NCBI GenBank assembly: GCA_002699185.1
Contig: PABG01000063.1
Location: forward strand, 1-35,361
Length of the DNA: 35,361 bases
Direction of reading: 5' to 3'
Origin: Gammaproteobacteria bacterium
GTDB taxonomy: Bacteria > Pseudomonadota > Gammaproteobacteria > Thiohalobacterales > Thiohalobacteraceae
This document shows, one piece after another, positions 1 through 35,361 of this stretch (its first letter is position 1; each line of letters starts with the position of its first letter). The notes beneath the pieces were generated by a model. It did no database searches, was not told the DNA's origin, and saw only the letters and a list, made by a program, of their open reading frames with translations. Made by a program: the position numbers and the translations under genes.

Positions 1-2082
1 GAAGACCGCCTGGGCGCGGCGATAGGCCGCCGTGGCAACGTCATAGATGGCGGCCAGGTCGGTGCCGGAGATGTCCAGGTTCACGCTGCGGGTGCCGCCG
101 TCGTTGCTGGTGATGATGGAACCGCGGGTGGCGAAGGCGCGCATGCCCGGGTATTCCTCGTACTTGCGCACGATGGCGTCCATCAGCGGTTCGATGTGCG
201 CCGGATCCTTGGGTTGGGCGATGATGCGGATACGCTGCGGCTCGATGCCGAGATTGATGTAGGCGAAGGCCGGCACTTCGGTCTCGCCGCGCTCGAACTG
301 TGCGGGGTCGTGCTCCAGGTAGGGCAGCAGGTAATCCTGCAGTTCGCGGCCGATGGCCGCCATGGTCTGCAGGTTGTAGCCCGGCGGAGCATGCATGGAG
401 GCGAACACCTTGGGCTCCTCGCCCTCGGGCAGGTACTCGGCCGGCGGGGTGAGCCAGACGATGGCCGCGACACTGGCCGCGGCCACCCCGGCGATCACTC
501 CCGCACGGCGGGGGCCGCTGTCGATCAGCGCATTGATGCCGGCCAGCACCCATGCGCGCAGCCCGCCTTCCGACGCCTGACCACCGAGGGCGTCGGAACG
601 GAACTGCAGCCGCGCCGAGGCAGTGGGCACCACGGTGATGGCCACCAGCATGGACACCAGGATGGAGGCCGACACCGCGATGGCGATATCCGAGTACAGC
701 TGCCCGGCCTCTTCCCGGATGAACACGATGGGCACGAACACCAGCACCGTGGTCAGGGTCGAGGCCAGCACCGCCGGCCACACCTGCTGCACGCCCTCCA
801 CCGCGGCGCGGAAACGGTCCAGTCCGCGCCGGCGCGCCAGTTCGATCGATTCCAGTACCACGATGGTGTTGTCGAGCGTCATGCCGATGGCGAAGGCCAC
901 GCCGGCGAGTGATATGACATTCACCGTGCGGCCGGTAATGAGCAGGCCGATGAAGGCGGCGATGGTGCAGATGGGGATGCCCATCACGCCGACCAGGGTG
1001 GCCCGACCGGAGCGCAGGAACAGGAACATGATCAGGCTGGCCAGCACCGCGCCCAGGGCCAGGTTCTTCCAGACATTGAACACCGAGGCCTCGACATAGC
1101 CGACATCGTCGGCGATCAGGCGCATGAACATGCCGCGCGGATTCAGCACCTGGCTGTTGATTACCTCCATCTCGGCCAGCATGGCGCGCTTGATGTCGAT
1201 GACATTGGAGCCGGTCTGGCGCCGTACCGCCAGGCCGATCACCGGCTTGCCGTCGGTGAAGGACAGCTCGGCGAGCTCCGAGTGATCCAGCTGCAGCTCG
1301 GCCACATCCCCCAGCCGGATGACGGAATCGCCGCGCCGCTCCAGCACCAGGGCGCGCAGGTCGTCCAGGTCCTCGAAGCGGCCGATGGTGCGCAGCAGGT
1401 AGCGGCGCTTGCCGGATTCGACCTCGCCGCCGGAGACGTCGCGATTGCGCGCGCGTACCGCCGCGCGCACATCCCCCAGGGTGAGCCGGTACTGCGCCAG
1501 CCGCGCCGGGTCGAGCAGGATCTGCACCTGGCGCTCGGCGCCGCCGCCCACCCGTACCTCGGACACCCCGGGCACGCTCTCCATGCGGGTGCGCACATGA
1601 TCCTCGAGAAAATCCTGCATCAGGTCCATGTCCAGGCCGCGCGGATTGCCTGCCAGCGGCGCGACCCGGAAATACATGAAGGAGTTGGAGGAGAAGGAGG
1701 TGGCGTAGATGCGCGGCTCGTCCACGTTGAGCGGATACTCCGGCACCTGGCTGAGCGCATTGTTGACCCGGATCAGCGTCTCGTTGAGATCAACGCCGAA
1801 GGGGAACTCCAGCTCGACGCGGGCGCGGCCGAAGGCGGCCTCGGCGGTGATTTCGTGCAGCGAGGGGATGGTGCGCAGGTACTCCTCCTGCTCGATCAGG
1901 ATCTCCTTTTCCACGTCCTGCGGGGTCGCGCCCGGCCAGGTGGTGACCACGGTGACGGTGCGCACCTCCAGGTCGGGGATCATCTGCACCGGGATGCGCA
2001 GGGCGGCGACCACCCCCAGCACGGAGATGATCAGCACCACCACCGTCATCAGGGTCCCGTGCCTGACGATGCCCTCGAACAT
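1..2082 (-). CDS. RND efflux transporter permease (AcrB family), partial
   Basis: Inner-membrane permease of a tripartite resistance-nodulation-division pump, which exports substrates by proton-driven exchange. The 694 residues visible begin MFEGIVRHGTLMTVVV (TM1), then show the periplasmic porter domain and a block of TM helices around the sequence GMTLDNTIVVLE. The gene is open at the left edge, so roughly the C-terminal third (families run about 1000-1050 aa) is missing. The ATG overlaps the TGA of the adaptor gene (TGATG), so the two are translationally coupled. In AcrB the TM4 proton-relay pair is Asp-Asp; here the aligned pair reads Asp-Asn, so the relay may differ. The substrate cannot be told from sequence. 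The family call is secure, the specificity unknown. Confidence 0.93.
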   Translation of the reverse strand, partial: MFEGIVRHGTLMTVVVLIISVLGVVAALRIPVQMIPDLEVRTVTVVTTWPGATPQDVEKEILIEQEEYLRTIPSLHEITAEAAFGRARVELEFPFGVDLNETLIRVNNALSQVPEYPLNVDEPRIYATSFSSNSFMYFRVAPLAGNPRGLDMDLMQDFLEDHVRTRMESVPGVSEVRVGGGAERQVQILLDPARLAQYRLTLGDVRAAVRARNRDVSGGEVESGKRRYLLRTIGRFEDLDDLRALVLERRGDSVIRLGDVAELQLDHSELAELSFTDGKPVIGLAVRRQTGSNVIDIKRAMLAEMEVINSQVLNPRGMFMRLIADDVGYVEASVFNVWKNLALGAVLASLIMFLFLRSGRATLVGVMGIPICTIAAFIGLLITGRTVNVISLAGVAFAIGMTLDNTIVVLESIELARRRGLDRFRAAVEGVQQVWPAVLASTLTTVLVFVPIVFIREEAGQLYSDIAIAVSASILVSMLVAITVVPTASARLQFRSDALGGQASEGGLRAWVLAGINALIDSGPRRAGVIAGVAAASVAAIVWLTPPAEYLPEGEEPKVFASMHAPPGYNLQTMAAIGRELQDYLLPYLEHDPAQFERGETEVPAFAYINLGIEPQRIRIIAQPKDPAHIEPLMDAIVRKYEEYPGMRAFATRGSIITSNDGGTRSVNLDISGTDLAAIYDVATAAYRRAQAVF

Positions 2083-3185
2083 CAGTCGCTGCCGGCGAGG
2101 CGCACGCGCTGGTCCGGCTGCAGGGATTCGTTGCCGGCGGTCACCACGCGCATCCCCGGCTGCAGCCCCGAGCGGATCTCGATGCGGCCGTCGAAGGCCA
2201 GACCGGTCTCCACATTGTGTTCGGTCACGGTCGCGGTACCGTCCTCGCCCGCCGCCTCGACCACCCAGACACTGACGCGCCCGTCCGGATAGCGCAGCAA
2301 CGCATCGCGCGGCACCACCAGGCCACGCCGCTCGGTGTCGAGCTGCAGCACGGCACGCGCCGACATGCCGGGGATGAGCGGGATGTCAGGCTCGTCGAGC
2401 CAGGCCCGCAGCAGGAAGGTCCGGGCACCGGGATCGTTGACCGGCACTGCGGTATCGATACGGGCCGCAAGCTCGCGGCCGGGCACGGCATCCAGCCTCA
2501 CCTGCAACCGGGTGTCGTCATCGATGCGCGGGAAATAACGCTGGGGCACACGCAGGTCCAGCCGCAGATCCGCGACTGCGATCAGTTCGACCACCGGGTT
2601 GCCGGGTTCGATCCATTCGCCCGCCTCGGTCAGCTTGCGGTTGATCACGCCGGCGAAGGGGGCATTGAGCACATGGCGGCGCAGACGGGCCTCCTGACGC
2701 TGTTCCTCGGCGGCCAGGCGTTCCACCACGGCCTGCCGGACCTCGACCTGCGCCTCCAGCGAACGCACCTCGGTCTCGGGGAAGGACTGGCGGGCGCGCA
2801 GCTGGCGCGCCTCCTCCAGCCGGCGGCGGGTATCGGCCAGTTCGGCCCGGGCCTGGCGGCTGGCGGCACGGGCCGAAGCCAGGTCCAGCTGCTCCAGCTC
2901 GCGGTCCAGCCGCACCAGTGGATCGCCGGCCTCGACCCGGTCACCGACATCGACGTTGATGGCCTCCACCAGGCCGCCGACTGAGGTCGAGACCTGCGCC
3001 ACCCGGGGCGAGGTCAGGGTCCCGGTCAGAGGCACTTCCTCGATGATGGGCGCACGCTCGACCACGCCGGTGCCGACCCGGGCCAGACGCTCGTCGGCGC
3101 CGGCCGCGCCGGGCAGCAACAGCCAGGGCAGCAACCACCAGAGTGCGGGGACGCGATCCGTCAACGACAGCGGATTCGGTTTCAT
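2082..3185 (-). CDS. RND efflux periplasmic adaptor (membrane fusion protein)
   Basis: Periplasmic adaptor that bridges an RND permease and an outer-membrane channel. I place the start at 3185 (367 aa) rather than at an upstream in-frame ATG at 3224. The sequence from MKPNPLSLTD gives a clear signal peptide with a hydrophobic WWLLPWLLLPGAAG stretch, and a GGGA-type ribosome site lies about 8 bases upstream. Domains in order: signal peptide (1-30), lipoyl half (VDVGDRVEAGDPLVRLD), a long charged coiled-coil hairpin (about 85-150), the second lipoyl half (NAPFAGVINRKLTEAGEWI), then beta-barrel and membrane-proximal domains. Its stop overlaps the permease start. No outer-membrane channel gene is in view. 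Confidence 0.92.
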   Translation of the reverse strand: MKPNPLSLTDRVPALWWLLPWLLLPGAAGADERLARVGTGVVERAPIIEEVPLTGTLTSPRVAQVSTSVGGLVEAINVDVGDRVEAGDPLVRLDRELEQLDLASARAASRQARAELADTRRRLEEARQLRARQSFPETEVRSLEAQVEVRQAVVERLAAEEQRQEARLRRHVLNAPFAGVINRKLTEAGEWIEPGNPVVELIAVADLRLDLRVPQRYFPRIDDDTRLQVRLDAVPGRELAARIDTAVPVNDPGARTFLLRAWLDEPDIPLIPGMSARAVLQLDTERRGLVVPRDALLRYPDGRVSVWVVEAAGEDGTATVTEHNVETGLAFDGRIEIRSGLQPGMRVVTAGNESLQPDQRVRLAGSD

Positions 3186-3302
3186 ACGCAATTCCCGTCG
3201 GCCCCGGAAATCGGGGGGGTGCAAAGTCTGTCAGCAGCATACGGGAGGCCGCCACGGCCCGACAACCCGGTTCAGGTAACATCCCTGTGACCTTCCCGCA
3301 CA

Positions 3303-3391
3303 GCCGTAGGCCGGAATAAGGGCCGCAGGCCCGTTTCCGGCAGCATGCGGTAATCAATGCCGGGAACGCTGCGCTTATCCCGGCCTACGGC
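3303..3391. repeat. REP-like palindromic element, copy A
   Basis: An imperfect 89-bp palindrome in the spacer between the RND adaptor and the cysteine-rich gene. The left end reads GCCGTAGGCCGGAATAAG and the right end CTTATCCCGGCCTACGGC. A related copy lies in the opposite orientation at 15636-15731, sharing both ends and the inner pieces GTTTCCGG and CGGGAACGCTGCG. The ends resemble the general REP style (TTATCCGGCCTAC) of enterobacteria. Function is not shown; possibly RNA stabilisation or a dispersed non-autonomous element. Confidence 0.75.
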
Positions 3392-3433
3392 CTGTCTGAC
3401 AGCGCTGGCCTTGTCAGGTTCAGGGACGCTAAG

Positions 3434-3862
3434 ATGAATGGCATGAACAGCAACAAGTGTCCCTTCAGCATCATCCAGGCCTCCGGGGCCTGCGGCTGCC
3501 GGCACGCCGATGAGGTGGTGCGGCGCGGCGGCTCCGAATACGACTGCACCGAGGCCCGTGCCCATGCCGTCTGCGCGGCCCTGGTGGAACACCTCAATGC
3601 CCTGGCCCTGCCCGAACTGGGCTATGAGGACGATCTGACCCAGACCCCGAAGAGCGTCTACGAGCGCATCCTGCTGGGAGGGCTGCAGGGGCTGCGCCAG
3701 GCCCGCGATCCCGCAGACAGCACCCCCGAGACCGCAGACATCTGGCCGGTGGTCGAGGCCGCGGCCGGCGAGTACGGCGACGTGACGCAGATCCCGGCAG
3801 CGACCGTGCTGCCCGCCATCCAGGCCTGCCGCATCCGGCGGCGTCAGCGCGGTCGCGGCTGA
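3434..3862 (+). CDS. Small cysteine-rich protein of unknown function
   Basis: A 142-residue soluble protein that I do not recognise. Its N-terminal third carries five cysteines at 9, 20, 22, 38 and 47 (C-x10-C-x-C-x15-C-x8-C), starting with CPFSIIQASGACGC and followed by the basic turn VVRRGGSEYDC. This spacing suggests metal or Fe-S binding, but it is not a classical ferredoxin or zinc-ribbon pattern. A predicted helical part (about 48-90) and a basic C-terminal tail (RIRRRQRGRG) follow. There is no signal peptide or membrane segment. The ATG at 3434 has AGGGA about 8 bases upstream; a second in-frame ATG three codons later is possible. It is transcribed divergently from the efflux genes. 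Confidence 0.8.
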   Translation: MNGMNSNKCPFSIIQASGACGCRHADEVVRRGGSEYDCTEARAHAVCAALVEHLNALALPELGYEDDLTQTPKSVYERILLGGLQGLRQARDPADSTPETADIWPVVEAAAGEYGDVTQIPAATVLPAIQACRIRRRQRGRG

Positions 3863-3934
3863 GCGACGCACTCCACTGTCGCGGCGCGCTGCCGGGCAGC
3901 GTGCATACCGAACCAGAAGGATCCCGCAAGCCCC

Positions 3935-5822
3935 ATGGAAAACGACGCCGTCATCCCGATCGAGATCCTGTTCCAGAAGTCGGAGCTGGTGGTCACCTTC
4001 CTGATCATCATGCTCGGCATCGGCTTCGGCAACCTGCGCATCAAGGGCGTGGGCTTCGGCTCCAGCGGCGTGTTGATCGTGGCCATGATCGCCGGCTATC
4101 TGTACCAGTTCGAACCCATTGTCATCCTGCAGGACCTGGGCATCGTGCTGTTCCTGCTCAGCATCGGCCTGGAAGCCGGCCCCAGCTTCTTCCGCGCCTT
4201 CAAGCAGCACGGCCGGCGTTTCATCACCAATGTGGTCGTCCTGCTGGCCGTCGCCGGTGCGAACACGGTGGGCATCATCGCGCTGGCCGGCGTCCCCATC
4301 GGCGTGGGCCTGGGCCTGTTCGCCGGCGCCTTCACCTCCAGCCCGGCATGGTACTCCTTCAACATGATATCGACGGGTTCAGCGAGGCGATAAGCGGCCA
4401 GATGCAAGGCGCTTGCCCGCCGGGGTAGACATCTACCTCAAGGGCAAGCAACGCGGCAGATGGCCACTTATCGCTTCGCCCGGAGGGAGCCTGCGAGCGG
4501 CGCCATTGCCGCGTTGCAGCCCTTGGCAAGGGTCATACCATTGCCTGCGAGCTGCGCCTTGCACTGGCGCCGCTCACAGGCTCTGAACCCGTCGATATCA
4601 TGTTGAAGGAGTACGAGTCAGCGCACTGCAGTTCAGCCCCGAGGAGGAGGTCATCTTCGGTTATGGCGTGGCCTACCCCTTCGGCCTGCTCGGGGTGATC
4701 CTGTTCATCACCCTCGCGGTGAAACTCCTGCGCCCGACCATGGAGGCCGAGCTGCGCGGCCGCACCCAGCTGCATACCGGCGTGTACAAGCTGCAGAACG
4801 AGGAATTCGCCGGCAAGCTCATCCGCGACATCGACTTCTTCCAGGACCACAACGTGGTGGTCTCCGGCATCCTGCGCGATCTGAACATGCGCACCGCCAG
4901 CGGCAGCACCGTGCTGCTGCCGGGCGACATCGTGCGGCTGGAGGGCATGGCCGAGGACGTGAACAAGGTCGGCAGCACCCTGGGCGTGGAGGTGCAGGAG
5001 AGCTTCGACGAGAACGCCGAACTCGACACCCGCTCCATCGTGGTGGAGAACACCTCGGTGGTGAACCGCAGCCTGGGTGACCTGGACATCCGGCTGCGCT
5101 ACAACGTCTCCCTGACCCGCATCATGCGTGCCGGCGTGGAATTCGTGCCGCGCCAGGACCTGGCACTGGAATACGGCGACGTGGTGGTGGCCGTGGGTAC
5201 GCCCTACCAGCTGGACCAGCTGGAACTGTTCCTCGGCCACGAGCACCATACGGTGCAGCGCCGGGTGGACATCGGCTCGCTGGCCGCCACCCTGTTCCTG
5301 GCCTTCGCCATCGGCGGCATCATCATCCCCCTGCCCGGGCTGGGGCCCTTCTCGCTGGGCCTGGCCGGCGGCGCGCTGGTCGCGGGGCTGGTGTTCGGCC
5401 ACTTCGGGCGCATCGGCAATTTCATCGGCCGCTTCCCGCGCAACGCCACCGCGGTGCTGCGCGAACTGGGCCTGGCGCTGTTCTTCGTGCAGGTGGGCTT
5501 CGACACCGGCCAGAGCTTCGTCGAATCGCTCGACTACCAGGCCATCTACTACGCCTTCTATGCCGTACTGTTCGCCGTGGTGCCGATGCTGGCCAGTTTC
5601 CTGTTCGGCCACTATGTGATGAAGATCCCGGTCAGCGAATGCTTCGGCGTGATCTGCGGCGGCATGACCTTCACTCCGGGGCTGGACATCATCCGCCAGA
5701 CCGACAACTCCGATCATCCGGTGGTGGCCTACTCCTCGGTCTATCCGGTGGCGGTGATCCTGGTCATCGCCCTGGTTCAGGGCATGTACCTGGCGCTGGT
5801 CACGCTGGGCGCGGTGGAATAA
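3935..5822 (+). pseudogene. AspT/YidE/YbjL-type (AAE family) transporter, split by an insertion
   Basis: Inner-membrane transporter of the aspartate:alanine exchanger family: two hydrophobic halves with TrkA-C (RCK_C) regulatory domains between them. The N-terminal half (3935-4348, about 138 aa, from MENDAVIPIEIL) runs to the conserved GLFAGAFTSSPA turn. Reading then enters an inverted-repeat element and stops at the TAA 4391-4393. The rest resumes after the element as SALQFSPEEEVIFGYG in another frame. It contains the TrkA-C region (about 4740-5240) and five or six C-terminal TM helices, ending at 5822. Together the halves give about 540 aa, close to the usual family length. A GTG at 4668 could allow separate translation of the second half, but the first membrane half would be missing. 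Probably inactive. Confidence 0.85.
4351..4614. mobile_element. 264-bp MITE-like element with 32-bp terminal inverted repeats and two internal hairpins
   Basis: The element interrupts the AAE transporter gene. Its ends (4351-4382 and 4583-4614) are perfect 32-bp inverted repeats beginning GTACTCCTTCAACATG. Between them lie two adjacent imperfect palindromes. Hairpin A (4382-4480) has arms GCGAGGCGATAAGCGGCCA / TGGCCACTTATCGCTTCGC and the apical stem GGTAGA-CA-TCTACC. Hairpin B (4487-4583) has arms GAGCCTGCGAGCGGCGCC / GGCGCCGCTCACAGGCTC. The whole can therefore fold as a terminal stem with two side hairpins. It has no convincing coding sequence. No clear target-site duplication is visible; the terminal TA at 4352-4353 and 4612-4613 would fit a TA duplication, but this is not proven. 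Confidence 0.85.
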
Positions 5823-5944
5823 CCGCTCAGGATCAGTTCAGAGGCGATGGCATCTGCTTCAGCCCCGTCATCCCCGTGCAGGCCCGGCTGTGACAACACA
5901 TGGCCGTGATTCCGGATTCTGTGACCGCCGCCAGCGCGGAACAT

Positions 5945-7381
5945 TCACTGCGCCTGATCCAGCACGATCAGCTTGCTCACCTGCATGTCATGCAGGGTGT
6001 AGGGTATGCCGCCCACCCCCAGTCCGGACTGGCGCAGGCCGGCAAAGGGCATCCAGTCCACCCGGAAGGCGGTGTGTTCGTTGCGCATCACCGCCGATGC
6101 GTCCAGTCGCCGTGCGGTATGCATGGCCAGATCCAGATCGCGGGTAAAGACAGCGGCCTGGAAGGCCCAGGGCAGGGCGTTGGCCCGGTCGATGGCGGCA
6201 TCCAGATCGTCATAGGGATAGACGCAGACCACCGGGCCGAAGATCTCCTCGCGACTGACCCGGCAGTCATCCGGCGGATCGTACAACAGGGTGCAGGCAT
6301 AGGTGCTCGGTGACAGGGCCCGGCCGCCGGCGAGCAGTTCGGCCCCGGCGGCGACCGCCTCGCTCACCCATTCATCCACCCGGTCGACCTCGGCCGGCCG
6401 GATCAGAGGCCCCACGTCGGTGTCTTCCGCGGTGGGATCACCGACCTTCAGCTGCGCCGCCCCCTGCGCCAGCCGCTCGGCCAGTTCCCGGGCGATAGCC
6501 CGGTGGGCGAACACCCGCTGCACCGACACGCACACCTGACCGGCATGGTAATAGCCGCCCTTGAGCAGCTTGGGCACGGCCTGGTCCAGATCGGCGTCGG
6601 CGGCCACGATCACCGGTGCCGCACCGCCGTGCTCCAGGGCGCAGCGGGTACCGGGGGCGAGTTTCGAGCGCAGCATCCAGCCGACCTTCGCGCTGCCGAT
6701 GAAGGTGAGAAACCCCACCCGCGCGTCGGTGGCCAGTCGCTCGGCGAGTTCGGTGTTCTCGGTTACCAGGGCCTGACACCAGGCCGGCGGCAGGCCCGCA
6801 CCGTGCAGGATCTCCACCAGCCGGAAGCCGGACAGGGGCGTGGCCTCGGCCGGCTTGACGATGACCGGGCAGCCGGCGGCGATGGCTGGCCCGACCTGGT
6901 GGGCGATGAGATTGAGCGGGTGATTGAAGGCGCTGAGCGCGACCACCACCCCGACCGGTTCAGTCAGAGTGAAGGCCTGCTTGCCGGCCGAGGCGGCATT
7001 GATCCCCATCGGGATCTTCGCGCCGTCGTCGGTACGCAGACAGTCGACGCAGATACGCAGGCTGTCCACGGTGCGGGCCACCTCGGCGCGCGAATCGGCC
7101 AGCGGCTTACCGCCCTCGCGCGCCGCCGCCAGCGCCAGCGCCTCGGACTGTTCCTGCACGCGGTCCGCGGCCCGCTCCAGTATGGCGATGCGCTCGGCGA
7201 CCGACAGCCAGGCGTCGCGGTCACGGAACAGCGCCTGCGCCGTGACCAGGGCCCGGTCGACATCTTCCGCGCCACTGGTGTCGACCGTGGCGATGAGGCT
7301 GTCGTCGAACGGCGCCCGGACCTCCAGCCGTCCGGCCGGGCGGGGATCGTGGGCAAGCTGGGCCTTGTGGTGCGTCGTCAT
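5945..7381 (-). CDS. NAD(P)-dependent aldehyde dehydrogenase
   Basis: A 478-residue soluble enzyme of the aldehyde dehydrogenase superfamily, oxidising an aldehyde to a carboxylate with NAD(P)+. The oxyanion Asn153 (SAFNHPLN), cofactor-binding Lys176 (VIVKPAEATP), general base Glu250 (ALEHGG) and nucleophile Cys284 (YYHAGQVCVSVQR) are all present, as is the conserved EEIFGPVV motif. The ATG at 7381 has AGGAG six bases upstream. It is the last gene of the cluster with the ThDP enzyme and the GltB-like flavoprotein, separated from the ThDP gene by 252 bp of repeats. Its aldehyde may be produced or bypassed by the ThDP enzyme, but the substrate cannot be read from sequence. Confidence 0.92.
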   Translation of the reverse strand: MTTHHKAQLAHDPRPAGRLEVRAPFDDSLIATVDTSGAEDVDRALVTAQALFRDRDAWLSVAERIAILERAADRVQEQSEALALAAAREGGKPLADSRAEVARTVDSLRICVDCLRTDDGAKIPMGINAASAGKQAFTLTEPVGVVVALSAFNHPLNLIAHQVGPAIAAGCPVIVKPAEATPLSGFRLVEILHGAGLPPAWCQALVTENTELAERLATDARVGFLTFIGSAKVGWMLRSKLAPGTRCALEHGGAAPVIVAADADLDQAVPKLLKGGYYHAGQVCVSVQRVFAHRAIARELAERLAQGAAQLKVGDPTAEDTDVGPLIRPAEVDRVDEWVSEAVAAGAELLAGGRALSPSTYACTLLYDPPDDCRVSREEIFGPVVCVYPYDDLDAAIDRANALPWAFQAAVFTRDLDLAMHTARRLDASAVMRNEHTAFRVDWMPFAGLRQSGLGVGGIPYTLHDMQVSKLIVLDQAQ

Positions 7382-7398
7382 AACAACTCCTGAAGATA

Positions 7399-7622
7399 GC
7401 CACGGAAAACACGGACATGTTTAATGATCAATGTGTGGCATTCCTGTCGGGGCACGTCCTGTCGGACTACCCCGGCCTGTATGACTTTCCCGTCATTCCC
7501 GCGAAGGCGGGAATCCAAGGACCATGGCGGCTTCTGGATTCCCGCCTTCGCGGGAATGACGGGTGGATATATCAGGGCTTACCTGATTTTCGACGTGTCC
7601 GTGCTTTCCGTGTTTTCCGTGG
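7399..7622. repeat. Inverted repeat enclosing a second palindrome (nested repeats)
   Basis: This fills most of the gap between the ThDP enzyme and aldehyde dehydrogenase genes. Outer arms are GCCACGGAAAACACGGACAT (7399-7418) and its near-complement at 7593-7622, which carries one extra 9-bp unit of the CTTTCCGTG/TTTTCCGTG type. Inside sits an independent palindrome of another family (7489-7563). Reading through the arms gives the peptide pattern VFSVF/FRVFRGH, which is simply translated repeat. Function unknown; it could attenuate expression of the downstream dehydrogenase. Confidence 0.7.
7489..7563. repeat. Long perfect palindrome of the CATTCCCGCGAAGGCGGGAA type
   Basis: Two 29-bp arms (7489-7517 and 7535-7563) are exact reverse complements around a 17-bp spacer. 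The arm core is GTCATTCCCGCGAAGGCGGG. This kind of palindrome is dispersed in many proteobacterial genomes. On RNA it would form a very stable hairpin with no T-tract, so it is not a standard intrinsic terminator. A degenerate piece of the same sequence (CGCGAAGGCGGG) occurs near 27178-27189. Confidence 0.85.
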
Positions 7623-7633
7623 CCATTCACTTC

Positions 7634-9331
7634 TCAAATCAACCGGCTCTTGTCCTTGATCTCGCGGTTGAGGATGCGGTGATTGTCGCTGTAGTCCACC
7701 GGCACCTCGACCAGATGCACACCGGGCGTGGCAAAGCAGCGCTCCAGCAGCGGCTCCAGCTCCGCCGCCGAGTCCGGACGATGGCCGTGGGCGCCATAGC
7801 AGCGGGCATAATCGACGAAGGCGGGGTTGCCGTAATCCAGCCCGAAGTCCTCAAAACCCATATCGGTCTGCTTCCACTTGATCATCCCATAGGCATCATC
7901 ACGCAGCACCAGCACCACCAGGTCCAGCCCCAGGCGCACGGCAGTCTCCAGTTCCTGTGAGTTCATCATGAAGCCGCCGTCGCCACAGATGGCCATAACG
8001 CGGCGATCCGGATGGACCAGCTTTGCCGCCATGGCCGAAGGCAGACCCGCGCCCATGCTGGCCAGGGCATTGTCCAGCAGGACTGTATTGGGAAGACAGG
8101 CCGCGTAGTTGCGGGCGAACCAGATTTTGTAGACACCATTATCCAGGGCGATAATGCCATTCTCCGGCATCACGCGACGCACATCGGCGACCAGGCGTTG
8201 TGGATAGATCGGGAAACGCGTGTCATCGGCGCCTTCACGAAGATGGGCATCGAGGTGACGCTTGACTTCCATGAAGCGGTCGAAATCCCAGCCCGGGGAA
8301 ACCTCGATGGTGGCGGTCAGGCGTTCAATGCTGTCGGCGATATCCCCGATCACGCCCTGGTGGGGCTGATAGACCGCATCGACGGCGGCGGTAACATAGT
8401 TGACATGGATTACCCGGGCAGAGCCGGCGCGGCCGGCGCCGGCGATATCCGGATTGTCCTCGTCCGGACCCGCGTCCGCCTCGCCATTCATGATGAAGGG
8501 CGGCTTCTCCACCACATCATGTCCGACGTTGATGATCAGATCGGCTGCTTCAATGGCACGGTGCAGAAAGTCCTCGCCCGACAGGGCCGCCGCACCCAGA
8601 TACAGGGGATGACGCTCGTCGATTACGCCCTTGCCCATCTGGGTGGTAAAGAAGGGAATGCCGGTCTTGTCGACGAAGGCCCGTAGCGCCTGACAGGTAT
8701 GGCGGCGGTTGGCGCCGGCGCCGAGCAGCAGCAACGGGTGACGTGCTGACCGGATCATATCGCCTGCCTGGTTGATCGAATTTTCACTGGCACGCGGATT
8801 CTCGAACCGGCTGCGCCGGATCACAGAGGCCTCGGTCTGCTCGCGGGCGATGTCTTCGGGCAACTCCAGGTGCACCGCGCCGGGGCGCTCATCCTCGGCC
8901 CGGCGGAAGGCCTCGCGCACCCGCGCCGGGATGTAGTGAGAGCTGCTGAGCTGGCGGGTGTACTTGGTCAGTGGCTGCATCATGTCGACCACATCAACGA
9001 TCTGGAACTCGCCCTGCTTGCTGGCCTTGATCGGCTTCTGGCCGGTAATCATCAGCATGGGCATGGCACCCAACTGCGCATAGGCCGCGGCAGTCACCAG
9101 GTTGGTCGCGCCGGGGCCAAGGGTCGCCAGACACACGCCGGTGCGTCCGGTCAGCCGACCGTAGGTGGCAGCCATGAAGCCGGCGGCCTGTTCATGACGG
9201 GTCAGAATCAGACGGATGGAGGAACCCTTCAATGCGTTCAGAACGTCCAGATTCTCCTCACCGGGGATGCCGAAGATGTACTCCACCCCCTCGGCCTCCA
9301 GGGCGCGGACAAACAGATCAGCGGCTTTCAT
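7634..9331 (-). CDS. Acetolactate synthase-like ThDP-dependent enzyme (large subunit)
   Basis: A 565-residue enzyme of the acetolactate synthase family, using thiamine diphosphate to form acetolactate or a related acyloin/decarboxylation product. The N-terminal PYR domain has the activating Glu47 (RHEQAAGFMAATYGR). The middle domain carries an unusual Gly/Asp-rich insertion (GEADAGPDEDNPDIAGAG). The C-terminal PP domain has GDGGFMMNSQELETAV and DDAYGMIKW. No regulatory small subunit gene is nearby, which fits a catabolic AlsS-like form. The ATG at 9331 has AAGGAG eight bases upstream and overlaps the end of the GltB-like gene by 14 bp, so the genes are co-transcribed. Other ThDP specificities, such as sulfoacetaldehyde or glyoxylate, cannot be excluded. 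Confidence 0.9.
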   Translation of the reverse strand: MKAADLFVRALEAEGVEYIFGIPGEENLDVLNALKGSSIRLILTRHEQAAGFMAATYGRLTGRTGVCLATLGPGATNLVTAAAYAQLGAMPMLMITGQKPIKASKQGEFQIVDVVDMMQPLTKYTRQLSSSHYIPARVREAFRRAEDERPGAVHLELPEDIAREQTEASVIRRSRFENPRASENSINQAGDMIRSARHPLLLLGAGANRRHTCQALRAFVDKTGIPFFTTQMGKGVIDERHPLYLGAAALSGEDFLHRAIEAADLIINVGHDVVEKPPFIMNGEADAGPDEDNPDIAGAGRAGSARVIHVNYVTAAVDAVYQPHQGVIGDIADSIERLTATIEVSPGWDFDRFMEVKRHLDAHLREGADDTRFPIYPQRLVADVRRVMPENGIIALDNGVYKIWFARNYAACLPNTVLLDNALASMGAGLPSAMAAKLVHPDRRVMAICGDGGFMMNSQELETAVRLGLDLVVLVLRDDAYGMIKWKQTDMGFEDFGLDYGNPAFVDYARCYGAHGHRPDSAAELEPLLERCFATPGVHLVEVPVDYSDNHRILNREIKDKSRLI

Positions 9332-10997
9332 CGGCAGTCTCCTTGACGTCCTTGGTGCATTCGCGGTCCCCGACTTCGGTGCATTCGTCCTCGATCTGGG
9401 TCAGGTGCTGGCGCGGCATGAAGCTGTGCGGCGTGGCCTCCTGCACATCAAGCGCGAAGGCCTCTGGGACATCGCCCGCCCGCAGGCAACCCGCACGGAT
9501 ATGCGGGAACAACTGATCGTAACGCCGGATCTCGTTCTGGCTGATGCGACGGTGGATATGGGTACGGTTGAGATCCGCCGTATGCCGCAGTCCGGCCGAG
9601 GCGATGATGTCAGCGGCGGCGTGCACCGTCCTGGCATGGAAATTCGCCACCCGGTCGGCCTTGTCCGCCACCACCAGCCCGCGCACCAGCCGCGGGTTCT
9701 GGGTGGCCACGCCGGTAGGACATTCATTGGTGTTGCAGGTCAGGGATTGCACACAGCCCAGCGCCAGCATCATGCCGCGGGCGCTGTTGCAGATATCCGC
9801 CCCCAGGGCCAGATTCTTCACCATGTGGAACCCGGTCAGGATCTTGCCCGAGGCGATGACGCGGATGTGCTCGCGCAGCCCGTAGCCGATCAGGCAGTCG
9901 TCGACGAAGGCCAGCGCCTCGCGCAACGGCATGCCGATGGAATTGGAGTACTCCAGCGGTGCAGCCCCGGTACCGCCCTCGCCGCCGTCGACAGTGATGA
10001 AATCCGGCAGGATGCCGGTCTCGACCATGGCCTTGCAGATGGCGATGAATTCACTGCGCCTGCCGATGGCGAGCTTGAAGCCCACCGGCTTGCCGTCGGC
10101 CAGTTCGCGCAGCTGCCCGATGAAGCGTACCAGCCCCAGCGGCGAGTCGAAGGCGGTGTGGGCCGGCGGCGAATCGACCCGGGTGTAGGGGGCCAGACCA
10201 CGGATACGGGCGATCTCGGGCTTGTTCTTCTCTGCCGGCAGAATGCCGCCATGCCCCGGCTTGGCGCCCTGGGACAGCTTGATTTCGATCATCCTCACCG
10301 CATCCAGCGCAGCCTGCTCGCGAAAGGTGTCGGGATCGAAATTCCCGTCCTGGTCGCGGCAACCGAAATACCCGGTACCGATCTGCCAGACCAGGTCGCC
10401 GCCTTCCAGATGCCAGGGACTGATGCCGCCCTCGCCGGTGTTGTGGTAGAAGCCACCGCGGGCCGCGCCCCGGTTGAGCGCCTGGATGGCGTTGCGGCTG
10501 AGTGCACCGAAACTCATGGCCGAGATATTGAGGACACTGGCGGAATATGGCTGTCTGCAGTCCCGCCCGCCGATCCGGATACGCATGGCGTCCTCGTCGA
10601 TCTCGCTGACCGGAATGGCGGCCAGGGAATGGCCGATCCATTCATAGCCTGTGCGATAGGTGTCGACCCGGGTGCCGAAGGGCACGGTGTCGAGTTCGTT
10701 CTTGGCGCGCTGATAGACCACATTGCGGAACATGCGATTGATGGGCGCCCCGTCCGTGTCGGCTTCCAGCAGATACTGGCGGACAAAGGGCCGCAGCCAT
10801 TCCATGATCCAGCGCCCGCGGCCGAACAGGGGAAAATTACGCCGCACCGTGTGCTCGTGCTGAAACCGGTCATACAGGCCGACGCCGATCAGGGGGACGA
10901 CCACCAGCAGCGCCCACAGCACAGGCAGCCAGAACAGGGCGATGGCTGCGATCAGCAACAAAATTGCAATGGTCAGTCTGAAAAACCAGGAGTGCAT
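9318..10997 (-). CDS. Membrane-anchored FMN-binding glutamate synthase-family protein
   Basis: A 559-residue protein with two N-terminal TM helices (about 7-43), then a GltB-like FMN domain. Visible hallmarks are ISAMSFGALSRNAIQALN, NTGEGGISPW, GAKPGHGGILPAEK, VDGGEGGTGAAP and the cysteine cluster CVQSLTCNTNECPTG, which in glutamate synthase holds the 3Fe-4S cluster. The glutaminase domain and the C-terminal beta-helix of true GltB are absent, so it is unlikely to make glutamate from glutamine by itself. It is the first gene of the three-gene minus-strand cluster and overlaps the ThDP enzyme gene. The ATG at 10997 has AAGGAT just upstream. The reaction is unknown. Confidence 0.9.
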   Translation of the reverse strand: MHSWFFRLTIAILLLIAAIALFWLPVLWALLVVVPLIGVGLYDRFQHEHTVRRNFPLFGRGRWIMEWLRPFVRQYLLEADTDGAPINRMFRNVVYQRAKNELDTVPFGTRVDTYRTGYEWIGHSLAAIPVSEIDEDAMRIRIGGRDCRQPYSASVLNISAMSFGALSRNAIQALNRGAARGGFYHNTGEGGISPWHLEGGDLVWQIGTGYFGCRDQDGNFDPDTFREQAALDAVRMIEIKLSQGAKPGHGGILPAEKNKPEIARIRGLAPYTRVDSPPAHTAFDSPLGLVRFIGQLRELADGKPVGFKLAIGRRSEFIAICKAMVETGILPDFITVDGGEGGTGAAPLEYSNSIGMPLREALAFVDDCLIGYGLREHIRVIASGKILTGFHMVKNLALGADICNSARGMMLALGCVQSLTCNTNECPTGVATQNPRLVRGLVVADKADRVANFHARTVHAAADIIASAGLRHTADLNRTHIHRRISQNEIRRYDQLFPHIRAGCLRAGDVPEAFALDVQEATPHSFMPRQHLTQIEDECTEVGDRECTKDVKETADESR

Positions 10998-11127
10998 GCA
11001 GGATCCTTGTATTCAACGAGGTTGGACCAGCGATCCGGCCGAATGTTCAGTCGCATCCACGCTGGCCAGACAGGCTGTTCGCTGGCATGCTGAAGCCGAT
11101 CCCCATCCGATCACGGGAGCACTGCAC

Positions 11128-12099
11128 ATGGGAGAGGCATTGAGAGCGGCGGTGGTGCGGCAGCGCATGCTGCTGCGCGGGCTGCTGGACGCGCCGATGG
11201 CCCGGCTGGCGCGCGACTGCGCCGCGGTGTGGCCGCAGCGCGAGGCCCTGGAGCAGCTGCTCGTGCAGTGGCTGGACCACCTGCCGTCGTGCAAGTACCT
11301 CTACGCGCTGGATGCGCAGGGCCATCAGGTCACCGCCAATGTCTCGGCCCGGGGCCTGCTGCCGGAGCACTGCGGCCGCGACCGCAGCCAGCGTCCCTAC
11401 CTGGCGGCGGCCCTGGCCGGCGAGCGCTTCTCCCTGTCCGATGCCTACATCAGCCGCAACGCACGCCGGCCCTCGCTGACTGCCCTCCAGCGCATTGCGG
11501 CGACCGACGGGACCCTGCTGGGCTTTGTCGGCGCCGACTTCGACCTGCGCGAACTGCCGCTCACCCGCGAGGTCTACGAGCAGCCCGGCCAGTGGCTGCA
11601 GATGAAGGGCGATCCGGCCATCCGCGGCGGCCTGTTCAACCAGCGCCGCATCGACAGCCCGATGGATCAGCACATCGACGCGGTCCTGGACCTGGTCATC
11701 GAACTGGTCGTGGCCCACGGGGTGTTTCATGGCAAGCTGCACTTCTCCAGCTCGCGCGCCACGCTCTGGTTCATCGAGGACCCGTTCCGCTACCGCATCC
11801 TCGATATCGAGGATCTCACTGATCCGGGCATCGTGCTCACCTACCCCACCTGCACCTATCCGGACGAGGCGGTGATTCCGCAGGAGCGCGTGGCCGAGGT
11901 GTTCCACACCCTGCGCGCACTGCGCTTCATGGACGAGACCATCTACCTGCGCGCCGGCTCGCTGAACATCTTCAACGGCATGGTCGGCCTGAATTTCTCC
12001 TGCGACGGCTCGCACTACATGCCCTGGCAGGAACTGCTGGAGAAGAAACTGGACTTCTGGCTCGGTACCGGTGATGCGGAACTGGACGACGCCGGCTGA
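11128..12099 (+). CDS. Stand-alone PDC/Cache sensor-domain protein
   Basis: A 323-residue soluble protein. The start is placed at ATG 11128 (MGEALRAAVV), with GGGAG nine bases upstream; the longer reading frame begins inside the opposite gene. The region about 15-160 looks like a PDC (double-PAS/Cache) ligand-binding domain: helical start, then YLYALDAQGHQVTANVS, RDRSQRPYLAAALAGERFSL and the late strand LLGFVGADFDL. These folds normally sit in the periplasmic part of receptors, but here there is no signal peptide, TM segment or recognisable output domain. The C-terminal half (MDQHIDAVLDLVIELV to the end) is unassigned. It is divergent from the GltB-like gene cluster and may regulate it; that is inference. 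Confidence 0.85.
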   Translation: MGEALRAAVVRQRMLLRGLLDAPMARLARDCAAVWPQREALEQLLVQWLDHLPSCKYLYALDAQGHQVTANVSARGLLPEHCGRDRSQRPYLAAALAGERFSLSDAYISRNARRPSLTALQRIAATDGTLLGFVGADFDLRELPLTREVYEQPGQWLQMKGDPAIRGGLFNQRRIDSPMDQHIDAVLDLVIELVVAHGVFHGKLHFSSSRATLWFIEDPFRYRILDIEDLTDPGIVLTYPTCTYPDEAVIPQERVAEVFHTLRALRFMDETIYLRAGSLNIFNGMVGLNFSCDGSHYMPWQELLEKKLDFWLGTGDAELDDAG

Positions 12100-12108
12100 G
12101 TTGCGCGC

Positions 12109-12990
12109 CTATGCCTTCACCAGCGCCCCGACCACCTCCCGCACATGCCGGATCGGCAGCGAGAAGTGGCCCTCGCCCGGCACCCGGGTCAGCCGCGCCT
12201 GCGGTACGGCCTGTGCCAGCCAGTCGCTGTGCAGCGGCGGCACCACCCGATCGGCCAGGCCGTGCCAGAGTTGCAGGTTGCGGATGCCCTCCAGCACGAA
12301 CGGCCAGGGCCGGATGGCCGTCGCCAGATCCGCCACCGCACCGGCCGGCCCCTGGCGGAAGGCCTCGCCCAGGCTGTCGGCGAACAGGCCACGGATGGCC
12401 GGCTGGCGCAGCATGGCACGGTCGGCCGGGCCGTCGATCCAGCCCTGTATCGCCACTGCCAGACGCGGTGCCCGGCGCACCAGCTGCGTGACCGGCGGGC
12501 CGCAGGTCCAGTGCAGCCAGGCCGGTCCACGGCGCACCAGCCACATGGCCAGGCGGGCGTTGAACTGCATCGCCGCGGCCAGTCCGGGTCGGGTGAGATC
12601 GCCCAGGCCGCAGCAGATCGCCGTGCCGATGACCCGCTCGCTCAGTCGGCTGGCGCAGGCCAGGGCGTAGGGCGCACCGCCGGAGACGGCGATCAGGTGG
12701 AAAGACCCGATCCCCAGCGCATCGGCCAGGGCCGCGACGCGTTCCGGCCAGGCGTCCAGCCGCGCACCCGGCGCCGGCGCGGACAGGCCGTAGCCGGGCC
12801 GCTCCGGCGCAATCACGCACACACCCGCCTCCAGGCAGGCCGCGTGCAGCAGCGCGCCCTCGCGGCGCGAGCCGGGCAGGCCGTGGAAATAGAAGGCCGG
12901 GATGCCGCCGGGTCGGCCATAGACCGCATAGCCCAACGGCACGCCCTGGATCTCCAGCACCCGGTCGTTGCGCGGAAACGCCGTCGGCAA
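12109..12990 (-). CDS. Alpha/beta hydrolase
   Basis: A 293-residue alpha/beta-hydrolase-fold enzyme. The oxyanion-hole motif is FHGLPGSRRE, the nucleophile elbow IAVSGGAPYA (serine near 104, with Ala at the usual first Gly of GxSxG), the acid GLADRVVPP and the catalytic histidine GEGHFSLP. It is cytoplasmic, without a signal peptide, and resembles general esterase/haloperoxidase-type hydrolases. It ends 9 bp from the PDC protein gene on the opposite strand (convergent) and is divergent from the ene-reductase. The substrate is unknown. Confidence 0.9.
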   Translation of the reverse strand: MPTAFPRNDRVLEIQGVPLGYAVYGRPGGIPAFYFHGLPGSRREGALLHAACLEAGVCVIAPERPGYGLSAPAPGARLDAWPERVAALADALGIGSFHLIAVSGGAPYALACASRLSERVIGTAICCGLGDLTRPGLAAAMQFNARLAMWLVRRGPAWLHWTCGPPVTQLVRRAPRLAVAIQGWIDGPADRAMLRQPAIRGLFADSLGEAFRQGPAGAVADLATAIRPWPFVLEGIRNLQLWHGLADRVVPPLHSDWLAQAVPQARLTRVPGEGHFSLPIRHVREVVGALVKA

Positions 12991-13057
12991 AACTTTCCCT
13001 CCCGGAACCTGTCAGACTTCCCTGTCATCCTGACACAATCACAGACAGGAGTCCTTC

Positions 13058-14143
13058 ATGCAGAGCAAGCTGTTCTCCCCCATTCACCTGGGTGACCTGG
13101 AACTGCCCAACCGCATCGTCATGGCGCCGCTGACCCGCAACCGGGCCGGCGACGGCAATGTCCCGACCGCGCTCAACACCGAGTACTACCGTCAGCGTGC
13201 CGGCGCCGGCCTGATCATCAGCGAGGCCGCCCAGGTCTCGCCCCAGGGCGTGGGCTATCCGGCCACGCCGGGGATCCACAACGAGGCCCAGGTGGCGGGC
13301 TGGAAGGATGTGCTCGAGGCGGTGCATGGCGCGGGCGGGCGCATGTTCATCCAGCTGTGGCATGTGGGCCGCATCTCCCACCCCAGCCTGCAACCCGACG
13401 GGGCCGCGCCGGTCGCGCCCTCGGCCATTCGTCCCGAGGGCGAGGCCGTCACCTATGAAGGCATGCAACCCTTCGAGACGCCGCGCGCCCTGGAGACCGA
13501 CGAGCTGCCGGGCATTGTGGAGCAGTACCGCAGCGCCGCCCGGCTGGCGCGCGCGGCCGGCTTCGACGGGGTGGAGATCCATGCCGCCAACGGCTATCTG
13601 CTCGACCAGTTCCTGCGCGACGGCACCAATCAACGCCCGGATGCCTACGGCGGCCCGGTGGCCAACCGCTACCGGCTGCTGGGCGAGGTGCTGGACGCGG
13701 TCCTGGAGCACTGGCCCGCCGGCCGGGTGGGGGTGCGGATCTCGCCCGAGAACAGCTTCAACGACATCCGCGACAGCGATGCGCAGGCCACCTTCAACCA
13801 TGTGGTCGAGCAGCTGGCGCCGCACGGCCTGGCCTACCTGCATGTGATCGAGGGCGACATGATGAGCGGGGCGAGGAAACTGGACTACGGCGCCTTCCGG
13901 CAGCGTTTCGCCGGCCCCTACATGGCCAACAACGGCTTCGATTTCGAGCGCGCCGACCAGTGGCTGGACCAGGGCCGGGCCGATCTCATCGCCTTCGGCA
14001 AGCTCTACATCGCCAACCCGGACCTGGTGGAGCGTTTTCGTCAGGGCGCGCCGCTCAACGCGCCCGACCCGGATACCTTCTACGGCGGGGATGCGCGGGG
14101 CTACACGGATTATCCGACGCTCGAGGAGCAGACACGTCTGTAG
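13058..14143 (+). CDS. Old Yellow Enzyme-family alkene reductase
   Basis: A 361-residue FMN-dependent ene-reductase that reduces activated C=C bonds, nitro compounds or nitrate esters with NAD(P)H. Visible motifs are NRIVMAPLTRNRA at the N terminus (FMN-contacting Pro/Thr), QLWHVGRISHP, the substrate-anchoring His/Asn pair in IHAANGYLLDQFLRD, the GG at DAYGGPVANR, and the phosphate-binding end ADLIAFGKLYIANPDLVERF. The length is typical for the NemA/PETN-reductase group. The ATG has AGGAG upstream. Its TAG stop lies inside a palindromic repeat (14140-14222), so the repeat forms the start of the 3' untranslated region. Confidence 0.95.
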   Translation: MQSKLFSPIHLGDLELPNRIVMAPLTRNRAGDGNVPTALNTEYYRQRAGAGLIISEAAQVSPQGVGYPATPGIHNEAQVAGWKDVLEAVHGAGGRMFIQLWHVGRISHPSLQPDGAAPVAPSAIRPEGEAVTYEGMQPFETPRALETDELPGIVEQYRSAARLARAAGFDGVEIHAANGYLLDQFLRDGTNQRPDAYGGPVANRYRLLGEVLDAVLEHWPAGRVGVRISPENSFNDIRDSDAQATFNHVVEQLAPHGLAYLHVIEGDMMSGARKLDYGAFRQRFAGPYMANNGFDFERADQWLDQGRADLIAFGKLYIANPDLVERFRQGAPLNAPDPDTFYGGDARGYTDYPTLEEQTRL

Positions 14144-14222
14144 GATGGGTGGAGGCGCCGGCGCCGCAACCCATCTCTGCAACGAACGCCCGATGGGTTG
14201 CACTGCGCTCCACCCATCCTAC
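14140..14222. repeat. Nested palindrome of the GTAGGATGGGT type
   Basis: Outer arms GTAGGATGGGTGGAG and CTCCACCCATCCTAC (15 bp, perfect) enclose inner arms GCAACCCATC (14166-14175) and GATGGGTTGC (14192-14201). The element starts one base before the TAG stop of the ene-reductase and ends before the convergent Nudix gene. It could act as a bidirectional transcript-end hairpin, though there is no T-tract. Confidence 0.8.
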
Positions 14223-14238
14223 AACGGCGCAGCTTGGA

Positions 14239-14802
14239 TCACCCCGCCAGGGCATTGCGCATGCGCCGGGTCTTCTCCAGCATGCGCCAGGTCGAGCGGT
14301 TGTTGTTGAAGCGGGTCACTTCGGGCAGGGTCGCCCAGAGGATGTCGTGGGATTCGTCGTTGCCCGGCACCGGCAGACTGTCGTCGATCTCCACCAGGAA
14401 ACGGACATCGATGTGCTCGTGGCGCGGGGCATAATCGACATTGTCGATGACATGGATGTCCACGTCGAACAGGGCCTCGCTGACCAGCCGGATGTGCTGC
14501 GGCTCCAGCCCGGTCTCCTCGTGGGTCTCGCGCAGGGCCACGCGCAGAATGTCGGCATCGCCGTCGGCATGGCCGCCGGGCTGGAACCACTGATCGTGCT
14601 TGCGGTGGTGCAGCAGCAGCCCCCGCTCGCGGTCGGGACTGACCACCCAGGCCGAGCCGGTCACGTGCGCCGGCAGCAGTGAGCGCTCGAAGCAGTCCGG
14701 ATGGGCGGCGACGAAATCGATGGCGCGGCGCACATAGGCCGCCTCCTCCATGAAGTCGGTGCGGTAGTGCTGCAGCAGGTTGAGCAATTGTTGCCGATGC
14801 AT
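14239..14802 (-). CDS. Nudix hydrolase
   Basis: A 187-residue Nudix-fold pyrophosphohydrolase. The Nudix box reads GGHADGDADILRVALRE followed by THEETGL. The catalytic REUXEEXGU half is intact (RETHEETGL), while the first Glu of GX5E is replaced by Ala within the GGHADGD segment. This is a variation I associate with a Nudix subgroup rather than inactivation. The N-terminal 45 residues are a helical extension (LLQHYRTDFMEEAAYVRRAIDF). It starts 19 bp after the stop of the BMC protein gene, with a G-rich site seven bases upstream, so the two form an operon. The substrate is unknown. Confidence 0.92.
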   Translation of the reverse strand: MHRQQLLNLLQHYRTDFMEEAAYVRRAIDFVAAHPDCFERSLLPAHVTGSAWVVSPDRERGLLLHHRKHDQWFQPGGHADGDADILRVALRETHEETGLEPQHIRLVSEALFDVDIHVIDNVDYAPRHEHIDVRFLVEIDDSLPVPGNDESHDILWATLPEVTRFNNNRSTWRMLEKTRRMRNALAG

Positions 14803-14821
14803 ATCTGGCCCCCGCCTGATA

Positions 14822-15436
14822 TCAGGTCCAGGACGGGTTCTCGACCGCCGCCAGCGCGGCGGCCGCGGCCTCGTCCACGTCGGCCTCGCGCCCCGACAGG
14901 ATCAGGCGGCCGAAGGCACCCACGGCACGCACGTCGATCAGGGTGATGTTGGCCGCCTTCTCGGCCTGATTGGCCGCATAGACGATATAGCCCGCCGGCT
15001 CGGTCTCCAGAATGAACATGCTCTGGTCGGGCAGGATCATGGAGCCGCGCCGGTCCTGGCGGTTGATCAGCACCGTGTGGTCCGGCGTCATGCCGCGGAT
15101 GATCTCCTGCCAGGCCACCTCGCAGCGCTGGCGGTCCTGCTGACGCGCGCCCAGATGATTCAGGATCACCCGGCCGCTCTCGATCACATCGCTCTGGTCG
15201 CGGTGATGGATCACCATGGAGCCGTACTGACGCTCGACCACCTGCTGGGCCAGGCGCACCTGGGTGGCCTTGAGCGCCATGTCGGTGAGCCGGTGCACGG
15301 CCATGCCCGGCGAGACTTCCACCCACAGCAGGGCCTCCCCGGGCACCGGCAGGAAACCCTGGGAGGCCGTGGCGATGTACTCGGCCAGCTGCGGCTGCAG
15401 CGAGTCGATATAGACGTAGGTTCTGAGCTTGATCAT
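14822..15436 (-). CDS. BMC-domain (microcompartment shell-type) protein, probably tandem-domain
   Basis: A 204-residue protein. Its C-terminal part matches the bacterial microcompartment fold: [19 protein letters not shown], then [19 protein letters not shown] and AAAALAAVE, the pattern seen in shell hexamer subunits. The N-terminal half ([19 protein letters not shown] ... [18 protein letters not shown]) has BMC-like spacing, so this could be a trimeric BMC-T protein like EutL or CsoS1D. No other shell protein, vertex protein, signature enzyme or encapsulation partner is in the window; only a Nudix hydrolase follows it. It may therefore be an orphan shell protein or a BMC fold used for something else. 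The C-terminal BMC assignment is fairly firm; the tandem reading is inference. Confidence 0.8.
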
Positions 15437-15517
15437 CCAACTGCCAGGGGACCGGGAATGGAGCAGATTCTACCGGTGGGCGACAGGGCAGCGGAAATAC
15501 ATAAGTCATTCGTGATT

Positions 15518-15535
15518 CATAGATAAATATCTATG
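15518..15535. promoter_or_regulatory. AT-rich 18-bp palindrome upstream of the BMC gene (candidate operator)
   Basis: CATAGATAAATATCTATG is two 8-bp perfect arms around AA, in an AT-rich pocket of otherwise GC-rich DNA, 82 bp before the BMC protein start. This fits a repressor operator or promoter region, but no regulator is identified. The rest of the 334-bp gap (15437-15770) is repeat DNA described separately. Confidence 0.35.
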
Positions 15536-15590
15536 ATAGGACGTATGGCGGGGCGTGCCGGGAATTCTGTGCCGCCCGCCCTCACCCCTG

Positions 15591-15616
15591 CCCCTCTCCC
15601 GCGGGCGGGAGAGGGG
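15591..15616. repeat. Perfect palindrome CCCCTCTCCCGC type, copy 1
   Basis: Arms CCCCTCTCCCGC and GCGGGAGAGGGG are separated by GG. It forms the left border of a composite repeat block (15591-15760) between the BMC gene and the outer-membrane protein gene. A second copy lies at 15735-15760. A short AT stretch follows (GATATTAAGG), but not a terminator T-tract. Confidence 0.8.
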
Positions 15617-15635
15617 ATATTAAGGTGGGAGATCG

Positions 15636-15731
15636 GCTGTAGGCCGGGATAAGCGCAGCGTTCCCGGCAGCGTCTCCGGTGGCGGATGGGCGCCGGAAAC
15701 GGCCCTGACGGCCCTTATTCCGGCCTACGGC
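15636..15731. repeat. REP-like palindromic element, copy B (inverted relative to copy A)
   Basis: A 96-bp imperfect palindrome running from GCTGTAGGCCGGGATAAG to CTTATTCCGGCCTACGGC. It is the reverse-oriented relative of the element at 3303-3391, with the same ends and inner CGCAGCGTTCCCGGCA, but a longer and different central spacer. It is bracketed on both sides by CCCCTC-type palindromes. Confidence 0.75.
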
Positions 15732-15734
15732 CTG

Positions 15735-15760
15735 CCCCTCGCCCGCGGGCGGGAGAGGGG
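15735..15760. repeat. Palindrome CCCCTCGCCCGC type, copy 2
   Basis: Arms CCCCTCGCCCGC and GCGGGAGAGGGG around GG, with one mismatch. It abuts REP-like copy B and lies 10 bp from the stop codon of the outer-membrane protein, so it could serve as its 3' hairpin. Confidence 0.75.
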
Positions 15761-15770
15761 GATGCGACGA

Positions 15771-17108
15771 TCAGAAATAATAGCCGAAGTTGATATTGAA
15801 GCGGGTCTGCCACTGGTCATCGGCATTGGCGCCGAGGCGGTCGCCGAAGGCGGCGTCGCCGCCGATGAACTCGTTGCCGTTGGACATGGCCAGGTCGGTG
15901 TAGACATACCAGCCACCCCGGCCCCAGGCCGCGCCGAGGATGAACAGCTCGCTGTCGTTGAAGCCGCTCTGATCCTTGACGATGACACTGTACTCGGCAT
16001 AGGGGATGACATAGTCCAGCCAGTCGATGCCGGGCGTGGCCCGGTAATAGCTGAGCGAGATGCCCGGAATCCAGGCCTTGGCCGCCGCCGTGCTGGGGAA
16101 GTCGTAGGCGCCGAACTGGACCAGGTCGTCGGTGCCCAGCGGCTGGGCGCCGTCGACGTCGAACTCGTACCAGGTCAGCTGACTCGCCAGGGTGAAATTG
16201 TCCCACTTGTTGACCATGTGCACCGAGGCGGCCATGCGGTCGCCGTCGTCCTGCGGACCAGCGCTTTCCAGCTCGCCGAACTGCAGCGAAAACCCGAGAT
16301 CGGTGGCGATGGCCATGTCCGGCACGCTGTAGATCCCGCGCAGGTTGAACTGGTTGCGCTCCTTGTAGCCGTTGCCGCTCTCGTTGACCACGTCGTAGGA
16401 GTAGCGCGCGCTCTTGTGCGATGCACCCCGGTAATCGCCCTCGTCGGAATAGTAGTAGGCGATGTCCCACGTCCAGTCGCCCATGGGCCGGGAGTACTTC
16501 ACCCCCAGGTCCATGTCGTCCGACAGGCCGACATAGTAGTGCTGGTCGAAGAACCAGCTCTGGGAGATGCCGTAGGGTCCGGGACCGAACGGCACCCGGT
16601 TCACGCCCACCTGCACCTGGCTGCTGTCCTCGAAGTTGTAGCCCACCCAGCCGGTATGCAGCATGTTGTAGCCGGGATACCAGCGGTATTCCGCCTTGGC
16701 CTGCCAGGGGCCGCTGAGATAGTCGAGGTTGATGCGGAAGGTGTCGAGGGCGAAATCCCCCTTGTCCTCGGTGGCCCGGGTGGCGCCGTTGCCCTCCGGG
16801 TAGTCGCCCACGGCATAGTTGGCACGGATGGCGCCGCCGATGGTGAGGTCGCCGACCTTGATCTTGGCCGGCGCCGGGGTGATCTCGGCCATTTCGGCCT
16901 CCGCCCGCTCGGCCCGGGCCTCGGCCTCGGTCCGGGCGGCCCTGGCCTCGGCGAGCGCCTGCTCAGCCTGCTCCAGTTCGCGCTGCAGCTCCTGCACCCG
17001 CTGCTCCAGCGCCTCGGTCTCATCCGCGCTCACGGCCGCGGAGAGAAATCCCAGTACAACCGCCAGCACACCGGCAAGCGGTGCCTTGCCCACAGCGTTT
17101 CCTGTCAT
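15771..17108 (-). CDS. Outer-membrane beta-barrel protein with N-terminal coiled coil
   Basis: A 445-residue porin-like protein. The start is placed at ATG 17108 (MTGNAVGKAP), which has GGAGGAAAGG upstream and gives a signal peptide ending near SAAVSADE; an upstream ATG at 17174 lacks this logic. Next comes a heptad-rich coiled coil (EALEQRVQELQRELEQAEQ and Ala/Glu/Arg repeats, about 30-78). A barrel rich in alternating aromatic strands then ends in FGYYF, with the terminal Phe typical of outer-membrane proteins. The last gene of the ABC transporter unit, 88 bp after the binding protein; it may provide outer-membrane entry for the same solute. Function is inferred from context. Confidence 0.88.
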   Translation of the reverse strand: MTGNAVGKAPLAGVLAVVLGFLSAAVSADETEALEQRVQELQRELEQAEQALAEARAARTEAEARAERAEAEMAEITPAPAKIKVGDLTIGGAIRANYAVGDYPEGNGATRATEDKGDFALDTFRINLDYLSGPWQAKAEYRWYPGYNMLHTGWVGYNFEDSSQVQVGVNRVPFGPGPYGISQSWFFDQHYYVGLSDDMDLGVKYSRPMGDWTWDIAYYYSDEGDYRGASHKSARYSYDVVNESGNGYKERNQFNLRGIYSVPDMAIATDLGFSLQFGELESAGPQDDGDRMAASVHMVNKWDNFTLASQLTWYEFDVDGAQPLGTDDLVQFGAYDFPSTAAAKAWIPGISLSYYRATPGIDWLDYVIPYAEYSVIVKDQSGFNDSELFILGAAWGRGGWYVYTDLAMSNGNEFIGGDAAFGDRLGANADDQWQTRFNINFGYYF

Positions 17109-17196
17109 TGCCCTTTCCTCCCTGCGGTCCCCGGCGGCCCCTCGCCACCGGCGGAATGGTCTCCGTCCCGGCATCCTGCTCCCGGGACGGCGGCGC

Positions 17197-18063
17197 TCAG
17201 AGCTCGCCGGTCACCCAGTAGCGGATACGTTCCGGGTTGTTCTCGATATAGCGTGTCACCGCCTCCTCGTAGGAGCTTTCCTGGGCGTCGTACATGGCGG
17301 CCTGCAGATCGTCGATGGGCAGCTGCATGCGCGAGAAGAAGCCGGCCGCATCGATGTCATCCTGGTAGAAGCCCTTGCGCGCCACGGCATGCACCCGCTC
17401 GAAGCTGCCCAGCGTGCCCTTCGGATCCTCCAGGTAGCGCAGGTCGTACTTGCCGAACATCCAGTGCGGGCTCCAGCCGGTGACCACGATCCACTCGTTG
17501 CGGCGGATGGCTCGGTCGAGGGCGGCAGTCATGCCGGCGCCGCTGGAGATCTGCAGTTCGTAGTCCAGGCCGTAGTCCTCGATGGCCTGCTTGGACAGGC
17601 GGGTCAGCCCCGCGCCCGGGTCGATGCCGGTGATGGTCTCGTCCAGCTTGTCCATGACCTCGGGATCCTTCAGGTCCTCGATGGAGTTCACCTGGTCCTC
17701 CGGGATGTAGTCCGGCACCACCCAGCCCAGCCGGGCATGGGTGTAGAGCAGACCGAGATTGACCATCTTGCTGCCCAGCTTCTCGATATAGTCGGCGTGG
17801 GTGCCGGGCTGCCAGGACATCAGCATGATGTCGATGCTGCCGGTGGCCACACCCTGGTACTGGGGGGCGATGTCGGTCTGGATCAGTTCCACCTCATAGC
17901 CCATCTCGTCCTCGAGGATGCGCGCGGCAAGCTTGGTGACGAACTCGGCATCCGACCAGGCGGTCCAGCCGATCCTGATGTCCTTTTCGGCCTGGGCCGT
18001 GCCGGCCAGGCCCAGCATCAGCGTGGCGGCCAGAATATATTGCAGTGATTTAAGGAATCGCAT
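17197..18063 (-). CDS. proX: Glycine betaine/proline-type ABC transporter substrate-binding protein
   Basis: A 288-residue periplasmic binding protein of the OpuAC/ProX group, capturing quaternary ammonium osmoprotectants. The signal peptide is MRFLKSLQYILAATLMLG ending in AQA. The mature start IRIGWTAWSDAEFVTKLA and the segments MLMSWQPGTHADYIEK, DPGAGLTRLSKQAI and VVTGWSPHWMFGKYDL are typical of the family; the conserved Trp residues are those used for cation-pi binding of betaines. It has a strong site AAGGAGG before ATG 18063. It lies 23 bp after the permease gene in the ATPase-permease-binding protein order. The exact ligand is not determined. Confidence 0.93.
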   Translation of the reverse strand: MRFLKSLQYILAATLMLGLAGTAQAEKDIRIGWTAWSDAEFVTKLAARILEDEMGYEVELIQTDIAPQYQGVATGSIDIMLMSWQPGTHADYIEKLGSKMVNLGLLYTHARLGWVVPDYIPEDQVNSIEDLKDPEVMDKLDETITGIDPGAGLTRLSKQAIEDYGLDYELQISSGAGMTAALDRAIRRNEWIVVTGWSPHWMFGKYDLRYLEDPKGTLGSFERVHAVARKGFYQDDIDAAGFFSRMQLPIDDLQAAMYDAQESSYEEAVTRYIENNPERIRYWVTGEL

Positions 18064-18086
18064 GACGTCCTCCTTGTTTCCTTGGT

Positions 18087-18944
18087 TTATGCGGCTTTGC
18101 GTCTGGCGCCGAAGCTCTGGGTGATACGATCCAGCAGAATGGCCAGCAGCACCACGCCCAGTCCACCCTCGAACCCCAGGCCCACGTTCAGGCGCTGAAT
18201 GCCGGTCAGCACCGTGTTGCCCAGCCCGCCGGCGCCGATCATGGAGGCGATCACCACCATGGACAGGGCCAGCATGATGGTCTGGTTCACCCCGGCCATG
18301 ATCGAGGGCATGGCCAGCGGCAGCTGCACCTTGAACAACAGCTGGCGCGCGGTGCAGCCGAAGGCCAGGCCCGCCTCGATGTGCTCGGGGCTGACCTGGC
18401 GGATACCGAGATTGGTCAGTCGTACCGCCGGCGGCATGGCGAACACCAGGGTGGCGATCGCGCCGGGCACCTTGCCCAGACCGAAGAAGATGGCGGCGGG
18501 GATGAGATAGACGAAGGGCGGCATGGTCTGCATGAAGTCCAGCACCGGGCGGACAACGGCCTCGACCAGGTCACTGCGCGCCATGGAGATGCCGATGGGG
18601 ATGCCGATCAGCAGCGCCAGGGCGCTGGAGCCGATGACCAGCGCCAGGGTCGAGACCGTCTCCTCCCAGATGTCCATGCCGAAGATCAGCAGCATGGAGA
18701 CCAGGGCGAACACGCCGAATTTCCAGCTCACCCGCCACGTGGCCAGGGCCACGATCAGCAGTGCCAGCAGCAGCGGCGGGATGGCGAGCAGGCCGTCCTC
18801 GAAGTTGTCGATGACGAACTCGATGGCATCCGAAATACCGTCCAGCACACCGGTGAAATTGACCTGGATCCAGTCGACCGCGCCGCTGACCCATTCGCCG
18901 ATGGGGATGTCGATATTGGTGATGAAATTGCCGTCGTCGGCCAT
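18087..18944 (-). CDS. proW: Glycine betaine/proline-type ABC transporter permease
   Basis: A 285-residue inner-membrane permease with about six to seven TM helices. An N-terminal amphipathic segment (WVSGAVDWIQVNFTGVLDGI) precedes TM helices from about residue 52. The ABC permease EAA-type loop reads EHIEAGLAFGCTARQLLFKV, and IMAGVNQTIMLALSMVVIAS is a family signature. It forms the channel for the neighbouring ATPase and binding protein. It is separated from the ATPase gene by 151 bp that contain a REP-like repeat, so expression within the operon may be uneven. The ATG at 18944 has only a weak ribosome site. Confidence 0.93.
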   Translation of the reverse strand: MADDGNFITNIDIPIGEWVSGAVDWIQVNFTGVLDGISDAIEFVIDNFEDGLLAIPPLLLALLIVALATWRVSWKFGVFALVSMLLIFGMDIWEETVSTLALVIGSSALALLIGIPIGISMARSDLVEAVVRPVLDFMQTMPPFVYLIPAAIFFGLGKVPGAIATLVFAMPPAVRLTNLGIRQVSPEHIEAGLAFGCTARQLLFKVQLPLAMPSIMAGVNQTIMLALSMVVIASMIGAGGLGNTVLTGIQRLNVGLGFEGGLGVVLLAILLDRITQSFGARRKAA

Positions 18945-18968
18945 GCTCAGCCCGCTTTATCGAGTTCT

Positions 18969-19050
18969 GCAGGTCGGGTTAGCGCAGCGTAACCCGACGT
19001 GAATGCCGTGACCCGCTGTCGGATTACGCCTTTCAGGCTGATCCGATCCA
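18969..19050. repeat. REP-like double hairpin inside the transporter operon
   Basis: The first hairpin has arms GTCGGGTTA (18973-18981) and TAACCCGAC (18990-18998) around GCGCAGCG. The second is a looser hairpin of the same style (CGGATTACGCC / GGCTGATCCG, about 19020-19046). It lies between the ATPase and permease genes, where it could stabilise or partly terminate the transcript. Confidence 0.7.
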
Positions 19051-19095
19051 CGGGATTGTCGATGATGAAGCCGTGAGCCATACCTGATCGTCCTG

Positions 19096-20313
19096 CTAGC
19101 CCGCCTTGTCCAGTGTCTGCAGCAGTACCGTCTTGCTGACGGTACCCAGATAGCGCCCGCCCTTCGCCACCACCGGCACCTGGTGCTCGCTCGCGGCCAC
19201 CAGGCTGAGCACGTCGCTCAGCTCCATGTCCTCGGGCGCGGCCTCGATACCCTTGATGAAGGCCTCCTCCCAGCGCGTCTCGCCCGGACTGTCCAGGGCC
19301 CTGGCCAGGCTGTGCTGGCTGACCATGCCGCGGTATCTGCCGCTGGCGTCGACCACCACGGCGGTGTTGCGTTTGCGGTCGCGCAGCTGCGCCAGTGCGG
19401 CCCGCACATTGGTGCCGGGCCGCTCGAACACCATCAGACCGTCCTGCTCGGCGATCTCGGAGGCGGTGAACACCTTGCTCACGTCCACGCCGTAGAAGAA
19501 GGAGCGCACATACTCATTGGCGGGATTGGTGACGATCTCCTCCGGGGTGCCGATCTGCACAATGGCGCCGCCCTCCATGATGGCGATGCGGTCGCCGATG
19601 CGGATGGCCTCGTCCAGGTCATGGGAGATGAATACGATGGTATGCGCCTCACGCTGCTGCAGCCGCACCAGCTCGTCCTGCATCTCGGTGCGGATCAGCG
19701 GATCCAGGGCGGAGAAGGCCTCGTCCATGAGCAGAATCGAGGCATCGGTGGCCAGGGCGCGGGCAAGCCCCACGCGCTGCTTCATGCCGCCGGAGAGCTC
19801 GTCCGGATAGCTGTCGCCGTACTGGCCCAGACCGACCGTCTCCAGCGCCTTCATGGCACGCTCGCGCTGCTCTTCCTTCGACACATCGGCCACCTCCAGC
19901 CCGAAGGCGGCGTTCTCGGCAACCGTCTTGTGCGGCAGCAGGGCGAAGGACTGGAACACCATGCTCATGTGCTCGCGGCGCATGCGGATGAGTTCCTTTC
20001 TGCCCATGGCGGTCACATCCCGGCCATCGAGCAGGATACGGCCGTGAGTGGGTTCGATCAGGCGATTGAGCATCCGCACCAGGGTGGACTTGCCCGACCC
20101 GGACAGGCCCATGACGACGAACACCTCGCCGTCGCGGATGGCGAAATTGGCGTTCTGGACGCCGACGGTGGTCCTGGTGCGGTCGAAGATCTCGTCCTTG
20201 GACAGCCCCTGCTCCAGCAGGCGCATCGCCTCGTCGGGGTCAGGGCCGAAGATCTTGTAGAGGTTCTCGACGACGAGCTTGTCTTTTCCCTCGCCGTTCC
20301 CGTTGACAGGCAT
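19096..20313 (-). CDS. proV: Glycine betaine/proline-type ABC transporter ATPase with CBS domains
   Basis: A 405-residue ATPase energising betaine/proline uptake. I start at ATG 20313 (MPVNGNGEGK), which has GGAG nine bases upstream, rather than the upstream ATG at 20373. The ABC domain (about 10-270) has Walker A GLSGSGKST, Q-loop MVFQSFALLPH, signature LSGGMKQRVGLARAL, Walker B ILLMDEAFSALDP and H-loop FISHDLDEA. Two CBS domains follow (about 280-400), as in ProV/OpuAA, where they sense ionic strength. It is the first gene of the unit, with a possible promoter at 20448-20476. Confidence 0.95.
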   Translation of the reverse strand: MPVNGNGEGKDKLVVENLYKIFGPDPDEAMRLLEQGLSKDEIFDRTRTTVGVQNANFAIRDGEVFVVMGLSGSGKSTLVRMLNRLIEPTHGRILLDGRDVTAMGRKELIRMRREHMSMVFQSFALLPHKTVAENAAFGLEVADVSKEEQRERAMKALETVGLGQYGDSYPDELSGGMKQRVGLARALATDASILLMDEAFSALDPLIRTEMQDELVRLQQREAHTIVFISHDLDEAIRIGDRIAIMEGGAIVQIGTPEEIVTNPANEYVRSFFYGVDVSKVFTASEIAEQDGLMVFERPGTNVRAALAQLRDRKRNTAVVVDASGRYRGMVSQHSLARALDSPGETRWEEAFIKGIEAAPEDMELSDVLSLVAASEHQVPVVAKGGRYLGTVSKTVLLQTLDKAG

Positions 20314-20447
20314 CAGAATGACTCCGGGCGAGCCGCGTCGCTGATCCATGCGCAGGCGGGGGCTGGCAGCCACCCTGTGCTGTTCGATTACCGGTTAGCA
20401 GGATCAGGCCGGGGCACACCCATCGTGAATTTTCTTCCCCACTCAAA

Positions 20448-20476
20448 AACCTAGACGCTGTGGACATGAAAGTCAA
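20448..20476 (-). promoter_or_regulatory. Candidate sigma-70 promoter for the betaine-type transporter operon
   Basis: On the minus strand, TTGACT (20476-20471) and TAGGTT (20453-20448) are separated by 17 bp, about 135 bp before the ATPase ATG. The -35 box matches five of six consensus bases, the -10 box only three, so this is a suggestion. Confidence 0.35.
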
Positions 20477-20527
20477 ACGAGAACACCGGCAGGATCATGG
20501 CTAACGGAGTTATTTTTCTGCAACAGT

Positions 20528-21004
20528 TCAGCCGCCCCCGCCTGTCTCCCGCCAGCGCTGGCGCAATGCCTCCACCCGCTGACGGTTGACACCCAGATCA
20601 CTGCGCCCGACACGTGAGGCGGAGCGCACATGCACCACGCCCTCCTGCGCATCCAGTCGCAGCTGCAGGTCATCCACGAAACCGAACAGGCGGGAGCGGA
20701 AGCTGGCGGCCAGATAGTCCTGTTGCACAGTCGTCACCGCACCGCCCAGTGCCCGCACCTGATCCCCGAGCCGGTCCAGGGCCGCTGCCGGCGGCAGGTC
20801 CGCCGGCAGCCTCAGCGGTTCGACATGATGCGCGCTGTCGGCGGGATATTCACTGCAGACACAGTTGGGACTGTCGGGACAGGGCGGCAGCCGGCCGTCA
20901 ACGCGCCCGGGCGGCGCCTGCGAGCGGCTGTGCTGGGCGAGCACCGCCAGGGTGATCACGGCGAGCAGGATCAGCGCGGCGAGAATCAGCAGGACCGCCT
21001 TCAT
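20528..21004 (-). CDS. DUF1499 domain protein, membrane-anchored
   Basis: A 158-residue protein with one N-terminal TM helix (about 3-23) and a periplasmic DUF1499 domain. The domain start is CPDSPNCVCS, and the family core FRSRLFGFVDDLQLRLD, followed by VVHVRSASRVGRSDLGVN, is clear. The function of the family is not established. It follows the TlpA-like gene, and its start codon comes immediately after an array of TGAGGAG heptamers that supplies several overlapping Shine-Dalgarno cores. A short Gly tail (ETGGGG) ends the protein. Confidence 0.92.
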   Translation of the reverse strand: MKAVLLILAALILLAVITLAVLAQHSRSQAPPGRVDGRLPPCPDSPNCVCSEYPADSAHHVEPLRLPADLPPAAALDRLGDQVRALGGAVTTVQQDYLAASFRSRLFGFVDDLQLRLDAQEGVVHVRSASRVGRSDLGVNRQRVEALRQRWRETGGGG

Positions 21005-21006
21005 CC

Positions 21007-21048
21007 CTCCTCACTCCTCACTCCTCACTCCTCACTCCTCACTCCTCA
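21007..21048. repeat. Heptanucleotide tandem array, six perfect copies
   Basis: The unit is CTCCTCA on the plus strand, TGAGGAG on the coding strand of the flanking genes. Six perfect copies span 21007-21048. They include the stop codon and last codons of the TlpA-like gene (TGA at 21041-21039) and run to within two bases of the ATG of the DUF1499 gene. Each copy carries a GAGGAG/GGAG ribosome-binding core. Confidence 0.92.
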
Positions 21049-21563
21049 CTCTCCATCAACCCCCTGATCAACGCCTGCACCTCGGGATGATTGAAGTTGC
21101 GTCCGCCGACGGCGCGATAGACCACCCGCCCCTGCGGATCGATCAGCACGGTGGTGGGCAGACCCTTCACGCCATAGGCCTCGGCCACGCTGCTGTCACG
21201 GTCGAACAGGACAGGGAAGCTGGGATAGACGTCGAGCTGGCCCATGTAGGGGAAGACCTGATCGGGCGACTCCCACTGGTTCACCGCCAGCACCTGGAAG
21301 CCTTCGCCCTTCAGTCCCTGGTAGACCGCCTCCATCGAGGGCATCTCCTCGCGGCAGGGCGGACACCAGGTGGCCCAGAAGTTGACCATCACCACCTGGC
21401 CGCGCAGGTCCGACAGCCGGTGAGTCTCGCCGTCCATATCCTCCAGCGCAAAATCCGGCGCCGGGACCGGCTCCGGCAGCCGGGTCAGGTCATGCCCCAG
21501 ATCGGCCGGCACCGCCGGCGCAAAGGCCAGCAGCGCGATGCTCAGCAGCAGACGCGCCAGCAT
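21039..21563 (-). CDS. TlpA-like periplasmic thioredoxin-fold disulfide reductase
   Basis: A 174-residue exported thioredoxin-family protein that would reduce periplasmic disulfides, for example in cytochrome c maturation or repair. The start is taken at ATG 21563 (MLARLLLSIALLAF), giving a signal peptide; the longer frame from 21740 overlaps the upstream gene. The active site is WATWCPPCREE, with the conserved cis-proline region GVKGLPTTVLIDPQG. The ATG is one base after the TGA of the upstream gene (TGAGATG), so translation is coupled. The C-terminal residues MESEE are encoded by the start of the heptamer array. Confidence 0.92.
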   Translation of the reverse strand: MLARLLLSIALLAFAPAVPADLGHDLTRLPEPVPAPDFALEDMDGETHRLSDLRGQVVMVNFWATWCPPCREEMPSMEAVYQGLKGEGFQVLAVNQWESPDQVFPYMGQLDVYPSFPVLFDRDSSVAEAYGVKGLPTTVLIDPQGRVVYRAVGGRNFNHPEVQALIRGLMESEE

Positions 21564-21564
21564 C

Positions 21565-22128
21565 TCAGGGAGCGGATTGCGGCACCCCGTCCGGGGCGCA
21601 TTTGACGTCTTCGAGCTTGGCTTCATGCGGTTCGCCTCCCTGGGTCCAGACATAATGAAGATCGAAGCGGGTGCCGGGCGGCAGTTCCACGGTGGTGAAG
21701 CCCTGCCCCCAGTCGCCGGGCTGGTAGGTCTGCGCCTCATGCAGCAGCACCCAGCGGAAGGCCAGATTACGGCCGCGCCATTCCTCCAGCCACTCGGTCT
21801 TGGTCTTGACCCGGTGGGTCCGGCCGTCGGGCGTCACGTAGCGCCAGCGGGTGAGATCGTACTCCAGCACCTCGTCGCCGGTATTGCGCAGGATGGTGCC
21901 GAAGGTGCAGTACTGCCGGGTGCTGGCGACGATGTCCGGCGGCAGCCCGCGGGCGAAGAAGACCGCCGCCACGTAATCCCGGTTCAGCGGCAGCAGCTGC
22001 AGCGACAGGCCCGGATGTTCGACCTGAACGGTCTCGATGCCGGAATCGGGGTTGTACTCGCGCTCGACCTGGGCGCCCATCAATGTTGCCGGCAGCAACA
22101 GGCAGAATGCGGGCAGATACCGTGTCAT
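21565..22128 (-). CDS. Secreted protein of unknown function, coupled to TlpA-like gene
   Basis: A 187-residue exported protein. The start at ATG 22128 (MTRYLPAFCLLLPATLMGA) is preferred over 22140 because GAGG lies six bases before it. After signal-peptide removal the protein looks all-beta, with segments YCTFGTILRNTGDEVLEYDL, WRYVTPDGRTHRVK and FDLHYVWTQGG. It has two cysteines in the mature part (near 73 and 179 of the precursor). I do not recognise the family. Immediate coupling to a thiol-disulfide reductase suggests its cysteines could be a substrate, but that is speculation. Confidence 0.82.
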   Translation of the reverse strand: MTRYLPAFCLLLPATLMGAQVEREYNPDSGIETVQVEHPGLSLQLLPLNRDYVAAVFFARGLPPDIVASTRQYCTFGTILRNTGDEVLEYDLTRWRYVTPDGRTHRVKTKTEWLEEWRGRNLAFRWVLLHEAQTYQPGDWGQGFTTVELPPGTRFDLHYVWTQGGEPHEAKLEDVKCAPDGVPQSAP

Positions 22129-22208
22129 TGTCAGCCTCATCCTTCGGGATTCACCATGGCTACCCTACCCTTCGGGTCCGGGCATCGCAATGACGCGGCG
22201 CGGCCCGG

Positions 22209-23060
22209 TCAGGGCCGGCCGCGGTCGAGGGCTGCCTTCAGTTCCCGGATCTCCGCCCGCAGGCCGCGGATCTCGTCCTCGATGGCCCCACCCTCGGCCT
22301 CGATGCGCTGCTCGATCAGGCTGCGGTCGCGACGGTGCTCGGCCTCGTGCATGGTCTGCATGGTATCCACAATGATGCCGATGAACAGGTTCAGCATGGT
22401 GAAGGTGGCGATCAGGATGAAGGGCACGAAGAACAGCCAGGCCTGCGGATAGAGTTCCATCACCGGCCGCACGATCCCCATGGACCAGCTCTCCAGGGTC
22501 ATGATCTGGAACAGGGTGTACATGGAAGCGCCGATGGAGCCGAACCAGTCCGGGAACTGCTGCCCGAACAGGCCGGTGGCCATCACCGCGAACACATAGA
22601 ACAGCAGCAGCATCAGCCCGGCGATGGAGGCGATGCCCGGCACCGCATGCAGCAGCGCCTCCACGATGAAGCGCAGCTTGGGCACCATCGAGATCAGGCG
22701 CAGCACACGCAGCACGCGCAGGGCGCGCAGGACGGCCAGCGGCCCGCTGGCGGGAATCAGCGCGATGCCCACCACAATGAAGTCGAACACATTCCAGGCG
22801 ATGGTGAAGAAACGCAATCGGTAGGCAAACAGCTTGATCGCGATCTCGACCACGAACACGCCCAGGATCAGGCTGTCGGCCAGTCTCAGCGCCGGACCGA
22901 CGCGCTCCATCACCGCCGGCGATGTCTCCAGGCCCAGGATGATGGCATTGATCACGATCAGGAAGACGATCGCGTGCTGCACACGCGGCGACTCGATCCA
23001 GCGGCCGGCCCGCGCACGCAGCGAGGCCGGATCCAGGTCACGGAGGATGACTTCAACCAT
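22209..23060 (-). CDS. Bacterial voltage-gated sodium channel (NaChBac/NavMs type)
   Basis: A 283-residue single-domain six-TM ion channel that assembles as a homotetramer. The S4 voltage sensor has arginines every third residue (R112, R115, R118, R121 in VLRALRVLRVLRL). The pore helix and selectivity filter read FQIMTLESWSMG (TLESWS at 188-193), the signature of bacterial Na+-selective channels and identical in this stretch to what I recall for NavMs. S6 is FFVPFILIATFTMLNLFIGI, followed by a C-terminal helical coiled coil (EQRIEAEGG ... IRELKAALD) that holds the tetramer. It is a single gene, flanked by unrelated genes on the same strand. In alkaliphiles such channels support pH and Na+ homeostasis and motility. 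Confidence 0.95.
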   Translation of the reverse strand: MVEVILRDLDPASLRARAGRWIESPRVQHAIVFLIVINAIILGLETSPAVMERVGPALRLADSLILGVFVVEIAIKLFAYRLRFFTIAWNVFDFIVVGIALIPASGPLAVLRALRVLRVLRLISMVPKLRFIVEALLHAVPGIASIAGLMLLLFYVFAVMATGLFGQQFPDWFGSIGASMYTLFQIMTLESWSMGIVRPVMELYPQAWLFFVPFILIATFTMLNLFIGIIVDTMQTMHEAEHRRDRSLIEQRIEAEGGAIEDEIRGLRAEIRELKAALDRGRP

Positions 23061-23156
23061 AAATCTGCAACCGAAACACTCTTGACTGGGATAGGCGGGC
23101 GGGCGGCTGCCCGGGCCGAACGCAGGATAGCACGGAGCCCCGCACAGGGCACCGCC

Positions 23157-23972
23157 TCACTCCTCGCTCCTCACCCCCACCAGCCGTTCGGCATTGCCCC
23201 GGGCCAGCCGCGCCGCCACCTCCGGCGGCAGTTGTTCCAGCCAGCGACGGATGTCTCCGACCACCCGGCCGTAATCCTGCCAGCGCGTCAGACTGAAGGT
23301 GTCCACCCCCACCAGGAAGCGGTCGGAATGCTCGGCCAGCAGCCGGTACCAGGCATCATCCAGTTCGCCGCCGGGCGCAATGCGCGCGTCGCGCACCGAC
23401 AGGTCCACATGCAGCCGCGGATACCGCGCCAGATAATCGGCAATCAGCTCCGGATAGGGATAGGTGCCGGCATGGGCCCAGATCAGGGTCACGCCGGGAA
23501 CGGTCTCATAGAGGGTGTCGACCACGGCCGGGTCGGCGTGCAGCAGCAGCGGCAGATCGTGCGCGGCCGCCAGTTCCGCCAACCGCCGCAGCACCGGACT
23601 GTGTCGATGGGGCGCCAGCACGTGCACTTCACCGATACCGCGCCAGGGGCCGGTCGCGAGCGCCCGCTCGACCCGCCCCGGCAGGCCGGCATCGGCATGC
23701 CAGTCGCGCTTGTCCCCGGGCCTGCGGTATACCCCGAGCAGGGGGATGATGCGCTGCGGCGCGGCCCGATGCAGTTCCAGGACAGTACGCGGCGGCATCC
23801 CGGTCACCAGGGCATGGTGGACACCGCTGCCGTCCAGGCGCGCAAGCACCGCTTCCGGTGGTAGCGCGCTGACATGCTCCGCATCGTAATGCAGATGCGC
23901 ATCGAACAGCGCCCCTGCCGACGACAGGGGCGGACACAGCAGCACAACGAGCAGCAACAGGCGCAGAGGCAT
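23157..23972 (-). CDS. Secreted amidohydrolase-family metal-dependent hydrolase
   Basis: A 271-residue protein of the amidohydrolase/TIM-barrel superfamily. ATG 23972 (MPLRLLLLVVLLCPP) is chosen because it gives a clean signal peptide; the longer frame to 24143 has none. Metal-ligand candidates are the HxH at FDAHLHYD, the His of PLLLHADPAV, WAHAGTYPY and the Asp of FLVGVDTFSL. The spacing fits the amidohydrolase-2 group, but the substrate is unknown, and periplasmic members are uncommon. The C terminus GVRSEE is encoded by GTGAGGAGCGAGGAGTGA, a degenerate relative of the heptamer array at 21007-21048. Confidence 0.85.
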   Translation of the reverse strand: MPLRLLLLVVLLCPPLSSAGALFDAHLHYDAEHVSALPPEAVLARLDGSGVHHALVTGMPPRTVLELHRAAPQRIIPLLGVYRRPGDKRDWHADAGLPGRVERALATGPWRGIGEVHVLAPHRHSPVLRRLAELAAAHDLPLLLHADPAVVDTLYETVPGVTLIWAHAGTYPYPELIADYLARYPRLHVDLSVRDARIAPGGELDDAWYRLLAEHSDRFLVGVDTFSLTRWQDYGRVVGDIRRWLEQLPPEVAARLARGNAERLVGVRSEE

Positions 23973-24112
23973 GGCCCAAGGATACCAGCCCTGCCGTTCA
24001 TGCCCGCCCGCAAACGTGCGCCCGGTCACAGAAACAGCATCCCGCACACCGACCCCGACGGCACCGGCAGGTGATGCTAAGCCGCTGAATACCTGACACA
24101 CCCGTCTGCCGA

Positions 24113-24127
24113 TGACAGGATCTGTCA
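24113..24127. promoter_or_regulatory. Inverted repeat TGACAG-GAT-CTGTCA, candidate operator
   Basis: Perfect 6-bp arms with a 3-bp spacer lie about 120 bp upstream of the DUF2202 gene, in the gap between divergent genes. A possible -10 box TATGCT lies at 24165-24170. No matching regulator is identified. Confidence 0.25.
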
Positions 24128-24249
24128 GCCGCACAGACCGCATTACACACCCTCCCGCCCGGTTTATGCTCCGCCTACATGAGGTTAGTATTCATCCACC
24201 CCTTGTCACGAGAGGCCCTTGAGGCCTGAACAAAGCAGAGGACTGAAGT

Positions 24250-24873
24250 ATGAAAAGTTCCCGCATCACCGCAGGATTTGTGGTTGCCCTGTCGCTGACC
24301 GCCGCACCGCCGGCATTTTCCGATGAACCCCTCACCGGCCTGAGCGTGGCCGAAGCCGAAGACCTGACCTACATGCGTGAGGAGGAGAAACTCGCCCGCG
24401 ACGTCTACCTGACCATGGACCAGTACTGGAACAAGCGCGTGTTCGTCAACATTGCCGAATCCGAGCAGACCCATACCGAGACCATTCAGATGCTGCTGGA
24501 CAAGTACGGCCTGGTGGACCCGGCACTCGACGCCATCGGTTATTTCACCAATACCGAACTGCAGGCCCTGTACGATGAACTGGTCACACGCGGCATGGCT
24601 TCGGAACTTGAGGCGCTGCACGTGGGCGGTCTGATCGAGGAAGTCGACATGCAGGACATCCAGGAAGCCATCGAACGTACGGACCACGCCGATATCGAGC
24701 AGGCCTATGCCAGCCTGCTGTGCGGCTCACGCAATCACCTGCGCGCCTTCGTGGATGCCATCGAACGACTGGGCGTGCAGTACGAGGCGCAATTCCTGCC
24801 CCAGGACGAGGTGGACGCCATCGTGGGATCACCCATGGAACAGTGCGGCAACCGGCCCCGGCAGGGCAGCTGA
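24250..24873 (+). CDS. DUF2202 ferritin-like protein, exported
   Basis: A 207-residue protein with a signal peptide (MKSSRITAGFVVALSLTAAP, cleavage near FSDEP) and a DUF2202 domain. Visible family motifs are LTYMREEEKLARDVYL, ESEQTHTETIQMLLDKYGL, GGLIEEVDMQDIQEAIE and LLCGSRNHLRAFV. The repeated Glu/His pairs on helices give the ferritin-like four-helix appearance with a likely di-metal site. The cellular role of the family is not established. The ATG has AGAGGA about eight bases upstream, and a GC-rich hairpin follows the stop codon. Confidence 0.92.
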   Translation: MKSSRITAGFVVALSLTAAPPAFSDEPLTGLSVAEAEDLTYMREEEKLARDVYLTMDQYWNKRVFVNIAESEQTHTETIQMLLDKYGLVDPALDAIGYFTNTELQALYDELVTRGMASELEALHVGGLIEEVDMQDIQEAIERTDHADIEQAYASLLCGSRNHLRAFVDAIERLGVQYEAQFLPQDEVDAIVGSPMEQCGNRPRQGS

Positions 24874-24887
24874 GGCTCCGTTCACCC

Positions 24888-24913
24888 GCCCCGCCGGGCG
24901 CACCCGGCGGGGC
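24888..24913 (+). terminator. GC-rich hairpin after the DUF2202 gene
   Basis: An 11-bp perfect stem (GCCCCGCCGGG / CCCGGCGGGGC) with a CGCA loop begins 14 bp after the stop codon. It lacks a T-tract, so termination would be weak or factor-assisted; it may instead protect the 3' end. Confidence 0.45.
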
Positions 24914-24996
24914 CACTGCCCGAGGCAGGCCGCCCCTCGAAGCCGCCCGAAAACCCTGTTGTCTGCATGTATTCACGCATTGCAGCGAACGGCCCG

Positions 24997-25024
24997 CTGA
25001 CACGGCACGGGTACTGGCTATACT
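24997..25024 (+). promoter_or_regulatory. Candidate sigma-70 promoter for the DsrC-like gene
   Basis: CTGACA (24997-25002) and TATACT (25019-25024) with a 16-bp spacer, 37 bp before the start codon. Both boxes match the consensus in five of six positions. A strong GGAGGAGG ribosome site follows at about 25046-25053. Confidence 0.5.
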
Positions 25025-25061
25025 CCGGGATACAGGGCAAACTCCGGAGGAGGGCCATGCC

Positions 25062-25385
25062 ATGGAACAGAGCCTGCAAGAAATCCGCTTCGATGAATAC
25101 GGCCTGCTGCGCCATCCCGAGGACTGGTCCCCCGAACTGGCCAGCGAACTCGCCCGTCAGGAGGCCATTCCACACCTGACCGACCTGCACTGGGCCTTCA
25201 TCGATTCCCTGCGCGACTACTACGGAAAATACCAGGTACCGCCGCCGGCAGGGCTGATCTGCCACGACCTGAAACTGAATGAGTGGTGCTGCCACGACCT
25301 GTTCCACAACTGCCTGAACGCATGGCGCATCGCCGGCCTGCCCGATCCGGGCGAAGAGGCCAAGGCTTACATGTCGGCCGAGTAG
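25062..25385 (+). CDS. DsrC/TusE-family protein lacking the redox cysteines
   Basis: A 107-residue homologue of the sulfur-relay protein DsrC/TusE. Matching segments are YGLLRHPEDWSPELASELA, HWAFIDSLRDYYGKYQVPP, CHDLFHNCLNAW and the family end RIAGLPDPG. In functional DsrC the penultimate cysteine (CysA) on a C-terminal arm, and CysB in the ACxxAGLP segment, carry sulfur. Here CysB is Trp (NAWRIAGLP) and the arm is replaced by EEAKAYMSAE with no cysteine. Several other cysteines (CHD, CCHD, NC) sit in the middle helices instead. This makes it a regulatory-type or repurposed paralogue rather than a sulfur carrier. The ATG 25062 is chosen for the upstream GGAGGAGG. Confidence 0.85.
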   Translation: MEQSLQEIRFDEYGLLRHPEDWSPELASELARQEAIPHLTDLHWAFIDSLRDYYGKYQVPPPAGLICHDLKLNEWCCHDLFHNCLNAWRIAGLPDPGEEAKAYMSAE

Positions 25386-25420
25386 GCAACGGACCTCGGG
25401 AAAAGGACAGCACCTGTTCA

Positions 25421-26221
25421 ATGTGGATGCGTACCACCTGCAATCTCGAGTTCTGGCTCGAGGTTCCCACCCCCCTGATACTCATGCTCCGGGCGCGCAG
25501 CAGCGCGCGGCAGTGGATTGCGCGGGAGAGCTACACGCTGACACCCAACGTGCCGGTGCAGGAATACACGGACATCTTCGGCAACCTGTGCCAGCGCCTG
25601 ATCGCACCGGCGGGAGAATTCCAGGTCCGCACCTCGGCGGTCGCGATCCTCAGTGTCAATCCGGAACAGGCGCCGGTCGGCGGCTTCGTCGACATCCCGG
25701 ACCTGCCGGATACGGCCATGATGTATCTGCTGCCGAGCCGTTACTGCGAATCCGACCGCTTCGGCAACATGGCGCGGGAAATCGTGGAGGGTCTGCCGCT
25801 CGGCTATCCTCAGGTGGCCGGCATCACCGACTGGATCCGCAACAGCATCCGCTACGCGCCCGGCACCAGCGCGTTTCCGATCTCTGCGGTGGAAGTGAAT
25901 CTGCAGGGGCAGGGAGTGTGCCGTGACCTGTCACACCTGGGCATCGCCCTGTGCCGGGCCCTGAGCATTCCGGCACGCATGGTGGTCGGTTATCTGCACG
26001 AGCTCGACCCCATGGATATGCACAGCTGGTTCGAGGCCTATATCGGCAACCGCTGGCATACCTTCGACCCCAGCTGCAGCAGTCAGCAGGATGGCGCGCG
26101 CCTGGCCGTGGCCTATGGCCGCGATGCCGCCGACGTGGCCATCTACACCCAGTTCGGCCCGCCAGCCAGGTTCAGTGACATGGAAGTCACGGTGCAGCAA
26201 CTGGAGGACGCGCCGGACTGA
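25421..26221 (+). CDS. Transglutaminase-like cysteine protease-fold protein
   Basis: A 266-residue protein of the transglutaminase-like superfamily. It has an N-terminal beta domain of the bacterial transglutaminase N type (LEFWLEVPTPLILMLRARSS ... FQVRTSAVAILSV), then the catalytic core. The triad is Cys167 (GQGVCRDLSHLGIALCR), His201 (DMHSWFEAYIG) and Asp216 (HTFDPS). These are the residues of papain-like peptidases/transglutaminases, acting on peptide or isopeptide bonds. No signal peptide is seen. It starts 36 bp after the DsrC-like gene on the same strand, so co-transcription is likely. AAGGA lies somewhat far (13 bases) upstream of ATG 25421. Confidence 0.9.
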   Translation: MWMRTTCNLEFWLEVPTPLILMLRARSSARQWIARESYTLTPNVPVQEYTDIFGNLCQRLIAPAGEFQVRTSAVAILSVNPEQAPVGGFVDIPDLPDTAMMYLLPSRYCESDRFGNMAREIVEGLPLGYPQVAGITDWIRNSIRYAPGTSAFPISAVEVNLQGQGVCRDLSHLGIALCRALSIPARMVVGYLHELDPMDMHSWFEAYIGNRWHTFDPSCSSQQDGARLAVAYGRDAADVAIYTQFGPPARFSDMEVTVQQLEDAPD

Positions 26222-26248
26222 ATGCCCGGCACGTCTCCCGGCGGATTT

Positions 26249-26626
26249 TTATTTCTGCCCCTGCCAGAGCAGGTTGTAGCCGATCTCGTAGGCGTCGCTG
26301 CAGTATTCCAGCAGACCGGTGAACTTCTCCTTGAAGGCCGCATCGGCGTGCGAACGCTCGTGGGCCTCGAACGATTCCCAGAAGGTCAGGATGGCGATAT
26401 GCGCCTCCTGATCGGGCTGCGAGTCCGGATCCACGCTGCCCTCCTCGGAGACGAAGCCGGCGGACTGGTAGACGATACCGCCGTAGAACTCGGGATAGGT
26501 CTCCTTGACCACCTCGCACATCTCGCCGAGGGCCAGTTCAACATCCTCCACGGTGTATTCGGGCTTGAGCTTGACCACGTTGTAGAGCATCACATGACCG
26601 CCCGGGATCTTGATGGCATCAAACAT
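26249..26626 (-). CDS. Dimeric alpha/beta-barrel (ABM/Dabb-like) small protein
   Basis: A 125-residue protein. ATG 26626 (MFDAIKIPGG) is preferred over 26635, because AGGAG lies nine bases before it and directly abuts the earlier ATG. The pattern of a beta-strand MLYNVVKLKPEYTVEDVELA, a central strand HIAILTFWESFEAHERSHAD and a helix FKEKFTGLLEYCSDAYEIGYN resembles the ferredoxin-like dimeric barrel of antibiotic-biosynthesis monooxygenase or Dabb proteins. No catalytic residues are assignable. It is convergent with the transglutaminase gene. Confidence 0.75.
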   Translation of the reverse strand: MFDAIKIPGGHVMLYNVVKLKPEYTVEDVELALGEMCEVVKETYPEFYGGIVYQSAGFVSEEGSVDPDSQPDQEAHIAILTFWESFEAHERSHADAAFKEKFTGLLEYCSDAYEIGYNLLWQGQK

Positions 26627-26735
26627 GTCGTGCATCTCCTCGCAAAGGACTGGGTAAGGACGAACATAACATGACGCGGTCGGGGGTCAACCATATTCGG
26701 CGCGATGATTGACCGGAGGCGACCCGGGCAGGGTA

Positions 26736-27173
26736 TCACTGCAGGGTGGAGCGGTCGGCACCGGCCGGCACCGAGGCATGATGCAACTGCAGCCGCCAGC
26801 CATCCTCGCCGCGCCGGTAGACATTGGTCGCCAGCACCAGCGTGGCGGGCGCACCGGCAGCGGGGGCGATATGCTCCTCAACCAGGTGCACGGCAAGATC
26901 CCCGCTCTCGCTGCGGCTGCGCAGCACCACCCGCAGGTTCAACGCTGCAACCCCCTCCAGAATGCCCGACCAGCTGCGCAGCACCGCCTCGCGCCCGATG
27001 ACCGGCACGGCGCCGGGATGGACGCAGACCACTTCACCCTGCCCCCATACCGCCGCCATCGCCTGCGGATCGCAGTCGGCAAAGGCGCGATAGAATGCCC
27101 GCTCCGCCGCGCTGGAGGTGCTCCGGTCCGGCTTGCCTGCTTCCATGTTATGGGACCCCGGTTCATTCGTCAT
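26736..27173 (-). CDS. NTF2-like/SnoaL-like protein
   Basis: About 145 residues with the NTF2-like pattern: AERAFYRAFADCDPQAMAAV, WGQGEVVCVHPGAVPVIGRE, LRSWSGILEG, and a last strand VYRRGEDGWRLQLHHASVP. This fold covers ketosteroid isomerase-like enzymes and many putative stress proteins; this subgroup (WG..E.V.CVHPG) is common but not characterised to my knowledge. The start is uncertain between 27191, 27173 and 27146, as none has a good ribosome site; the region before 27173 contains a degenerate CGCGAAGGCGGG repeat. Confidence 0.8.
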   Translation of the reverse strand: MTNEPGSHNMEAGKPDRSTSSAAERAFYRAFADCDPQAMAAVWGQGEVVCVHPGAVPVIGREAVLRSWSGILEGVAALNLRVVLRSRSESGDLAVHLVEEHIAPAAGAPATLVLATNVYRRGEDGWRLQLHHASVPAGADRSTLQ

Positions 27174-27195
27174 GGCCGCGAAGGCGGGCATGAGG

Positions 27196-27207
27196 TTCGA
27201 TATCGAA
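27196..27207. promoter_or_regulatory. Perfect 12-bp palindrome TTCGATATCGAA
   Basis: A perfect palindrome lies just upstream of the NTF2-like gene, in the 92-bp gap after the DUF2784 gene. It could be an operator; there is no supporting regulator nearby. Confidence 0.2.
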
Positions 27208-27265
27208 GTCTAGCGCTGAACCCGTAAATATCACCTCGAAGGACCACCGCCAGGCCGGGGCCGGG

Positions 27266-27658
27266 CTATTCCCCGCGCCGGGCGGGGAAATCGGCCTGTC
27301 GTCGCACGGCCCTGATCACCAGCCCATAGACGCACAGGTTGACAACAATCACCACGGCACCGAGCACCAGACCGATATCAGCCGTCAGCCAGCCGGGATA
27401 GATGAGGGGCTGCAGGTAATGTTCGATGAAACCGCCGGCATAGCTCGTCTCACCCGCCCGGGCGCGCAGCACATTCTCCAGCGGGGTCAGCGGGCAGGGC
27501 CAGGCCAGGATCTCGACCAGCGCCCCCCAGACCGCGGCGGGCAGATGCAGCCAGACGACACCGGGCCGGCGCAGCGCCAGCAACCCGCCCAGCATCACGA
27601 ACAGGATGAAGACCAGGTGCGCGAACAGGACCAGGTCCGCCAGCCAGTGATAGATCAT
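27266..27658 (-). CDS. DUF2784 integral membrane protein
   Basis: A 130-residue membrane protein with three to four TM helices. The family motifs are HLVFILFVMLGG, EILAWPCPLTPLENVLR and AGGFIEHYLQPLIYPGWL. The central WPCPLTPLEN is the DUF2784 hallmark, with a cysteine in a membrane-edge loop. No function is known. The ATG at 27658 opens the frame, and the protein ends in a positively charged tail (RRQADFPARRGE). It faces the RuBisCO-small-subunit-like gene across a 210-bp divergent gap. Confidence 0.9.
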   Translation of the reverse strand: MIYHWLADLVLFAHLVFILFVMLGGLLALRRPGVVWLHLPAAVWGALVEILAWPCPLTPLENVLRARAGETSYAGGFIEHYLQPLIYPGWLTADIGLVLGAVVIVVNLCVYGLVIRAVRRQADFPARRGE

Positions 27659-27743
27659 GCTCTATGCCATTCCCGCATAACCATTAAGAGTGATTATCCA
27701 CTCTCCCCCGGTCTTCAGCATTTGTTTGCTTTCCGATCCGGCG

Positions 27744-27760
27744 CATCGAAAGCTTCGATG
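27744..27760. promoter_or_regulatory. Inverted repeat CATCGAA-AGC-TTCGATG in a divergent gap
   Basis: Perfect 7-bp arms with a 3-bp spacer, located between the divergent DUF2784 and RuBisCO-small-subunit-like genes. It would be well placed for a regulator of either gene; this is a pattern only. Confidence 0.3.
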
Positions 27761-27868
27761 GGTCCCCCCGGTCGGCTGGCGGCATAATCCGGGTCAATAC
27801 CTTAGCGAAATACTCGGACATAAACTGTGATTATTTCCCGGGCCGCACCAACACACGAGGATTGAACC

Positions 27869-28195
27869 ATGCAGCCAGCGCCAACCATCAGTCCCGCCAT
27901 TCACCTGCCGCATCTCGAAGAGGTCAGCACCCTCCTGCGCGACCACCTGCAGGGCGACTGGATCGTGCGCATCGAACACCGCGCCCCCGCCGCCCTGCCC
28001 CGTTCGCTGTGGCGAACCTGGGGCCGCACGCAATACACCCGCCAGGGCGCCGATCGGGTCATGGACCGGATCCTGGACTGCCACGCCGCCAACCCGGAGC
28101 ACGCCATCCGGCTCTGCGCGGAGAAGCTGCGGCCGCAGGCGCGGCTGGTGTACTGGGTTCACCCGGGCGAGACCGCGGGCGAAGCCGATAGCTGA
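27869..28195 (+). CDS. Small protein resembling the RuBisCO small subunit/SSUL fold
   Basis: A 108-residue soluble protein. The order of features matches RbcS: a first helix ending LRDHLQGDWIVRIEH (compare the GW.I.VE strand of RbcS), a Trp-rich turn SLWRTWGRTQY (compare YWEMWGLP), a second helix VMDRILDCHAANPEH (compare the V..EI..C....P helix), the strand AIRLCAEKL, and a final strand LVYWVHPG. No RuBisCO large subunit, activase or carboxysome gene is in the window. It could be a stand-alone RbcS-like adaptor such as an SSUL module, or an unrelated small alpha/beta protein. The ATG has ACGAGG about eight bases upstream. The homology is my inference from pattern alone. Confidence 0.75.
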   Translation: MQPAPTISPAIHLPHLEEVSTLLRDHLQGDWIVRIEHRAPAALPRSLWRTWGRTQYTRQGADRVMDRILDCHAANPEHAIRLCAEKLRPQARLVYWVHPGETAGEADS

Positions 28196-28276
28196 TATCG
28201 AAAATTATCGCTTACCCGCGGGCACTGCGGCCGTTACCCTTCCCGTATCCCCGTTTCGCACCTGGAGGGTATGCCC

Positions 28277-28480
28277 ATGAAGGATGAAATCCTCGAACCC
28301 CACCGTCCGCAGTTCGCCTCGGCACCCGAGCAGGCGCGCAAGGCGGCCAGCTTCTACGAGGCCATCGCCGCGGCGCAGGAACTCAAGCCCGGCGTGGGCC
28401 AGACCCGCCGGCTGGCCCGGGAACGCCGCGAAGCCATGTCCCGCCTGGGCAAGATGGCGCTGCCACCGGAACAGCGCTAG
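28277..28480 (+). CDS. Small protein of unknown function (67 aa)
   Basis: A short, charged, helical protein (MKDEILEPHRPQFASAPEQA ... RRLARERREAMSRLGKMAL). ATG 28277 is chosen because GGAGGG lies seven bases before it, while an ATG at 28271 abuts the site. No cysteine, membrane segment or known motif. It sits 81 bp after the RbcS-like gene on the same strand, so the two may be co-expressed. I recognise no family. Confidence 0.65.
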   Translation: MKDEILEPHRPQFASAPEQARKAASFYEAIAAAQELKPGVGQTRRLARERREAMSRLGKMALPPEQR

Positions 28481-28538
28481 CCCCCTTCCCGTCATGGACC
28501 GGCCGGATGCCCGCGCCGGGGGCCTGTGCCAACATGGT

Positions 28539-31500
28539 TCAGACCGGGTCGGCCAGCCAGGCCGTCGCTGCTGCCGCCGGCAGCGGCCGGCTGTAGAGGT
28601 AGCCCTGCATCAGGCTGCAGCCCAGTCCGTTCAGGAAGGCGCGCTGCTCCTCCGTCTCCACGCCCTCGGCGACGAGCCGCAGCCGCAGGCCCTGCCCCAT
28701 TGCCACGATGGCGCGGGTTATGGCCGTGTGATCCGGATCGCCAGGGATGTCGCGCACGAAGGCCCGGTCGATCTTCAGGGTGGTGAAGGGGAACTTGCTC
28801 AGATAGCTGAGCGATGAATAGCCGGTGCCGAAATCATCCAGCGCGATACCGAAGCCGCTGCGGCTGAGTTGCTGCAGGGTAAAGGTGGTCGAGGCCACGT
28901 CCTGCATCAGGGTGCCTTCGGTGATCTCCAACTCCAGCACCCGCGGCGCCAGGCCGTGTTCATCCAGCATACGCCCCAACGTCTCCGGCAGGCCGCTGCG
29001 CTCGAACTGACGGCTGGACAGGTTCACCGCCATGGTCAGTTCATCCCAGCCCCGGCGGTGCCAGTCGGCCAGTTGCCGAAGCGCGGTCTGCAGGACCCAG
29101 TCCCCGACCTCGGCGATCATTCCCGTCTCCTCCAGGATGGGAATGAAATCCCCCGGGGGCACCAGCCCCCGCTCCGGATGCTGCCAGCGGATCAGGGCCT
29201 CAAAGCCGCAGGGGAGGCCAGTGGAGGTATCCACCTGCGGCTGGTAGTGCAGCACGAACTCATCCCGGTCCAGCGCCCGCCTGAGTTCGTTCTCCAGCAG
29301 CAGCCGCTTCTCGGCATGCGCGCCGATCTCCTCGGCATAGAACTCGTAGGTGTTGCCGCCCCGCTCCTTGGCCCGGTACATGGCGGCATCGGCGTGACGC
29401 AGCAGGGTGCCGGCATCTTCTCCGTCGTAGGGAAACAGCCCGATCCCTACGCTCGCCGCCACGCTGAGGGAGTTGCCCTCGATCATGAAGGGCTGCTTGA
29501 ACACGGCCAGCAGGCGCTCGACCAGTTGCCTGGCCTCGCCGACACTGTCGATATTCTCGGCCACGATGACGAATTCATCGCCACCGAAGCGGGCGATGCT
29601 GTCCTGGGCGCGGAGCACCTTCATCAGCCGGCCGCCCAGTTGTCGCAGCAGCGTATCGCCGGCCTCGTGGCCCAGGGTGTCATTGACGAACTTGAAACGG
29701 TCCAGATCCAGAAACAGCACGCACAGCAGCCGCCCGGCCGCACGCGCCGCCGCCAGGCTGCGCCCGAGCCGCTCCAGCAGCAGGGTGCGATTGGGCAACT
29801 CGGTCAGGCTGTCGTGATGGGCAAGGAAGCGCAGCCGCTCCTCCACCTGCATGCGCTCGCTGATATCACGGCCGGTGGAGATGAAATGGGTGATGCACCC
29901 GTCGTCGTCGCGCAGCGGGGCGATGGATTTCTGTTCATAGAACAGGGAACCGTCGTGGCGCTTGTTGACCAGCACATCCCTGAACACCTCCCCGGCGAGT
30001 ATCTGTCCCCACAGCGCCTGGTAGAAACTCTCCCCCTGCCTGCCGGACTTGAGCAGCCTCGGCGTGCTGCCGAGGATGGCGTCGCGGGTATAGCCGGTGA
30101 TCTGCTCGAAGGCCGGGTTGACGTACTCGACCACGCCGCTGCGGTCGGTGATCATGACCATGTCGGCGGTCTGCTCCAGCGCGCTGGAAAGCTTGCTCAT
30201 TTCCGCCTCGGCCCGCCGGCGGTCGGTGACATCGACCGCAGTGGACAGCAGATAGGCATCGTCATTCAGGCTGATGCGCGCAATGGAAACCAGCAGTTCG
30301 CGGTCCTCGCCGGCGCGTGTGCGCATCCTTACATCCAGCCCCTCGACCCGGTCCTTCGCCATGACCTCATTGACGATCCGATCGCGCAGATCGACATCCG
30401 GCCAGAGCCCGAGTTCAGCCACGCTTTTTCCGATCACCTCCTCGCGGGTATAGCCACAGGCGGCGCAGAAGGCCTCGTTGACGTCGTAGAAGGTGCCGTC
30501 CACGGCACGGGTGATCGACACCATCGCCGGTGAGATGGCGAAAAAGCGCCGCAGGTTCGCCTCGGAAGTCTCGACCTCCTGGATATGCCTGAGTACAAGC
30601 GCGTTGCTGGCCCACTCGCGCAGGGCCACGAACACGAGCAGGATCAGCACCACGATCAGCAGCGGCTGGAAGTTCATGGCATCGAGCTCGGGGTAGGACA
30701 GCAGCAGGGCGAGGAAGGTCAGCGCCAGCGCGAGCACCGGCACCATGCGGTCCTGGCGCGCGACCGACCGGCGCAGCGACAAGGGAGGGATCTCCTCCCC
30801 TCCACTCTTCCCGAAGTCATCTGCCGCAAGATAGAGCAGCCCGAAGCCCAGCAGCCAGAATATGTCCAGAACGTGCCCCGCGGCATAGGCGGCATCGAGC
30901 AGGCTGTAGGCATACAGGGTATTGACGGTCGCATGCGTAGCGATCGCGGCAATGACATACCCCATATTGCGACGCACCCTGCCTTCCATGCGGGCCCACA
31001 GCACGGCCAGCGCATAGACGAACAGCGCCATGTAGATGACCGGATAGGCAAGCCCGGCTGCCAGAACAGCAGGCTGGTCGGAAAGCCTGCCGATCGGTTC
31101 GGCGAACACCGCCAGATGGATGATGAGGATACTGGAGACGAAGATGCCGAGTTGGCTCAACTCCAGCAGCCCGACCGGCATCCGCGAACTGACTGCATTG
31201 TAGAACAGCAGCCCGATGGCCATGAACACGCCGAAGCCGAGAAACCCGATGTCCGACCAGTAGGGGAAGGGGGTGTAGCGCCCCAGAAGCAACTCCTGGT
31301 AATCCCAGACCAGCATCCCCGCGAACCAGGACAGACAGGCCAGGGCGAAGAACTGCCAGGCCCGACGCATGCGGCCGGCGCCGCGGCGCGCTGTGGCAAG
31401 GCATTTCAGTCCCGTCAGCAGCGAACCCAGGGTCCAGAAGGCGTTGGCCCACCAGTGGATCTGCGCCTGGTTGAGCGGCAGCAGGTAATTACCCGCGGCA

Positions 31501-31613
31501 AACAGGACCAGCAGTACGCCGATCGCCAGCGCCGTGCCGGCAGTGCCCACCCGCCGGGTATCCCGGTCGGCCTCGGCCGCGCTCAATATCCCCTCCCCAA
31601 CATGATGCGCCAC
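28539..31613 (-). CDS. Membrane PAS-PAS-GGDEF-EAL c-di-GMP enzyme
   Basis: A 1024-residue protein combining c-di-GMP synthesis and breakdown domains. It starts at GTG 31613; an in-frame TGA lies four codons upstream. Residues 28-335 form about nine TM helices of a MASE-like sensor. Two PAS domains follow (about 350-465 and 472-590, with FFAISPAMVSITRAVDGTFY and VVEYVNPAFEQITGYTRD). The GGDEF domain (595-755) has intact GGDEF at 677-681 and an RAQD inhibitory site at 668-671. The EAL domain (778-1015) has EAL at 804-806, NLSSRQF, DDFGTGYSSLSYL and LKIDRAFVRD. Both activities could be functional. The 148-bp gap upstream is AT-rich and probably holds its promoter. Confidence 0.95.
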   Translation of the reverse strand: MAHHVGEGILSAAEADRDTRRVGTAGTALAIGVLLVLFAAGNYLLPLNQAQIHWWANAFWTLGSLLTGLKCLATARRGAGRMRRAWQFFALACLSWFAGMLVWDYQELLLGRYTPFPYWSDIGFLGFGVFMAIGLLFYNAVSSRMPVGLLELSQLGIFVSSILIIHLAVFAEPIGRLSDQPAVLAAGLAYPVIYMALFVYALAVLWARMEGRVRRNMGYVIAAIATHATVNTLYAYSLLDAAYAAGHVLDIFWLLGFGLLYLAADDFGKSGGEEIPPLSLRRSVARQDRMVPVLALALTFLALLLSYPELDAMNFQPLLIVVLILLVFVALREWASNALVLRHIQEVETSEANLRRFFAISPAMVSITRAVDGTFYDVNEAFCAACGYTREEVIGKSVAELGLWPDVDLRDRIVNEVMAKDRVEGLDVRMRTRAGEDRELLVSIARISLNDDAYLLSTAVDVTDRRRAEAEMSKLSSALEQTADMVMITDRSGVVEYVNPAFEQITGYTRDAILGSTPRLLKSGRQGESFYQALWGQILAGEVFRDVLVNKRHDGSLFYEQKSIAPLRDDDGCITHFISTGRDISERMQVEERLRFLAHHDSLTELPNRTLLLERLGRSLAAARAAGRLLCVLFLDLDRFKFVNDTLGHEAGDTLLRQLGGRLMKVLRAQDSIARFGGDEFVIVAENIDSVGEARQLVERLLAVFKQPFMIEGNSLSVAASVGIGLFPYDGEDAGTLLRHADAAMYRAKERGGNTYEFYAEEIGAHAEKRLLLENELRRALDRDEFVLHYQPQVDTSTGLPCGFEALIRWQHPERGLVPPGDFIPILEETGMIAEVGDWVLQTALRQLADWHRRGWDELTMAVNLSSRQFERSGLPETLGRMLDEHGLAPRVLELEITEGTLMQDVASTTFTLQQLSRSGFGIALDDFGTGYSSLSYLSKFPFTTLKIDRAFVRDIPGDPDHTAITRAIVAMGQGLRLRLVAEGVETEEQRAFLNGLGCSLMQGYLYSRPLPAAAATAWLADPV

Positions 31614-31761
31614 TTTATCCGTTCAACTATGGCATGAATCGCCTGAAAACAGCTGATGCCGTTTCCATTACACGTAATCCTGGCGCCGGGCAACAGTAAA
31701 TTTTTTCTGAAATGTAAAATCTGTCCGTCAGCTTGTCAGTCGCCCATACCCGACCCTGCCT

Positions 31762-33840
31762 CTACACCGCGCCTTTCGCCCTGTCCGCGAACAGTGCATG
31801 GAACGCCTCCGCTGCCATCGGCCGACTGAACAGGTAGCCCTGGTATTCGTCACAGCCGAGTTCCCGCAGGTAGCCCAGCTGGGCTTCGCTCTCCACCCCC
31901 TCGGCAATGATGCGCAGCCCCAGGCTGTGGGCCATGGCGACGATACTGCGGACAATATTGGCATCGTCCTGGTCATCCACCAGATCACGCACGAAGCTGC
32001 GGTCGATCTTCAGGGTCTGCACCGGGAACAACTTGAGCGAACTCAGTGAGGAATAGCCGGTACCGAAATCGTCCATGGAAATCTGCGCGCCGCAGGCGCT
32101 GACCCGGCGCAGAACGGCGATATTTTCATTGAGATTGTGCATCAACAGGCTTTCGGTGATCTCCAGGTCGAGGTAGCGCGCATCCAACCCGGTATCGGAC
32201 AGCACCCGGGACACCAGGTCGACCAGCCCCGGCTCGACCTGGCGCACGGACAGGTTCACCGCGATGCGCAGCGGCGGCAGCCCCGCGGCGCACCAGCGCA
32301 ACTGCTGGCGGCAGGCCTCGCGCAGCACCCAGGCGCCGATCTCCCGGATCAGCCCGGTCTCCTCGGCGACGGGGATGAAGTCCGTCGGCGCGACGACGCC
32401 CATTTCCGGGTGATGCCAGCGGATGAGGGATTCCGCACCCACCACCTGGCCGCTGCGCATATCCACCTGCGGCTGGTAGAGCAGCCGGAACTCGTCGCGC
32501 AGCAGGGCATTGCGCAGTTCGTTCTCCAGCTTCAGGCGCTGCACCGCACGCCGGTTCATGTCGCTGGAGAAGAACTCGAAGTCACCGCGGCCGCCTTCCT
32601 TGGCGTGATACATAGCGGTGTCGGCGTTGCGCAGCAGGGTCTGGGCATCGTTGCCGTCGTCGGGATAGCAGCTGATGCCGATACTGCAGGAACTGTTCAG
32701 TTCGTGGCCCTCGATCCAGCAGGGCTGACTCAGTTCCTCGTTGATCCGCTGGGCCAGGTGCCCGGCTTCGCCCGGCTGTGCGATTTCGCTGCGCACCACG
32801 ACGAACTCGTCACCGCCCAGCCGCGCCAGGGTATCGCCCGCACCAATGCAGTTCGACAGTCGCCCGGCGACCTGCTGGATCAGCTGGTCGCCGATGTGAT
32901 GTCCAAGCGAGTCATTGATGGTCTTGAACCGGTCCAGGTCGATCACCAGCAATGCCAGGGCATGGTGCTCGCGTTGCGCGGTCAGGATCGCCTGTCCCAG
33001 CCGGTCCATCAGCAGCAGGCGATTGGGCAGCTGGGTCAGGGTGTCGCGGGTGGCGAGATGCTGGACATCTGCCTGGGCCGCGCTCAGATCCCGCTCCCGC
33101 TGAGCCAGTGCATCCAGCATCTGATTGAGATTCTTCCCCAGCTGGCCGATCTCGTCCTGGCGGGCACTGTCGGCGCGCATATCCCGGCGCCCTTCGCGGA
33201 TGCCGTCGGCCACCGCGCCCAGCCGCTGCAGGCCCTGGGTCAGACCGCGCGCCATCAGGAAGGCGAACACCGAGCCGACCAGGATCGCCACCAGCGTATA
33301 CAGGATACCGACGCGGGTGATCTCCCACAGCCCGGTCGTGATGGCGCTCTGACTGATGCCGACCCGGGCCCAGCCCACCAGTTCGCCGTTGGCGAGGATG
33401 GGGTGAGCGGTGTCCACCAGCTTGCGATCGGCCAGCAGCAGTTTCGGCAGGGCCGGCCCATCGAGCAACGACCGGCTCAATTCGTCCTGCAGATACAGCC
33501 CCGCCTTCTCGCGGTCGGTGTGCGCAACAACCCGGCCGTGCGGCCTGACCACCATGGCGTAGCGCAGGCCCGGGTAACTGGCCTGCGACTGGAGCACCTC
33601 GCTGAGGCCCTCCAGGTCGTTGGACAGCACCCAGGAGGCGCTGTTGGCGGCCAGTGTCTTGGCCAGGCCGCTGGCCTGGGCAATGCTCTGCTCGCCCAGG
33701 AACTGGCGCTGCCGCTCGACCAGGTCCAGCACGAAAATGCTCATCAGTACGGCATGCACCAGCGCGATGCCGAGCATCAGTTGCCGGCGGATCGAGCGGG
33801 TCCAGAAGCGCCGCATCCGGTTTGCAGGTCTGCCTGGCAT
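31762..33840 (-). CDS. HAMP-GGDEF-EAL membrane c-di-GMP receptor
   Basis: A 692-residue sensor enzyme. ATG 33840 (MPGRPANRMRRF) is chosen because AGGA lies eight bases upstream and the spacing to the previous stop is 2 bp. It has TM1 (about 20-38), a periplasmic domain of about 130 residues (with YPGLRYAMVVRPHGRVVAH, Cache-like), TM2 (about 172-198), HAMP (197-250), GGDEF (265-425, LARLGGDEFVVV intact, but GAGD where the RxxD inhibitory site would be) and EAL (440-685). The EAL motif is ESL here (GAESLIRWHHPE), with DDFGTGYSSLSSLK and LKIDRSFVRD intact. It is coupled to the upstream PhnD-like lipoprotein gene, whose product probably delivers the signal. Confidence 0.95.
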   Translation of the reverse strand: MPGRPANRMRRFWTRSIRRQLMLGIALVHAVLMSIFVLDLVERQRQFLGEQSIAQASGLAKTLAANSASWVLSNDLEGLSEVLQSQASYPGLRYAMVVRPHGRVVAHTDREKAGLYLQDELSRSLLDGPALPKLLLADRKLVDTAHPILANGELVGWARVGISQSAITTGLWEITRVGILYTLVAILVGSVFAFLMARGLTQGLQRLGAVADGIREGRRDMRADSARQDEIGQLGKNLNQMLDALAQRERDLSAAQADVQHLATRDTLTQLPNRLLLMDRLGQAILTAQREHHALALLVIDLDRFKTINDSLGHHIGDQLIQQVAGRLSNCIGAGDTLARLGGDEFVVVRSEIAQPGEAGHLAQRINEELSQPCWIEGHELNSSCSIGISCYPDDGNDAQTLLRNADTAMYHAKEGGRGDFEFFSSDMNRRAVQRLKLENELRNALLRDEFRLLYQPQVDMRSGQVVGAESLIRWHHPEMGVVAPTDFIPVAEETGLIREIGAWVLREACRQQLRWCAAGLPPLRIAVNLSVRQVEPGLVDLVSRVLSDTGLDARYLDLEITESLLMHNLNENIAVLRRVSACGAQISMDDFGTGYSSLSSLKLFPVQTLKIDRSFVRDLVDDQDDANIVRSIVAMAHSLGLRIIAEGVESEAQLGYLRELGCDEYQGYLFSRPMAAEAFHALFADRAKGAV

Positions 33841-33842
33841 TA

Positions 33843-34745
33843 TTATTCCTGCGGCCCGAAGGCCGCGCGATAGCGTCGCATGAAGTCTCTCACGGGATCG
33901 TAGGTGGTATTGTCCGCAGTCTCGAAGCGGGGAGTGTCCATACCCGCCAGCACTTCCCGTCCAGTGGGATCCTCCTGCATGCCCAGCAGCACCTGCGTCA
34001 CCCGCGCCACCAGTTCCGGCGGCACATCGTCCCGCGCCATGACCGAGTTGTCCGGCAGGTATTCGGTCTCCCACAATATCATCAGGTCGTCGGCCAGTTC
34101 CGGGCGCTCCTTGAGGAACATCCGCCAGGCCGGCGGATAGACGGTGCCGGCCGCCACATTGCCGCGCTGGATATTCAGCAGTGATGACTCCATCGAGCCG
34201 ACATAGCGCACTTCTATGTCACGGCGCGGGTCCAGCCCGCGGTTATACAGGAAATATTGCGGCAGCATGGTGGCCGCCAGCGCGGTCGGCGCGGGGAAGC
34301 TGACCGCCCTGCCCCGGAGATCGGCGACCTCGCGGATGCCACTGTCGCGCCGCACCAGGATCAGGCCACGCAGGTCCGTATCCCGGCCCATCTTGGCGAA
34401 CACCCGGTAGCCCTGATCGAGCGCCAGCAGGGTTTCGTAGGGGTTGGGCAGCAGGAAGCCGAAATGGCGGGCGGCGACCTTTTCATCGAAGCTGTCGTAA
34501 TGACGGGAGGCCTCGAAGACGAAATGCACCTCGGGAATCCGGGCATTGAGATATTCCACCAACGGGCCGAAGACGGCATGCAGCCTGGCCGGATTGCGCT
34601 GGGGATGAATGCCGAAACGGTATTCCGGTCGGGCGGTTTCGGGCATGGCGCCATAACGCGGTTCGTAGCTGCCCTGCCCGTCGTTGCTGCAGGCAGCCAA
34701 CAGCACACTGCCTATCAGCATGCACCATCGCACCAGCCCCTTCAT
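33843..34745 (-). CDS. PhnD-like periplasmic binding lipoprotein
   Basis: A 300-residue substrate-binding protein of the phosphate/phosphite/phosphonate (PhnD/TctC-like type II) group. ATG 34745 (MKGLVRWCMLIG) gives a lipoprotein signal peptide with lipobox LLAACS. Family segments are YRFGIHPQRNPARLHAVFGPL, FEASRHYDSFDEKVAARHFG, LVRRDSGIREVADLRGRAVSFPAPTALAATML, with SMESSLLNIQRGNVAAGTVY after it. No ABC permease or ATPase is nearby. The stop is 2 bp before the HAMP-GGDEF-EAL start. Binding proteins with such partners (NspS/MbaA is a known example of the arrangement) act as ligand sensors rather than uptake components. The ligand is unknown. Confidence 0.9.
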   Translation of the reverse strand: MKGLVRWCMLIGSVLLAACSNDGQGSYEPRYGAMPETARPEYRFGIHPQRNPARLHAVFGPLVEYLNARIPEVHFVFEASRHYDSFDEKVAARHFGFLLPNPYETLLALDQGYRVFAKMGRDTDLRGLILVRRDSGIREVADLRGRAVSFPAPTALAATMLPQYFLYNRGLDPRRDIEVRYVGSMESSLLNIQRGNVAAGTVYPPAWRMFLKERPELADDLMILWETEYLPDNSVMARDDVPPELVARVTQVLLGMQEDPTGREVLAGMDTPRFETADNTTYDPVRDFMRRYRAAFGPQE

Positions 34746-34849
34746 TCGGCCCACTTCCCCGATAGTTGCGCCACACCCCGACAATAGCCGCTGGCGGGCG
34801 CCCGGGCAATGACCCAGGCCTCAGATCATGCGGCGGCCACAGCCGGCCG

Positions 34850-35361
34850 TCAGGACGCGGCGTCCCCGGACATCATGGTCAGGTCGAACGGCAGGCAGGC
34901 AGCCGCAAACGCCTCGAAGGCGGCGGCCGACAGCGGCGGACTGTAGAAATAGCCCTGGACGGCATCACAGCCCAGCCTCTTGAGATGCGCCAGCTGCGCC
35001 TCGTTCTCCACGCCTTCGGCCAGCACGTCCAGTCCCAGCCCATGCCCCAGATTGACCACGGCACTGGCGATGGCGGCAGAATCCGCGCTGGTATTGAGAT
35101 CGCGGACAAAGGAGCGGTCCAGCTTGATCCGGTGCACCGACAGCCGACTGAGATAACTCAGTGAGGAATAGCCCGTGCCGAAATCGTCAATCGCGATATT
35201 GATACCGAGCCGCTGCAGACGCTTCAGGGTGACGGTGGCCTGATCGACATTTTCCATCAGGGTGCTCTCGGTCAACTCCAGTTCCAGACAGTCCCCCGCC
35301 AGACCGGTTTCGCGCAGAACGGACTCGACGAATACCGCCAGCCCCTCGTCGCGCAGCTGAC
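34850..35361 (-). CDS. EAL-domain c-di-GMP protein, C-terminal part only
   Basis: Open at the right edge; the visible 169 residues are the end of an EAL phosphodiesterase domain. The frame enters as QLRDEGLAVFVESVLRETGL and continues through LELELTESTLMENV, IAIDDFGTGYSSLSYLS, IKLDRSFVRDL and LAEGVENEAQLAHLKRLGC. Catalytic-domain residues E (TES), DD and K (KLD) are present, so it could be active. Domains upstream are outside the window. It is the third EAL protein in a row; the downstream PhnD-like gene starts 104 bp later on the same strand. Confidence 0.93.
   Translation of the reverse strand, partial: QLRDEGLAVFVESVLRETGLAGDCLELELTESTLMENVDQATVTLKRLQRLGINIAIDDFGTGYSSLSYLSRLSVHRIKLDRSFVRDLNTSADSAAIASAVVNLGHGLGLDVLAEGVENEAQLAHLKRLGCDAVQGYFYSPPLSAAAFEAFAAACLPFDLTMMSGDAAS

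Follow-up and report, generated by a model that had tools for sequence, protein, structure and literature searches.

The window, the whole 35,361-nucleotide stretch that was analysed, contains an AspT/AAE-type transporter gene that is split by a noncoding segment at positions 4351–4614. The 5' part of the gene (3935–4350, + strand) carries an Asp-Al_Ex domain (PF06826; 100% of query 1–138), and the 3' part (4617–5822, + strand) carries PF06826 together with TrkA_C (query 138–538). Given that the transporter is uninterrupted in two genomes of the same genus, G009 and G010, the segment is an insertion. The initial annotation had located the split between GAFTSSPA and SALQFSPEEE, in agreement with the intact G009 orthologue, which reads GAFTSSPA-LV-SALQFSPEEE across the insertion point. 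It had also held that presence of the segment in all orthologues would speak against a mobile element; the orthologues in G009 and G010 lack it. The 5' transporter frame enters the element and stops at 4393.

The element is 264 bp in length and has no open reading frame of its own. A left arm (4351–4382, + strand) and a right arm (4583–4614, – strand), each of 32 bp and perfectly complementary, enclose two long hairpins. Hairpin A (4383–4479) is a unit read on the + strand, with a match to covariance model R1 at 4378–4479 (E = 1.5e-12), and hairpin B (4487–4582) is a unit read on the – strand, with a match at 4487–4587 (E = 2.1e-25). The 7-base spacer between them, CCGGAGG (4480–4486), has the form CC-NNN-GG in nearly all full copies. 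The boundaries and anatomy given initially were thus right. Subsequences common to the two hairpins had been pointed out as a hint of a duplicated ancestor, which understated the relation: hairpin A is homologous throughout to the reverse complement of hairpin B, and this inverted pair backs such an origin. The dinucleotides next to the arms, TG (4349–4350) and GA (4615–4616), occupy the position of TA in other copies and are regarded as decayed.

Folding of 4351–4614 with RNA parameters gave –187.2 kcal/mol, compared with –100.3 ± 4.8 for 200 dinucleotide shuffles (z = –18.0, none of the 200 as low), and yielded a stem plus two hairpins. With DNA parameters the fold was also stable (z = –15.6), yet hairpin A paired partly with hairpin B. 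The cloverleaf described at the outset is therefore the RNA optimum, and it was not reproduced with DNA parameters.

Further copies and target site

A second copy lies on another contig of the same genome (L002 1501–1765, corresponding to G000:C92:14561–14825), in the opposite orientation and with 91% identity. It interrupts a TrpB2-like (PALP-family) gene that is intact in eight further genomes from the family. Absence of any second copy had been named as a sign against mobility; this full copy and those in relatives settle the point. G009 contains four more full copies with the arm type of the window and three with other arms, and G001 contains about 20 copies of a related element whose arms are of another type, those copies that were read being almost identical. 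Four arm types, 30–33 bp long and with TTCAG or TCAG at the end, were recognised across this genus and the sister genus. Arms with at most three mismatches from the window type were found in three other genera within a sample of 369 genomes of the class, as well as in Zhongshania and one named MAG.

For a wider search, we used a covariance model of one half-unit, derived from 15 halves in which 27 of 38 pairs show double changes. Because a joint alignment (A1) put two half-unit subtypes out of register, the model was confined to one of them (A2). Applied to the 369-genome sample of the class, it detected the family in 110 genomes, corresponding to 87 of 272 genera. In a phylum-level sample of 398 genomes, searched at a stricter limit, 78 were positive, some of them belonging to other classes. 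Searches of plasmid and phage collections gave no match, and a search of Rfam 15 gave only subthreshold hairpin noise, nothing exceeding the gathering score of a family. No published description of these sequences or of IS630 MITEs with a similar structure was found in the literature covered, which did not extend to ISfinder and most subscription papers.

The arms of a given element resemble each other more closely than they do those of other elements. Over 28 positions, arm mismatches averaged 0.33 within an element and 3.27 between elements in this genus, and 1.90 within and 8.47 between across genera. The arms of the two copies in the present genome differ from one copy to the other, with each difference compensated on the partner arm so that both pairs are perfect. 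The inner ends of the arms differ recurrently, one being like TTACGGATTCAG and the other like TTGCGAGTTCAG (L134, L136, L138, L139, L218, L219, and L225), and the arms are therefore not simply homogenised.

TA directly adjoins the arm at 36 of the 58 left ends and at 46 of the 58 right ends, mostly, and in most lineages, in the context C-TA-G. The nearly identical copies in G001 have TA on both sides and flanks that are otherwise unrelated; because these TA dinucleotides lack the CTAG context, a 4-bp CTAG duplication that had been considered was dropped in favour of TA. At one site in G009, the corresponding empty site in G010 fits in length once a single 2-bp copy is removed, a comparison to be read with the empty sites being 10–20% diverged and the window copy itself having TG and GA. 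IS630 is said by Tenzen and Ohtsubo (1991; cited in PMC2170065) to prefer TA within CTAG. Duplication of TA is a property of IS630-family elements (PMC2170065).

That the segment is a dispersed functional RNA gene or host regulatory element, and not mobile, would fit with its strong covariation, conserved loops, and extreme RNA fold score. Two protein genes are interrupted in this genome, however, and the copies have unrelated flanks, terminal inverted repeats, and TA ends. Given the empty sites in relatives, such a gene is refuted as the sole explanation, and we regard it as extremely improbable.

Probable IS630-family ends

Full-length IS630 elements elsewhere in the class have terminal inverted repeats that resemble the arms. 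The repeat of the G206 element, CTAGTACATCGACCAGTTTATATTGACGG, matches an arm in G315 at 20 of 26 positions and the window arm at 16 of 26; that of the G272 element, CTAGTAGTCCTTCAATAAGATAAATTAGG, is the best for the window arm, at 17 of 26; that of the G117 element, CTAGTGTCCTGTCCCGTTAATTCGT, matches an arm in G103 at 19 of 26; and that of the G318 element matches arms in G094 at 18 of 26. For these four elements, none of 500 shuffles was as good. The transposases of the G206 element (split in two frames) and the G117 element contain DDE_3 and HTH_32 domains. The MITE is present in 10 of the 16 genomes that contain a close relative of the G206 transposase, compared with 100 of 353 without (p = 0.006), although the 16 genomes were grouped by hand, the genomes are not independent, and the corresponding value for all 41 IS630-positive genomes is p = 0.06. 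We had initially attributed the different arms to unrelated transposons, a reading that the comparison of terminal repeats replaced with that of different IS630 subgroups.

A search for IS630 transposases (PF13358) detected none in G000 (79% complete), G009 (91%), or G010 (100%), nor in most of the element-rich genomes tested, and no full insertion sequence with identical terminal repeats was found in a carrier genome. Since this genus yielded no such transposase, a partner is inferred; an exactly matching IS630 element would bear the terminal repeat GTACTCCTTCAACATGATATTGACGGGTTCAG. In G001, with its many nearly identical copies, the multicopy resident IS630 has another terminal repeat. The full-length relative with a transposase that had been anticipated is thus represented elsewhere in the class, by IS630 elements with resembling ends, but not in this genus. 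The same core is found between arms that match different IS630 subgroups, and the hairpin unit was not seen in the IS630 copies inspected; these two observations together argue against simple descent by deletion from a parent insertion sequence.

The suggestion that an element without a transposase is moved in trans is borne out by the empty sites, further copies, TA ends, and matching IS630 repeats, and mobility through an IS630-type transposase is, from these sequence comparisons, well supported. As a whole, the element is very likely a MITE with IS630-family ends that would be mobilised in trans by a transposase of this type and that contains a two-hairpin core. The ends would serve as IS630-family (Tc1/mariner-type, DDE) terminal inverted repeats recognised in trans, and the transposase would excise the element and paste it at TA, preferably within CTAG. 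The enzyme might have been supplied by an IS630 element that was later lost from this genus, or it might have been acquired transiently.

The G206 element (L152 1366–2614) is an IS630-family element with perfect 33-bp terminal repeats and a transposase in frames of 161 and 206 amino acids; the split lies near a T-run/A-run and may reflect either programmed frameshifting or decay. Four 57-bp remnants of the COOH-terminal end of a G206-type transposase were seen in G315 (contigs C1, C24, C35, and C48), the genome whose MITE arms match the terminal repeat of the G206-type transposon. Two candidates for an autonomous partner were rejected. The first, in G214 (L126) with a spacing of 1.5 kb, consists of a full and a half element around an open reading frame that by eye lacks transposase features, and the second, in G077 (L127, C76) with a spacing of 5 kb, is a contig whose two halves mirror each other about the element, which probably reflects an artefact of assembly.

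Structure and strand signal of the core

The core consists of two homologous hairpins in inverted orientation and measures 198–204 bp between the arms in 55 elements, with one further copy, L025, carrying an insert. Such an insert, of about 24 bp and containing GCGCCTACTGTTGGTGC or its complement, is located in one hairpin of L025, L030 (G009), and L226 (G272), where it occupies a comparable position although the elements and genera differ.

Standard pairs make up 95.6% of the pair cells in 129 distinct half-units, compared with 64.7% after shuffling, changes on both sides were found in 35 of 38 base pairs, and the covariation score was 0.778, compared with 0.055–0.091 with the partners slid, these figures leaning towards the covariance model to which the alignment was fitted and the counts coming from related, and so not independent, copies. 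The weakly paired motifs GCAAGGCGC/GCAACGC and GCMGG/CAAG are kept while the surrounding stems change. Given that the shape is maintained while most letters of the stems have changed, the fold itself, and not only the ends that a transposase needs, appears to matter.

When the halves are taken in their own reading direction, G.U cells outnumber A.C cells by 340 to 40 overall, and by 144 to 19 in one half and 141 to 9 in the other. At least four wobble cells are present in 16 pair columns, whereas at least four A.C cells are present in one. The excess is partly located in three pairs, without which the counts are 171 and 31. When the outer stem is aligned naively, without gaps and in register for Watson-Crick pairs alone, the excess shrinks to 94 against 26 and is one-sided, mostly 5'T-3'G. 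The inverted arrangement of the halves means that the strand favoured in one is opposite to that favoured in the other. The tolerance of G.U and avoidance of A.C suggest selection on a folded single strand, with opposite strands being selected for the two halves. Such a preference would be without reason for a double-stranded DNA palindrome or under pure template-switch correction, and it would be expected if each half folded as RNA or single-stranded DNA (ssDNA). The initial annotation had proposed that the structure could be excised as ssDNA or matter as RNA; class-wide covariation favours a folded single strand, which may be either RNA or ssDNA.

Among known mutational processes is the correction of quasi-palindromes by template switching in replication, and a plain IS630 MITE with a functionless interior might owe its stems to this process alone. 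Arms that are near-perfect within elements though different between elements are as such a process would leave them. Conserved unpaired motifs and internal loops persist, however, the core is of fixed length with fixed arm asymmetries, and correction would remove mismatches without favouring G.U over A.C on opposite strands of the two halves. We therefore consider a functionless interior unlikely, although it deserves some weight.

HUH Y1 enzymes leave no target duplication. Recognition of the hairpins as ssDNA by such an enzyme (RAYT), in the manner of a REPIN or BIME, would account for an inverted pair of homologous strand-specific hairpins, and Y1_Tnp genes were detected in 20 of 22 carrier genomes. 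No Y1 match was obtained in G000 or G109, both of which are incomplete. The element has TA at both ends and DDE-type terminal inverted repeats matching those of IS630 elements, and no observation requires Y1_Tnp. REPIN and BIME elements are defined by hairpins of 20–40 nt, a tetranucleotide foot, no target duplication, and a RAYT, whereas the hairpins here are of about 100 nt and the ends are TA. The GTAG/CGTC-tagged REPs resemble the element, as do REPINs and BIMEs, in being noncoding and in forming inverted pairs of homologous hairpins in many copies, but REPs measure 20–40 bp and are associated with Y1 HUH enzymes (PMC3733652). A REPIN-like origin is thus quite improbable.

With regard to the role of the core in an IS630-mobilised element, a functional structure of two hairpins read on opposite strands is a plausible, still tentative reading of the pairing and strand data, and the most likely function that we infer from them is that of a two-way RNA (or ssDNA) hairpin. 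Whichever side transcription enters from, the first hairpin reached would be in its working direction. If it functions as RNA, the core might act like REP, ERIC, or NEMIS transcripts, through attenuation or through RNA stability or cleavage, with the result that insertions would be better tolerated; alternatively, the hairpins might act as ssDNA during mobility. Somewhat more doubtful is the broader possibility of a phylum-wide selfish element set by its structured core, a two-way strand-specific hairpin device whose terminal repeats would have been changed to borrow transposases of successive IS630 subgroups.

Relation to known repeats and other occurrences of the arms

The nearest precedent is RUP (repeat unit of pneumococcus), for which mobilisation by IS630-Spn1 has been proposed and which is likewise short, noncoding, and highly paired, with IS630-like ends and a TA target (PMC2229807, PMC3049150). 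It differs in its length of 107 bp, its 9-bp terminal repeats, and its restriction to Streptococcus pneumoniae and close relatives, and an inverted homologous hairpin pair and class-wide covariation do not feature in the parts of its description available to us (PMC2229807, PMC3049150). Correia/NEMIS and ERIC sequences are also noncoding MITEs with TA termini, and their transcripts form folded structures through 5'-3' pairing and influence the mRNAs next to them; Correia/NEMIS measures about 107–155 bp and ERIC 127 bp, long terminal repeats (24 bp) are present only in Correia, and neither contains a two-hairpin core (PMC2229807). CIR repeats of Caulobacter and Brucella share two long inverted repeats that form two arms and a linker, but they have no closing terminal stem, carry a GANTC motif at a terminal loop, and belong to Alphaproteobacteria (PMC2229807). 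IS630 and ISY100 resemble the element in the type of terminal repeat, TA duplication, and CTAG preference (PMC2170065) and are candidate sources of the transposase; they differ in being autonomous and in possessing a transposase gene, and the copies seen here are about 1.1–1.25 kb long and show no hairpin core. As far as the descriptions consulted go, none of RUP, Correia/NEMIS, ERIC, and CIR shows a strand-specific inverted pair of homologous hairpins, a constant core, or an exchange of end type.

MITEs are usually viewed as the debris of deletions, retained for nothing but their ends, whereas here the inside is constant and the ends change. If the core works, it would represent either an abundant undescribed bacterial RNA or ssDNA structure or a means of rendering insertions tolerable to the host. 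It also raises the question of a nonautonomous element that persists by switching transposases.

The arms also occur outside full copies. In Zhongshania aquimaris (L033 5354–6144), the window arm type flanks a 791-bp stretch with no open reading frame of at least 120 amino acids, which seems to be a different passenger carried by these ends. In two other places (L027 1501–1532 in G010 and L032 1959–1990 in CP070738.1), 32-bp arms stand alone at the ends of genes, with no hairpins, and seem to provide the TGA stop codon for the gene that approaches from the right; they may be deletion products or reflect a separate use of the arm sequence. Another multicopy repeat, containing GATGAGATTAGTGTTAACAGGCCCT, is dispersed in G010, G009, and G000 (left flank of L027, L066, and L083).
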